Positions 1 through 48,728 of a stretch of DNA of 48,728 nt are shown here, piece by piece. Both the position numbers and the translations under genes were made by a program. The notes beneath the pieces are model-generated. The model saw nothing but the letters and a program-made list of their open reading frames with translations. It did not search any database and was not told the DNA's origin. Every line of letters starts with the position of its first letter. Position 1 is the first letter of the stretch. This stretch comes from Candidatus Dormiibacterota bacterium (GTDB lineage: Bacteria; Chloroflexota; Dormibacteria; CF-121), in contig DASZZN010000050.1 in assembly GCA_035544955.1 (NCBI GenBank), positions 1 to 48,728 of the forward strand, given 5' to 3'.

Positions 1-33
1 GTGTTAGACAACCTTAGAAAAGGTGGGGTTTCG

Positions 34-63
34 TTGACCCTTCTGGCTGACCGCCCGTAGAAT
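34..63 (+). promoter_or_regulatory. Candidate sigma-70 type promoter for the binding-protein gene
   Basis: TTGACC (34-39) and TAGAAT (58-63) are separated by 18 bases, close to the housekeeping -35/-10 consensus. The gene at 147 then has a strong Shine-Dalgarno sequence (GGAAGGAGGT, 134-143), so this is one of the few genes here with a conventional leader, of roughly 75 bases. Nothing else is evident in 1-146. Confidence 0.5.
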
Positions 64-146
64 GCGCCCATCATCCGCGCCGGCAGGTCACGCCGGCGCC
101 CGCCTCTCATCCGCGCCATAGGCGTGAACATCCGGAAGGAGGTCGT

Positions 147-1952
147 ATGACGGGTGCCAGCCCACGCTGGTTGCGGCTGCTCGCCGTGACCGGCATCGGC
201 ACGGTGCTGCTGGTTGCCTGCGCACCGAGCGGGGCGACGACCAGTTCATCGGCCAGGGCGGGTGGTAAGGTCACCGTCGCCTCCTGGCAGGAGCAGGATA
301 GCCTGTTGGCCTGCAACATCACCGCCGCATCGCCGCATGCATGCGCCTACGTCAATCCGGCGATGGAGGGCTTGCTGACGGTCAAGGCGAACCAGGACGT
401 TCCCACCAATCCGAAGCTCGCGGACTACTGGGTGCCCGAGCTTGCGACCGAGGTACCCACCCTCGAAAACGGCGACGTCAAGGTGAGCGGCGACAAGATG
501 GACGTGACCTGGAAGCTTCGCCACGGCGTCAAGTGGCATGACGGCGTCGCGTTCACCTCCAAGGATGTCAAGGCGACCTTCGACTTCTGGTTTCTGAAAT
601 ACCGCGACAAAAACCCGACACCGCTCATTTCCGTCGTCGGCTGGGACCAGGTGGACAGCGTCGATACTCCGGACGACTACACCGCCATCGTGCACCTCAA
701 GACGGTGTATGCGGCGTATCTCACCCTGGGAACGGGGCCATACGGCATCCTTCCCGACCACCTGCTGCAGCAGGTTTGGGCCAAGTCCGGCAACCTCACG
801 TCGGAGAAAGTCACGGTCAACATCCCGGGGGGCTACAACGGGACGGACACGCTGGACAAGCTCATGGTGGGTACCGGGCCGTTCATGTTCAAGGAGTGGG
901 TGCCTGGCGACCATCTCACCTTGGTGCGGAATCCCCACTGGTGGGGCGGCGGGAATCGTCCGTACCTCAACGAGATCCGTATCAAGTTCGACCCCGACGC
1001 GAACACCGAGCTCAACGACCTGCGCACGAATGCGATCGACATGGGGCTGGACCTGCGGCCGTCACTCCTGCCCCCGCTGTCGCGGCTGAGCGACGTGACC
1101 ACGGTGACCATCCTGGACAGCGCCACCGAGCACCTCGATATCAATTTGCATAACACGTTTCTCAAGGACGTGACGCTCCGAAAAGCGATCCTGATGGCGA
1201 TCGACCGACAGAAGATCGTGGATACGCTGCTTCTTGGAAGGACCGTCGTGCCGCCGGACGCGTGGATGTGCATTCAAACCGGCGCCTGGTGTCTCGATCC
1301 GAATGCCAAACACACCCAGTACGATCAGCCGGCGGCCAACAAGCTGCTCAACGACGCCGGCTACAAGCTTCAGGATTCGGGACCCTGCAAAGGCTTCCGG
1401 ACCGACCCGCTGGGGCGCTGCGTACAGCTCCACCTGATCACCACCACGCTGCCGCTGCGTGAAGAGCAGGAGGTCGTCATCGCCTCCGACCTGGCCGCCA
1501 TCGGCATCCAGGTGATCAAGCCTTTCGCGAATGTGCCGGCGCTGCGGATGTTCGCCTCGTGCACCAGCGGTGGCGTGATCTACTCCCACAACTTCGATCT
1601 CGCCATGTACACCAGCAATTACAGCTACCCGGCGGAGCCCGACTCGCTCGCCTATACCGCCTACCACAGTTCGCAGATCCCGGGTGACGCAAACAACTGC
1701 GTCGGGCAGAACACCACCTTCACGAGTGACCCTCAGCTGGACCAGGCGCTGGACCAGGCGCGGCTCTCAGTGAAGCTCTCGGACCGCAAGGATAAGTACG
1801 TGGCGGCCCAGCGCCGGCTGGCCGACCTCGTGCCGGAGATCCCGCTCTACCAGGCGGTTGACGTCGAGGCCTACAACAAGAAGGTGGGTGGGTACAAGGG
1901 CAACGAATTCTGGTGGATGAACCAGACCGCCGACTGGTACATCAACCAATAG
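147..1952 (+). CDS. ABC transporter substrate-binding lipoprotein, family 5 (peptide/nickel type)
   Basis: This 601-residue protein has the family 5 extracellular solute-binding architecture (DppA/OppA-like). It captures oligopeptides or similar solutes outside the membrane for an ABC importer. The N-terminus is a lipoprotein signal: a basic start, a hydrophobic run and lipobox LVAC with Cys25 as the lipidation site, followed by a Ser/Thr/Ala-rich linker. Family hallmarks are the stretch around WKLRHGVKWHDGVAFTSKDV and, mid-protein, VGTGPFMFKEW. The ATG at 147 is fixed by the strong GGAAGGAGGT 4 bases upstream. No permease or ATPase gene follows, so partners may lie upstream of the window or elsewhere. 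The peptidase genes just downstream are consistent with peptide uptake, but the ligand cannot be read from the sequence. Confidence 0.9.
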   Translation: MTGASPRWLRLLAVTGIGTVLLVACAPSGATTSSSARAGGKVTVASWQEQDSLLACNITAASPHACAYVNPAMEGLLTVKANQDVPTNPKLADYWVPELATEVPTLENGDVKVSGDKMDVTWKLRHGVKWHDGVAFTSKDVKATFDFWFLKYRDKNPTPLISVVGWDQVDSVDTPDDYTAIVHLKTVYAAYLTLGTGPYGILPDHLLQQVWAKSGNLTSEKVTVNIPGGYNGTDTLDKLMVGTGPFMFKEWVPGDHLTLVRNPHWWGGGNRPYLNEIRIKFDPDANTELNDLRTNAIDMGLDLRPSLLPPLSRLSDVTTVTILDSATEHLDINLHNTFLKDVTLRKAILMAIDRQKIVDTLLLGRTVVPPDAWMCIQTGAWCLDPNAKHTQYDQPAANKLLNDAGYKLQDSGPCKGFRTDPLGRCVQLHLITTTLPLREEQEVVIASDLAAIGIQVIKPFANVPALRMFASCTSGGVIYSHNFDLAMYTSNYSYPAEPDSLAYTAYHSSQIPGDANNCVGQNTTFTSDPQLDQALDQARLSVKLSDRKDKYVAAQRRLADLVPEIPLYQAVDVEAYNKKVGGYKGNEFWWMNQTADWYINQ

Positions 1953-1968
1953 CGGTTACTCTCTTGGC

Positions 1969-3411
1969 ATGAAGGAATTAGCGGAGGCCGCCCTCAACGC
2001 GGCCCAGGTCAAGGGCGCGAGCTACGCGGACGTGCGCCTCGACGAACACGTCACGCAGGACATCATCGTCAAGAACGGGCAGCTGGCCGCGGTCTCCGAC
2101 GACGCGAGCGAGGGATTCGGCGTCCGGGTGATCGTCGATGGCGCCTGGGGATTCGCCGGCAGCGCCCGCCTCGACAACGCCGAAGTCGAGCAGGTCGTGG
2201 ACCGCGCCATCCGGATTGCGCGGGCCAGTGCCCGAGTGCGATTGGCGCCGGTCGATCTGGGCCCGGCGGTCACATCGCGCGGTCACTACCGCACGCCGCT
2301 CGAACGCGATCCGTTCGCGGTGCCACTCAGCGAAAAGGTTGACCTTCTCTTGCGCGCCGACGCGGCGATGGGGTCAGTCAAGGGCGTCACCATTCGCGAG
2401 GGCTCAATGGAGTTCATCCGGCAGACGAAACTCTTCGCCTCGACCGAGGGTGCCCTCGTCGAGCAGGAACTATTCGAGAGTGGCGCCGGGATCGAGGCGA
2501 CCGCGACCTCGCCGGATGAAGTCCAGAACCGCTCTTACCCGAATTCGTTCGGGCGCCACCAGGGAGCCGGAGGCTACGAATACATCACGGCCCTGGAGCT
2601 CGACCGCCACGGTGGCCGGATCGCCGAAGAGGCCGTGGCGCTGCTGACTGCGCTGCAATGCCCGAGCGGGGTCAAGACCCTGATCCTCGGTGCCAGCCAG
2701 ACGGCGTTGCAGATCCACGAGTCCTGTGGCCATCCGACAGAGCTCGATCGCGTCTTCGGCATGGAGGCGGCGTACGCGGGCACGAGCTTCATGACGCCCG
2801 AGAAGCTGAATCATCTCCAGTACGGCTCGCCCCAGGTCACGATCACGGCCGACGCGCTGACGCCAACCGGTCTCGGCACTTTCGGCTGGGACGACGAGGG
2901 CGTGCCGGCTCAGCGATCCTTCCTTATCAAGAACGGCCTCTTCGTCGGCTACCTCACGTCGAGGGAAACCGCCAGCGTCCTGGGACAGCAGAGCAACGGC
3001 ACGATGCGCGCCGACGGCTGGAACCGGATCCCGTTGATCCGGATGACCAACGTCAACCTGGAGCCGGGCGATTCGTCGTTGGAAAAGATGATCGCCGAGA
3101 CGAAAGACGGGGTGTACATGGAGACGAACCGCAGCTGGAGCATCGACGACAAGCGGCTCAACTTCCAGTTCGGCACGCAGCTCGCCTACGAGATCGTCGA
3201 CGGGAAGCGCGGCCGGCTGCTCAAGAATGCCACCTACGCAGGGATCACGCCGGAGTTCTGGAATTCCTGTGACGCGGTCGCGGGCCGCTCGGAGTGGAAG
3301 GTTTGGGGGCTGGCCAACTGCGGCAAGGGGCAGCCGCCCCAGGTTGCCCATGTGGCGCACGGTGCCGCACCGGCGCGCTTCCAGCACGTCAAGGTCGGGA
3401 TCCTGAAGTGA
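1969..3411 (+). CDS. tldD: TldD metalloprotease subunit
   Basis: A 480-residue TldD/PmbA-family protein. TldD is the zinc-bearing subunit of the TldD-TldE heteromeric protease, which degrades unfolded peptides and in some bacteria trims ribosomally made peptide natural products. The metal motif HESCGH is visible at residues 250-255, matching the HExxxH signature that distinguishes TldD from TldE. The C-terminal region with NCGKGQ is also typical. No Shine-Dalgarno sequence is visible. TACTCT at 1957-1962 ends 6 bases before the ATG, so a leaderless mRNA is likely. The stop codon overlaps the start of tldE (GTGA), implying coupled production of the two subunits. Confidence 0.93.
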   Translation: MKELAEAALNAAQVKGASYADVRLDEHVTQDIIVKNGQLAAVSDDASEGFGVRVIVDGAWGFAGSARLDNAEVEQVVDRAIRIARASARVRLAPVDLGPAVTSRGHYRTPLERDPFAVPLSEKVDLLLRADAAMGSVKGVTIREGSMEFIRQTKLFASTEGALVEQELFESGAGIEATATSPDEVQNRSYPNSFGRHQGAGGYEYITALELDRHGGRIAEEAVALLTALQCPSGVKTLILGASQTALQIHESCGHPTELDRVFGMEAAYAGTSFMTPEKLNHLQYGSPQVTITADALTPTGLGTFGWDDEGVPAQRSFLIKNGLFVGYLTSRETASVLGQQSNGTMRADGWNRIPLIRMTNVNLEPGDSSLEKMIAETKDGVYMETNRSWSIDDKRLNFQFGTQLAYEIVDGKRGRLLKNATYAGITPEFWNSCDAVAGRSEWKVWGLANCGKGQPPQVAHVAHGAAPARFQHVKVGILK

Positions 3412-4751
3412 AAAGCATGGAAGTTGCGCGGCTGACGGCCGAGGGCGAGCTGAAGCAGTTCATGATCGGCTTGCTCGAGCGGTCACCCGCGGAGCAGACG
3501 GAGGTGATGGTGACCGAGTGGGACAGCGCGCTGACGCGCTTTGCCAACAACGGCATCCACCAGAATGTCGCCGAGCGCAACGTCAGCGTCCGGGTACGCG
3601 TAGTGAAAGACGGCAAGACCGGTGTGGCCTCCATCAACCAGCTGAACGAGGCGGCGGCGGCGGACGTGCTGAAGCGAGCGGTCGCCATCGCCGAGCTCCA
3701 GCCGCGAAGCGAGGTCGTTCCCCTGCCGGGGCCCGCGCCCGCACGGCCCGTGGAGGCCTGGTCCGATGCGACGGCCGCGGCCACGCCCGAAGAGCGTGCC
3801 GACTTTGTCCAGACCATTTGCGCGAAAGCCGGCCAGGCGGGGCTCAAGGCGTTCGGCGCGTACAGCACCAGCGCCGGGCAGTTCGCGATTGCCAACTCCT
3901 TGGGCGTCTTACACCATCAGCGCTCTACCCAAGGGACGGTCAACTCCGTTGTGATGGGCGATGCCGGGTCCGGCTACGCGGATCGCGGCGCGATCGATGT
4001 CCGGGAACTGGACAAGAACGAGCTTGCCACCGAGGTGATCGACAAGGCCCAGCGGAACCAGAATGCGCAGCCGGTCGAGCCGGGCGTCTACGAGGTGGTG
4101 CTCGAGGAGTATGCGGTGGCCGAGATGCTCGAGTTCATGAGCTTCATGGGCTTCGGCGCCCTGGCGGTCCAGGAAGAACGCAGCTTCATGAAGCTCGGGG
4201 AAAAAATTACTGGTGATCAGGTCAGCATCTGGGACGACGGCCTGGACCGCTCCGGCATCCCGGCATCGTTCGACTTCGAGGGCGTGCCCAAGCAGCGAGT
4301 CGACCTGATCACCCGCGGGGTCGCGAGTGGCCTGGTCTACGACATGCAGACGGCAACGCGGGCCGGCCGTCAATCGACGGGTCACGGGCTGCCGGCGCCC
4401 AACACGGAAGGGCCATTTGCCGTGAATCTATTTATGCAACCGGGAACGGCGGCGAAGGCGGACCTGATGAGCGACATCAAGCGAGGCATCTGGGTCACCC
4501 GCTTCTGGTACGTCCGGGTCGTGCATCCGAAGGCGTCCATCATCACCGGCATGACACGGGAGGGAACGTTCCTGATCGAGAACGGGAAGATCACGCGACC
4601 CGTCAAGGACCTGCGGTTTACGCAAAGCATCCTCGAGGGATTCCAGGGGACGCTGGCATTGAGCCGATCGACGAAGCTGCAGGTGAGCGAGTACCTGGGC
4701 GCGTCGCGGGTGCCGGCCGTACGGCTGAAGGCGTTCGACTTTACGAGTTGA
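3408..4751 (+). CDS. tldE: TldE/PmbA protease subunit
   Basis: This 447-residue TldE (PmbA) homologue is the non-catalytic partner of TldD. It has the TldD/PmbA fold but no HExxxH motif. Conserved stretches include the N-terminal EVMVTEWDSALTRFANN region and a C-terminal FTQSILEGFQG. I place the start at GTG 3408, which overlaps the tldD stop as GTGA; ATG 3417 in the same frame is the alternative (444 residues). An open frame extends further upstream, but it lies inside tldD and is not needed. The gene is flanked on both sides by 4-base overlaps, so tldD-tldE-C26 is one transcript. Confidence 0.92.
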   Translation: MKSMEVARLTAEGELKQFMIGLLERSPAEQTEVMVTEWDSALTRFANNGIHQNVAERNVSVRVRVVKDGKTGVASINQLNEAAAADVLKRAVAIAELQPRSEVVPLPGPAPARPVEAWSDATAAATPEERADFVQTICAKAGQAGLKAFGAYSTSAGQFAIANSLGVLHHQRSTQGTVNSVVMGDAGSGYADRGAIDVRELDKNELATEVIDKAQRNQNAQPVEPGVYEVVLEEYAVAEMLEFMSFMGFGALAVQEERSFMKLGEKITGDQVSIWDDGLDRSGIPASFDFEGVPKQRVDLITRGVASGLVYDMQTATRAGRQSTGHGLPAPNTEGPFAVNLFMQPGTAAKADLMSDIKRGIWVTRFWYVRVVHPKASIITGMTREGTFLIENGKITRPVKDLRFTQSILEGFQGTLALSRSTKLQVSEYLGASRVPAVRLKAFDFTS

Positions 4752-5476
4752 GCACCTTCCCACTGGTCGGGCTGCCGACGCTGGCGATTCCGCCGGGGCC
4801 GAAGCCGCCTCGTTTCGGCATCAACCAGAGTTACGTGCGCGCGCTTACGGCGGCCGGTTGCGCGCCGGTGCTGATTCCGCTCCTCGATGATGACGAGCGC
4901 CTGCGGGCGATCTATGACCGGCTCGACGGGATCGTCTTTCCGGGTGGTGCGGACATCGCGCCGCAGGAATATGGCGAAGAGCCGATCGGCGACCTCAATG
5001 TGGTCGAGGCCCCGCGCGACCGCACCGAGCTGACGCTGGCGCGCTGGGCCTTCGCCGATGACCTGCCCACGCTCGGGATCTGCCGCGGCCAGCAGGTGCT
5101 CAACGTGGCTTTGGGCGGCAGCCTCTGGCAGGATCTTCGACACCAGGGCGTGACCTCGGTCGATCACTCGGACGCCGACGGCCGGGCGCGCACGGCGCTG
5201 ATGCACCGCGTCCGCCTCGATCCAGACTCTCGCCTCGCGCAGCTCATCGACGAAACCAGTGTCGAGGTCAACAGCCTCCATCACCAGGCAGTCAAGGCGG
5301 TCGCCCCGCCGCTCAAGGTGACGGGGACGTCCCCTGACGGTGTCATCGAATCACTGGAGTCGGACGACCGGCGCTTTCTGATCGCGGTGCAGTGGCATCC
5401 CGAGGAAATCGACACGCTGCCCTGGGTTCAGCGACTATTCAATGGCTTCGCCCGCGCGGCCCAGAGCACGACTTAA
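4748..5476 (+). CDS. Peptidase C26 / class I glutamine amidotransferase-like hydrolase
   Basis: A 242-residue protein of the gamma-glutamyl hydrolase type (PuuD-like peptidase C26). The family cleaves gamma-glutamyl amide bonds, for example in gamma-glutamyl-GABA. The nucleophile elbow LGICRGQQ places catalytic Cys112, and the QWHPE motif near the C-terminus supplies the His and Glu of the triad. The oxyanion segment FPGGADI is also present. Translation most plausibly begins at TTG 4748, overlapping the tldE stop as TTGA. Co-translation with TldD/TldE suggests a joint role in peptide or gamma-glutamyl-peptide breakdown; the true substrate is unknown. Confidence 0.88.
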   Translation: MSTFPLVGLPTLAIPPGPKPPRFGINQSYVRALTAAGCAPVLIPLLDDDERLRAIYDRLDGIVFPGGADIAPQEYGEEPIGDLNVVEAPRDRTELTLARWAFADDLPTLGICRGQQVLNVALGGSLWQDLRHQGVTSVDHSDADGRARTALMHRVRLDPDSRLAQLIDETSVEVNSLHHQAVKAVAPPLKVTGTSPDGVIESLESDDRRFLIAVQWHPEEIDTLPWVQRLFNGFARAAQSTT

Positions 5477-5486
5477 GTTATGCCGG

Positions 5487-5505
5487 CTCACTCGCGGCGA
5501 GTGAG
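5487..5505 (+). terminator. Hairpin after the tldD-tldE-C26 operon
   Basis: CTCACTCGC and GCGAGTGAG form a perfect 9-base inverted repeat around a single G, beginning 10 bases after the C26 stop codon. There is no T-tract, so it may terminate weakly, protect the 3' end, or bind a protein. The position favours a transcript end. Confidence 0.45.
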
Positions 5506-5607
5506 ATGCCTCGACCCAAAGACTTGCCCACTTGGCGAACAGTCACAAACGTCAAATCGTTCTAGCTCGACAGGCAGCTGTCAAAGAGAGCGGTTACGGT
5601 AGCGCCC

Positions 5608-5835
5608 GTGGCGGCCTGTCCGGATTGTCAGCCAGAGATGCTACGGGCTCCCAGCTGCGTTTCGATCCTTGCCGTGGTCGTCGGCGACAGGACGTTCGAC
5701 CGCGTTCCGCATCCCGCCACCAAAACCGACCGATGCGATCGTTGCAACGTGATGCCAGGGGGAATTCACCACTTCGGTTGCGATATAGAGCCCTGCCCAA
5801 ACTGCGGCGGTCAGCTCATCGCATGTGCCGGCTGA
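5608..5835 (+). CDS. Small zinc-ribbon protein
   Basis: A 75-residue protein with three Cys-pair motifs: CPDC near the N-terminus, CDRC at mid-length and CPNC near the C-terminus, with a GGIHHFGCD segment between the last two. This Cys/His spacing resembles short metal-binding zinc-ribbon proteins common in actinobacterial-type genomes; the function is unknown. The start is GTG 5608. TACGGT at 5595-5600 ends 7 bases before it, fitting leaderless expression, and no Shine-Dalgarno sequence is seen. The 131 bases upstream (5477-5607) hold only the terminator-like hairpin and this promoter box. Confidence 0.65.
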   Translation: MAACPDCQPEMLRAPSCVSILAVVVGDRTFDRVPHPATKTDRCDRCNVMPGGIHHFGCDIEPCPNCGGQLIACAG

Positions 5836-5908
5836 GCGGGTATGAGGTGCGGCGGCAGGCTTGTTTTCAGGAGTAGCCGGGCCCGCGGTAGCCTTGGGTC
5901 GACCGGAC

Positions 5909-6358
5909 ATGACCACCTGGGGTGAATTTGCAGGCGCGCATCCGTCATTAGCAGCCTTCGGTGCCGACTGCCTCGGTCGTCGCCCCGCTTACCTGGCGAC
6001 GATGACCAAAGATGGCAACCCACGAGTCCATCCGGTGACGCCGATCATCGCGAGCGACCATCTTTTCCTGTTCATGGAGCCGACCTCGCCGAAAGGGCGG
6101 GACTTGCGAGAGCGTGCGAGTTTTGCATTGCACAACGGAGTGCCGGATAACAAAGGAACCGGCGGCGAGTTTTACCTGCGCGGCAGGGCGACCCTGGTAG
6201 AGGATGAGGCGTTACGCACGCTTGCCGTTCGATCGGCCAGCTACTCACCGGCCCCCGAATACATCCTGTTTGAGCTGTATGTCAACGAGGCACGGTGCAA
6301 CGGATACGGTGACGTCACGCTGCCGTCGCCGACCCACTGGCGAAGCGTGGCCCCGTGA
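5909..6358 (+). CDS. Pyridoxamine 5'-phosphate oxidase-fold protein
   Basis: A 149-residue protein resembling the split-barrel flavin/F420-binding PNPOx-like family. It has the typical opening in which a short helix leads to AYLATMTKDGNPRVHPVTP, the strand that lines the cofactor pocket. The family includes FMN oxidases, F420-dependent reductases and heme-binding members, so the cofactor and reaction are open. I choose ATG 5909, where homology begins. An upstream in-frame TTG at 5861 would add 16 residues of unconvincing sequence. TAGCCT at 5889-5894 is a possible -10 box. Confidence 0.8.
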   Translation: MTTWGEFAGAHPSLAAFGADCLGRRPAYLATMTKDGNPRVHPVTPIIASDHLFLFMEPTSPKGRDLRERASFALHNGVPDNKGTGGEFYLRGRATLVEDEALRTLAVRSASYSPAPEYILFELYVNEARCNGYGDVTLPSPTHWRSVAP

Positions 6359-6384
6359 CTCGCCGAGACGTTTGAGTGCTTCGG

Positions 6385-6873
6385 ATGCTCACCATTCGCC
6401 GAGCTAGCGAGAAAGATGTCGCACAGGTTGCGCAGGTCGCCGCTGCCGGTTGGCGCTATGCCTACCGAGGCCTAATTTCACCGGAGGCAATCGAGGACAC
6501 TCTGGGGCGGTGGTATTCGACGAAGACGATGCTTCGGCGCCTCACGGGACCGCCCCTTCATGTTGCGGAAATTGCTGGAAAGGTGGTCGGATATGTACAG
6601 CATGGGCCCGTGGGCGATTCGATCCACGAGGTCTATGCCATCTACATCGATCCGGCCTTGCTTGGTCAGGGCATCGGCTGGGCTCTCTGGCAGCAAGTGG
6701 TACGGGACGTCCGGGCAGGCGGAGGGTCGGCGATCGAGCTATGGGTGCTGCAAGGCAACCGCCTCGGCATCGATTGGTACACCCGGCAGGGCGGCTCTGT
6801 CGCCGGTCAGCGGGAGATTGAGTTGGCGGACGGCGCGCATACCGAGATCCGCTACCGGTTCGACCTCGCCTGA
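6385..6873 (+). CDS. GNAT family N-acetyltransferase
   Basis: A 162-residue GCN5-related acetyltransferase that transfers an acyl group from acyl-CoA to an unidentified amine. The acetyl-CoA loop appears as LGQGIGWALW (Q/RxxGxG/A type), preceded by the beta-strand VYAIYIDP. The N-terminal segment AAAGWRYAYRGLISPEAIE is frequent in a broad GNAT subgroup. ATG 6385 begins exactly at the family start (MLTIRRAS); GTG 6376 would add only three residues. It converges with the minus-strand gene ending at 6875, leaving one base between them. Confidence 0.87.
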   Translation: MLTIRRASEKDVAQVAQVAAAGWRYAYRGLISPEAIEDTLGRWYSTKTMLRRLTGPPLHVAEIAGKVVGYVQHGPVGDSIHEVYAIYIDPALLGQGIGWALWQQVVRDVRAGGGSAIELWVLQGNRLGIDWYTRQGGSVAGQREIELADGAHTEIRYRFDLA

Positions 6874-6874
6874 G

Positions 6875-7264
6875 TTAGGTCTGGTTCGCGGCGTCCTTCA
6901 GCCAGGGCAGAGCAACCGACATCGCTGCCACCAGTGTCTGGAACTGCTCCGGCGTCAGCCGTCGCCGCGAGGCCAGGCCGGTTGCCGCATCTCCGGTGGC
7001 CCACCAGGTGGGGCTCTGCGGCGGATCGCCGGCGCGCTCGGCGGCGGCCTCGAAGATCTCCCGATAGGAGTCGACTCCCAGCACGGTACGCGCCTCGAGG
7101 CGGGCGGCCTCGATGGCCGGCTGCGACGCGAGCCAGGCTTGCTGCTGCCGCTTCGCGATCAGGATCTTCGCCGGATCGCTGAGCCCGAGCAATCCCTGGT
7201 AGAAGCGATCTACCAGGGATCCGCTCGCGGCCGAATCGCCTTCCTTAACAAAGGCCCGGCTCAT
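6875..7264 (-). CDS. Hypothetical protein downstream of lon
   Basis: A 129-residue protein I do not recognise. It starts MSRAFVKEGD, is largely helical by composition, and has a Gln/Ala-rich middle (RQQQAWLASQPAIEAARLEA) and a tryptophan-rich patch (SPTWWATGD). No signal peptide, membrane segment or metal motif is visible. The ATG at 7264 lies 10 bases after the lon stop codon, so the two are probably co-transcribed. The role could be a Lon-associated or stress-related protein, but only the position suggests this. Confidence 0.6.
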   Translation of the reverse strand: MSRAFVKEGDSAASGSLVDRFYQGLLGLSDPAKILIAKRQQQAWLASQPAIEAARLEARTVLGVDSYREIFEAAAERAGDPPQSPTWWATGDAATGLASRRRLTPEQFQTLVAAMSVALPWLKDAANQT

Positions 7265-7274
7265 GAGCGAGCCG

Positions 7275-9611
7275 TCAGGCGGCCTGCGTGAGTGACGCGC
7301 TCTTCGGTTCGAGGGCCCAGTCGAGGACCTCTCGCACATCCTTGGCCAGGTGGATCGTCATCGCGTCGCGCACACTCCGCGGCAGATCGTCGAGATCCGC
7401 CTCGTTGCGATACGGCAGGATGATCTCGGTCAGCCCGGCACGATGCGCCGCCAGCAGCTTCTGCTTGACGCCGCCGATCGGCAGCACCTTGCCCTGCAGC
7501 GTCACCTCTCCCGTCATGCCGACCGTACTCTTCACCGGCCGCCCGCTCAGCAAGCTGACCAGCGCCGTCACCATCGTGACGCCCGCCGACGGCCCGTCTT
7601 TCGGCACAGCCCCGGCCGGAACGTGGACGTGGATCGCCTTCTCCTCGAAGTCGGGCGCAATACCGAGGTCTTTCGCGTGAGAGCGGACATACGACAGCCC
7701 GATCTGCGCGGACTCCTTCATGACGTCGCCCAGCTGACCGGTGAGGGTCAGCCCCGACTTCCCTTCCATGGCGGCGGCCTCGACGAAGAGAACCTCTCCG
7801 CCAATGCCCGTGACCGCCAGGCCGGTCGCAACGCCGGGAACTGATGTCCGCTCGGCCACTTCCTCGTGGAATTTTGCGCGACCAAGGTACTTGGCGACGT
7901 CGTCGCTCGAGACTTGGATGGGCGCGCTCGCCTTACCCGCTTCGATCTGCGTCGCGACCTTGCGGAGCAACCGCCCCAGCTCGCGTTCGAGATTGCGGAC
8001 GCCGGCCTCACGGGTGTGCGAGGCGATGATGCGCCGAATGGCGTCGTCGCTCACGACCACCTCGTCGGGGGTGAGCCCATTACGATCCAGCTGCCGGCGG
8101 AGCAGGTGGTCGCGCCCGATGGCAAGCTTTTCCTCTTCCGTGTAGCCGTCGAGCCGGATGATCTCCATCCGGTCGAGCAGGGGCCCGGGGATGGTGTCCG
8201 AAACGTTGGCCGTCGGGATAAAGAGGACCTCCGAAAGGTCGAGGTCGACCTCCAGGTAGTGGTCGCGGAACGAGTGGTTCTGCGCCGGGTCGAGCACTTC
8301 CAGCAGCGCCGACGACGGGTCGCCCCGGTAGTCGCTGCCGACCTTGTCGATCTCGTCGAGCATGATCACTGGGTTGCTGGTTCCGGCCTCTTTGAGGGCG
8401 CGCGCGATCCGACCGGGCAGCGCACCAACGTAGGTGCGGCGGTGACCCCGAATCTCCGCCTCGTCGTGAATCCCGCCGAGGGATATGCGCGTGAACTTCC
8501 GGCCGAGGGCGCGGGCGACGGACTCGCCGAGTGAGGTCTTGCCCACCCCTGGCGGTCCGACCAGCGTGATGATGGCACCGGAGCCCCGACCACCGACCAG
8601 CGACAGGCCGCGCGAATCGCGCCGCTTGCGAACGGCGAGAAACTCGATGATTCGGTCTTTGACATCGTCGAGCCCGGTGTGGTCCTGGTCGAGGATCCGC
8701 CGAGCTTCAGTGACGTCGAACAGGTCGACGGTCTTCTTGTTCCAGGGCATGTCGAGCATCCAATCGAGGTAGTTGCGAATCCAACCGGCCTCGGGGTTTT
8801 GCTCGCTGGTCCGCTCCAGGCGTCCGAGCTCACGCTCGACTTCCTTGCGGACGGCCTCGGGCATGCCGGCCTCCTCGATCTTCTTGCGGTACTCGCCCGC
8901 AACGTCGCCGTCAGCCTCGCCAAGCTCCTTCTTGATGGCCTCCATCTGCTGGCGCAGCAGGAACTCGCGTTGCCGCTTGTCCATGCCTTCCTGCACGTCG
9001 TTGCGGATCTTGTCCTTGAGGGAGGCCTCCGCGAGGATCTCCCGGGTCCACTCGATCAGCTTCTGCAGGCGCACCTCGACGTCGAGTGTTTCCAGGATTT
9101 CGACCTTGCGCTCGAGCGACAGGTCCGGAGAATAGCCGGACAGGTCGGCGAGTTGGTTGGGCTTGTCGATGCCGTGCACCATTTGCACCACCTCGGAGGC
9201 GCCGCGCAGCTCCAGCAAGTTCTCGATCAGGGCCTTGTACTCGCGGGCCAGGACGTGCGACGTCTCGGTCAGCGGATTGACATCCTCGGCCGGCTGCGCC
9301 ACCACGCGCAGGGCCGGACCGGTCCCGGCGGCGGCGCTGCCCACCGAAGCCCGATACAGGCCCTGCAGGATCGCCACCTCGATGCCGTTTGGCAGTTTCC
9401 GGGAGTCCTCGAGCTTGGCGACCGTGCCGATCGCGGCGTACCGGCCCCCAACTCGAGGGACGAGCAAAACGAGACCGTCCTTCTGGCGGGCGGCGGCCAC
9501 GGCGGCTTGTGCCTCCTCGCGCTCGAGCGGGATCGTGACCACCATGTTCGGCAGCACCACTCCGTTCGTCAGGGGGAGGAGGGGAATGAAATCAGTTTCT
9601 TGTTCGGGCAT
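7275..9611 (-). CDS. lon: ATP-dependent Lon protease
   Basis: A 778-residue LonA-type protease that degrades misfolded and regulatory proteins in the cytoplasm. The order is an N-terminal substrate-binding LON domain (about 1-200), a coiled-coil linker, an AAA+ module with Walker A GPPGVGKTS near residue 350, and a C-terminal serine-lysine protease domain. The Ser motif is KDGPSAGVTM near 670, with the partner Lys in the downstream GGVKQKLL segment. The length is normal for the family. The ATG at 9611 is preceded by GAGAAGGAGAAG, a good Shine-Dalgarno sequence. The 97-base gap to adk on the same strand probably holds its own promoter; I see no clear heat-shock operator there. Confidence 0.97.
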   Translation of the reverse strand: MPEQETDFIPLLPLTNGVVLPNMVVTIPLEREEAQAAVAAARQKDGLVLLVPRVGGRYAAIGTVAKLEDSRKLPNGIEVAILQGLYRASVGSAAAGTGPALRVVAQPAEDVNPLTETSHVLAREYKALIENLLELRGASEVVQMVHGIDKPNQLADLSGYSPDLSLERKVEILETLDVEVRLQKLIEWTREILAEASLKDKIRNDVQEGMDKRQREFLLRQQMEAIKKELGEADGDVAGEYRKKIEEAGMPEAVRKEVERELGRLERTSEQNPEAGWIRNYLDWMLDMPWNKKTVDLFDVTEARRILDQDHTGLDDVKDRIIEFLAVRKRRDSRGLSLVGGRGSGAIITLVGPPGVGKTSLGESVARALGRKFTRISLGGIHDEAEIRGHRRTYVGALPGRIARALKEAGTSNPVIMLDEIDKVGSDYRGDPSSALLEVLDPAQNHSFRDHYLEVDLDLSEVLFIPTANVSDTIPGPLLDRMEIIRLDGYTEEEKLAIGRDHLLRRQLDRNGLTPDEVVVSDDAIRRIIASHTREAGVRNLERELGRLLRKVATQIEAGKASAPIQVSSDDVAKYLGRAKFHEEVAERTSVPGVATGLAVTGIGGEVLFVEAAAMEGKSGLTLTGQLGDVMKESAQIGLSYVRSHAKDLGIAPDFEEKAIHVHVPAGAVPKDGPSAGVTMVTALVSLLSGRPVKSTVGMTGEVTLQGKVLPIGGVKQKLLAAHRAGLTEIILPYRNEADLDDLPRSVRDAMTIHLAKDVREVLDWALEPKSASLTQAA

Positions 9612-9708
9612 TGCTTGCTTCTCCTTCTCGTCTCGTCAGAGACAACCGGCGAGACCTTAGGTTTATGCCCAAATCAGGGCCGGCCAAACGACCCGGGCTG
9701 CCGGCGGC

Positions 9709-10311
9709 TCAGCTCGCGGTGGGCCGGGTATTCGGTCGATCACCGGCCGCGACCAGCGGGCGGATGACGTCGTCGATCGCGGCGGCGACCAGCTCGGGAG
9801 GCCGCGACCCATCGATGAGCCTGAGCTTGCCTTCGTCGCGGTAGTAGCCGATCAAGGGCGCCGTCTGGTCGAGGAAGACGTCGATCCGGTGGTCCGCGAT
9901 ATCGGGGCGGTCGTCCTGGCGGTGGCGCTGGCCCAGCCGGTCCAGCAGCGCCTGGCGGTCAACCTGCAGATAGAGGACCGCATCGAGCGGACGCTGCAGC
10001 CCGGCCAGCATCGCGTCCAGGGCTTGCGCTTGCGGCACGGTCCTTGGAAACCCGTCGAGGATGAAGCCGGCCTCGGTATCGGGCTCGGACAGCCGGTGCC
10101 GGATGATGTCGACGACTAGCTGATCCGGCACCAGCTCGCCGCGGTCGAGGTAGGAACGGACTCGCTGACCCTGCGGCGTCCCGGCCTCGACCTGGGCGCG
10201 CAGGATGTCGCCGGTGGCGATCGCCGGAATCCGGTATTGCTCCGTCAGCCGGACGGCCTGCGTCCCCTTGCCCGATCCGGGCGGTCCGAGCAAGACGAGG
10301 TCCAGCGCCAT
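9709..10311 (-). CDS. adk: Adenylate kinase, short-LID type
   Basis: A 200-residue nucleoside monophosphate kinase interconverting ATP + AMP and 2 ADP. The P-loop is LGPPGSGKGTQ at residues 8-18, followed by the AMP-binding segment ATGDILRAQV and the GFPRT motif. The LID is short and lacks the zinc-binding cysteines of long adenylate kinases, as in many actinobacterial enzymes. The start is ATG 10311, only 2 bases after the stop of the upstream transglycosylase gene, so the two are probably co-transcribed. An open frame runs further upstream but lies inside the transglycosylase gene. Confidence 0.93.
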   Translation of the reverse strand: MALDLVLLGPPGSGKGTQAVRLTEQYRIPAIATGDILRAQVEAGTPQGQRVRSYLDRGELVPDQLVVDIIRHRLSEPDTEAGFILDGFPRTVPQAQALDAMLAGLQRPLDAVLYLQVDRQALLDRLGQRHRQDDRPDIADHRIDVFLDQTAPLIGYYRDEGKLRLIDGSRPPELVAAAIDDVIRPLVAAGDRPNTRPTAS

Positions 10312-10313
10312 GG

Positions 10314-11048
10314 CTATTTGCACGGAAAGCCGATGGACTCGGCATAGGCGGCGGCGGCTTGTTCCTGGCTGATATAGCCATCGTGCGCCATTTGGGCCAG
10401 GACGTTGAACTGCCGAGCTCGGGCTGAGCACGGATTGCGGTACAGGTCGTAGTAGGAGGGTGACTGGGGGAGGCCGGCCAGCATCGATGCCTGGGCCAGG
10501 TCGAGTTGGGCCGGAGGCATGTGGAAGTAGATCTGGGAGGCCATGCCGATTCCGTAAGCGCCGTGCCCGTAGTAGACCGCGTTGAAGTAGTTCTCGAGAA
10601 TCGTGTGCTTGTCGAAGCGCGACTCCACCTTCAAGGCGAGCAGGAGATTCTCCGGCTTACGCCAGCCGTCATCATCGTTGTTCATGTAGAGGACTTTCAT
10701 CAGCTGCTGGCTCAGGGTGCTGCCCCCCTGCAGAGCCCGGTGATGGTAGAGGTCGGTCAGGACGGCGCGGATCAGGCCCTGGGTATCGATGCCGCTGTGC
10801 TGGTAAAAGCGCTCGTCCTCGATGGCGATCAGCGCCTCGCTCAATTGATCCGGAATGTCGTTGAGCCGGACTCGCGTTCCACCGTGTTGCTGGAGGATGG
10901 CATCTACCCGCTTGGGCATGTCGTTCACCGATGGGGTGACCAGCAGCCCGATGCCGGTGGCAATTCCCAGCAGTGCCGGCACTCCCAGAGCCACCGCGAC
11001 GATCAGGGCAACCACCCGCTGCCGTCGCGTTCCCTGGGGCCCCCGCAT
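10314..11048 (-). CDS. Monofunctional peptidoglycan transglycosylase (GT51)
   Basis: A 244-residue membrane-anchored glycosyltransferase family 51 protein that polymerises lipid II into glycan strands. One N-terminal transmembrane helix (about residues 11-37) is followed by the GT51 domain with motif 1 EDERFYQHSGID (catalytic Glu) and motif 2 GGSTLSQQLMK. There is no transpeptidase domain, so it is MtgA-like rather than a class A PBP. Since the gene ends cleanly just before adk, it does not look like a truncation. On the minus strand TAGAAT (11063-11058) stands 9 bases upstream of the ATG, consistent with a very short leader. The gene diverges from pdxS. Confidence 0.9.
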   Translation of the reverse strand: MRGPQGTRRQRVVALIVAVALGVPALLGIATGIGLLVTPSVNDMPKRVDAILQQHGGTRVRLNDIPDQLSEALIAIEDERFYQHSGIDTQGLIRAVLTDLYHHRALQGGSTLSQQLMKVLYMNNDDDGWRKPENLLLALKVESRFDKHTILENYFNAVYYGHGAYGIGMASQIYFHMPPAQLDLAQASMLAGLPQSPSYYDLYRNPCSARARQFNVLAQMAHDGYISQEQAAAAYAESIGFPCK

Positions 11049-11057
11049 TGCCGGACG

Positions 11058-11157
11058 ATTCTAGTGTCGCGCTCCGCTATTTGCCGGGCTGCCGCGACCC
11101 ACTCGTCACGCGGTGTCCACGAGTTGGGCCTGAATTGCCTCGGGCCAGCGGTAAAAT
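11058..11157. promoter_or_regulatory. Divergent -10 boxes between mtgA-like gene and pdxS
   Basis: In the 115-base divergent spacer, TAGAAT on the minus strand (11063-11058) lies 9 bases before the transglycosylase ATG. TAAAAT on the plus strand (11152-11157) lies 6 bases before the pdxS GTG. Neither has a convincing -35 hexamer: TTGCCT at 11135 is only 11 bases from the plus-strand box. Both spacings predict transcripts beginning at or within a few bases of the start codon. Confidence 0.5.
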
Positions 11158-11163
11158 GAGGGT

Positions 11164-12072
11164 GTGGCGGAGGGACCCAGCGGGGTGAGCGAGCGGAAGG
11201 GGACCTGGAAGGTCAAGGCCGGGCTGGCCGAGATGCTCAAGGGTGGCGTGATCATGGACGTCGTTACCGCCGAGCAGGCCAAGATTGCCGAGGACGCCGG
11301 CGCGGTCGCGGTGATGGCCCTGGAACGGGTGCCCGCCGATATCCGTCGTGAGGGCGGCGTCGCCCGGATGAGCGATCCAGCGTTGATCACCGCCATCATC
11401 GAGGCGGTCACGATCCCAGTGATGGCGAAGTGCCGGATCGGACATTTCGTCGAGGCCCAGATCCTGGAGTCGCTCGGAGTCGACTACATCGACGAGAGCG
11501 AGGTCCTCACGCCGGCCGATGAGGAACACCACATCAACAAGCATCCCTTCAAGGTGCCCTTCGTCTGCGGCTGCCGGGACCTCGGTGAGGCACTGCGACG
11601 AATTGCCGAAGGCGCGGCGATGATCCGCACCAAGGGGGAGGCCGGCACAGGCAATGTCGTCGAGGCGGTGCGGCACATGCGCGCGGTCACCAGCGCCATC
11701 CGCAAGCTTCACGCTGCCGGCCCCGAGGAACTGGTCATGGAGGCCAAGCGCATCGGTGCACCCTCCGACCTGCTGGAAGAAACAGCTCGGCTTGGCCGCC
11801 TTCCGGTCGTGAATTTTGCCGCGGGCGGCATTGCGACGCCGGCCGACGCGGCGCTGATGATGCAGCTGGGTTGTGACGGCATCTTCGTCGGCTCGGGCAT
11901 CTTCAAAGCGGAGAACCCATCCGCGCGCGCCAAGGCCATCGTGGCGGCGACCACGTATTTCGACCGGCCGGACATCCTGGCCGACGCTTCCAAGAGCCTC
12001 GGCAAAGCGATGCGGGGGCTGGAGATTGGGGCGATTCCCCAGGAGGAGCTGCTCGCCGGCAGAGGCTGGTGA
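11164..12072 (+). CDS. pdxS: Pyridoxal 5'-phosphate synthase, synthase subunit
   Basis: A 302-residue PdxS (Pdx1/SNZ) protein. With ammonia from PdxT it condenses ribose 5-phosphate and glyceraldehyde 3-phosphate into pyridoxal 5'-phosphate in the cytosol. Signature segments include KGGVIMDVV near the N-terminus, [13 protein letters not shown], the conserved [12 protein letters not shown] and the phosphate-binding [16 protein letters not shown] 11164 is chosen because TAAAAT lies 6 bases before it, although the family core begins only about 15 residues in. The stop overlaps pdxT as GTGA. Confidence 0.97.
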
Positions 12073-12659
12073 GCAGCACACGCCGCCGGGTCGGCGTCCT
12101 TGCGCTGCAGGGCGATTTTCGGGAACATCTGGCGGCGCTGCGCGCTTGCGAGGTGGAGGGCGTTCCCATCCGTCTCGCGAGTGAGCTGGAGGCGGTCGAC
12201 GCTCTGATCCTGCCCGGGGGTGAGAGCACGACGATGGCGCACCTGATGGATCCCGCGCTGAAGCAATCGATCCAGCAGCGCAGCGCGGCCGGCATGCCGG
12301 TGATGGGAACCTGCGCCGGCATGATCCTGATGGCACGCGAGATCGAGGACGGCCGGTCGGACCAGGAGCCGCTGAAGTTGATGGACATCGGCGTTCGGCG
12401 CAACGCCTACGGCCGGCAGATCGACAGCTTCGAAGCGGAGGTCGAGTCCGCGGCCATCGGCGGAGCCGCCCCAGCGGTCTTCATCCGCGCCCCGCAGCTC
12501 ACCGAGCGGGCGCCGGAGGTCGAGGAACTCGCGCGCCATGGGAATCAGACGGTCGCGGTCAGGCAAGGCAACCGGCTGGCGCTCGCCTTCCACCCGGAGC
12601 TGACGTCCGATCGCCGCTGGCATCAGTACTTCCTGTCGCTCGACGGCAAAACGAAATGA
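12069..12659 (+). CDS. pdxT: Pyridoxal 5'-phosphate synthase, glutaminase subunit
   Basis: A 196-residue PdxT (Pdx2/SNO) glutamine amidotransferase that hydrolyses glutamine and channels ammonia to PdxS. Visible are the N-terminal [12 protein letters not shown], the LPGGESTTM oxyanion region, the nucleophile motif GTCAGMI and the C-terminal FHPEL triad residues. Translation begins at GTG 12069 in a 4-base overlap with pdxS and ends in an ATGA overlap with the next gene, so all are co-translated. Confidence 0.97.
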
Positions 12660-13663
12660 CGCTCAAGGTGCGCCCGGCACAGTTGAAGGACCTCGCCGCC
12701 ATCGAGGCGCTCTACCGGCAGCAGGTGCGGGAGGCGGAGCGCACCCCGCTCAAGCGCCAGTTCGCCTCGTCACGGCTCTGGTTCCTCTTGAACAGCACCT
12801 TTTCCTCGATCCTGCCGATCACATCGACCGCCGACTACGTCTACGTGATGGAAGATTCTCGCCGGCGCGCCATCCAGGGGTTCGTCCAGGCCGAGACTGC
12901 CGCCCTGGGCCCGAATGCCTGGCAGATCCTGAACCTCTGCCTCAGCCCCGACCTCGACCGATTCAATGATGGGACGGCGCTACTCGATCATCTCTTCAAC
13001 GAGGGCTTGAATCGTGGCGTGACGAAGTTCGTGGTGCGCGTGCCGGTGGATGACCCCGTAGCGGATCTGTTCCGAGCCCGCGGTTTCAGTGCCTATGCCA
13101 CCGAGCATGCCCTTCTCAGCGAGGCGGTCGCGCCCCGGCCCGCACCCGCGCTGGCGGGCTGGCGGCCGATGCGTCGCGGCGATGAGCTCGGCCTCTACCT
13201 TCTTTATTGCGCCACCACGCCCAAATCGGTCGCGGCGGTGGAGGCCGCCAACTTCGCTGAATGGCGCGGCAGCTTCGCGGTCGGACTTCGAGGTGCCCGA
13301 ATGCCGCGCCGCGCCGGCCAGCCGCGCTTCGTCGTCGAGCGGGTCCAGGTGGTCGGCTGGATGAGCCTCGTGCCCGGCGGGGGTGGACGCCCCCACACGC
13401 TTGGCCTGATGGCGGCGGGCCAACCGGTGGAGCTATGGCCCGCCCTGCTTCAGCGGTCGCTCGCCTACGTCGCTCAGCATCATTCGGGTGCGGTCTGGTG
13501 CAGTCTGCGGCATTATGACGAGGCAGGCATCCGACTGCTGCGCGGCGAGGGCTTCGAGGTGATCGCCTCCCAAACGCTGATGGTGCGGGAGCTGCCGTTG
13601 AAGGTCCCCGCCCGAATGCGGGTAAGAATCAAATCGAAGCGACTGGTACCCCAATATGGCTGA
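12656..13663 (+). CDS. GNAT-like protein coupled to pdxST
   Basis: A 335-residue protein whose N-terminal third looks like a GNAT domain (LKVRPAQLKDLAAIEALYRQ, then a beta-rich core). The second half may be a divergent second acyltransferase-like domain ending in a basic tail (RMRVRIKSKRL). The classic acetyl-CoA loop is not obvious, so activity is uncertain. It starts at ATG 12656 in an ATGA overlap with pdxT, and its 3' end overlaps the start of the next gene by 8 bases. Such packing suggests translational coupling, but a link to vitamin B6 is only positional. Confidence 0.65.
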   Translation: MTLKVRPAQLKDLAAIEALYRQQVREAERTPLKRQFASSRLWFLLNSTFSSILPITSTADYVYVMEDSRRRAIQGFVQAETAALGPNAWQILNLCLSPDLDRFNDGTALLDHLFNEGLNRGVTKFVVRVPVDDPVADLFRARGFSAYATEHALLSEAVAPRPAPALAGWRPMRRGDELGLYLLYCATTPKSVAAVEAANFAEWRGSFAVGLRGARMPRRAGQPRFVVERVQVVGWMSLVPGGGGRPHTLGLMAAGQPVELWPALLQRSLAYVAQHHSGAVWCSLRHYDEAGIRLLRGEGFEVIASQTLMVRELPLKVPARMRVRIKSKRLVPQYG

Positions 13664-15224
13664 AGCAATGCACGAACTCAGGCGATCCAACAACGGTCTG
13701 ACCAATGCCGATCCGGCGGAGCTCGACCTGCTCTTCCAGGCGCTGCCGCCACACCTGAATCGGGCGGTCAAGCGTCTCGATCACCAGGGCCTGCTGCTGG
13801 AGGTCGTGCTCGACCTCGGACGCGAGCCCGAAGCCCGCTTTCCGGACCACGAGGTCATCCTCGACGACACGCCGGTCACCTCGGAAGATCTCGAGTTCGT
13901 GGCCACTCGAGTCGGCTCCTTCGGTGACGACAACCGGGCCGGCATCGAGCGAACGCTCCACCGTATCTCCGCGATCCGCAATCGCAGCGGCCAGATCATT
14001 GGCCTGACCTGCCGTGTGGGCCGGGCTATCACCGGGACGATCGACATCATCAAAGACATGGTCATCGGCGGGAAGAGCATTCTCTTGCTCGGCCGCCCGG
14101 GCATCGGCAAGACGACCATGCTCCGTGAGTGCGCCCGCGTGCTTGCCGACGAGATGAAGAAGCGGGTGGTCATCGTCGACACCTCCAACGAGATCGGTGG
14201 CGACGGCGACATTCCTCACCCGGGGATCGGCCGCTCGCGGCGGATGCAGGTCCGCACGCCCGCCCTGCAACATGCGGTCATGATCGAAGCCGTCGAGAAC
14301 CACATGCCGCAGGTCATCGTGATCGACGAGATCGGCACGGAGCTGGAAGCGGTGGCGGCGCGCACCATCGCCGAGCGCGGGGTGCAGCTGGTCGCGACCG
14401 CGCACGGGAATTCGCTGGAGAACCTGCTCGTCAACCCAACCCTCAACGACCTGCTGGGCGGCATCCAGACGGTCACCCTCTCGGACGAAGAGGCGCGACG
14501 GCGCGGGACGCAGAAGTCGGTCCTCGAACGCAAGTCACCCCCCACCTTCGACGTCCTGGTCGAGATCCATGACCGCGATCGTCTGGCCATCCACCAGCCA
14601 CTGGCGGAGGTGGTCGATGCGGCGCTGCGCGGCACGCTCAAGCCGCCGCAGATGCGGATCCGCGGCGCGGATGGCGCCATCGTCGCAAGGATCGCTGAAG
14701 CGGCGCCAATGCGAACCGCGGCCGTGCGCGAGCCACTCGAAGCGCCGCGGTCACGCAGTCTCCACGAGACGGTGTCGGTCTTTCCGTATGGCGTCAGCCG
14801 CAACTACCTGGAGCAGGCGATCAATGAGCTCAAGGTCCCGATCCGCGTCCAGAATCACATCGAGGAGGCGGACCTGATCGTCACGCTCAAGAATTACTAT
14901 CGGCGCAAGGACTCGCCGCTCAAGGAGGCGGAAGCCGACGGCATCCCGATCCAGGTGCTGAAGAGCAACACCATCACCCAGATCAAGAATGCGCTCAGCC
15001 GGGTCTACCAGCTGGACACGCCCGACCCGACGGAGTCGGCGCTGCAGGAGACCCTGGAGGGGATCAGCCGGGCAAAGGCGACCAATTCGATGGTCGAGCT
15101 CTCGCCGCAAAACGCTTACGTCCGCCGCTTGCAGCACCAGCTGGTGGAGCGTCACGAGCTGACGGCGCGCAGCACCGGGAAGGAGCCGAACCGGCGCTTG
15201 CGCATCTACACCACCGCAGACTAG
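13656..15224 (+). CDS. Ycf45/SpoIIIAA-like AAA ATPase with C-terminal R3H-like region
   Basis: A 522-residue P-loop ATPase. Its centre matches the Ycf45/SpoIIIAA-like family of chloroplasts, cyanobacteria and Gram-positives: Walker A GRPGIGKTTMLRE (about 147-159), Walker B QVIVIDEIGTELEA, then VATAHGNSLENLL. The C-terminus (about 440-522) has the spacing expected of an R3H single-stranded nucleic-acid-binding domain, ending in a basic NRRLRIYTTAD. No membrane segment is seen. It probably acts on nucleic acid in the cytoplasm; the cellular role of the family is not settled. The ATG at 13656 lies inside the end of the previous gene. Confidence 0.82.
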   Translation: MAEAMHELRRSNNGLTNADPAELDLLFQALPPHLNRAVKRLDHQGLLLEVVLDLGREPEARFPDHEVILDDTPVTSEDLEFVATRVGSFGDDNRAGIERTLHRISAIRNRSGQIIGLTCRVGRAITGTIDIIKDMVIGGKSILLLGRPGIGKTTMLRECARVLADEMKKRVVIVDTSNEIGGDGDIPHPGIGRSRRMQVRTPALQHAVMIEAVENHMPQVIVIDEIGTELEAVAARTIAERGVQLVATAHGNSLENLLVNPTLNDLLGGIQTVTLSDEEARRRGTQKSVLERKSPPTFDVLVEIHDRDRLAIHQPLAEVVDAALRGTLKPPQMRIRGADGAIVARIAEAAPMRTAAVREPLEAPRSRSLHETVSVFPYGVSRNYLEQAINELKVPIRVQNHIEEADLIVTLKNYYRRKDSPLKEAEADGIPIQVLKSNTITQIKNALSRVYQLDTPDPTESALQETLEGISRAKATNSMVELSPQNAYVRRLQHQLVERHELTARSTGKEPNRRLRIYTTAD

Positions 15225-15232
15225 TCAGGGTC

Positions 15233-15255
15233 GCGGGATTTCCCGCGTGTATAGT
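15233..15255 (+). promoter_or_regulatory. Hairpin and -10 box ahead of tmk
   Basis: CGCGGGA and TCCCGCG (15233-15247) form a perfect 7-base inverted repeat starting 9 bases after the upstream stop codon. TATAGT (15250-15255) follows directly and ends 10 bases before the tmk GTG. The hairpin could end the pdxST transcript, and the box would start the tmk transcript with a very short leader. Confidence 0.45.
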
Positions 15256-15265
15256 TCAGCGCGAG

Positions 15266-15937
15266 GTGGAAACCGCGGGGAAGCCAGGCGGGTTCTTCAT
15301 CAGCTTCGAGGGGCCGGAGGGCGGCGGGAAGTCGACCCAGATCCATCGCCTGGCCGCGGCGCTGGCGGAGCAGGGCTATCCGGTGTGGACGACCCGCGAA
15401 CCGGGCGGCACCAGGGTGGGGGAGATGATCCGTCCCATCTTGCTGGGCCAGCAACAGACGCGGATGACCCCCTGGTCGGAGGCGTTGCTGTTCACCGCCG
15501 CGCGAGCCCAGCATGTCGAGGAAGTGATCCGTCCGCGTCTGACGCGAGGCGAGCTGGTGCTCTGCGATCGCTACACCGATTCGACGCTCGCCTACCAGGG
15601 TTACGGGCGCGGGCTCGACCTGGACACGCTGCGACGGTTGCAGTCAGAGGCGACCGGTGGTCTTCAACCGGACCTGACGATGTTGCTCAACCTGCCGGTG
15701 GAGACTGGGCTCTCCAGGATTCCTCGCCCGGCGCAGGATCGGCTGGATCGGGAGACGGCGGAATTTCACGAGCGCGTCCGTGCCGGATACCAGGAGATGG
15801 CGGCGGCTGACCCGCTTCGCTGGCGGGAGGTGGACGCTGCGGCCGACGCAGACCAGGTCGCCGCGCGCATCTTCGCGCTGGTCAGCGAGGCGCTGGCGCA
15901 GGCCGGCATCCGCCCGGCGCAGCGGCGATCAGCATGA
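15266..15937 (+). CDS. tmk: Thymidylate kinase
   Basis: A 223-residue dTMP kinase making dTDP for DNA synthesis. The P-loop EGPEGGGKST occupies residues 15-24, followed by TREPGGT, and DRYTDSTLAYQG carries the conserved DR(Y/F) motif. The LID is short and begins after RIPRPAQDRLDRE, with Asp/Arg residues as in the family. The start is GTG 15266, near-leaderless given TATAGT 10 bases upstream. The stop overlaps the next gene as ATGA, the classic tmk-c-di-AMP receptor arrangement. Confidence 0.94.
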   Translation: METAGKPGGFFISFEGPEGGGKSTQIHRLAAALAEQGYPVWTTREPGGTRVGEMIRPILLGQQQTRMTPWSEALLFTAARAQHVEEVIRPRLTRGELVLCDRYTDSTLAYQGYGRGLDLDTLRRLQSEATGGLQPDLTMLLNLPVETGLSRIPRPAQDRLDRETAEFHERVRAGYQEMAAADPLRWREVDAAADADQVAARIFALVSEALAQAGIRPAQRRSA

Positions 15938-16263
15938 AGCTCCTGATCGCCGTGGTGCACAGCGAGGACGCGTCGGCGACCATGGATGCCCTCAATGACC
16001 GAGGAATTTCGGTGACCCGTTTCGCCAGCTCCGGCGGATTCCTGCAGCACAAGAACGTGACGCTGATGACGGGCATCGACGACGATCGGATCGAAGAGGT
16101 GCTCGGCCTCATCAAGGAGAACTGCCGTACCCGCAGCGAGTTCATGAACCCCATGCCACCCCTGGTCGAGCCCGGTGACTTCTTCGTCCCCTATCCGGTC
16201 GAGGTGCAGGTCGGCGGCGCGACCGTCTTCATCATGAACGTCGACCGCTTCGAAAAGCTGTAG
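15934..16263 (+). CDS. darA: Cyclic-di-AMP receptor, PII-like
   Basis: A 109-residue protein of the DarA/PstA family, small trimeric PII-like proteins that bind cyclic di-AMP. The conserved opening KLLIAVVHSEDA, the FASSGGFLQHKNVTLMTG stretch contributing to the ligand pocket, and the C-terminal GGATVFIMNV are present at full family length. It overlaps tmk by ATGA, the gene order also seen in Firmicutes. The presence of this receptor implies c-di-AMP signalling, although no diadenylate cyclase lies in the window. Confidence 0.93.
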   Translation: MKLLIAVVHSEDASATMDALNDRGISVTRFASSGGFLQHKNVTLMTGIDDDRIEEVLGLIKENCRTRSEFMNPMPPLVEPGDFFVPYPVEVQVGGATVFIMNVDRFEKL

Positions 16264-16276
16264 CGCCTGAGGAGCC

Positions 16277-17968
16277 ATGGAAGGGCCGACTGCGCGGCTC
16301 ACGGCGATGGCCGAGGTCCTGCAAATCATGAACGGGACGTCGTTCGAGCTCAAGGCGGTCCTGGAGGCCGTCGTCGACCGGGCCAGTCGACTCTGTCGCG
16401 CCGACTCGGGATTCATCTACAGGTTGGACGGCGATTGGTACCGCCTGGACGTTGCCTACAACATCACCCCGGAGTTCCGCGCCTTCACCGAGCGAACTCC
16501 GATCCATATCGACAACTTCGGGACCGTTACCGCCCGGGCCGGCCGGCAGCGGCGCACCATCCGGATTCCGGACGTCCTCCAGGATCCCGAATACACGCAC
16601 TGGGAAGCCCAGGGGCTCGGCAAGGGCCGGGCGATGATCGGCGTGCCGTTGATTCGCGATCAGGCGGTTCTTGGCGTCATCGCGCTATGGCGGACCGAGC
16701 CTGAGCCGTTCACCGACGACGAAGCCCAATTAGTGAGTATCTTTGCGGACCAGGTTGTCATAGCGATCGTGCAAGCGCGTCACGCGCGGGAACTCGCCGA
16801 TTCACTGGAGCAGCAGACGGCGACAAGTGAGGTGCTCCGGATTATCAGCCAATCGACCTCCGATCTGGAGGCTGTCTTTCTCCCGCTGATCACCCGAGCG
16901 GTCCATTTGTGCGGCGCCGAGCATGGGGACATCGTCCGATTCGACCCTCAAACGCACGAGTACCTCGAGGCCGCACACTTTGGCGTCGGGAGCGCCGAGT
17001 ATCGCGCGATTATCCGACGCCATCGCTTCCGGCCCGGTCGCGACACCCTTGTCGGACGAACGATCCTGCTAGCAGGGCCAGTCCAGATGGACGACGCGCT
17101 CGCGGACCCTGACTACAAGTTCGCCGAAGCGCAAGGGTCGGGAGGGTTTCGTTCCATCCTCGGCGTGCCGTTGCTTCGAGAGGGCTTTCCGATCGGTGTC
17201 ATCTCGGTCTGGCGCCGCGAGGTGCGGCCGTTCACCGATCGAGAAATCCGTATCCTGACCACCTTCGCGGACCAGGCCGTGGTGGCCATCGAAAATGTCC
17301 GGTTGGTTCGCGCGCTGCAGCGGCAGACCGAAGAACTCTCACGCTACGTCACACCGCAGGTGGCAGCGATGCTGGCGAGTGAAGAGGGCGAGCAGTTGCT
17401 GGCCGGTCACCGCCGCCAGATCACAGCCCTGTTCTGTGACCTGCGTGGCTTCACCACATTCTCGGAGACGGCCGAGCCGGAGGAGGTCTTCAGTCTGCTG
17501 CGTGAGTACCAGGCCGCAATGGGCCAGATGATCGCGCAGTACAGGGGCACACTCGAGCATCTGGCCGGCGACGGGATCATGGCGTTTTTCAATGACCCTG
17601 TTTCCACCCCGGGGTTCGAAGCGCAGACCATTCGGTGCGCGCTGGGGATGAGGGAGCGCTTTCGTGAGCTTGCCGGTGGCTGGCGTCGCCGCGGATACGA
17701 GCTGGACCTGGGAATTGGGATCGCGCTCGGCTATGCGACGCTTGGCCGGGTTGGGTACGAGGGGCACTTCCAGTACAACGCCACCGGTAACGTCGTCATC
17801 CTTGCGTCTCGCTTGAGCGGAGAGGCAAAAGGCGGAGAGATCCTGATCAGCCAACGGCTCTACGCCGCTGTTGAAGATCTCGTCGATGTCGAGCCGGTCC
17901 GGGAGGTGACGCTAAAAGGCTTCAGCCGTCCGGTGGCGACCACCAACGTGGTCGGGCTCAAAACGTGA
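16277..17968 (+). CDS. GAF-GAF-class III adenylate/guanylate cyclase
   Basis: A 563-residue soluble signalling enzyme with two GAF domains (about 20-175 and 190-345) followed by a class III cyclase domain (about 365-560). The cyclase retains metal-binding motifs LFCDLRGFTTFSE and HLAGDGIMAFF, and the transition-state segment TGNVVILASRLS with Asn and Arg, so it is probably active. The specificity-determining residues do not let me choose cAMP over cGMP. The GAF domains may sense small ligands or redox. TGAGGAG before the ATG at 16277 is a weak Shine-Dalgarno sequence. The stop overlaps the DUF554 gene as GTGA. Confidence 0.9.
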   Translation: MEGPTARLTAMAEVLQIMNGTSFELKAVLEAVVDRASRLCRADSGFIYRLDGDWYRLDVAYNITPEFRAFTERTPIHIDNFGTVTARAGRQRRTIRIPDVLQDPEYTHWEAQGLGKGRAMIGVPLIRDQAVLGVIALWRTEPEPFTDDEAQLVSIFADQVVIAIVQARHARELADSLEQQTATSEVLRIISQSTSDLEAVFLPLITRAVHLCGAEHGDIVRFDPQTHEYLEAAHFGVGSAEYRAIIRRHRFRPGRDTLVGRTILLAGPVQMDDALADPDYKFAEAQGSGGFRSILGVPLLREGFPIGVISVWRREVRPFTDREIRILTTFADQAVVAIENVRLVRALQRQTEELSRYVTPQVAAMLASEEGEQLLAGHRRQITALFCDLRGFTTFSETAEPEEVFSLLREYQAAMGQMIAQYRGTLEHLAGDGIMAFFNDPVSTPGFEAQTIRCALGMRERFRELAGGWRRRGYELDLGIGIALGYATLGRVGYEGHFQYNATGNVVILASRLSGEAKGGEILISQRLYAAVEDLVDVEPVREVTLKGFSRPVATTNVVGLKT

Positions 17969-18672
17969 TCCCCGGGCTCGGGACCGCGCTCAACACCGGG
18001 ACGGTCCTCGCCGGCACGGCGGTCGGCCTGACCCTCGGACGCGTTATCCCCGAAAGTCTCCAGCGGACCATCCGCGCCGCGATCGGTCTTTTCGTCGCGG
18101 TGATCGGCATCCAGATGGCGCTCAAGACGCACAGCCCGCTGATCCTGCTCGTCAGTGTGCTGCTCGGTGTCCTGATCGGTGAGCTGCTCCGGCTCGATGA
18201 CGGCGTGCAGGCGATCGGCGCCTGGGCGGAGCGCCGGGTGAGCCGCGGCGGCGAACCGGGGCGTGTCAGGCTGGCCTTCATCACGACCAGCCTGATCTTC
18301 TGCGTCGGCCCCCTCACCGTGCTTGGCTCCTTCCTCGACGGCACGCGCGGTGACATCACCTTGCTCGCCATCAAGTCCACGCTGGACGGTGTTACGGCGA
18401 TCGTGTTTGCGGCGACGCTGGGCTGGGGTGTCATCCTCTCCGCGGTCAGCGTGCTCGTCGTCCAGGGGAGCCTGACCCTGTTCGCCTTTCTGATCCATGC
18501 CGGCCTGTCTGACCTGGAGATCGCGGAGCTGACGGCGGCCGGCGGCATCGCCGTCCTCGGGATTGCGGTCGGCCTGCTGGAACTGAAGTCGATCAAGGTC
18601 GCGAACTTCCTCCCGGCGCTGGTGGTGGCGCCGCTGCTCGCGGGCATCCTGCATGCGATGGGTGCGCTCTGA
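17965..18672 (+). CDS. DUF554 family membrane protein
   Basis: A 235-residue integral membrane protein of the DUF554 (YdfK-like) family, with about seven hydrophobic helices separated by short loops. Family features include the N-terminal GLGTALNTGTVLAGTAVGL and the central SLIFCVGPLTVLGSFLDG. Transported substrate and function are unknown. The GTG start at 17965 overlaps the cyclase stop, so the pair may be one functional unit, for example a signalling-controlled membrane protein; this rests on position only. Confidence 0.88.
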   Translation: MIPGLGTALNTGTVLAGTAVGLTLGRVIPESLQRTIRAAIGLFVAVIGIQMALKTHSPLILLVSVLLGVLIGELLRLDDGVQAIGAWAERRVSRGGEPGRVRLAFITTSLIFCVGPLTVLGSFLDGTRGDITLLAIKSTLDGVTAIVFAATLGWGVILSAVSVLVVQGSLTLFAFLIHAGLSDLEIAELTAAGGIAVLGIAVGLLELKSIKVANFLPALVVAPLLAGILHAMGAL

Positions 18673-18693
18673 CGATAGACTTAGGCAACTCCG

Positions 18694-19098
18694 ATGGCGA
18701 GGTCTCAGGCGGGCGGTGGGCGGAGGGTCGATTGGTTCGCCGCCGGGCTCGGGCTCGTGCTCGCCGTCGTGGTTCGGCTGGTGGGGGAGACGTTGCTCTT
18801 CCCGAGTCACCGCGCCCAGCTGGTTTCCCAGGGGCTGCTCATCTTCGTCGCCTTGCTTGCCGGGGGATTCCTGGCCGGGTTGATCGGACCGGTCGGTGGC
18901 GCCACCTGGAACGGCATCATCGTGGCCGTCGGCTTCATCGTGGTGGCGGAGCTTGCCGCGGCCATCGGCCCGGTGGGTCCGCTGGGCTCGGCCGGCCTGG
19001 ACACGCTTGGGCTGGTCATCGACGACGTCCTCGTCCTGAGCGGGGGTACGATCGGAGGTCTGGCCGCCGCGCTCGTGCGACGGCGGACGGCGAGGTAA
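18694..19098 (+). CDS. Hypothetical four-helix membrane protein
   Basis: A 134-residue hydrophobic protein with a basic N-terminus and three to four predicted transmembrane stretches (about 15-35, 44-66, 72-94 and 108-128), ending in RRRTAR. The glycine-rich helices (LAGGFLAGLIGPVGGATWNG) resemble DUF5518-like small membrane proteins, but I cannot assign a family firmly. TAGACT (18676-18681) lies 12 bases before ATG 18694 and could drive a short-leader transcript separate from the DUF554 gene. Confidence 0.7.
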   Translation: MARSQAGGGRRVDWFAAGLGLVLAVVVRLVGETLLFPSHRAQLVSQGLLIFVALLAGGFLAGLIGPVGGATWNGIIVAVGFIVVAELAAAIGPVGPLGSAGLDTLGLVIDDVLVLSGGTIGGLAAALVRRRTAR

Positions 19099-19179
19099 CG
19101 AATAGAGGGCAGCACGCGTTCGATCGGCAAGCCGGCATTGTTGACGGCGGAACCGGATCATCGAAAAGGAAGTAACAGG

Positions 19180-20166
19180 ATGCAGGTGGAGAACGGATCG
19201 GTCGAGGCGCTCGGTTCGCGGATCGTTGAAAACGTCGGCCGTGTGCTCGTCGGCAAGGCGGCGGAGGTCGAGCTCTGCGTGATCGCGCTGCTGAGCCGCG
19301 GCCACATCCTTATCGAAGACGTGCCGGGCGTGGGCAAGACCATGCTGGCGAAGTCCCTCGCCCGCTCGCTCAGCTGCGGCTTCGAGCGGCTGCAGTTCAC
19401 GCCCGACCTGCTTCCGTCGGATGTGACGGGGGTCAACATCTATAGCCCATCGACCCAGCAGTTCGAATTTCGCCAGGGTCCGATCTTCACGCAGATCCTG
19501 CTCGCCGATGAGATCAACCGGGCGACGCCCAAGACGCAGTCGGCACTGCTGGAAGCGATGGAGGAGAAGCAGGTGACGGTCGATGGCACGACCTACCCGC
19601 TTCCGCTTCCCTTCCTAGTGCTGGCGACGCAGAACCCGGTTGAATTCGCCGGCACCTTCCCGCTGCCGGAGGCGCAGGTCGATCGCTTCCTGATGCGGGT
19701 CAACCTCGGCTACCTCGACGTTGCCCATGAGGTCCAGGTCCTCGATCGCTTTCAGCGGTCATCACCGATCGACCAGCTCGAGGCGGTGGCGTCGGCGGAC
19801 GAGCTGCTCGCCGGCCAAAAGGCGGTCCAGGAGATCTATGTCGATGAGCAGCTGAAGGAGTACATTGCGCGCGTCACCCATCGCACCCGGTCGCACGTGG
19901 ACATCGGGCTGGGGGCGAGCTCCCGCGGCTCGCTCGGCCTGTTTCGAGCCTCGCAGGCTCGGGCGGCCCTCGAGGGAAGGGACTTCGTCACGCCGGACGA
20001 CGTCAAGGCATTGGCCCAACCGGTGCTTGCCCATCGCCTCATCCTGAAGGCCAATGCCGAGTTGCGCGGCCTCACGCCGTCGAAAGTGTTGACGCAGATC
20101 CTGGAGACAGAGCCGGTGCCGCCGCCGAACGTCGTTTCGCGGTTCGGACGGCGAGTGGCGGGTTAG
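19180..20166 (+). CDS. MoxR-type AAA+ ATPase
   Basis: A 328-residue MoxR-family ATPase, a chaperone-like AAA+ protein typically encoded with DUF58 and transglutaminase-like proteins. Walker A is [14 protein letters not shown], Walker [15 protein letters not shown], and sensor 1 [16 protein letters not shown] 19180 is preceded by AAGGAAGT, a fair Shine-Dalgarno sequence. An upstream in-frame start at 19138 would add 14 poorly fitting residues and is not chosen. It is followed by DUF58 after 12 bases. Confidence 0.94.
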
Positions 20167-20178
20167 CCGCCGGGTCCC

Positions 20179-21378
20179 ATGCGCCTCCCGCGCCTTCCCC
20201 TGCTCACGGCGCTTGCGCTCCTGTTCTTCTTTGCCTACATCACCGGAATCCGGCTGGCGTACAGCCTGCTCTATGCGCTGGTCCTGATCTTCGTCGTCAG
20301 CTATTTCTGGAGCCGGCTCGCGGGCGAGAACCTCTCGGTCGTGCGGACCAGTCCAGAGGGCCAGTACCAGGTGGGCGACGACTTCGAAGAGCAGTTCACG
20401 ATCGAGAATCGCTCCTGGATCCCGGTCCCGCTGATCGAGTTGACGGATTTCTCCAACCTTCCGGGGTATGACCCCGGTCGGGTGTTCAGCCTGAAGGGCC
20501 GGCGGACGAGGCGGTGGACGTCGCGCGGTCAATTCAAGCAGCGCGGCCTCTTCACCTTTGGTCCGGTGGAGTTGCGCTACGGCGATCCCTTCGGCCTCTT
20601 CACCCGCTCGCTCCGCGTGGCCGGCAGCCAATCGGTGGTGGTGTACCCGGTGGTACGACCGGTTGGATCGCTCGATGCGCTGGCACCCAGTACCGCCGGG
20701 GACGAACAGCTCCGCGGGCGGGTGCTTGACATCCCGCCGAACGCCACCACCATCCGGGAATACGTGCCGACCGACAGCGTCAAGCGCATCCACTGGGCCT
20801 CGTCGGCGCGCCTGGGCCGGCTCATGAGCCGCAGCTTCGAAACCCGCGAGGGCGGCGATGCCTGGATCGTGCTCGACCTGCAGGCCTCCGTCCACGCCGG
20901 CGAGGCGCCGGAATCCACCCTCGAGTACGCCATGAGCATGGCGGCCTCCATCGCGGATGCCGCGTTGCGGCGTGGGGGCGCCATCGGCCTGGTCAGCAAC
21001 GACAGCCGGCTCAGCGTGATCGAGGCCGCCCGCGGCGAACAGCAGCAGAAGAAGCTCTTCGAGCATTTCACGCTGGCGCAGGCCGACGGTACCGTCTCCC
21101 TGGCCACGCTGCTCAACTCGCAGCGGCAGCAGTGGCGGCACCGCGGCGGCCTGATCGTGATCACGCCCTCCGCGGATGAACAGTGGCTCGAGGCGTTGCT
21201 CGACCTGGGCGTTCGCGGCCAGCGCAGCCTGGTCGTCTACCTCGATCCGCGGGGCTTCGGCGGCAGCCAGCCATCGCTGGCGCCGGCCGGCCGCTGGCGA
21301 CAGGCGGTCAACTGGTGGATCATCCGTGGGGCGGGCGAGCTCGAGCTCGCCCCGGAGAAACGGGTTGCCGCAAGTTAA
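20179..21378 (+). CDS. DUF58 (von Willebrand A-like) membrane protein
   Basis: A 399-residue DUF58 protein. Two N-terminal transmembrane segments (about 5-40) precede a beta-rich region and the DUF58 signature VKRIHWASSARLGRLMSR, which leads into a vWA-like fold (DAWIVLDLQ). DUF58 proteins act with MoxR ATPases in cell-envelope or enzyme-maturation functions that are poorly defined. The 3' end overlaps the start of the transglutaminase gene by 14 bases, consistent with one operon. Confidence 0.9.
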   Translation: MRLPRLPLLTALALLFFFAYITGIRLAYSLLYALVLIFVVSYFWSRLAGENLSVVRTSPEGQYQVGDDFEEQFTIENRSWIPVPLIELTDFSNLPGYDPGRVFSLKGRRTRRWTSRGQFKQRGLFTFGPVELRYGDPFGLFTRSLRVAGSQSVVVYPVVRPVGSLDALAPSTAGDEQLRGRVLDIPPNATTIREYVPTDSVKRIHWASSARLGRLMSRSFETREGGDAWIVLDLQASVHAGEAPESTLEYAMSMAASIADAALRRGGAIGLVSNDSRLSVIEAARGEQQQKKLFEHFTLAQADGTVSLATLLNSQRQQWRHRGGLIVITPSADEQWLEALLDLGVRGQRSLVVYLDPRGFGGSQPSLAPAGRWRQAVNWWIIRGAGELELAPEKRVAAS

Positions 21379-23884
21379 CCCGGGGACGATTTTCCTCCTG
21401 GTCCTGGCCGGGGTCGGCGCCGCCTGGGCCGCCGGGCTCTTCCGTGCGCAGTACGAGGACGGTCGCCTTACCCTTCGCGTCCTTCGTGCCGGCCGGGTGC
21501 TCGCCACGTTTGATTTCCGCAACACCGGACTGCTGCTCGTGCTGGCGCTGCTGATGGGATGGGCAGTGGCGGCGGCGGTCGAGCGGTCCGGATCAGGCTG
21601 GGGCGTGCCCGGCACGGAAGGCCGGCTGGTGCCGGCCCTCTCGATGACCACCGTGCTCGGTTGGATCTTCATCGTCGCGGGCTTTTCGCGGCTCGCCTAC
21701 TTGTTCGCCTCGCTGGCGACGGCGATCCTCTCCCTGCTGCTGTTGACGCCCTCGCCGCTGACCAGTCCCCGCGTCAGCCTTGCCGCGCTGCTCAAGTGGC
21801 TGCAGGCCCTCCCCGATCAAACCACGCTGTTGCTCTTGATCGGCTTGATTCTGATGTTCGCCCTCACAGGGTTGTGGACCAGCTGGTGGATCTTTCGCCG
21901 GCGCGCCGGCCTCGTCGCCCTGCTGCCTACCGGCACCATCCTGGCGGTGGAGATCATCAACGACGTCAGCCCGGGCCTGATTTTCTTGACGGTTGTCTGG
22001 CTGGCCGACGCGGCGTCGGTCCTCCTCCGCCTCAACTTCGTCGGTCTCAAAGAGGGATGGCGTACCCGGCGCGTCCCGCACGCGGCCGACATCGGCTGGA
22101 CCTTTGGGGAGGTCGGCATCGAGGCGACCCTCGCCATTCTCGCGGTTGCTTTCCTCATTCTGCCTCCACTCAGCAGTACCGACATCAGCGGCGTGCTCTT
22201 CCCCGGGGTCACGCACGCGGACGCGTTTCACCCGTTCGGGATCGGGAGCGGGGGCGGGTCCCAGTCGGGCACGACCGGATCGGTCGGATACAGCGAAACC
22301 GTGAGGCCGGGATCACAGCTCACTGCGAAATCCAAGACCCTGATGACGGTCAGCGGTGACAGCCCGACCTTCTATCCCTACTGGCGGGGTATCGCGCTGG
22401 CCGGCTGGAACGGGATCCAGTGGTACGAGCTGCCGTCCACGCAGGACGTGCCGGTGCGCCAGCAACCCCTGCTCAACGCGCACGAAACACTTCCGCGCGA
22501 TGACTTGCCGCCGATCCAGCGGATCCAGGTGTTGCACAACACCTTCCACCTGCTCGTTCCACCCGAGCAACTGCTCAACACCGTCTTCAGCGGTGGTGAG
22601 ATCATGTCCGTCGACAACCAGCCCACCAGGGTGCGGGGCATCATGACCTCGGTCCGCACGCCCCTCAACGGTCCCAATCCGGCCCTGGTCAATGTCACCG
22701 GCGACAGTGCCCCGACGGCCAGCTTCGACACCGTCGACAAGATCGTGTTCGCGAAGCGGCTGCCGGCGCCCTATACCTACTCGGTCACCGAGGCGATCCC
22801 CAATGTCGACGTGCAGGACCTGCAGGCTGCCGGCACCACCTATCCTGCCTGGCTCGCGCCCTACGCCACCCTCTACCAGGACGGCCGGATCGCGGATACC
22901 GGTCGCGACAAGGAGATCCTCAACCTAGCCGAGCAGATCGTTCGCTCCGCGGGGGCCACCACACCCTACGACAAGGCGAAGGCGATCGAAACGTGGTTCA
23001 TCGAAAAGGGACGTTTCACCTATACCTTGACCCCGCCGAAGGCGCCGGCCGGAGTGCGGCCGATCGACAACTTCCTTTTCATTACCCAGAGGGGTTTCTG
23101 CCAGGACTTCTCAACGGCGATGAACGTCATGCTTCGGATGCTGGGAATTCCCTCACGGCAAATGGCGGGGTTCAGCGCCGGGGTTTTGGACGACAAAACC
23201 CGACAGCACTTCGTCAACGCCGTCGAAGCGCACAGCTGGGTCGAGGTCTTCTTCCCCGGGTACGGCTGGATTCCATTCGAGCCCACGCCGGACGGGACAA
23301 ACGCGCCGATCAATCGCCCGCAAACGCCGGATCAACTGACTGCTGCGGCACCCGTCCCCACGGACGCGGGGTCCAAGATCACGCCCAACGAGTCGGCCGG
23401 GGCGGTCCCGGCCGTGGGCGGCAGCGGCCGCGGGGTCTTCGCGGACATCTGGCGGCCGGTGCTGATCGTCGCCGGCGGCCTCCTGCTCCTCCTGGTACTC
23501 GCCCTTCTGCTCGCCCTCCGCTGGCTGCGCGTCGCCCGCGACGCGCCGCGGATCTGGCGTCGCCTGCTCTTTCTCGGCGATCGGCTGAAGATCCCGCGAC
23601 ATGTGGGCGACACGCCGGACGAGTTCGGTGGCCGGCTGGCGGCCTCACTGCCACCGCTCGATGAAGAGGTCCGGCGGCTGGCGACGCTGTATACCCGTGC
23701 CAGCTTCCGTCGTGGCGGCCTCTCCGTCGCGGAGCTCGCCGAGGCGCGCGACGCCTGGAGCCGCGTTCGTGGCAGCTACCCGCGGCTGGTGGCGAAGGCC
23801 TGGCGCGATGCCCTTGGCCGGGGACGCGTCCTTAGAGCGGAAGATGCAGCGTCAGGAAGTCGCGCGCCATCACGGCGCCGTTGA
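21365..23884 (+). CDS. Transmembrane transglutaminase-like protein (TgpA type)
   Basis: An 839-residue membrane protein. About eight N-terminal transmembrane helices (to roughly residue 280) lead to an extracytoplasmic region with a transglutaminase/protease core: the Cys motif GFCQDFSTAMNVML, then HSWVEVFFPGYGW with the His and an Asp/Glu position just after. A further TM helix near 700 precedes a C-terminal DUF4129-like cytosolic segment. TgpA-like proteins are encoded with MoxR and DUF58. I choose TTG 21365 because homology to the first membrane helix begins there; the frame stays open upstream, but inside DUF58. The last 53 bases overlap the convergent gene on the minus strand. Confidence 0.88.
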   Translation: MPQVNPGTIFLLVLAGVGAAWAAGLFRAQYEDGRLTLRVLRAGRVLATFDFRNTGLLLVLALLMGWAVAAAVERSGSGWGVPGTEGRLVPALSMTTVLGWIFIVAGFSRLAYLFASLATAILSLLLLTPSPLTSPRVSLAALLKWLQALPDQTTLLLLIGLILMFALTGLWTSWWIFRRRAGLVALLPTGTILAVEIINDVSPGLIFLTVVWLADAASVLLRLNFVGLKEGWRTRRVPHAADIGWTFGEVGIEATLAILAVAFLILPPLSSTDISGVLFPGVTHADAFHPFGIGSGGGSQSGTTGSVGYSETVRPGSQLTAKSKTLMTVSGDSPTFYPYWRGIALAGWNGIQWYELPSTQDVPVRQQPLLNAHETLPRDDLPPIQRIQVLHNTFHLLVPPEQLLNTVFSGGEIMSVDNQPTRVRGIMTSVRTPLNGPNPALVNVTGDSAPTASFDTVDKIVFAKRLPAPYTYSVTEAIPNVDVQDLQAAGTTYPAWLAPYATLYQDGRIADTGRDKEILNLAEQIVRSAGATTPYDKAKAIETWFIEKGRFTYTLTPPKAPAGVRPIDNFLFITQRGFCQDFSTAMNVMLRMLGIPSRQMAGFSAGVLDDKTRQHFVNAVEAHSWVEVFFPGYGWIPFEPTPDGTNAPINRPQTPDQLTAAAPVPTDAGSKITPNESAGAVPAVGGSGRGVFADIWRPVLIVAGGLLLLLVLALLLALRWLRVARDAPRIWRRLLFLGDRLKIPRHVGDTPDEFGGRLAASLPPLDEEVRRLATLYTRASFRRGGLSVAELAEARDAWSRVRGSYPRLVAKAWRDALGRGRVLRAEDAASGSRAPSRRR

Positions 23885-24557
23885 CCGATCCGTTGCTACC
23901 TCGGTGCGTGATGATGAACCGGGTCGATGGATGCCGCGCCATCAGCCCCTCCACGTCTTTGCGCCCCAGGTGCATGCGGCCGCCCGCCTCCTCGTCGTAG
24001 GTCATCTCCGTGATCATGTGATCGGAGGCGGCCACCAGCGCCTCCAGCTCGGCTGACATCTCCGCGTCCCCGCTGTAACCCAGGCGGACGCCGCCGCGCT
24101 CCATCGTGTAACCCAGGCAATCGAGGCCGCTGGCGTGGCGCATCCGATACGCGAGGGCGTGGCTTCCATCGACCTCGAAGGCATCCCCGCCGGAGAGCTC
24201 GTGCACCGTCAGCTGCAGCCGCTCCCAGCTGTAATGGCGCATCTCCTTGCCCCAGGCAAAGTCGAGCAGCCGCTCGAGATAGGATGTCGTCCCGGTGGGA
24301 CCGAAGACGGTAAGGGGCGGCGCGTCCTCGTGGTGCAGCACCCGGCCCAGGATCAGCCAGGCGATACCAAACGTGTGGTCGGCGTGAAAGTGGCTGAGCA
24401 TTACCGCGCGGGGTTCATCGAGCGACACGCCGGCCTTCGGCAGGTGGACCGTGAGCGGGGCGCCCGCGTCCATCAGGATGGTTCGGTCGACGAGGATGGC
24501 CGCGTTGTAGGCGTGCGGGGAGAAGGCCGCACCCGTCCCGAGAAACGTCACCTCCAC
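23832..24557 (-). CDS. MBL-fold hydrolase, RNase Z-like
   Basis: A 241-residue metallo-beta-lactamase-fold protein. It has the RNase Z/AtsA-like opening VTFLGTGAAFSP, the binuclear metal motif SHFHADHTFG, a later YSGDAE Asp ligand and a C-terminal ITHRG His. Possible roles are tRNA 3' processing or hydrolysis of small esters; the short length and missing exosite favour a general hydrolase. The start is GTG 24557, with TACCGT (24570-24565, minus strand) 7 bases upstream, suggesting leaderless expression. It diverges from selD across 38 bases and overlaps the transglutaminase gene tail to tail. Confidence 0.85.
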   Translation of the reverse strand: MEVTFLGTGAAFSPHAYNAAILVDRTILMDAGAPLTVHLPKAGVSLDEPRAVMLSHFHADHTFGIAWLILGRVLHHEDAPPLTVFGPTGTTSYLERLLDFAWGKEMRHYSWERLQLTVHELSGGDAFEVDGSHALAYRMRHASGLDCLGYTMERGGVRLGYSGDAEMSAELEALVAASDHMITEMTYDEEAGGRMHLGRKDVEGLMARHPSTRFIITHRGSNGSVNGAVMARDFLTLHLPL

Positions 24558-24564
24558 TGAGGTG

Positions 24565-24588
24565 ACGGTAACAGGTGTCGAGTACAGT
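24565..24588. promoter_or_regulatory. Compact divergent promoters for selD and the MBL gene
   Basis: The 38-base spacer carries TACCGT on the minus strand (24570-24565), 7 bases before the hydrolase GTG, and TACAGT on the plus strand (24583-24588), 7 bases before the selD ATG at 24596. Both match the short -10-to-start spacing seen elsewhere in the window. The divergent transcripts would start back to back. Confidence 0.5.
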
Positions 24589-24595
24589 GCAAATG

Positions 24596-25645
24596 ATGAG
24601 TACCGTGGAGAAAGTGCGGCTCACGCAGTGGTCGCACGGAGCGGGTTGAGCCTGCAAGATCGGTCCTGAGGACCTGGCTCAGGTCTTGAGCCACTTGCCG
24701 CCACGGCTCGACAACCCCGACGTTCTGGTTGGGCAGGAGACCGGCGATGACGCCGCGGTCTACCGCCTCCGACCGGACCTTGCCCTGGTGGTCACCACCG
24801 ACTTCTTCACGCCCATCGTCGATGACGCCTATACCTTCGGGGCGATCGCGGCCGCCAACGCGCTGAGCGACATCTATGCGATGGGCGCACAGCCCTTGAT
24901 GGCGGTCAACCTGGTCGCCTTTCCCATCAAGGAGCTGGGGCCGGAACTCCTGGCCGACATCCTGCTGGGCGGCCTGGACAAAGTCCGCGAGGCGGGGATC
25001 GATATCCTGGGCGGCCACAGCATCGACGACCGCGAGCCCAAGTATGGGCTCGCCGTGACCGGCACGGTCCACCCGGACCGCGTGCGGCGCAACCGTGGCG
25101 GGCGACCGGGCGACCGGCTGGTGCTGACCAAGCCGCTGGGCACCGGCGTGATCACCACCGCCATCAAGCATGACGTGGCGCCGCCGGCCTCGGCCGCGGC
25201 GGCCATCGAGGGGATGCTGCGGCTCAACCGCGACGCCGCCGACGCGATGGCGACGGTCGATATCCACGCCGCCACCGACATCACCGGCTTCGGCCTGCTG
25301 GGACACCTCCACTACCTGGCCCGGGCGTCGGGCCTCGCCGCGCGCGTCGACGCCGCGTCGGTCCCGATGCTCCCGGACGCCGAGATGCTGGCCGATGCGG
25401 GCGAGGTGCCGGGCGGCACGCGTAGGAACGAGCAGTTTCTGGCCTCACGTGTCCGATGGCCCGCGCACCTGCCGCTCGGCCGCCAGACATTGCTCTGCGA
25501 CGCCCAGACCTCCGGCGGGCTGCTGATCGCCATCGCCGCGAAGGATGTCGAGCCGCTGCTCGCGGCACTTCAGGCCAAGCGGGTATTGGGTGCCGTGGTC
25601 GGCGAGCTGACCGAGGGGGACGCCGGCTCGATCGTGGTCGTCTGA
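24596..25645 (+). CDS. selD: Selenide, water dikinase (selenoprotein with in-frame UGA)
   Basis: SelD makes selenophosphate from selenide and ATP, the selenium donor for selenocysteine and selenouridine. Read from ATG 24596 with TGA 24647-24649 as selenocysteine, the 349-residue product begins VRLTQWSHGAGUACKI near its N-terminus. That aligns with the SelD motif RLTQYSHGAGCGCKI of E. coli, with Sec18 at the catalytic Cys and the neighbouring Lys retained. Downstream, QETGDDAAVYRL (metal/ATP binding) and SDIYAMGAQPLMAVN are typical. Treating TGA as a stop leaves a fragment starting at TTG 24686 that lacks the catalytic residues. ATG 24593 is an equally valid codon but fits the 7-base promoter spacing less well. 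SelD that contains Sec is known in some bacteria and implies SelA, SelB and tRNA-Sec elsewhere in this genome. Confidence 0.93.
24662..24685 (+). other. Candidate bacterial SECIS hairpins in selD
   Basis: Two mutually exclusive stems follow the UGA. GGTCC-TGA-GGACC (24662-24674) has an apical G 19 bases past the UGA. GACCTG-GCT-CAGGTC (24671-24685) has a first-loop-base G 28 bases past it and can be extended by a GU and an AU pair. Both fit the general rule for bacterial SECIS elements: a small stem-loop in the coding region, starting 10-25 bases downstream with G in the apical loop. Which one binds SelB is undetermined. Confidence 0.5.
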
Positions 25646-25789
25646 GCGGGGCATTCCGAGGACTGGCTCGCAACAGCCTCGTCACGGTTTCGCACGCCAA
25701 TATGCCATGGCCCCGGTCGCGCGTATTAAAGGGTAATGATGGGTGAGCTCAGGGTGAAGTGGCGGCCGCGTGTCGATCTCGGCAGCGCC

Positions 25790-25795
25790 CATAAT
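25790..25795 (+). promoter_or_regulatory. -10 box of the sigma factor gene
   Basis: CATAAT ends 8 bases before ATG 25804, predicting a leaderless or near-leaderless transcript. In the rest of 25646-25803, behind selD, I see no further gene. Confidence 0.45.
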
Positions 25796-25803
25796 GGCAC
25801 CCA

Positions 25804-26370
25804 ATGCGCGCACCGGGCAAGGCGGCGTCCGACGACGATCGCCCCCTCATCGAACGGGTCCGGAGAGGGGACCAGGACGCCGCCCGAAGCCTCTATGAGC
25901 GCTACTTCGACCGCATCTACAACTATGTTTACGCACGCCTCGGGCGCGCGGAGGACGCGGAGGATCTGGCAATCGAGACCATGACAAAAAGCCTGACTCG
26001 CCTCGATCTATTCCAAGACGAGGGCGTCGCCTTCTCTTCCTGGGTGTACCGGATCGCGCACAACGCCACCATCGATCACTACCGCCGGCAGGGGAAGATG
26101 TCGCTCGTTTCCCTCGAGCAGGCGCCGCCCCTAGAATCGGCGGACCCGTCCGAGCTGGCGGTCGAGCAACTGTCGAACGATGACCTGCACGTCGCGATCC
26201 GCGACCTGACCGATGAGCAGCAACAGGTCCTGATCCTTCGGTTCTTCCAGGACCTGACCGCCAATCAAGTCGCCGCCATCATGGGCAAATCGGTCGGCGC
26301 CGTGCAGGCCTTACAGCACCGGGCGTTGGGTTCGCTCGAGCGTGCCCTGCAGGGGAGGACCGCCAAGTGA
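25804..26370 (+). CDS. ECF-type RNA polymerase sigma factor
   Basis: A 188-residue sigma-70-family protein of the extracytoplasmic function type. Region 2 (about 20-95) contains ARSLYERYFDRIYNYVYARL and the -10 recognition helix around FSSWVYRIAHNATIDHYRR. Region 4 (about 130-185) has DLTDEQQQVLILRFFQDLT and a helix-turn-helix around ANQVAAIMGKSVGAVQALQ. It redirects RNA polymerase to a stress or envelope regulon. It overlaps the next gene, its likely membrane partner, by GTGA. No additional C-terminal sensor domain is present. Confidence 0.92.
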   Translation: MRAPGKAASDDDRPLIERVRRGDQDAARSLYERYFDRIYNYVYARLGRAEDAEDLAIETMTKSLTRLDLFQDEGVAFSSWVYRIAHNATIDHYRRQGKMSLVSLEQAPPLESADPSELAVEQLSNDDLHVAIRDLTDEQQQVLILRFFQDLTANQVAAIMGKSVGAVQALQHRALGSLERALQGRTAK

Positions 26371-27107
26371 CGCCCGAAGTCCAGCGGTTGGAGCGGCTGG
26401 CGGAACGGCTGCGCGCCGTCGATCCCTTCGTGGCCCCGCCGAGCGCCAAGATTCGGGGCTGGAACCTGGTGTTGGCGGCGGTCGAGCAGTCGACCGCCGC
26501 ACGATCACGCGCTCACCCATTCCGGCGCCTGGTGGTTGGGGTGCTCGCCGCCGCCGTACTGCTGGTGGCCGGTGCCCTCGCGGCATCCGCCGATAGCCTC
26601 CCGGATTCGCCCATCTACCCGCTGAAAGGCGTGCTCGAGAATGTGCGGGGCGGATTGATCTTCAGTCCCTCAGACAGACTCCCCTACCACCTCGACCTTG
26701 CCCGAACCCGCTTGACCGAGTCGGAAGCGATGATCGCGCGTCACCGGTTGGATCTGGCCAGCCGGGCGCTCAGCGCATTAGACAGCCAGCTCTACGACGC
26801 CGCGCTCGTGGTCAAGGCGGAGAAGCAAAGCGACCCGCCGGCCGGGGCCGCCATGGAGCGCCGCCTGCGCCAGGCGATCGCCACGCATGACGCCCAGCTT
26901 GCCAGCCTGCTGGGCCAGGTGACCGACCCCAGCGCTGTGACCGCCATTACGAAAGCGCGCGAGGACGCCGCTCGGGCCCTTCAGGTCGCCGCCACCCCCG
27001 CCACCCCCGGCTCGTCGATCAGCCCGGGCAACCCCAGCGCTGCGCCCACCGCCACGAGCCCAACGAGCGTCCCGACGACCTTGCCCCACATAACCGGGAC
27101 CCCATAG
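26367..27107 (+). CDS. Membrane-anchored DUF5667 protein, likely sigma-factor partner
   Basis: A 246-residue protein with a short cytosolic N-terminus (about 1-50), one transmembrane helix (about 52-75) and an extracytoplasmic DUF5667-like helical domain (about 80-205: DSPIYPLKGVLENVRGG and YHLDLARTRLTESE). It ends in a Pro/Thr/Ser-rich tail of roughly 40 residues. DUF5667 proteins are typically encoded next to ECF sigma factors, where they are thought to act as membrane regulators. Translation begins at GTG 26367 inside the sigma gene stop, implying stoichiometric expression. No zinc-binding anti-sigma motif is present, so the inhibitory mechanism is unclear. Confidence 0.8.
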   Translation: MTPEVQRLERLAERLRAVDPFVAPPSAKIRGWNLVLAAVEQSTAARSRAHPFRRLVVGVLAAAVLLVAGALAASADSLPDSPIYPLKGVLENVRGGLIFSPSDRLPYHLDLARTRLTESEAMIARHRLDLASRALSALDSQLYDAALVVKAEKQSDPPAGAAMERRLRQAIATHDAQLASLLGQVTDPSAVTAITKAREDAARALQVAATPATPGSSISPGNPSAAPTATSPTSVPTTLPHITGTP

Positions 27108-27148
27108 CCGACCGGCTGACCCGGGCGCCCGGTAGCATGGCTGCCGGA

Positions 27149-27643
27149 ATGCCGCGAGCTCGCAATGCCTGGGCAGCCGGAACAATCGCACTGCTGATGG
27201 TGGCCGTCGATCAGGCCAGCAAGGCATGGGCTCAGGCGTCGCTTCAGCCCGAGCACGAGCTCACGGTGATCCCCGGTTGGCTGTGGTTCAAACTGACCGG
27301 CAACTCGGGCGCCAGCCTTGGCCTCCTCCGTGGTCATAACCTGCTCTTTGTCGTGGCATCCACCCTGGTGATCATTGCCGTCGCCGCCATCGTGCTGCGC
27401 GGCGCACCTGGCGTGCTCGGCGCCGCCGCCCTCGGCGCGGTGGCCGGCGGAGCCACCAGCAATCTCATCGACCGCCTGCGCCTGGGGAGCGTCGTCGACT
27501 TTATCGAGGTGCACCTCTGGCCGACCAACTTCAACCTGGCGGATACCGCGATCCGCCTGGGCGTCGTCGTCTTCATCCTGACGCTGCTCCTCGACCGGCG
27601 CTGGCGCTCGCCAGCCGGTGGCGGCCGCAACCCTACCGGTTAG
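27149..27643 (+). CDS. lspA: Lipoprotein signal peptidase
   Basis: A 164-residue signal peptidase II that cleaves prolipoproteins at the lipobox in the membrane. Four transmembrane stretches are visible. The active-site regions are NSGASLGL, SNLIDRLRLGSVVDFIE and FNLADTAIRLG, with the two catalytic Asp in the last two. I prefer ATG 27149 to ATG 27137 because TAGCAT (27133-27138) would then be a -10 box ending 10 bases before the start. The binding protein at 147 is an obvious client. It overlaps the convergent minus-strand gene by 4 bases at the stop. Confidence 0.92.
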   Translation: MPRARNAWAAGTIALLMVAVDQASKAWAQASLQPEHELTVIPGWLWFKLTGNSGASLGLLRGHNLLFVVASTLVIIAVAAIVLRGAPGVLGAAALGAVAGGATSNLIDRLRLGSVVDFIEVHLWPTNFNLADTAIRLGVVVFILTLLLDRRWRSPAGGGRNPTG

Positions 27644-28569
27644 TTGCCGGCCGCGACCTTCATGTCCCGGTTGTAGGCGTCGATCAGCGGCTGGAAGAGT
27701 GCTGTGCTCGCGGTGTCAACGGATGTCCAGTCGTACTTATCCAGCACGGCGGCGTCGGCTTCGAGTGCGGCCGCGGCCTTTTGAGCCCCCGCGGCGTCGT
27801 TCGCATCGGCCGCCGCAACCAGCGCTTGGAGGTCAGTCAGCACCTGCTGGATCGACTTGAGGGCGGGTCCGAGCTCGGCTGGGACGGCTGGCGGCTGGGC
27901 TAATGTAATCGCCTTCTGCATGTTGGCGCCGGTGCCTGGCAACTGCGCCTTCACCCCGGCCAGATCGTTCGCGGTCCCCGCCTGCCCAATCGCATCAAAG
28001 CCGGCCATCGCATCGAGGAAGGGGTCGAGGAAGGCGAACTCCTTCCTATAAAGATCGATGCCCTGCTGGGCCGAGTTCAGTGCCGACAATGCGGCCTCGA
28101 CCCGCTGACGATGCCGGTCGAGCGTACCCTGCTCGGGCAGCGTCAGCAGAGAACTCTTCAGGTCAGGGCGAACCTGCTGCAAGGCGGTGCGATCGCTTAA
28201 GACCAGTGCTTGCCATTTCGCGACCTTGTCCTTATCGGTCGCCAGCGCGGCCTTGACCGTCGGGATGGTGACGTTGGCGGATTTGAGATCGATGCCTTTG
28301 AACGGATCGTTGTTGAAGCTGTCGACCATATCGTTGTTGTGGCTGACCGCAGTGTGCAAGGCAGTGTCGGCCCGCGCAACCGGGCCGCCTGCCGCCGCGG
28401 CCCCGCCGAGAACGTAACCGATGATCAACAGGAAGACCAGCGCAATCCCTCCGATGATCAGCCAGCGGCGCCCCGATCCCCGACGCGCGACGTCGGGCGC
28501 GGGGGGCGGAGGCTCCTCCGCGGCGATGGCTGGCGTCGACTCGATGTGTGGTCCGTCTGACTCTGTCAC
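27640..28569 (-). CDS. Hypothetical TM-anchored helical protein
   Basis: A 309-residue protein with an acidic/proline-rich cytosolic N-terminus (about 1-30), a single transmembrane helix preceded by a basic RRGSGRRW, and a long Ala/Asp/Leu-rich extracytoplasmic region that looks alpha-helical and coiled-coil-like. No catalytic motif is visible, and I do not recognise a family. GTG 28569 is preceded by GGAGGG at a good distance, so upstream in-frame codons are not used. A TTGACA/TAAGTC promoter lies 45-70 bases upstream. A cell-envelope role is inferred from topology alone. Confidence 0.72.
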   Translation of the reverse strand: MTESDGPHIESTPAIAAEEPPPPAPDVARRGSGRRWLIIGGIALVFLLIIGYVLGGAAAAGGPVARADTALHTAVSHNNDMVDSFNNDPFKGIDLKSANVTIPTVKAALATDKDKVAKWQALVLSDRTALQQVRPDLKSSLLTLPEQGTLDRHRQRVEAALSALNSAQQGIDLYRKEFAFLDPFLDAMAGFDAIGQAGTANDLAGVKAQLPGTGANMQKAITLAQPPAVPAELGPALKSIQQVLTDLQALVAAADANDAAGAQKAAAALEADAAVLDKYDWTSVDTASTALFQPLIDAYNRDMKVAAGN

Positions 28570-28610
28570 GTGTACCCTCCCAGGCCGCAAACCGGCCATT
28601 CCCGAAGTCA

Positions 28611-28638
28611 GACTTACGCAAAACTCATGAGGTGTCAA
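28611..28638 (-). promoter_or_regulatory. Candidate promoter of the TM-anchored protein gene
   Basis: On the minus strand, TTGACA (28638-28633) and TAAGTC (28616-28611) are 16 bases apart. The -35 hexamer is a perfect match and the -10 is poor. The gene starts 42 bases past the -10 with a Shine-Dalgarno sequence, so this promoter gives a conventional leader. Confidence 0.4.
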
Positions 28639-28712
28639 GAGCCACTCAGCGCGATGATCTTGCCAGCCTCTGGACCGCCGGTTAGGCTTGAAGACAGGAG
28701 GAAGCAGCCAGA

Positions 28713-29210
28713 GTGGATCGCCTGCCTGCGCCGGCCCGGGAGTCGGACCCGGTCGTCCAGACGAGCCATGTCCGCGAGATGGCGGCCAACCTGCTGCTCG
28801 GTCGCGCGCTGCAGATGCTCGAGGCCGCAAGCGGCATGGTCGTGTTCTGGGACGCGGATGGCCGGTGGAACCGGGACAGCTTTGCCCTACCCGGACGGCC
28901 CGACCGCCTGGAGGAGCTCGCGCCGGTGCTCGAGGCCCTGCTCGAGTGGACGCTCTACACGGAAAAACCGGTCGTGATCCACGACCTGCGACAGAGTCGG
29001 TGGTCCCGGCACCTGCTGCATGGCGCCGATCCCCCTGCGGGGGCGGCGGTCGCGACGCCGATGGCGCAGCGCGGCGCGATCTGGGGGGCGGTCGCCATCT
29101 ACCGGGCCGAGCCGCTCACTGCGGGGATGGACCTGCTCGGGCAGCTCGCCCAAGTGGCAACCGAGCCACTCAGCTCGCTGGGCTCCGCACGGCCGGAAGG
29201 CGTCGCTTGA
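28713..29210 (+). CDS. GAF-domain-like protein
   Basis: A 165-residue protein that looks like a single GAF domain: a helical start (EMAANLLLGRALQMLEAASG), a beta sheet core (MVVFWDADGRW), and AAVATPMAQRGAIWGAVAIYR near the C-terminus. No output domain is attached. It may sense a small molecule or pair with another signalling protein, but partners are not apparent. GTG 28713 follows AGGAGG (28697-28702) at about 10 bases. The terminator-like hairpin downstream suggests a single-gene transcript. Confidence 0.65.
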   Translation: MDRLPAPARESDPVVQTSHVREMAANLLLGRALQMLEAASGMVVFWDADGRWNRDSFALPGRPDRLEELAPVLEALLEWTLYTEKPVVIHDLRQSRWSRHLLHGADPPAGAAVATPMAQRGAIWGAVAIYRAEPLTAGMDLLGQLAQVATEPLSSLGSARPEGVA

Positions 29211-29228
29211 CGCGGGTGTCGTATGGGG

Positions 29229-29254
29229 CCCCGCTCCGGCGTGAAAAAGCGGGG
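29229..29254 (+). terminator. Hairpin downstream of the GAF protein gene
   Basis: CCCCGCT (29229-29235) and AGCGGGG (29248-29254) form a perfect 7-base stem with a 12-base loop, starting 18 bases after the stop codon. No T-run follows. It separates the GAF gene from the promoter of the next operon. Confidence 0.5.
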
Positions 29255-29287
29255 AGACAGTTTAGGCGCTCCGTATCATGAGCCCCG

Positions 29288-30373
29288 ATGCGCGCTGACG
29301 AATCCGCACGACGGCTCGCGGCGCTGCGAGGTCGACTGGTCGATCTCGAGCTCGACGGACTGGTGGTAACCGGCCCTGAGAATATCCGCTATCTCTCCGG
29401 GTTCAGCGGCAGCCTGGGGTACCTGGTGATCGGCACCAGCGCGGCAGAAATCCTGGGCGACAGCCGCTACTGGCTGCAGATGGAAGCCGAGGCCCCTGGA
29501 TTCACCCTCGTGCGATCGGGCCCTTCACACGGCCTCTGGGCGTTGGTCTCTGAGCGGCTCAAGGCACTGGGCCTGTGCCGCGTCGGCTTCGAGTCGCAGC
29601 AGACCACGGTTGATCAACATCAGCGACTCGTGGCAGCCCTACCGCCGGAGCTGACGCTGATCCCCACAACCGGGCTGGTGGAAGAGCTCCGCATCATCAA
29701 GAGTGCCGAGGAGGTCGCGCTGCTTCGCGCCGTCGCCGCGATCGCCGGCCGCGCCTTCGATCGGGTTCGCTCCGCCATTCGCCCGGGGTTGCGCGAACGG
29801 GATGTCGCGTTCCTGCTGGAGCAGACCTTCCGCGAGCTGGGGGCCGAGGGTGCAGCCTTCGAGACGATCGTGGCAGCCGGGGAACGGGGTGCGCTGCCGC
29901 ACGGCCGCGCCTCCGACCGGGTGCTCGAGCGCGGCGACATGGTGGTGGTCGACTTCGGCGCGACCGGCGCCGGCTACCACAGCGACACCACCCGGACGAT
30001 CGTGATAGGTGAGCCCAGCAGCGAGCAAGCCCGCGTGATCGAGGCGGTGCGCACTGCGCAGCTCGCATCGATGGCCCTCATGAAACCGGGTGTGACCGCG
30101 GACGTTATCGACCGCCGGGCCCACGAGGTGCTCGCCGCTGAGGCGCACGCCTTCGGCCACGGCCTGGGCCATGGGATCGGATTGCAGGTGCACGAACGGC
30201 CCTTCCTGTCGCCCACCGATCACACCGCCCTGCGTGCTGGCATGGTCATCACCAACGAGCCGGGCATCTACATTCCGGACTGGGGTGGCGTTCGTCTCGA
30301 GGAAATGGTGCTCGTCACCGATACCGAACCGGAGGTGCTGACGTCGGCCTCCTGGGAGATCGGCGTCGGATGA
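29288..30373 (+). CDS. Xaa-Pro aminopeptidase/dipeptidase (M24 family)
   Basis: A 361-residue M24 metallopeptidase that removes residues next to proline in short peptides. The N-terminal creatinase-like domain (about 1-135) is followed by the pita-bread catalytic domain. Its five metal ligands are visible: Asp in VVVDFGATGAGYHSDTTRT, His in HGLGHGIGLQVHE, Glu in TNEPGIYIP and Glu in RLEEMVLV. TATCAT (29274-29279) ends 8 bases before ATG 29288, so the transcript is probably leaderless. Its stop overlaps the following MBL gene as ATGA. Confidence 0.93.
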   Translation: MRADESARRLAALRGRLVDLELDGLVVTGPENIRYLSGFSGSLGYLVIGTSAAEILGDSRYWLQMEAEAPGFTLVRSGPSHGLWALVSERLKALGLCRVGFESQQTTVDQHQRLVAALPPELTLIPTTGLVEELRIIKSAEEVALLRAVAAIAGRAFDRVRSAIRPGLRERDVAFLLEQTFRELGAEGAAFETIVAAGERGALPHGRASDRVLERGDMVVVDFGATGAGYHSDTTRTIVIGEPSSEQARVIEAVRTAQLASMALMKPGVTADVIDRRAHEVLAAEAHAFGHGLGHGIGLQVHERPFLSPTDHTALRAGMVITNEPGIYIPDWGGVRLEEMVLVTDTEPEVLTSASWEIGVG

Positions 30374-31029
30374 CGCCGGCCGAGGCCCTTCGAGAAAAGC
30401 TCGCGGTCTCCGTATTTCCTGACGATCTCTTCGGTGAGAACTGCTATCTGATCCGGCGCCGCGACACCACCTCGGCGCTGGCCGTCGATCCGGGGCTGCA
30501 GGTCGACCGCGTCCTTGAGTGGCTTCGTCAGGAGGGACTAACGCTGGAGCAGATCCTGGTGACCCACGGGCATATCGACCACGTCGGCGGTGTGCCCGCC
30601 TTGCATAAGGAAACGGGTGCGCCGATCGCCATGCACCCGGACGATCTCGCCATTCTCGATTGGGAGCGGTTCGCTCAAATGCCCTTTGTGCCCGCCGGCT
30701 TTGGGCGATTTTCCGTCGACACCAGGCTCGCCCACGATGCGACGCTGATGTTCCAGGACATCAGTCTGCGAGTCCTGCACACGCCGGGCCACACGCAGGG
30801 TTCGGTCTGCTTTCTCTTCGGGTTGGACTGCTTTGCGGGCGACACCCTGTTTCAGCGTGGCATCGGCCGGACCGACCTGCCGGGCGGCGATACGCAGAAA
30901 ATCGTCTTCAGCATCCGCAATGTGCTCTACCGCCTGCCACCGAAGACCGTCGTCTACCCCGGGCATGGACCCAGCACGACGATCGAAGAAGAAATGTTGT
31001 TGAACCCCTTCGTCCCGGCCCATCGCTGA
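30370..31029 (+). CDS. MBL-fold hydrolase, glyoxalase II-like
   Basis: A 219-residue metallo-beta-lactamase-fold hydrolase with the metal motif VTHGHIDHVGG, a second His in HTPGHTQGSVCF, Asp in CFAGDTLFQRGIGRTDL and the final His in YPGHGPST. That pattern matches the YcbL/glyoxalase II-like group, which hydrolyses thioesters such as S-lactoylglutathione. It lacks the C-terminal extension of classical GloB, so the actual substrate is unclear. It is co-translated with the Xaa-Pro peptidase through an ATGA overlap. Confidence 0.9.
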   Translation: MTPAEALREKLAVSVFPDDLFGENCYLIRRRDTTSALAVDPGLQVDRVLEWLRQEGLTLEQILVTHGHIDHVGGVPALHKETGAPIAMHPDDLAILDWERFAQMPFVPAGFGRFSVDTRLAHDATLMFQDISLRVLHTPGHTQGSVCFLFGLDCFAGDTLFQRGIGRTDLPGGDTQKIVFSIRNVLYRLPPKTVVYPGHGPSTTIEEEMLLNPFVPAHR

Positions 31030-31938
31030 ATGCGGATCGCCTCGCTGCTGCCCAGCGCCACCGAAATCGTCTGTTCGCTCGGCCTCGAGGACGAGTTGGT
31101 GGCTGTCACGCACGAGTGCGATTTCCCGGAGTCGGTCCGGACCAAGCCGGTGCTGACAAGGAGTGTGCTCTCCGCCGCGAGCACCGGAGCGGAGGTGGAT
31201 CATCACATTCGAGAGCTCGTCCACCAGGGGAGCAGCATCTACGCGCTCGACGCCGACCTGCTGGCGGCGCTCCACCCCGATCTGATCCTGACGCAGGAAT
31301 TGTGCGAGGTCTGCGCCGTCTCCTACCCAATCGTGGAACGGGCCGCGCGCCGGCTGGGGTCGTCGCCCCAGCTCGTCTCGCTCGAGCCGGAGAGCCTCGA
31401 GGACGTCTTCCAGAACATCCTCTTCGTCGGCCGCCTGGTCGGCCGGCCTGATGCCGCGGAGGACGTCTGCGATGCTCTTCGCCGGCGCGTTGCGAGCGTC
31501 GAGCAGCGTGTCGCCGGACGGCGTGCGCGAAGGGTGGTCTGCCTCGAGTGGGTCGACCCACCCTTCAACTGTGGTCACTGGACACCGGAGCTCGTCACCA
31601 TCGCGGGCGGCGACGAGCGGCTGGGGGTTGCGCGCCAACCTGCGTACCCGCTCCGTTGGGAGGAGGTGATGAAAGCCGATCCCGAGGTCGTGGTCGTCAT
31701 GGCGTGCGGCTTCTCCCTCGAGCGCAGCCTGCGCGAGGTCGAGGCAGCACGCGGCTGCTTCGATGCGCTCCGGGCGGAGACGTGGGTGGTCGACGGCAAC
31801 GCCTTCTTCAGCCGACCCGGTCCCCGCCTGGTCGAGAGCGTGGAGATCATGGCGGGAATTCTTCATCCCGACGCCGTGGATCCGCCGCCGTCCTCGACGG
31901 CCCGGCCGCTCGAGCGCGTCAGCGACCGAGCCCTCTAG
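31030..31938 (+). CDS. BtuF-like ABC-binding-protein-fold protein without signal peptide
   Basis: A 302-residue protein of the cobalamin/Fe-siderophore periplasmic-binding fold, opening RIASLLPSATEIVCSLGL. It carries VVCLEWVDPPFNCGHWTPEL and a C-terminal WVVDGNAFFSRPGPRLVESV. It starts directly at the fold with no signal peptide or lipobox, so it is probably cytosolic. Such leaderless BtuF-like proteins are common as stand-alone genes and have no settled role. It begins 0 bases after the MBL stop and overlaps the convergent small membrane gene at its 3' end by 4 bases. Confidence 0.88.
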   Translation: MRIASLLPSATEIVCSLGLEDELVAVTHECDFPESVRTKPVLTRSVLSAASTGAEVDHHIRELVHQGSSIYALDADLLAALHPDLILTQELCEVCAVSYPIVERAARRLGSSPQLVSLEPESLEDVFQNILFVGRLVGRPDAAEDVCDALRRRVASVEQRVAGRRARRVVCLEWVDPPFNCGHWTPELVTIAGGDERLGVARQPAYPLRWEEVMKADPEVVVVMACGFSLERSLREVEAARGCFDALRAETWVVDGNAFFSRPGPRLVESVEIMAGILHPDAVDPPPSSTARPLERVSDRAL

Positions 31939-32096
31939 CCGCCGAACGCGAAGCGGAAGAACGCGGCCGCGATCAGGATCAGCAGGATCGCGCCGCCGAC
32001 CAGCAGCAGCAGCGCCGCCAGCGTGAACCCGATCGCCCGGCCGAACGCGAGCCGCAGCTCGTCCTCGGCGGCGCGATCGTCGCCGGCATCACTCAT
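31935..32096 (-). CDS. Small single-pass membrane protein
   Basis: A 53-residue protein with an acidic N-terminus (MSDAGDDRAAEDEL) and one hydrophobic helix spanning about residues 24-48, ending in FRFAFGG. The ATG at 32096 overlaps the stop of the upstream 152-residue gene as ATGA, which supports it being translated. No function is apparent. It may anchor or regulate its coupled neighbour. Confidence 0.65.
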   Translation of the reverse strand: MSDAGDDRAAEDELRLAFGRAIGFTLAALLLLVGGAILLILIAAAFFRFAFGG

Positions 32097-32551
32097 CGGG
32101 GTGACAATCTCGCCGCCCTTTCCACGCCGGGGGCGGCTGCTGCGGCAGCGGGAAACGGACCACGCGGCGGACCCAGATCGGACAGCGTCCAGCCGTCGAC
32201 GGTCGCCAGCCCCGTTTCGAGCTGCTGTACGAGGGCGGCCGACGGCGCACGCCGGTCGTAGACGCCAATCTTCTCCGACCGCAGCCGCCGCGTCTGCGCT
32301 GCGCGGTCGTCGAGCCACCAGGTCGCGCTGACGTCGAGGACATGGCCGGTGCGTTCCCGGTAGCTGATGGTGAGGACCGCCTGGCCACCCAGACGGCGCG
32401 CAAAGCGAAGCTCCCAGCTGCCCTTTCCCCGGCGGTAGCGGTCGATCAGCAGGTCGTGCTCGCGGGCAAACGACTCGACCGCCGGGGCCACCACCCGGAA
32501 GGCGTCGACGATTTGCGTCGGGATCGGCGAGATCCGGGCCAGGGGTGCCAC
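32093..32551 (-). CDS. Hypothetical protein coupled to a small membrane protein
   Basis: A 152-residue soluble-looking protein with an Arg-rich, beta-strand-like middle (KGSWELRFARRLGGQAVLTI and TGHVLDVSATWWLDDRAAQT) and a low-complexity Pro/Ala tail. I do not recognise it. The start is GTG 32551. TAGAAT on the minus strand (32564-32559) ends 7 bases before it, fitting leaderless expression. It diverges from the CoA-binding protein gene. Confidence 0.62.
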   Translation of the reverse strand: MAPLARISPIPTQIVDAFRVVAPAVESFAREHDLLIDRYRRGKGSWELRFARRLGGQAVLTISYRERTGHVLDVSATWWLDDRAAQTRRLRSEKIGVYDRRAPSAALVQQLETGLATVDGWTLSDLGPPRGPFPAAAAAAPGVERAARLSPR

Positions 32552-32590
32552 GGTCCGAATTCTAGGCGAGGGTTGCTCGAGTTTCGCCTG

Positions 32591-32596
32591 TAGAGT
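32591..32596 (+). promoter_or_regulatory. -10 box of the CoA-binding protein gene
   Basis: TAGAGT ends 8 bases before GTG 32605 and 2 bases before ATG 32599. By the spacing seen at other operon heads here, this favours GTG 32605 as the true start. The divergent TAGAAT box for the neighbouring gene lies 26 bases away. Confidence 0.4.
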
Positions 32597-32598
32597 GG

Positions 32599-33018
32599 AT
32601 GCCAGTGGACCGGCAGCCGACCGATGTTGCCGACAAGATCCTGGCGTCGGCCCGAACGATCGCCGTGGTCGGCCTCAGTCCGGACACGCGGCGCCCGAGC
32701 CACGGCGTCGCGCGCTACTTGCAACGAGCAGGCTATCGCATCATTCCGGTGAATCCCCACGTCGATGAAGTGCTCGGTGAGCGCGCCTACGCGAGTCTGC
32801 GGCAGATCCCGGAAGCGGTCGACGTGGTCGAGATCTTTCGACGGTCGGAGTTCGTCGGACCGATCGTTGACGACGCCATTGCCATCAAGGCGAGCGCGGT
32901 CTGGCTGCAGGACGGCGTCGTCGACGAGGACGCCGCCGCGCGGGCGCGCGCCAGCGGTCTCGACGTGGTCATGGACGATTGCATGTTGCGCCGCCACGCG
33001 CAGCGCCACCAGCACTGA
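32599..33018 (+). CDS. CoA-binding domain protein (YccU type)
   Basis: A 139-residue Rossmann-fold protein of the CoA-binding family. It has IAVVGLSPDTRRPSHGVARY near the N-terminus, then IIPVNPHVDEVLGERAYASL and the late VVMDDCMLRRHAQRH with the characteristic Cys. Members bind CoA or similar nucleotides, but the biological role is undefined. The frame opens at ATG 32599; GTG 32605 is the alternative favoured by the promoter spacing. It converges with the Glu/Leu dehydrogenase gene. Confidence 0.9.
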   Translation: MPVDRQPTDVADKILASARTIAVVGLSPDTRRPSHGVARYLQRAGYRIIPVNPHVDEVLGERAYASLRQIPEAVDVVEIFRRSEFVGPIVDDAIAIKASAVWLQDGVVDEDAAARARASGLDVVMDDCMLRRHAQRHQH

Positions 33019-33030
33019 GAGAACGTCACG

Positions 33031-34173
33031 CTAGGGGCGATGCGCCCGCAGCCGCGCTTCGGCGATCTCCTCGGCGGCACGACGGTTCGAGACGCCCTCC
33101 CGCCTTGCCCGCTCGAGGAGCTCGCGCGTGGTGCTGCGGAGCTGGCGGCTGGTGACCGTGAAGATCGAATCGAGGTTTGGCTCCAGGCGTTTTTCCAGCA
33201 GGCCGCAGAAGAGAAACGCGGCGGCGGCGTTGGCGACGAAGTCCGGCAGGATCGTGATGCCGCGACGTTCCAGTTGCGCCTCAGCGTCGGCCGTGACCGG
33301 GTTGTTCGCGGCTTCGACCAGCAGGCGGCAGTTGATGCCCGCCTGGTTGTCGGCGCGGATCGCGTTCCCGATCGCCGCCGGGATCATGATGTCGACCCGA
33401 TGGCTGAGCCAGGCGGGCTCCGGCTCGCAACGCGCGCCCGGCTTCAGACGTCGCCGGTCGACGCGGCCGAAGCGGTCGCGGATCGAGAGCAGGTGCGGGA
33501 CATCGAGGCCGTTCTCGTCGACGATCGTTCCTTCGATGTCGGCCACCACACTGATGCGGACCCCGGCCCGGTCCAGGTAACGGGCTGCGGCACCCCCAAC
33601 GTTGCCAAATCCCTGGAGCGCGACCGTCGCGCCCTTCAGCGGCAGCCCGAGCACCTCGGTCGCCTCGGTGGTGCATTCCGCGACCCCGTAGCCGGCGATC
33701 AGCTCGGTGATCGGGTTGCCTTCACTGGCAAGCGCCAGCGCCTGTTTGACGCGGCTGAGCCCGGCGCCGCCTTCGGACTTGAACCCGGCCTGGAGCGGAT
33801 GGGTCAGCCCGGCCAGCTGGCAGGCCGCGATGATGTCGTCCTCGCGCGTGCCCAGGTCGGCCCCCGTTGCGTAGCGCTCGGCGATGAAGGGGCGGATGGC
33901 CTCGACGAAACCGCGCAGCACCGCGGGCGCCTGCGGAGACGCCGGATCGCAGTCGATTCCTGATTTCGCGCCGCCGTACGGGATGTCGAGGACGGCCATC
34001 TTGTGGGACATGATCCGGGCTAGCTGGGTGACCTCGTCGACCGTGACGCCTGGACGCATGCGGATGCCACCGGAGCACATCCCGCCAACCAGCCGATCGA
34101 TGACGAACCATCCGCGGGCGCCGGTCGCCGGATCGTGCCATTCACTGACGAGGTAGGGCGTCAGCGGCGGCAC
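33031..34173 (-). CDS. Glu/Leu/Phe/Val dehydrogenase
   Basis: A 380-residue amino acid dehydrogenase that oxidatively deaminates an amino acid (glutamate, leucine or phenylalanine type) with NAD(P). The N-terminal domain has GGMCSGGIRM and the catalytic lysine region DIPYGGAKSGI. The nucleotide-binding motif VALQGFGNVGGAAARYL starts the second domain. Sequence alone does not let me decide glutamate versus leucine. The GTG start at 34173 is 2 bases after the csaA stop codon, so both genes form an operon. Confidence 0.92.
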   Translation of the reverse strand: MPPLTPYLVSEWHDPATGARGWFVIDRLVGGMCSGGIRMRPGVTVDEVTQLARIMSHKMAVLDIPYGGAKSGIDCDPASPQAPAVLRGFVEAIRPFIAERYATGADLGTREDDIIAACQLAGLTHPLQAGFKSEGGAGLSRVKQALALASEGNPITELIAGYGVAECTTEATEVLGLPLKGATVALQGFGNVGGAAARYLDRAGVRISVVADIEGTIVDENGLDVPHLLSIRDRFGRVDRRRLKPGARCEPEPAWLSHRVDIMIPAAIGNAIRADNQAGINCRLLVEAANNPVTADAEAQLERRGITILPDFVANAAAAFLFCGLLEKRLEPNLDSIFTVTSRQLRSTTRELLERARREGVSNRRAAEEIAEARLRAHRP

Positions 34174-34175
34174 GC

Positions 34176-34523
34176 TCAGAAGACGCGACCCCCGAGAGGA
34201 ACGTCGAGGCTTGGCTCGAGCAGGACCACGGCGCCGTCCGGATCGGGCACGCCCAGGACCAGCACCTCGGAACGCACCGGACCGATCTGCCGCGGGGGAA
34301 AGTTGAGCACGGCGATGACCAGCTTGCCGCGCAGTTCGTCCGGCGTGTAGTGCGCCGTCAGCTGGGCGCTGGACCGCCGGATGCCGAGCGGGCCAAAATC
34401 GATGCGAAGCTTGTAGGCCGGCTTGCGGGCTTCCGGAAAGGGCTCGGCCAGAAGGACCCGGCCGACGCGCATGTCGACCCGCTCGAAGTCGGAGAGATCA
34501 ATGGTGGTCGCCTCGCCCAACAT
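34176..34523 (-). CDS. csaA: CsaA-like tRNA-binding domain protein
   Basis: A 115-residue OB-fold protein of the EMAP/tRNA-binding-domain group. It contains FERVDMRVGRVLLAEPFPEA and the KLRIDFGPLGIRRSSAQL strand, and ends with LVIAVLNFPPRQIG and VLVLGVPDPDGAVVLLEP. CsaA is described as a secretion-related chaperone in Bacillus and binds tRNA-like structures. TACACT on the minus strand (34533-34528) lies 4 bases before ATG 34523. It is the leading gene of the pair with the dehydrogenase, diverging from the aminotransferase across 23 bases. Confidence 0.9.
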   Translation of the reverse strand: MLGEATTIDLSDFERVDMRVGRVLLAEPFPEARKPAYKLRIDFGPLGIRRSSAQLTAHYTPDELRGKLVIAVLNFPPRQIGPVRSEVLVLGVPDPDGAVVLLEPSLDVPLGGRVF

Positions 34524-34526
34524 GCC

Positions 34527-34537
34527 TAGTGTAGTGT
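34527..34537. promoter_or_regulatory. Overlapping divergent -10 boxes
   Basis: In the 23-base spacer between csaA and the aminotransferase, TAGTGT on the plus strand (34532-34537) is 9 bases before ATG 34547. TACACT on the minus strand (34533-34528) is 4 bases before ATG 34523. The boxes share bases 34532-34533, and there is no room for separate leaders. Confidence 0.45.
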
Positions 34538-34546
34538 GCCCAAGGT

Positions 34547-35677
34547 ATGCCGCTCACGCCGCAGGAGATGCGAGCGCTTTATCCGATCACGCGCCGCTAC
34601 GCATATCTCGATCACGCGTCCATCGCCCCGCTGGCGACGCCGGTCCGCTCCACGATGGACGTGTTCCTCGGCCGCATGACGGAGGAACCCTTCGACCTGG
34701 CGCACTGGGCGCGGTTTCGCACTCAGGTGCGCGGCCGGGTCGCGGAGTTGCTGGCGGTCGGGCCGGAATCGATCACGTTTACGAAGAACACGACCGCCGG
34801 GCTTGGTCTCGTCGCGGCCGGCCTCGACTGGGAGACAGGTGACAACATCGTGGGCGTCGATGGGGAATTTCCGGCCAATATCTACCCGTGGATGGGCCTC
34901 AAGCGAAAAGGTGTCGACCTGCGCCTCTACCGTCCCGCGCACGGCCGGATCGACGTCAAGGCCCTGGTGCGGCTCTGCGATCAGCGGACTCGCGTGCTCG
35001 CCATCAGCGCAGTCCAGTTCTGGAGCGGGTTTCGGACCGACCTCGGAGCCCTCGGTGCGGCGCTCAAAGGCCGCGACGTCTTGCTCGTGGTGGACGCGAT
35101 CCAGGCGGTCGGTGCTATGCGCCTGGACCTCTCGGCGACGCCCGTTGACTTCCTGTGCGCGGGTGCGCAGAAATGGCTGCTGGGCCCCATCGGCGTGGGC
35201 TTCGCCTACGTGGGACCGCGGATGCTGGAGCGACTCAGCCCGGTCACGATCGGCACCGACAGCGTGGTCCGTGACGAGGAGTACTTCGACTATGACATCA
35301 CGCTGAAGCCGGACGCCCGCCGCTTCGAAGAGGCGGCGCCCAATTATCCAGGCATTCTCGGGATGGGCGCGGCGGTCAATCTCCTGCTGCGGGCCAGCCC
35401 GCCGACGGTGGAAGACGTCGTCCTTCGGCTCGCCGATCGGTTGCGCGACGAGCTCCCGCGCCGGGGTTATGAGCTGGTGCTGAAACCTACGCTGCCATCC
35501 GAACGTTGTGGCATTGTGTCGTTCCGCCACCCCCGGATGGTCCCGGCCGAGCTGCATACTCGCTTACGCGAGGCCGGCGTCATCCTTTCACTGCGCAGTG
35601 ATTTCCTGCGCGCCTCGCCCCACTACTACAACAGCGACGAGGATCTCAATCGCCTGCTGGAGGCGCTCCCGCAGTGA
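34547..35677 (+). CDS. Class V aminotransferase / cysteine desulfurase-fold enzyme
   Basis: A 376-residue PLP-dependent enzyme of fold type I, class V. Features are the N-terminal RYAYLDHASIAPL, the cofactor region VVDAIQAVGA with the Asp that holds the pyridine nitrogen, and AGAQKWLLGPIGVGF with the Schiff-base lysine. It lacks an obvious cysteine-containing desulfurase loop, so an aminotransferase, or a kynureninase/isopenicillin-N-epimerase-like role, is more likely. ATG 34547 is probably leaderless. It overlaps the DUF2127 gene by GTGA. Confidence 0.88.
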   Translation: MPLTPQEMRALYPITRRYAYLDHASIAPLATPVRSTMDVFLGRMTEEPFDLAHWARFRTQVRGRVAELLAVGPESITFTKNTTAGLGLVAAGLDWETGDNIVGVDGEFPANIYPWMGLKRKGVDLRLYRPAHGRIDVKALVRLCDQRTRVLAISAVQFWSGFRTDLGALGAALKGRDVLLVVDAIQAVGAMRLDLSATPVDFLCAGAQKWLLGPIGVGFAYVGPRMLERLSPVTIGTDSVVRDEEYFDYDITLKPDARRFEEAAPNYPGILGMGAAVNLLLRASPPTVEDVVLRLADRLRDELPRRGYELVLKPTLPSERCGIVSFRHPRMVPAELHTRLREAGVILSLRSDFLRASPHYYNSDEDLNRLLEALPQ

Positions 35678-36210
35678 CCTTCTGGCAGGAGGCCAAGCGC
35701 GAGCTTGGGCGGGAAACGCAGCCGGTCGACACCATCGTGCGCTTGATCATCCTTGAACGCGCCATCCGCGGCACGCTGGTCTTCATCCTGGGGATCGCGC
35801 TGCTGACCCGGAGCCGCAGTGTGGTGTCGCTGGTTCGCCAGTGGGTGGCCGAGCTCGACGTCAACCCTGAGCGGCGATTGATTCCTCGGCTCCTGAGCAC
35901 CATCCTTCGTCCTATCGGCGGGTTTTCCTCGCGGACCGTGCTGCTCATCGGGATCGGTGCGGTCCTCTTCGGGGTCCTGGAGCTGACGGAAGCGGTCGGG
36001 CTGGCGCGGCGACGCCGTTGGGCCGAGTACCTCACGGTGATCGCCGGTTGCATCGGCATCCCCCTGGAGGTGAGCGAGGTGCTCAACCGACAGACGCCGG
36101 TGCGCATCGGCATCTTGCTGATCAACGTCGCGATCGTGATCTACCTCGCGTGGCAGAAGCATCTCTTCGGTTTGCGCGGCGGCGTGGCCACCGAGACCGA
36201 GACGAGCTAG
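35674..36210 (+). CDS. DUF2127 family membrane protein
   Basis: A 178-residue membrane protein with about four transmembrane segments (about 25-45, 88-112, 118-138 and 145-165) and the family segment RAIRGTLVFILGIALL, then VLFGVLELTEAVGLARRRRWAEY. DUF2127 members have no known function. The GTG start at 35674 overlaps the aminotransferase stop. It converges with the unknown gene ending at 36222. Confidence 0.87.
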   Translation: MTFWQEAKRELGRETQPVDTIVRLIILERAIRGTLVFILGIALLTRSRSVVSLVRQWVAELDVNPERRLIPRLLSTILRPIGGFSSRTVLLIGIGAVLFGVLELTEAVGLARRRRWAEYLTVIAGCIGIPLEVSEVLNRQTPVRIGILLINVAIVIYLAWQKHLFGLRGGVATETETS

Positions 36211-36221
36211 CGGCTCGAGGC

Positions 36222-36596
36222 TTACCCGGTCAGGGGGATGCCGACGCCCGACACGCCTAGCGGCTCGGCGTGGCGGGTCAGCATGCCGACCACGAAGCCC
36301 AGCACGCGGTCGGCGGACGGCCCGGCCGAGATGGTGGCGAGCAGCGTCGGCTCTGGGTTCTTGAAGGCGCCCAGCAGGCCGGCCCTGGCAGCGCGACTGA
36401 AGCTGGGCGTTCCGGCCGGTACGAAGGTCACGCGGATCTTCGTGTAGCGATCGCCGGCGTGCACCAGCGTGAAGGGCGCCAACTTCTGGATCTGCCAGGC
36501 GCGGATCTCTTCATTCTTGAGGCGACGCTTCAGGGTGGCGATGAATTTCTTGCCGCCCGGATCGTGGTCGGCATAGATGGCGACCTGCACGCCCAC
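36222..36596 (-). CDS. Hypothetical protein after the inositol lipid operon
   Basis: A 124-residue protein I do not recognise. It begins MGVQVAIYADHDPGGKKFIA, has a basic central part (TLKRRLKNEEIRAWQIQKL) and a C-terminal FVVGMLTRHAEPLGV. Its start is GTG 36596, 35 bases past the stop of the phosphatidyltransferase gene, so it could be co-transcribed with the lipid operon. No membrane segment or catalytic motif is seen. Confidence 0.55.
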   Translation of the reverse strand: MGVQVAIYADHDPGGKKFIATLKRRLKNEEIRAWQIQKLAPFTLVHAGDRYTKIRVTFVPAGTPSFSRAARAGLLGAFKNPEPTLLATISAGPSADRVLGFVVGMLTRHAEPLGVSGVGIPLTG

Positions 36597-36631
36597 ATGA
36601 TACCGAGTGGCGCGACCCGCCGACGAACGGG

Positions 36632-37351
36632 TCAGGGATTACCCAGGTTCTCGAAGAAGCGCCGCATGGCCGCCCGGACCGGTTGCGGTTCGCGAGGTTT
36701 GTCGGTGGGCGATGGGGCGGCCTGCCCACGGGTGGCCCGTAGCTCAGCCCGGTTCTGCTGCCAGACGACCCAGACGCGCTGGACCGCGGTGAAGTTGGTA
36801 CCCACCGCCAGGATGAGTAGTGCGAGCGTCAATGGCGTCCAGGACCCGACCTTGAGGCCGAACGACTCGAGCAGCAGGCCCGCCACGATGATGACGACTC
36901 GCTCGGGTCGGGCAAGGATGCCCACGTCGCAGGTGAAGCCCAGGCTTTGCGCTCGCGCCCGCACGTAGCTGACGAGGAATGAGCCGGCCAGAGCGATCAA
37001 GACGATGATCGGCTGCAGCCCGTCGTGCTGTCGCAGGAAGTAGATCAAGATTCCCAGGTAGACGACGCCTTCGGAATAGCGGTCGACGGTGGAGTCGAGG
37101 AAGGCGCCGTAGCGGTAGACCTTGCCTGCGGCGCGGGCGAGGGCGCCATCGAAGACATCGAAGAAACCGGCGACGGTGAGCACCAGGCCGCCCAGCAGCA
37201 ACTGATTGATGGCGACGAGGAAGGCGCCTGCGCCGGTGATGACCAGGCCGAAGAGCGTCAGCATGTTCGGCGTGATCGGCGATTCGCGGAAGACGCTGAC
37301 GAAGCGCTCCGCCCAGCGGCGTACCCATGCCTGGAATTTCTGGGTAAACAT
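36632..37351 (-). CDS. CDP-alcohol phosphatidyltransferase, probable phosphatidylinositol(-phosphate) synthase
   Basis: A 239-residue integral membrane enzyme of the CDP-alcohol phosphatidyltransferase family. The signature D-G-x2-A-R-x8-G-x3-D-x3-D is complete in DGALARAAGKVYRYGAFLDS followed by TVD. About six TM helices are visible. The family makes phosphatidylglycerol phosphate, PI or PI phosphate from CDP-diacylglycerol. The company of ino1 and a PimA-like enzyme indicates myo-inositol or inositol 1-phosphate as acceptor, as for actinobacterial PgsA1. The basic C-terminus (RATRGQAAPSPTDKPREP) is unusual but harmless. The ATG at 37351 overlaps the glycosyltransferase stop as TGATG. Confidence 0.88.
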   Translation of the reverse strand: MFTQKFQAWVRRWAERFVSVFRESPITPNMLTLFGLVITGAGAFLVAINQLLLGGLVLTVAGFFDVFDGALARAAGKVYRYGAFLDSTVDRYSEGVVYLGILIYFLRQHDGLQPIIVLIALAGSFLVSYVRARAQSLGFTCDVGILARPERVVIIVAGLLLESFGLKVGSWTPLTLALLILAVGTNFTAVQRVWVVWQQNRAELRATRGQAAPSPTDKPREPQPVRAAMRRFFENLGNP

Positions 37352-38508
37352 CAGCGCGGACTCAGACTCGGCTCGAGACGCGCCGATGGCGCCGGTTGCG
37401 CGTGGTCGAGCGCCTGGCGATAGACGTCCGTGACCTCGTCGATGATGCGCTCCCAGTCGTAGCGGCGTGCCTTCTGAAGTCCGGCCTGGCCCATCTCCTG
37501 GCGGAGTGCTGGATTGTTGATCAGCGTCTGCAGGGCGTAGGACAGTTGGCGGCGGCTCTTGCGCTCGACCAGCAGCCCGTCTCGGCCGTGGGTGACGACC
37601 TCACGGAAGCCGTCGATGCTGGTGGCGACGATCGGCTTGCCCGACGCCATCGCCTCCAGCAGGACGATACCGAAGCTCTCATCGCCGGTCGCCGGTGAGC
37701 AGAAGATGTCGCAACTGGCGTAGTAACGCGGCAGGTCGGACGCGGGCACGTAGCCGGCCATCACGACATCATCGAGCTGCTTACGGGCCAGGAAGTTGCC
37801 GTACCAGCGTCGCAGCGGCCCGTCGCCGACGATGATGAGGCGCAGGTTCGGGTACTGCGGCTTGAGCTGAGCGAAGGCGCGCAACAGGTAACCGAGGCCC
37901 TTGCGGTACTCCAGCCGGCCGACGAAGAGCAGATTGCACATGCCGTCACGCAGCTCGGGGTAGGGGGCCTGGTTCTGGAAGCGCTTGACGTCGATCCCGT
38001 TCGGGATGACGCGATAATCGCCCGGAAAATACTGGCGCACGAACTCGCGGGCCGGATTCGAGACGGCGATCCGCGCATGAAGCCGCCGGACATAGCGCTT
38101 CAGCAGCGGCTTGCCGTAGTAATAGCCGATGTTGGAGCGGGCGAAGGCGTGAAAGGTCCCGATATTGATCGTCTTCGAGAACCGCAGTGCGGTAACCGGC
38201 AACACCGGCATCAGCGGCTCGTGGTAGTGAAGGACATCGAAGCCGCCGTCTCGGACATAATGTTTGATCTTGTTGGTGAGATGCAGGCTGACGGTGATGC
38301 GGGCCACGGAACCGTGCATGGGGATGGGGAAGGGCCGGCCGACGCGAATGAAGTCGCTGTCACGATCCGCAAGCTCCTTGTCCGAGCAGGGCGCAAACAC
38401 GGTGACGTCATGACCACGTCGCCTTAGTCCGGCCGCGAGATATCGGACGTGCTCGGTGACCCCACCCGGATGTGCGTAGTCATAGGCCGACACGAGGCCG
38501 ACCTTCAT
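37351..38508 (-). CDS. GT4 glycosyltransferase, PimA-like phosphatidylinositol mannosyltransferase
   Basis: A 385-residue GT-B fold glycosyltransferase (family GT4). It has the N-terminal acceptor loop YDYAHPGGVTEHVRYLA and the central FHAFARSNIGYYYGKPLLK. The donor-binding half includes VIPNGIDVKRF, LFVGRLEYRKGL and the E-x7-E region ESFGIVLLEAMASGKPIV. This layout and the GGVxxHV start match mycobacterial PimA, which adds the first mannose to phosphatidylinositol from GDP-mannose at the inner membrane. Donor and acceptor are inferred from similarity and operon context. ATG 38508 follows the PHP gene by 21 bases. Confidence 0.85.
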   Translation of the reverse strand: MKVGLVSAYDYAHPGGVTEHVRYLAAGLRRRGHDVTVFAPCSDKELADRDSDFIRVGRPFPIPMHGSVARITVSLHLTNKIKHYVRDGGFDVLHYHEPLMPVLPVTALRFSKTINIGTFHAFARSNIGYYYGKPLLKRYVRRLHARIAVSNPAREFVRQYFPGDYRVIPNGIDVKRFQNQAPYPELRDGMCNLLFVGRLEYRKGLGYLLRAFAQLKPQYPNLRLIIVGDGPLRRWYGNFLARKQLDDVVMAGYVPASDLPRYYASCDIFCSPATGDESFGIVLLEAMASGKPIVATSIDGFREVVTHGRDGLLVERKSRRQLSYALQTLINNPALRQEMGQAGLQKARRYDWERIIDEVTDVYRQALDHAQPAPSARLEPSLSPR

Positions 38509-38529
38509 CAGCGACTTCCCCTCACTTCC

Positions 38530-39255
38530 CTAGCCTCGGGCGAAAGCTCGAACGGCGGACCGCCCCATGCGGGCCCAGTTGCGGCCGATGCGCCGGAACT
38601 TCAGCTGGGCGATACGACGATGCGTCACGAAATCCCAGTACTCCCCGAATGCCTTCGTCTGGCTTGCCAGGAGGGCCTTCTTCACGTCCTGTGCGCTCTT
38701 GCCGGGGAAGGTCGTGAACCCGGTGCCGATTCCCTGGAGGTGGTGGCTGTCGGAGCAGCCGACCTCCGGAAGGTGGAAGCGGCTCTTGTTCAGGCGATCG
38801 ATCTTCGCGGCGCAGGTCCGACCGGCGACGGAAGGGTTGAAGGTCTCCACCGCATCGAAGTAGATGTCAGGTGACGGATGCTTCATGATGCCGTCGAACG
38901 AGCGAAATCCAATGCTCCGGGTAAGCATGGAGAAGGGGTGGACCGCGATCGCCAGCCCGCCCTGCTCGTGGATCTTGCCGATCGTCCAATCGAGCGGACG
39001 CCACATGGGGATGGGCTTGTCGATGAAGAGCGCCAGCAGGTGCCCGTGCAGCGTGGTGATCTCGCAGCCGCTCACCACCTCGAAGCGATACTCATTAGCC
39101 ATCTCGAGCGCCTGGTAGCTCCCGGTGAGGCGGTCGTGGTCGGTGATCGCCATCACGTCCAGATCGGTGCGGTCGCGAACGTAGTCGAGCACCTCCCGGA
39201 CGGTGGCGGTACCGTCGTTCAACGAGGTATGGATGTGAAAATCGGCTTTGCCCAC
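38530..39255 (-). CDS. PHP-domain phosphoesterase within the inositol lipid operon
   Basis: A 241-residue PHP (polymerase and histidinol phosphatase) family hydrolase. Metal-ligand motifs in order are DFHIHTSLNDG, ITDHDRLTG, VSGCEITT, AVHPF and GCSDSHH. PHP proteins hydrolyse phosphoesters using two or three divalent metals. The C-terminus ends in a basic, arginine-rich segment (RRIGRNWARMGRSAVRAF) that may contact a membrane surface. Sitting between the acyltransferase and PimA-like genes, it is a candidate for dephosphorylating phosphatidylinositol phosphate, but this is inference. The start is GTG 39255, preceded by TTAAGGAGGATC, a strong Shine-Dalgarno sequence. It lies 10 bases after the acyltransferase stop. 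Confidence 0.82.
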   Translation of the reverse strand: MGKADFHIHTSLNDGTATVREVLDYVRDRTDLDVMAITDHDRLTGSYQALEMANEYRFEVVSGCEITTLHGHLLALFIDKPIPMWRPLDWTIGKIHEQGGLAIAVHPFSMLTRSIGFRSFDGIMKHPSPDIYFDAVETFNPSVAGRTCAAKIDRLNKSRFHLPEVGCSDSHHLQGIGTGFTTFPGKSAQDVKKALLASQTKAFGEYWDFVTHRRIAQLKFRRIGRNWARMGRSAVRAFARG

Positions 39256-39265
39256 GAGATCCTCC

Positions 39266-40183
39266 TTAATCGCCCACTGCGGCTTGCGCCGGCGGTGACG
39301 GAATGGTGACGGCCGGGACGACGGGCTTCTCCGGCCAGATTGGCTCGAGTACGTGCCACTGGTCCGGATACCTCTTTATATACCGTTCAAACGTGGCCAG
39401 GATCTGTTCCATGGCACCTCGTACGTCTGCCCGGTGATCTTCACCTGGGGTGAGGAAGAGTGGCGGCTCCCCAATGGCGATGTAGGCGTCATCGGCGTCC
39501 CGGATGCAGAAGGCGGGCAGGATCGGCGCCCCGGTCTTGAGGGCGATCTCGACGGGACCGGTGGGAAACGACGTGAGACGGCCGAAGAACTTGAACTGCC
39601 GGCCGGTGTTCAAAATGTCACGATCCATGGCGAGCACCACCATCCGGTGCTCCTTCAGCATCCGCATGATGTCCCGAGCGCCGGTGCGGCTCAGTGGGAT
39701 CACGCGGATGTTCATTCGCGAGCGAAGGCTCGACACGTGATCGAAGAGCCGGCGCGGTTCGATTTGCTCCACCATGACTCCGATCTCACCGAAGGTGGCC
39801 GCCCAGCTGGCCGCGGCCAGTTCCCACGATCCCATGTGCGGTGCCACCACGATGACGCCCTTACCACCGGCCATCGCGGCGTCGAGATTTTCGAGTCCAT
39901 ACGGGGTCAGTAGGGTGCCGAGCTTGCGGCGGTCCATGCGAGGGATCTTGAAGAAATCGATCCAGGCCTTCGTGTAGTTGAGCCAGTTGCGCCAGGCGAG
40001 CTTGCGGAGCTGCGGCCCGGGCATCTCGGGCAAGACGTGGTGCAGATTCGACTCGAGGGCCTTGCGTTGACGGGCGAGCAAGGGGAACGCCAGCGTGCTC
40101 GTGACCACACCGATCGCATACGCGAGCCGCCGTGGCAAGCGCGCGAGGATGCCCTCGATCAGCCGGAATCCGAGATAGGTCAT
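39266..40183 (-). CDS. Lysophospholipid acyltransferase-fold protein (LpxL/PatA group), second copy
   Basis: A 305-residue membrane-associated acyltransferase of the HtrB/LpxL/PatA superfamily that transfers a fatty acyl chain from acyl-CoA or acyl-ACP. The catalytic motif is HMGSWE (HX4E), followed by GVMVEQIEPRRLFDHVS and the later FPTGPVEIALKTGAPILPAF, a family signature. In mycobacteria PatA acylates the mannose of PIM. ATG 40183 overlaps the stop of the neighbouring acyltransferase as TGATG, and an upstream extension to 40270 is not needed. The two enzymes probably act on successive positions of one lipid. Confidence 0.86.
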   Translation of the reverse strand: MTYLGFRLIEGILARLPRRLAYAIGVVTSTLAFPLLARQRKALESNLHHVLPEMPGPQLRKLAWRNWLNYTKAWIDFFKIPRMDRRKLGTLLTPYGLENLDAAMAGGKGVIVVAPHMGSWELAAASWAATFGEIGVMVEQIEPRRLFDHVSSLRSRMNIRVIPLSRTGARDIMRMLKEHRMVVLAMDRDILNTGRQFKFFGRLTSFPTGPVEIALKTGAPILPAFCIRDADDAYIAIGEPPLFLTPGEDHRADVRGAMEQILATFERYIKRYPDQWHVLEPIWPEKPVVPAVTIPSPPAQAAVGD

Positions 40184-41100
40184 CACGACGGGTCGAGGAC
40201 CGGTTGCATGGGTGAGCCCGGACTCTGCGGCGCTTGCTCCAGCCGCCAGACGGGGAGGAAAACCAGCCACTGGTCGGGCTCGCGGCGGATGATCCGTTCG
40301 AAGAACTGCACGATCCGCTCCGTCGTCACCTGGATGTCGCGTTGGGTGTTGCCGGTGCGGCTGACTTCGATGGGCGCCTCCACTTCGGCGATATAGAGGT
40401 TATCGGGCTGACGCCGGCACCAGACGGGCAGGATCGGCGCGCCAGTCTTCAACGCGAGAGCAGCCGGGCCTGAGGGGAACATTGCGGGCCGGTTGAAGAA
40501 AGGCACGCGGACGCCACGATCACCACTGTACAGGTCGCTTGCGAGCGCCACCAGCTCATTTCTTCCGAGCGCCTTGATGATCTGGCGCAGACTGCCGGGG
40601 CCGAGCCCGATCATCTTCATCCCGATCCGCTCGCGGGAGGCGATCACCAACTCGTTGAGGCCACCGCTGGGTAGATCGTTGGTCACAGCGCTGATCGGGT
40701 ACCCGTACACCGCGGAGGCGGCGGCCAGGATGTCCCAATTCGAAACGTGGGCGGTGACGACCACCACGCCCTTGCCCTGGGCGAGAGCCGCGTCGATCCG
40801 CTCGATGCCCTGAGGACGGACCATGCGTCGGATCTGTTCGGGCTTGAGGGTGTCCATCAACATGAAGTCGGCGAACATCTTGAAGTAGTTGCCGAAGGCA
40901 TGCCGCGCGGTCCGCTTCACCAACGGGTCGTCCCACGGCAAGCCGAGGACCTGCCCGAAGTTCTCGAAGGCCACTCGGCGGCGTCGCGGCATCAGGTAAA
41001 ACGCGCAGCGCCCGGTAACCGCCGCGAGGGGGTAGCGAACCCCAGGCGGAAGCGCCCGCATGACCCAGTTCCCCAGCCTGAAGAGCCGAGGGAGGAGCAT
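40183..41100 (-). CDS. Lysophospholipid acyltransferase-fold protein (LpxL/PatA group), first copy
   Basis: A 305-residue HtrB/LpxL/PatA-type acyltransferase with the HX4D motif HVSNWD in VVVVTAHVSNWDILAAASA, and FPSGPAALALKTGAPILPVW corresponding to the second family signature. Only part of a long open frame here is real: the segment upstream of 41100 overlaps ino1 out of frame. I use ATG 41100, which overlaps the ino1 stop as TAATG, followed by PRLFRLGNWVMRALPPGVRY. A hydrophobic amphipathic N-terminus suits membrane association. It resembles its neighbour closely in layout, pointing to an old tandem duplication. Confidence 0.86.
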   Translation of the reverse strand: MLLPRLFRLGNWVMRALPPGVRYPLAAVTGRCAFYLMPRRRRVAFENFGQVLGLPWDDPLVKRTARHAFGNYFKMFADFMLMDTLKPEQIRRMVRPQGIERIDAALAQGKGVVVVTAHVSNWDILAAASAVYGYPISAVTNDLPSGGLNELVIASRERIGMKMIGLGPGSLRQIIKALGRNELVALASDLYSGDRGVRVPFFNRPAMFPSGPAALALKTGAPILPVWCRRQPDNLYIAEVEAPIEVSRTGNTQRDIQVTTERIVQFFERIIRREPDQWLVFLPVWRLEQAPQSPGSPMQPVLDPS

Positions 41101-42314
41101 TAGCGCCGAGCGGTCGCTTCCCGGGCGGGAACGGCCTGGGCGCGCTCGTCGGCCTTGCCGTCGACGGGCGTCCCGGCGATGAAGGCTTCGGTCAGCTGGT
41201 GGGCAACCCCGTCCGTGACCTGGGTTGGCGGTGATTTCATGAAGTACGACGACGGCCCATCGAGGGCTCCGCCCAGCTTGCGGTCGAGGCCAAGCTTGCA
41301 GCAGCGGATGGCGTCGATCACGACACCGGCGGAGTTCGGAGAGTCCCAGACCTCGAGCTTGAGCTCGACGTTGAGGGGGACGTCGCCGAAGGAGCGGCCT
41401 TCCAGCCGGATGTAGGCCCACTTGCGATCGCCCAGCCAGGGCACGTAGTCGGACGGCCCGATGTGAATGTTGTCCGCGCCGATATCGACCTTCATCTGCG
41501 ACTTGACGCTGTTCGTCTTTGAGATTTTCTTCGACACCAGGCGTTCCCGCTCCAACATGTTGAGGAAGTCGGTGTTGCCGCCGAAGTTCAGCTGGTAGGT
41601 TCGCTCCAGCTTGACGCCCCGATCCTCGAAGAGCCGGGTCAGCACGCGATGGACGATGGTTGCGCCGACCTGCGACTTGATGTCGTCGCCGATGATCGGG
41701 ATGCCGCGCTTCTCGAAGCGCCCGCGCCAGTAGGGCTCGCGCGCGAGGAAGACCGGCATGCAGTTGACGAACGCGCAGCCGGCCTCGAGCACCTGCTCCG
41801 CATACCACTTGACCGCCTCTTCGCTCCCAACCGGAAGGTAATTCACCACGACATCGGTCTTGGTCGCCTTCAAAATGCCGACGATGTCAGCCGTCGGGCC
41901 GGGGGCCTTGGTGATGATCTCCGAGAGGTACTTCCCGAGTCCGTCGTGGGTCATGCCGCGCTCGACCTTGACGCCCAGGTGAGGGACCTCCGCGAACTTG
42001 ACGGTGTTGTTGTGCCCGGAGAAGATCGCGTCCGACAGGTCCTTGCCGACCTTTTCTTTGTCGATGTCGAAGGCGGCGGAGAACTCGATATCCTTGATGT
42101 GGTAGCCGCCCAGGTCGACGTGCATCAGGCCCGGGACCGAGGCTCCGGGCTTCGCATCGCGGTAATACTCGATACCCTGGACCAGCGACGAGGCGCAGTT
42201 ACCTACGCCGAGGATCGCGACCCGGACCTTGCGGCGCGACCCGGCATCGCGGCGAACGCCAGTGGTTTTTGGCGTTCGGCCGTTGTGCCGGCTGCCGTTC
42301 TTTGTTGTTGCCAT
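41100..42314 (-). CDS. ino1: Inositol-1-phosphate (myo-inositol-3-phosphate) synthase
   Basis: A 404-residue myo-inositol phosphate synthase that isomerises glucose 6-phosphate to inositol phosphate with NAD. A basic N-terminal tail is followed by the Rossmann motif [17 protein letters not shown]. Family segments include [46 protein letters not shown] and [18 protein letters not shown]. It resembles the actinobacterial short form rather than the larger eukaryotic enzyme. It supplies the head group for the lipid genes downstream. Start ATG 42314 lies 6 bases after the arsR-like stop and follows GGAGGCAGG in the overlapping sequence. Confidence 0.95.
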
Positions 42315-42320
42315 CGCTTA

Positions 42321-42665
42321 TTACACCTGCCTCCATTCGTGTTGCAGCGCCTTGACCCGAGGTCGAGGCGCGATCAGAGTCGTCAGTTCTCGTTGGAAGG
42401 CGTGCAGGCCTTCCCGGTTGAGTGAGTAGTGAATCGTGCGCCCCACCCGCCGCGCACGGACCAGCTGGCCGCGTCGCAACATCCGCAGGTGCCAGCTCAG
42501 GCGAGGCTGGCTGATGCCGATCGCATCGGCGAGCTCGAGAACGGTGATCTCCGGAATGCCGGCCAGGTATTGAAGGATGCGCAGGCGCGTAATGCTGGCC
42601 AGGGCCTGGTAATGGGCTCGGAATTCGCGCAGGGAGGGATTATTGAGGAGGGGAGAGGATGCCAT
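42321..42665 (-). CDS. ArsR-type HTH regulator heading the inositol lipid operon
   Basis: A 114-residue ArsR/SmtB-family winged-helix DNA-binding protein: RILQYLAGIPEITVLELADA leads into the recognition helix ISQPRLSWHLRMLRRGQLV, then the wing RRVGRTIHYSL. It contains no cysteine at all, so the usual metal-sensing thiols are absent and the effector is probably not a soft metal. It is the first gene of the lipid operon and sits behind a palindrome overlapping its own likely transcription start, so autorepression of the whole operon is expected. Confidence 0.85.
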   Translation of the reverse strand: MASSPLLNNPSLREFRAHYQALASITRLRILQYLAGIPEITVLELADAIGISQPRLSWHLRMLRRGQLVRARRVGRTIHYSLNREGLHAFQRELTTLIAPRPRVKALQHEWRQV

Positions 42666-42689
42666 ATAAAGAATCCTTTATGGATTATA
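42666..42689 (-). promoter_or_regulatory. TATAAT promoter and palindromic operator of the inositol lipid operon
   Basis: On the minus strand a perfect TATAAT (42689-42684) is followed by the palindrome ATAAAG-GATT-CTTTAT (42681-42666), which abuts the arsR ATG at 42665. The predicted transcription start falls inside the palindrome, where a bound dimer would block initiation. No -35 match is seen. This is the only perfect TATAAT I noted in the window. Confidence 0.6.
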
Positions 42690-42727
42690 GCAGGCTCCCT
42701 GCGGGGCGGTCGGGGTGCGGGCCTAGA

Positions 42728-42865
42728 TCAGCAAGTCCCGGGGCAGGCGCAGGCGAATTCGCACTCGTTCTTGTAGCGGCAGTCGTTGATGCCGTTCAGG
42801 CCTTTCGCGATGATTGCCTGCAGCTCGCGAATCTTCTTCTGCTGGTCGGTTTCTTCGGCATCCAT
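42728..42865 (-). CDS. Cysteine-rich miniprotein, 45 residues
   Basis: Minus-strand frame with ATG 42865 and TGA 42730-42728. The product starts with an acidic/basic helix-like part (DAEETDQQKKIRELQAIIAK) and ends in a Cys cluster: DCRYKNECEFACACPGTC, five cysteines within 17 residues. The spacing C-x5-C-x3-C-x-C-x3-C suggests metal binding or disulfides. I know of no assigned function. It stands alone in the gap between holB and the arsR-led operon, 62 bases from arsR, with which it may be co-transcribed despite the intervening promoter. No clear Shine-Dalgarno sequence or -10 box precedes it, so the start is provisional. Confidence 0.58.
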   Translation of the reverse strand: MDAEETDQQKKIRELQAIIAKGLNGINDCRYKNECEFACACPGTC

Positions 42866-43007
42866 CGGAATCAGTGCTGTGACGAGAACTGCGACGGGCG
42901 GTGGAACGCGACGATGCCTACAAGATGACAGTCACGCTGTCGGAAACGCCTACAGAATAGGAGTAGGTTCGGGCACGGTCAAGGAAAGAGTTGTTAAGGT
43001 GGGCGCC

Positions 43008-44045
43008 ATGCCAGCCTCGCGGACTCGTCGAAGCACGGCACTTGTGCCTAAAGGTTTTGCCGCGATCGCCGGGCACGATCGAGCCATCTCGATCCTGCGA
43101 GCTCACCAGCGAGCCGGCCGCCTGGCCCATGCCTACTGCCTCACCGGCGAGGAAGCGATCGGCAAAACCGCCGTCGCGCGGGCGCTCGCCGAAGAGCTGC
43201 TCCTGGGCGAAGGGCAGCCGTCGCGCCTCGAGGTCCACCCGGACTTCTGGTCGGATGACCGGCCGGAGGCGATCAGCATCGACGAGATCCGGTTTCATCC
43301 GGAACGCGGGGCTCCGACCCACGAGCAATCGCTCCAGCAGTTCCTTAGCCTGAAACCATTCGTGGCGCCGCTCCGGGTGGCGCTCCTGGCAAATGCCGAA
43401 CGGATGACCGAGGCCGCGCAGAACTGCCTGCTGAAAACGCTCGAAGAGCCCCCTCCCAACACCGTCCTGGTGTTGACCACGGCCTATCCGGATCATCTCC
43501 TTCCCACCTGCCTGTCGCGCTGCCAGGTGATAGCCCTTTCGCCAGTAGGAAGGCCTGCGATGGTCGGCTTCATCAAGGCGCGTCAGCCGAATGAAGCGGA
43601 GGCCGAAGCGCTCGTCGGGCTTGCGCATGGCCGCCCAGGATGGGCGGCGCGCGCGCTCACCGACCGCGATTGGGTGGTGCGGATCGACCGCTGGGCCGAG
43701 CAACTGGCGGCGCTGGCCTTTGAGGACGTCGACGGTGTGCTGACCTACGCGGCGCGGTTCGGCCAGGGCCCGCAAGCCGAGATGCGGCTGGTAGCCGCGG
43801 ATGCCCTCCGCGGTTTCACCGCCTTCCTCCGCGACGCAATGTTGCTCCAGGCTGGCGTCCTGAGTTCGATGCCGGCGGAGCGGAGGTCCGCGCTCGAAGC
43901 GTGGTCGGCCCGGGTCCCCGTGGACCACGTGCGGGCATCGCTGGCGGCGGCTCAGCGTACCCAGTTGCTGATCGATCAGAATGTAAATCCTCGCCTTGCC
44001 ATGGAAGTCATGCTGCTCGACCTGCGCGTCCGTCGCCCGGCATGA
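43008..44045 (+). CDS. holB: DNA polymerase III delta' subunit-like clamp-loader protein
   Basis: A 345-residue AAA+ clamp-loader-type protein. Walker A is GEEAIGKTAVARAL. NCLLKTLEEPPPNTVLVLTT followed by LLPTCLSRCQ is the strongly conserved delta'/tau segment (sensor/SRC motif region). It contributes to the pentameric loader that places the sliding clamp on DNA. ATG 43008 begins at the family start; an in-frame extension to 42786 reads through low-similarity sequence. Weak AAGG signals precede it. It is co-translated with the next gene by an ATGA overlap rather than sitting beside tmk as in some genomes. Confidence 0.85.
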   Translation: MPASRTRRSTALVPKGFAAIAGHDRAISILRAHQRAGRLAHAYCLTGEEAIGKTAVARALAEELLLGEGQPSRLEVHPDFWSDDRPEAISIDEIRFHPERGAPTHEQSLQQFLSLKPFVAPLRVALLANAERMTEAAQNCLLKTLEEPPPNTVLVLTTAYPDHLLPTCLSRCQVIALSPVGRPAMVGFIKARQPNEAEAEALVGLAHGRPGWAARALTDRDWVVRIDRWAEQLAALAFEDVDGVLTYAARFGQGPQAEMRLVAADALRGFTAFLRDAMLLQAGVLSSMPAERRSALEAWSARVPVDHVRASLAAAQRTQLLIDQNVNPRLAMEVMLLDLRVRRPA

Positions 44046-45025
44046 GCAGTGTCTTCGTCACGCTGCCCCTGCCGTCGCCTGGCATCGACATGCTCAGGGA
44101 GCGCTTCGAGGTCACGATGATGGAGGCGGAAGGGATGCCGGCCGAGACGCTGAAGCGGCACATTGCCGAAGCGGATCCGATCGGCATCGTCGGCATGGTC
44201 AATGTCCCGATCACCGATGAAATCATGGCGGCCGCGCCTCACCTCCGGGTGGTGGCGAACTACGCCGTCGGCTACAACAACGTCGATGTGGCGGCTGCCA
44301 CCCGCCGCGGGGTGCTGGTCACCAACACGCCCGGCGTGCTGACCGATGCGACCGCCGACCTGGCGTTCGCCCTCATCCTGGCGGTCGCCCGCCGGGTGGT
44401 GGAGTCTGACCGGTTTCTTCGGGAAGGGAAATTCAAGGGCTGGAAGGCCGACCTCCTGCTCGGCAGCGATGTCTATGGCCAGGTGCTGGGCGTCATCGGC
44501 TTCGGTCGAATCGGGCAGGCCGTAGCGCGGCGCGGCCTGGGCTTCAACATGTCGATCCTCTATTCCGACGCGCACCGGGCCAGCCCCGAAGTGGAGTCCG
44601 AGCTGCGCGCCCAGTACGTCCCGCTCGACGAGCTGCTGCGCAAGGCCGACTTCGTGACCATTCACGCCGACTTGAACGATCAGACCCGCCACCTGATCGG
44701 CGAACGGGAGCTGAAGTTGATGGGGCCTGAGCACTACCTGATCAATGCCGCGCGCGGACCGATCGTCGACGAGAAGGCCCTGGTGCGGGCGCTCAAAGAA
44801 GGCTGGATCAAGGGAGCGGGTCTCGACGTCTACGAGCGGGAGCCGAAGACCGAGGCGGGGCTGACCGATTGCTGGAACGCCGTCTTGCTGCCCCACCTGG
44901 GGAGCGCCACGGTGACGGCCCGAGCCGCCATGGCTGAGACCGCGGCGAAGAACGTGATCGCGGCGGTCGAGGGGCAGACCCCGCCCAACCTGGTCAACCC
45001 GGAAGCGCTCGCCGTCCGCCACTAG
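44042..45025 (+). CDS. D-2-hydroxyacid dehydrogenase (glyoxylate/hydroxypyruvate reductase type)
   Basis: A 327-residue NAD(P)-dependent D-isomer 2-hydroxyacid dehydrogenase. The nucleotide motif is GVIGFGRIGQAVARR, and the catalytic Arg, Glu and His lie in NAARGPIVDE, DVYEREPK and LLPHLGSATVTAR. The pattern (VANYAVGYNNVDVAAATRRG, then TPGVLTDATADLAF) is that of GRHPR-like glyoxylate/hydroxypyruvate reductases, though phosphoglycerate dehydrogenase activity cannot be excluded. ATG 44042 overlaps holB as ATGA; upstream sequence in frame belongs to holB. Confidence 0.9.
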   Translation: MSSVFVTLPLPSPGIDMLRERFEVTMMEAEGMPAETLKRHIAEADPIGIVGMVNVPITDEIMAAAPHLRVVANYAVGYNNVDVAAATRRGVLVTNTPGVLTDATADLAFALILAVARRVVESDRFLREGKFKGWKADLLLGSDVYGQVLGVIGFGRIGQAVARRGLGFNMSILYSDAHRASPEVESELRAQYVPLDELLRKADFVTIHADLNDQTRHLIGERELKLMGPEHYLINAARGPIVDEKALVRALKEGWIKGAGLDVYEREPKTEAGLTDCWNAVLLPHLGSATVTARAAMAETAAKNVIAAVEGQTPPNLVNPEALAVRH

Positions 45026-45850
45026 GTGCGCATCCGGCTGCTGGCCATCGATCTTGATGGCACGCTGGTCAACGACCGGCTGGAGATGGACCCGCGGGAC
45101 GTCGCCGCGGTTAAGGCGGCCACTGCCGCGGGCGTCAAGGTGGTGCTGGCGACAGGCCGCATGTTCAAGTCGTCACAGCGCTATGCGGAACCACTTGGCC
45201 TGACGGGCCCGATCATCAACTACCAGGGGGCGGTGGTCCGCGAGATCGCCAGCGGCGATATCTGGTCTCGGTGCGAGCTGACCGTGCCGATGCAACAGCG
45301 GGTGCTGGCGTTTGCCGAGCCCCGGGACTGGCACGTCAACGCCTATGTCGCCGAGCACGTCTACACGGCGCGCGCGCGGCCCGAGGCGGATCTCTACGCC
45401 CGGATCGCGATGGTGCCCTACGAGGTGGTGGGGCCCCTTTCGAAATGGGTCAAACAGGACTCGACCAAGATGGTCCTCGTCGACCTTGACCCCGCTGACG
45501 TGCCGAAACGGATAGCTGAGTTGACCGACTGGATGGGCGATATCGGGCGGGTCACACGGTCGCTCGATTGGTTCGTCGAGGTGATTAACCCGCAGGTGTC
45601 CAAGTCGCGGGCGCTGGCGATGGTGGCGGACCGGCTTGGCATTGCGCAGGCGGAGGTCTGCGCCATCGGGGATAACACGAACGATGAGGACATGGTGAGT
45701 TGGGCCGGCTTCGGCGTGGCTATGGGCCAGGCGCCCGACGCCCTGAAAGCCGTCGCCAACTACGTCACCGGGCGGATCGGGGAGGCGGGTGTCGCGCAGG
45801 TGATCGAGCGCTTCGTGATCGGGAAAGAGGAACCGCGAATGCGCGCTTAG
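45026..45850 (+). CDS. Cof-type HAD phosphatase
   Basis: A 274-residue HAD-superfamily hydrolase of the Cof/YidA subgroup, which dephosphorylates sugar phosphates and similar small molecules. Motif I is LLAIDLDGTLVND with the Asp nucleophile, motif II VVLATGR, and motif IV GDNTNDEDMVSWAG. A C2-type cap domain lies in between. The start is GTG 45026, directly after the preceding TAG with no gap. It is the last host gene before tRNA-Asp. Confidence 0.9.
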   Translation: MRIRLLAIDLDGTLVNDRLEMDPRDVAAVKAATAAGVKVVLATGRMFKSSQRYAEPLGLTGPIINYQGAVVREIASGDIWSRCELTVPMQQRVLAFAEPRDWHVNAYVAEHVYTARARPEADLYARIAMVPYEVVGPLSKWVKQDSTKMVLVDLDPADVPKRIAELTDWMGDIGRVTRSLDWFVEVINPQVSKSRALAMVADRLGIAQAEVCAIGDNTNDEDMVSWAGFGVAMGQAPDALKAVANYVTGRIGEAGVAQVIERFVIGKEEPRMRA

Positions 45851-45867
45851 GCCGGCGCAACCTTATA

Positions 45868-45873
45868 TATACT
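45868..45873 (+). promoter_or_regulatory. -10 box of tRNA-Asp
   Basis: TATACT, inside an AT-rich TTATATATACT stretch that stands out against the GC-rich surroundings, ends 10 bases before the tRNA. No convincing -35 hexamer was found at 16-18 bases upstream. Confidence 0.4.
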
Positions 45874-45883
45874 GGGCTTCCGC

Positions 45884-45957
45884 GGCCCCGTGGTGTAGTG
45901 GTCTAACATGCCTCCCTGTCACGGAGGAGATCGGCGGTTCGAATCCGCTCGGGGTCG
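45884..45957 (+). tRNA. tRNA-Asp (GTC)
   Basis: A 74-base cloverleaf. The acceptor stem is GGCCCCG with CGGGGTC (one G-U), then discriminator G. The anticodon stem is CCTCC/GGAGG around loop CTGTCAC with anticodon GTC at 45918-45920, and the T arm contains TTCGAAT. CCA is not encoded: GTAA follows. The last 39 bases of the gene are overlapped on the opposite strand by the end of the recombinase reading frame, marking this as the probable insertion site of the adjoining element. Confidence 0.95.
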
Positions 45958-47427
45958 TAAATACCACCTGAAAGCCTCGGCGTATACCGGGTATATGTCC
46001 ACGTCGACAACCTGATCATCTCGGATAGCGATCCGGGTGAACACCCGCTCGACGACCTCACGCTGGGCCTCCGGGCTCGACTCCTGAACGGCGGCCGCGA
46101 AGCCACGAACGAGTTCGAGGGCTTGGAGGGGGGACATGCCGGGGGTTGAGGTCGCATAATCCCACCGTCCCTCCTCTTCGGAAATATCCGCGAGAGACTT
46201 GTCCCGGAACGCTTTGTCGCAGAGCCCGTCCCGGTACATCTCCAGGGTGCGCTGCCTCCGCAGGGCGAGCTCGCGGCGCGCCGTCTCCGCCTGGACGTAG
46301 TCGTCATCTCCACCCGTGGCCCGACAGAGGCTGATCACGGCCTTGGCCACGCCCTCGTGGGCAGACACGGGTATGTCGAACCAGCGTAGAAGCTCAAGGA
46401 CTTGGCGTTCCACGACCTCAGCGGTCACCATTCGTTGCGGACAGCGCTCGACACCGATATGGCGGCAGCGATAGCGCCGGCCCCGATTCGACGAGGTGGC
46501 ACCACCCCACATGGGTCCACCGCAGTAGGCGCAGCGGACGATGCCCGCGAGCAAATAGGTGCGATGCTCCGCGGCTTTCTTCTGCCGGCCTTCTCGCAAT
46601 TTCGTAAGCGTGTTCCTGCTTCGGATCGACTGCGAGACTTGTACTTGGGCGTCGGTAATGAGGGGTGGATGACTCCCCTTGATCAGCTCGCGGTCGGGTC
46701 GGCGCCAATGCCGCTTGATGTATCCCAGGTAGAGCTCATGGTTGTTGAGGATCGTGCGGATCGCTTTGTCGGTTATCTCGATGCCGTTTTTCCCGCGATA
46801 GCCGGCAACATTGAGGTGACGTGCCAGCGACACGTCCGAATATTGGCCGGTGCCGTACAGGTCGAAGATCAAACGAACTAGCTTGATCTCGCGTACGTCA
46901 GCGGCAGGCCTGAGGACGCCATGGTCGCGGTCGTAACCGAGTGGGATCGTGCCGCAATGTTCACCGCGATTCTGTTTGACCGCAATGGTTTGCGTCGCTC
47001 GCTCGGCGTCGAGCTCGCGCTCAAGTTCCGACCAAACGACCGCCATGCCCAGAAAGGCACGGCCGTATGGAGTTGTCGTGTCGATCTTCTGGGTGATGCA
47101 AACAAAGTCGATGTTGTGTTTCCGAAGATCTTCGAGGAACGAGAAGTAATCACGTTTGTTCCGCGATAGCCGAGAGAGGCTATGAATCACGACCGCATTG
47201 AATTCCTTTAGGCGACGCTTCAACTCCTGGTAACCGGGACGCTTGTCTGTCCCACCGGAGCTGTGGCCCTCGACATCGGCGAAGACCTCGTATGTGTAGC
47301 CGTCATCCTCACACCAGCGGATGCAGGCGTCTCGCTGCATCTCTGGCGAGATATGCCGCACGCCCTTGTAGACCTGGGATTTGCGGATGTAGATCGCCGC
47401 CCGCTTGATGGTCGCTGAGTTCGCCAC
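45919..47427 (-). CDS. Large serine recombinase (integrase) of a tRNA-Asp element
   Basis: A 502-residue site-specific recombinase with an N-terminal resolvase domain. The AIYIRKSQ segment puts the nucleophile at Ser17, and HSLSRLSRN carries catalytic arginines. After about residue 150 come the recombinase DNA-binding domain and a zinc ribbon (CAYCGGPM, then YRCRH and RCPQR), followed by a coiled-coil-like region typical of large serine integrases. It integrates or excises mobile DNA without sequence duplication by classical tyrosine chemistry. The start is GTG 47427, sharing one base with the preceding small ORF's TAG. The last 12 residues and stop are read from the host tRNA-Asp antisense strand, so the native C-terminus in the excised form may differ. 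Confidence 0.9.
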   Translation of the reverse strand: MANSATIKRAAIYIRKSQVYKGVRHISPEMQRDACIRWCEDDGYTYEVFADVEGHSSGGTDKRPGYQELKRRLKEFNAVVIHSLSRLSRNKRDYFSFLEDLRKHNIDFVCITQKIDTTTPYGRAFLGMAVVWSELERELDAERATQTIAVKQNRGEHCGTIPLGYDRDHGVLRPAADVREIKLVRLIFDLYGTGQYSDVSLARHLNVAGYRGKNGIEITDKAIRTILNNHELYLGYIKRHWRRPDRELIKGSHPPLITDAQVQVSQSIRSRNTLTKLREGRQKKAAEHRTYLLAGIVRCAYCGGPMWGGATSSNRGRRYRCRHIGVERCPQRMVTAEVVERQVLELLRWFDIPVSAHEGVAKAVISLCRATGGDDDYVQAETARRELALRRQRTLEMYRDGLCDKAFRDKSLADISEEEGRWDYATSTPGMSPLQALELVRGFAAAVQESSPEAQREVVERVFTRIAIRDDQVVDVDIYPVYAEAFRWYLRPRADSNRRSPP

Positions 47428-47735
47428 TAAGCCGCCTCTTTGTGCTCCGGATGGTTGCCCGCTGTTGCTCTGCGATGAGCAGCCCAGAACGCGCAGATAA
47501 GTTCCGCGTACGCCTGAATCGCGTCACCGCCCCGGGACTCACAACCGGGGTGTCGCGAAGGTAATCCCGAAGGCGTTGAGCTGTCAAGGGCTTGGATGCT
47601 CGACGTGATCGAGACGTTGGCAGGATTGAAATCATGAACCGGCTGGGCCGACTTCCGCCGAGGAGGCTTTTCCACTCGGGTTTTCCTCGCCTTCGCAGTA
47701 GGATCCAAGCTCTGGAACGACGAGCTTGGCTGCAC
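47427..47735 (-). CDS. Hypothetical small element protein, coupled to the recombinase
   Basis: A 102-residue reading frame with a basic, Ser/Pro-rich N-terminal half (KARKTRVEKPPRRKSAQP) and a more structured C-terminal half (AIQAYAELICAFWAAHRRA). I do not recognise it. Its stop and the recombinase start overlap as TAGTG, which supports translation, but composition is not decisive. It might be a small DNA-binding accessory such as a directionality factor, but that is guesswork. Confidence 0.4.
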   Translation of the reverse strand: MQPSSSFQSLDPTAKARKTRVEKPPRRKSAQPVHDFNPANVSITSSIQALDSSTPSGLPSRHPGCESRGGDAIQAYAELICAFWAAHRRATAGNHPEHKEAA

Positions 47736-47774
47736 GCGATCCGAATTGGGCGACGCGGCTCGACCGCTAGTCAG

Positions 47775-47848
47775 TCAGGTTTGTCCTGCGACATTGAAGG
47801 GGACAGACTCTGGCCCCTCAGAGGGGCCAGTGCGCGTCAAACCTGACC
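47775..47848. repeat. Nested inverted repeats at the end of the Replic_Relax gene
   Basis: An outer pair, GTCAGGTTT (47775-47783) and AAACCTGAC (47840-47848), encloses an inner perfect 10-base inverted repeat, CTGGCCCCTC and GAGGGGCCAG (47811-47831). The outer right arm overlaps the last codons of the minus-strand gene. The inner hairpin begins 6 bases past its stop, so it could be its terminator, though without a T-tract. The two repeats have different centres. Confidence 0.55.
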
Positions 47849-48706
47849 TCCGGCAGGTCTCCGGTCCCACCAATCGGGCTTGCCTATACAGTTCGCGGCG
47901 GCATAACCGTGCTCCGGACGGCCGGCAAGGCTGCCCAAAGGCGCACGAGCGGTGCCGTCGCTCAGCGCCCGTCGACCCACCTTCCACCAGATCGGTCCCC
48001 GCGACCCGAGTACCTGGAGTTGGTTCACGGTGGTCGTCCAGAAGACGCAGCAACGTTCCTCGGCCGGCAGCTGCTTGGCGAGGCCCTTGTGATAGGCCAG
48101 CTCCTTGTTCAACGAGGGAAACACGAACAGGATATGGCTATGGTCGGCGGCTATTCGCCTCACGAAGTAGCGGATATAGTTCGCCGACTTTCGGAGAAGG
48201 CGGTCGACGGATTCCGTACCCCGGTCCCACTCGAGGAAGAAGATGACTTCTCGGCCTGCAACCAGGTAGCGACCCCAGCCGTCAGGTGCTGGCGCATACT
48301 TTGGACCGGCATCCTCACGCAGCAGTCGCCGGCAACGCTCCTCGCCCACCCAGTGATACAGGCCCTCATTCGCCAGCGAGCCGCTGGCGACGGCCAGCGC
48401 GACGAAGAACGCGTTAGCTCCCAGGTCGTGCCCAACGTTGAAGCAATGATCGCGGTACTCCTCGGCTAGACGAACGAGCGGTCGCGGCTCCCGGCCAAGG
48501 CACGCTGCGAGCACCCCCGCCCCCCGCGGAGACAGCAGCAAGAGTGAGTGCAATCGGGTCCAACCGGGAGGTTCGATCATGAGCCAGCGGTAGATGAGAC
48601 CCTGATCCTTGAGCCATTTGATCCGTCTCTGGGAAACGCGTCGACTGGGGAAGAAGAGCTGTTCGACTTGATCACGATCGAGGTAGCGGTAATTCGATAA
48701 GGCCAT
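47837..48706 (-). CDS. Replication-relaxation (Replic_Relax) family protein, possibly 5'-partial
   Basis: A protein of at least 289 residues, similar to the replication-relaxation family found on actinobacterial and related plasmids and integrative elements. A winged-helix N-terminus (RDQVEQLFFPSRRVSQRRIK) is followed by EEYRDHCFNVGHDLGANAFF, WVGEERCRRLL and a nuclease-like core with VIFFLEWDRGTESVDRLL, where Glu/Asp residues sit as in restriction-endonuclease folds. The frame remains open for the last 22 bases of the window upstream of ATG 48706, so the true start may lie outside. It supports a plasmid-derived or conjugative element to the right. Confidence 0.78.
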   Translation of the reverse strand: MALSNYRYLDRDQVEQLFFPSRRVSQRRIKWLKDQGLIYRWLMIEPPGWTRLHSLLLLSPRGAGVLAACLGREPRPLVRLAEEYRDHCFNVGHDLGANAFFVALAVASGSLANEGLYHWVGEERCRRLLREDAGPKYAPAPDGWGRYLVAGREVIFFLEWDRGTESVDRLLRKSANYIRYFVRRIAADHSHILFVFPSLNKELAYHKGLAKQLPAEERCCVFWTTTVNQLQVLGSRGPIWWKVGRRALSDGTARAPLGSLAGRPEHGYAAANCIGKPDWWDRRPAGGQV

Positions 48707-48728
48707 GAGGATTGCGATGTCGCGCGTG

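Follow-up and report, generated by a model that had tools for sequence, protein, structure and literature searches.

A large serine integrase gene whose last codons probably come from a host tRNA-Asp gene

Here we ask whether a serine integrase gene that ends inside a tRNA-Asp gene, on the opposite strand, is completed by host DNA, and whether integration alters the C-terminus of the enzyme and with it its directionality, as a sequence-only reading of the locus had proposed. The question reaches beyond this locus: targeting of tRNA genes is generally associated with tyrosine integrases, and the enzyme found at one here is a serine integrase; the island finder Islander is restricted to tyrosine integrases (PMC4383910), and serine integrases at tRNA genes are rare according to PMC3218068 and "not known" according to PMC4383910. 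The window (48,728 bases) is the complete contig C50 of a 3.67-Mb draft genome of a soil Chloroflexota bacterium, here called G000, and the element takes up only about 2.8 kb of it, comprising the integrase gene, a small ORF and a Replic_Relax gene (Table 1). From the comparison of sequences we consider it probable (about 0.8) that the DNA next to tRNA-Asp in the window is the left end of a mobile element, inserted by its integrase at the extreme 3' end of this tRNA gene, and, with the same probability, that this integration swaps the C-terminus of the integrase.

Table 1. Features at the tRNA-Asp locus, in window coordinates
Feature	Position	Strand	Basis
HAD hydrolase gene, conserved host flank of the tRNA	45026..45850	+	Pfam; synteny in relatives
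tRNA-Asp(gtc), intact, target (attB donor)	45883..45958	+	ARAGORN; same gene after HAD gene in relatives
Large serine recombinase (integrase), 502 aa	45919..47427	-	ORF; Pfam; G015 ortholog
Integrase frame within the tRNA, codons 491-502 (RPRADSNRRSPP) and stop	45919..45958	-	
Predicted host half-site B, TTCGAATCCGCTCGGGG (T-loop and acceptor 3' strand)	45938..45954	+	alignment with attP-like arm
Predicted crossover dinucleotide TC (GA in integrase codon CGA, Arg491)	45955..45956	+	inferred
Element half-site P' (GTAAATACCACCTGAAAGCCTCGG), element start	45957..45980	+	
Small ORF, 102 aa, between Replic_Relax gene and integrase	47427..47735	-	ORF list
Replic_Relax (PF13814) gene, element cargo or mobility gene	47837..48706	-	Pfam 1.6e-19

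The coordinates of the ORF and of the ARAGORN tRNA bear out the overlap as first read from the sequence, with 39 nucleotides (12 codons and the stop) encoded antisense to tRNA-Asp, plus one base of the preceding codon. The frame opens with GTG and closes with ...FRWYLR followed by PRADSNRRSPP and the stop (also given as ...EAFRWYLRPRADSNRRSPP and, for the window ORF, ...VDVDIYPVYAEAFRWYLRPRADSNRRSPP). Its product matches Resolvase (PF00239, 1.5e-29), Recombinase (PF07508, 2.9e-10) and Zn_ribbon_recom (PF13408, 5.5e-12), all above the cut-offs, and by profile comparison the solved serine integrases 9iu2, 9dxh, 4kis and 6dnw. The catalytic serine is present (S17 in YIRKS, the Y-x-R-x-S motif) and S17, R86 and R89 are invariant in the alignment. 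An AlphaFold2 model places helices at 375-426 with moderate confidence, in keeping with the architecture of large serine recombinases, coiled coil included. By its Pfam domains, catalytic residues and profile matches the ORF is a large serine recombinase, a predicted enzyme of presumed activity. Membership in the CcrB/CcrC group (SCCmec recombinases) was rejected, the NCBIfam CcrB model scoring 100.8 bits, far under the equivalog cut-off of 900.

Evidence against chance read-through of a dead gene comes from a second genus. The ortholog in G015, a Chloroflexota metagenome-assembled genome (VBID01000151.1) from soil to judge by its isolate name, is intact, 78% identical, located at the same HAD-tRNA-Asp locus and likewise adjoined by the Replic_Relax gene, and it terminates inside the tRNA in ...RPRADSNRRSQP. 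For the G000/G015 pair dN/dS was 0.09, with dS near saturation, and by this ratio both intact genes are under purifying selection. Because the G015 ortholog ends alike and the ratio is low, we ruled out that the overlap is read-through of a decayed frame. No close relatives were found in IMG/VR or in a first GTDB scan, and phages and plasmids gave only distant ones (less than 32% for the best among the matches listed). A Pfam search with the 102-residue ORF returned no match.

Related genomes allowed occupied sites to be compared with others. The HAD gene and tRNA-Asp form a syntenic pair across them, and the same element start, TAAATACCACCTGAAAGCCTCGG or CCAATACCACCTGAGAGCCTCGG, follows the tRNA in G000, G013 and G015, the G013 locus being a relic with just the last 30 integrase codons left. 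In six sister genomes (G001:C248, G003, G004, G009, G010 and G011) the pair is followed by other DNA. The half-site P' follows the tRNA solely at the three occupied sites, to which a relic in G001:C49 can be added, and it also follows a different sequence, the P arm, in G000:C3, G014:C99 and G002:C118. In these last three loci (G000:C3:17330-17468, G014:C99:11169 and G002:C118:484-601) the end of the integrase gene is joined to the P arm and not to the tRNA, and the G000:C3 copy is 91% identical in DNA to the window integrase. All three P-P' copies sit in decayed loci and not in a circular form. We also noted a relic at G000:C22:10587-10627, distant from any tRNA found, that resembles the integrase end adjoining the tRNA end (83% over 41 bp) and bears a palindrome, CTCGGGG...CCCCGAG.

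The gene end of this integrase hence occurs in two forms, RPRADSNRRSPP and the stop at the tRNA, and RPQPDKFRT... at the three P-P' junctions, where the frame continues for differing lengths (RPQPDKFRTRAEYKRR..., 100 residues or more, in G000:C3; RPQPDEFRTPTELS..., 50 residues in all, in G014:C99; RPQADKFRTPPEGE..., 27 residues, in G002:C118). As copies joined to the tRNA and copies joined to the P arm both exist, the element family has two integrase ends and that of the window is completed by host DNA. The P-P' copies are presumably equivalent to the attP of the window element, and given a host-completed frame and an alternative tail, integration would therefore change the C-terminus of the enzyme. 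On both points the sequence-only reading is borne out, the last 12 codons and stop lying in the host tRNA and the other tail being found by sequence comparison at three loci. Related elements, to which it had pointed as a place to look, showed both kinds of end with differing tails. The right end of the element, to which it had also pointed, is absent from the window because the window is the whole contig, and the accompanying duplicate of the 3' part of the tRNA was not found in the window within 3 mismatches. No P half-site occurs within 8 mismatches in the window or in the G015 contig, so that neither right end (G000 or G015) was located. With the right end off the contig, the two att sites of one intact element (attL and attR) are not seen together.

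The P arm itself, GAGTTCGAAACTTGTCCGGTT before GGGGTCG, is followed by other DNA, as in an attR, in G001, G003, G010, G012, G013 and G014; for the host DNA after P common to G001:C151 and G012:C202, no empty site was found in the relatives. The motif GAGTTCGAAACTTGTCCGGTTGGGGTCG had no match within 8 mismatches in five shuffled windows. The sequence P reads GAGTTCGAAACTTGTCCGGTTGGGG followed by TC and G, and the tRNA reads GGTTCGAATCCGCTCGGGG followed by the same TC and G, the two being identical at 9/11 of the inner positions beside TC. The hexamer TTCGAA, which in the tRNA is the nearly universal T-loop, begins 17 bp from TC in the tRNA, but in P its distance from TC is 22 bp. This spacing agrees with the rule derived from LI integrase and others, whereby the zinc-domain motif of attP lies 5 bp further out than that of attB while the inner parts are aligned (PMC3783163), as far as the single half-site compared here (P against the tRNA half-site B) can speak. 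We placed the predicted crossover at TC because GGGGTCG is common to the tRNA, the attP-like and the attR-like copies and because the 5-bp rule fits this centre. The other half, P', is poorly symmetric with P. The flanks after the tRNA agree at 20/22 positions between G014 and G002 and at 16/22 between G011 and each of them, and they are too variable for the native B' to be fixed; the attR-like flank of G003 was dropped as a candidate for it, agreeing, ungapped, at only 4-6/22 positions. In G003 (C362, 4786-4812) the sequence that follows the tRNA (GCCATCCAGAACAAGTTTCGAACC) nearly mirrors the P half-site, which might hint at a different integrase with a symmetric attP.

Placing these observations into a mechanism, attP would occupy the 3' end of the integrase gene, and recombination at the central TC, in the acceptor 3' strand of the tRNA, would interrupt the integrase frame at codon 491. 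While the element is circular this frame would run on into the P arm (RPQPDKFRT...), and in the integrated state it would stop 12 codons into the tRNA. The tRNA remains whole because the element need supply only the discriminator base G, and with a crossover at the last bases of the acceptor stem a long block of identity is unnecessary. The conserved T-loop would supply a zinc-domain motif already placed at the distance typical of attB. The tail itself is most likely disordered and dispensable, and its swap a tolerated by-product of the position of attP, not a switch.

The part of the sequence-only reading that is not supported concerns the effect of the swap. Its proposal that the tail controls directionality can be put as a regulatory switch, in which the long attP-form tail fits integration and the short tRNA tail weakens the enzyme or changes its directionality and so locks the element in. 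The tails of the two states do differ in sequence and length, an effect of this kind has been proposed for the rumA ICEs and, as reported there for the tyrosine integrase of Mx8, the integrated form is less active (PMC4701971), and it has been discussed for DsiB (PMC3146451). Against this, sequence conservation in the integrase stops just short of the crossover codon, and in the AlphaFold2 model (mean pLDDT 67, pTM 0.35; built on a shallow alignment) the last helix spans 480-489 and pLDDT falls below 50 for 488-502, so that the tRNA-form tail is predicted to be disordered. The attP-form tails agree over the DNA half-site only and beyond it differ in sequence, length and stops (27, 50 and at least 100 residues); their further homology as protein was rejected, what they have in common being the half-site and 11-bp repeats alone. 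The directionality of serine integrases is, moreover, credited by established knowledge to the coiled coil and a directionality factor (PMC3783163). We therefore regard the switch as unlikely, and the simplest reading is a tail that is not selected as protein and whose swap is tolerated. A joint proposal seems to us improbable to a similar degree, namely that integration acts as a sensor (the two tails differing in activity or stability, so that the host tRNA signals the integrated state) and that Chloroflexota serine integrases repeatedly evolved the use of the T-loop TTCGAA as zinc-domain motif.

Two further explanations would remove the swap or its site altogether. The element could carry the 3' part of the tRNA in the manner of tyrosine integrases, which is the usual rule for tRNA-targeting islands (PMC4383910), in which case integration would leave the tail unchanged and the host would add nothing. 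The near identity of the G000 and G015 tails speaks for such a block, yet it is to be expected in any case, since both sit in the same conserved tRNA; the P-P' junctions share with the tRNA just GGGGTCG and TCCG beside the centre and lack a T-arm spaced as in the tRNA, which makes this explanation very unlikely. Equally hard to sustain is the notion that the P half-sites belong to a repeat dispersed through the genus that has nothing to do with integration, the P-P' copies being chance junctions. More than 10 further copies of the P half-site do occur in differing contexts, several of them similar over about 30 bp only and some at places without other similarity to the element. Nevertheless three separate P-P' junctions have the same centre, P arms of several genomes share about 100 bp upstream, the P copies of four genomes (G002, G003, G013 and G014) are found downstream of this same tRNA and are all oriented alike, and the 5-bp offset fits the known att rule. 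Integration at the acceptor end of tRNA-Asp with a swapped C-terminus remains the reading we prefer. Around the sites we also observed that P arms (L067, L069, L079, L080, L072 and L084) carry, 60-120 bp ahead of the P half-site, direct repeats of about 11 bp (GCGTCCGCCGA, CCGTCCGCCGA or GCGTCCGTTAA) to which an accessory protein may perhaps bind. In relatives, small islets of 1.3 to 4.2 kb lie downstream of this tRNA-Asp (G014:C99 9850-13300, two in tandem; G003:C362 4786-9006; G013:C107 4239-6634). A P half-site terminates each of them, most lack an integrase, and they look like an accretion array of serine-integrase elements.

The attB of the Myxococcus phage Mx8 lies in tRNA-Asp genes. Its attP lies within int, and on integration host sequence replaces the C-terminus, 13 residues taking the place of 112 (Tojo 1996 and Magrini 1999, as cited in PMC4701971 and PMC4383910), an att site in the integrase gene and a host-derived C-terminus as proposed for the window; Mx8 Int is, however, a tyrosine integrase (PMC4701971; Pfam Phage_int_M). 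The streptococcal ICEs in rumA (Ambroset 2016, PMC4701971) have a serine integrase gene that spans the att site, so that its product has one length and C-terminus in the integrated form and another in the excised form, although their target is a protein-coding gene and not a tRNA. A close precedent by description is DsiB, the ssrA-specific serine recombinase of the vcr islands of Dehalococcoides, in the same phylum, the 3' end of whose gene invariably overlaps attL and is read antisense into ssrA or the adjacent island, and of which perhaps only the circular form is fully functional (McMurdie 2011, PMC3146451). Its islands can stand in tandem at one site, and the weak CcrB-type match of the window integrase is another likeness. 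The window integrase differs in its target, tRNA-Asp, and in a predicted crossover at the acceptor end and not in the T-loop, and its gene neighbours Replic_Relax in place of the dsiA module. Neither the ssrA target nor the six-gene integration module of the Dehalococcoides islands was found at the window locus, which has tRNA-Asp, the 102-residue ORF and Replic_Relax, and membership in that group was rejected. Serine recombinases that use tRNA genes are recorded at tRNA-Leu (8 Mycobacterium AICEs) and tRNA-Ser (phage phiRSM1) in hosts of other phyla, the passage concerned making no mention of gene overlap or C-terminal swap (Ghinet 2011, PMC3218068). The integrases of A118/LI and SPbeta, with solved structures, resemble that of the window in domain architecture and profile match, and LI is the source of the 5-bp att rule. 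Their targets are not known to be tRNA genes. Within the open-access literature the arrangement has been reported previously for few other mobile elements only: a C-terminal change or overlap was known for DsiB, the rumA ICEs and Mx8, and serine recombinases were known at tRNA-Leu and tRNA-Ser, to which we add a tRNA target whose crossover is predicted to lie at the acceptor end, evidence from the half-sites and the occurrence across Chloroflexota.

This spread was estimated in a survey of non-redundant integrase ORFs with a complete 3' flank. Among class-level relatives the frames of 20/60 integrases extend antisense into a tRNA (Asp, Gly, Ile, Lys, Ser, Ala, Arg, Gln, Glu or Val) or a tmRNA, in a sample drawn non-randomly by similarity and best scores, with ORFs taken from stop to stop; a small number of the large overlaps may represent read-through and not att sites. 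In other Chloroflexota the count was 12 of 40 (Ala, Asn, Val and Met), many of them in small single-contig genomes of one family. None of the 334 other ORFs of at least 200 residues in the Chloroflexota loci ends in an antisense tRNA. G000 alone has three such integrases, at Asp (C50), Gly-ccc (C12) and Gln-ctg (C14). The rarity of tRNA use by serine integrases, as stated in the sequence-only reading, thus holds for the literature (PMC3218068) but not for Chloroflexota; at this frequency the arrangement is not an oddity of a single element, and the counts suggest that tRNA use by Chloroflexota serine integrases is common, over about a dozen isotypes. Should this hold generally, it would yield serine integrases whose targets can be predicted and a straightforward way to learn whether a tail encoded by the host affects directionality. 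One integrase ORF of the window's own class (L195, G046:C7) runs 66 nucleotides antisense into a tmRNA, like DsiB. A further set, mostly of Firmicutes, gave 1/73, with none in about 70 Firmicutes loci; the single case (L134, Candidatus Omnitrophota, JAGQKQ010000043.1) is a serine integrase that ends antisense in tRNA-Asn (42 nucleotides), and the arrangement therefore exists outside Chloroflexota too.
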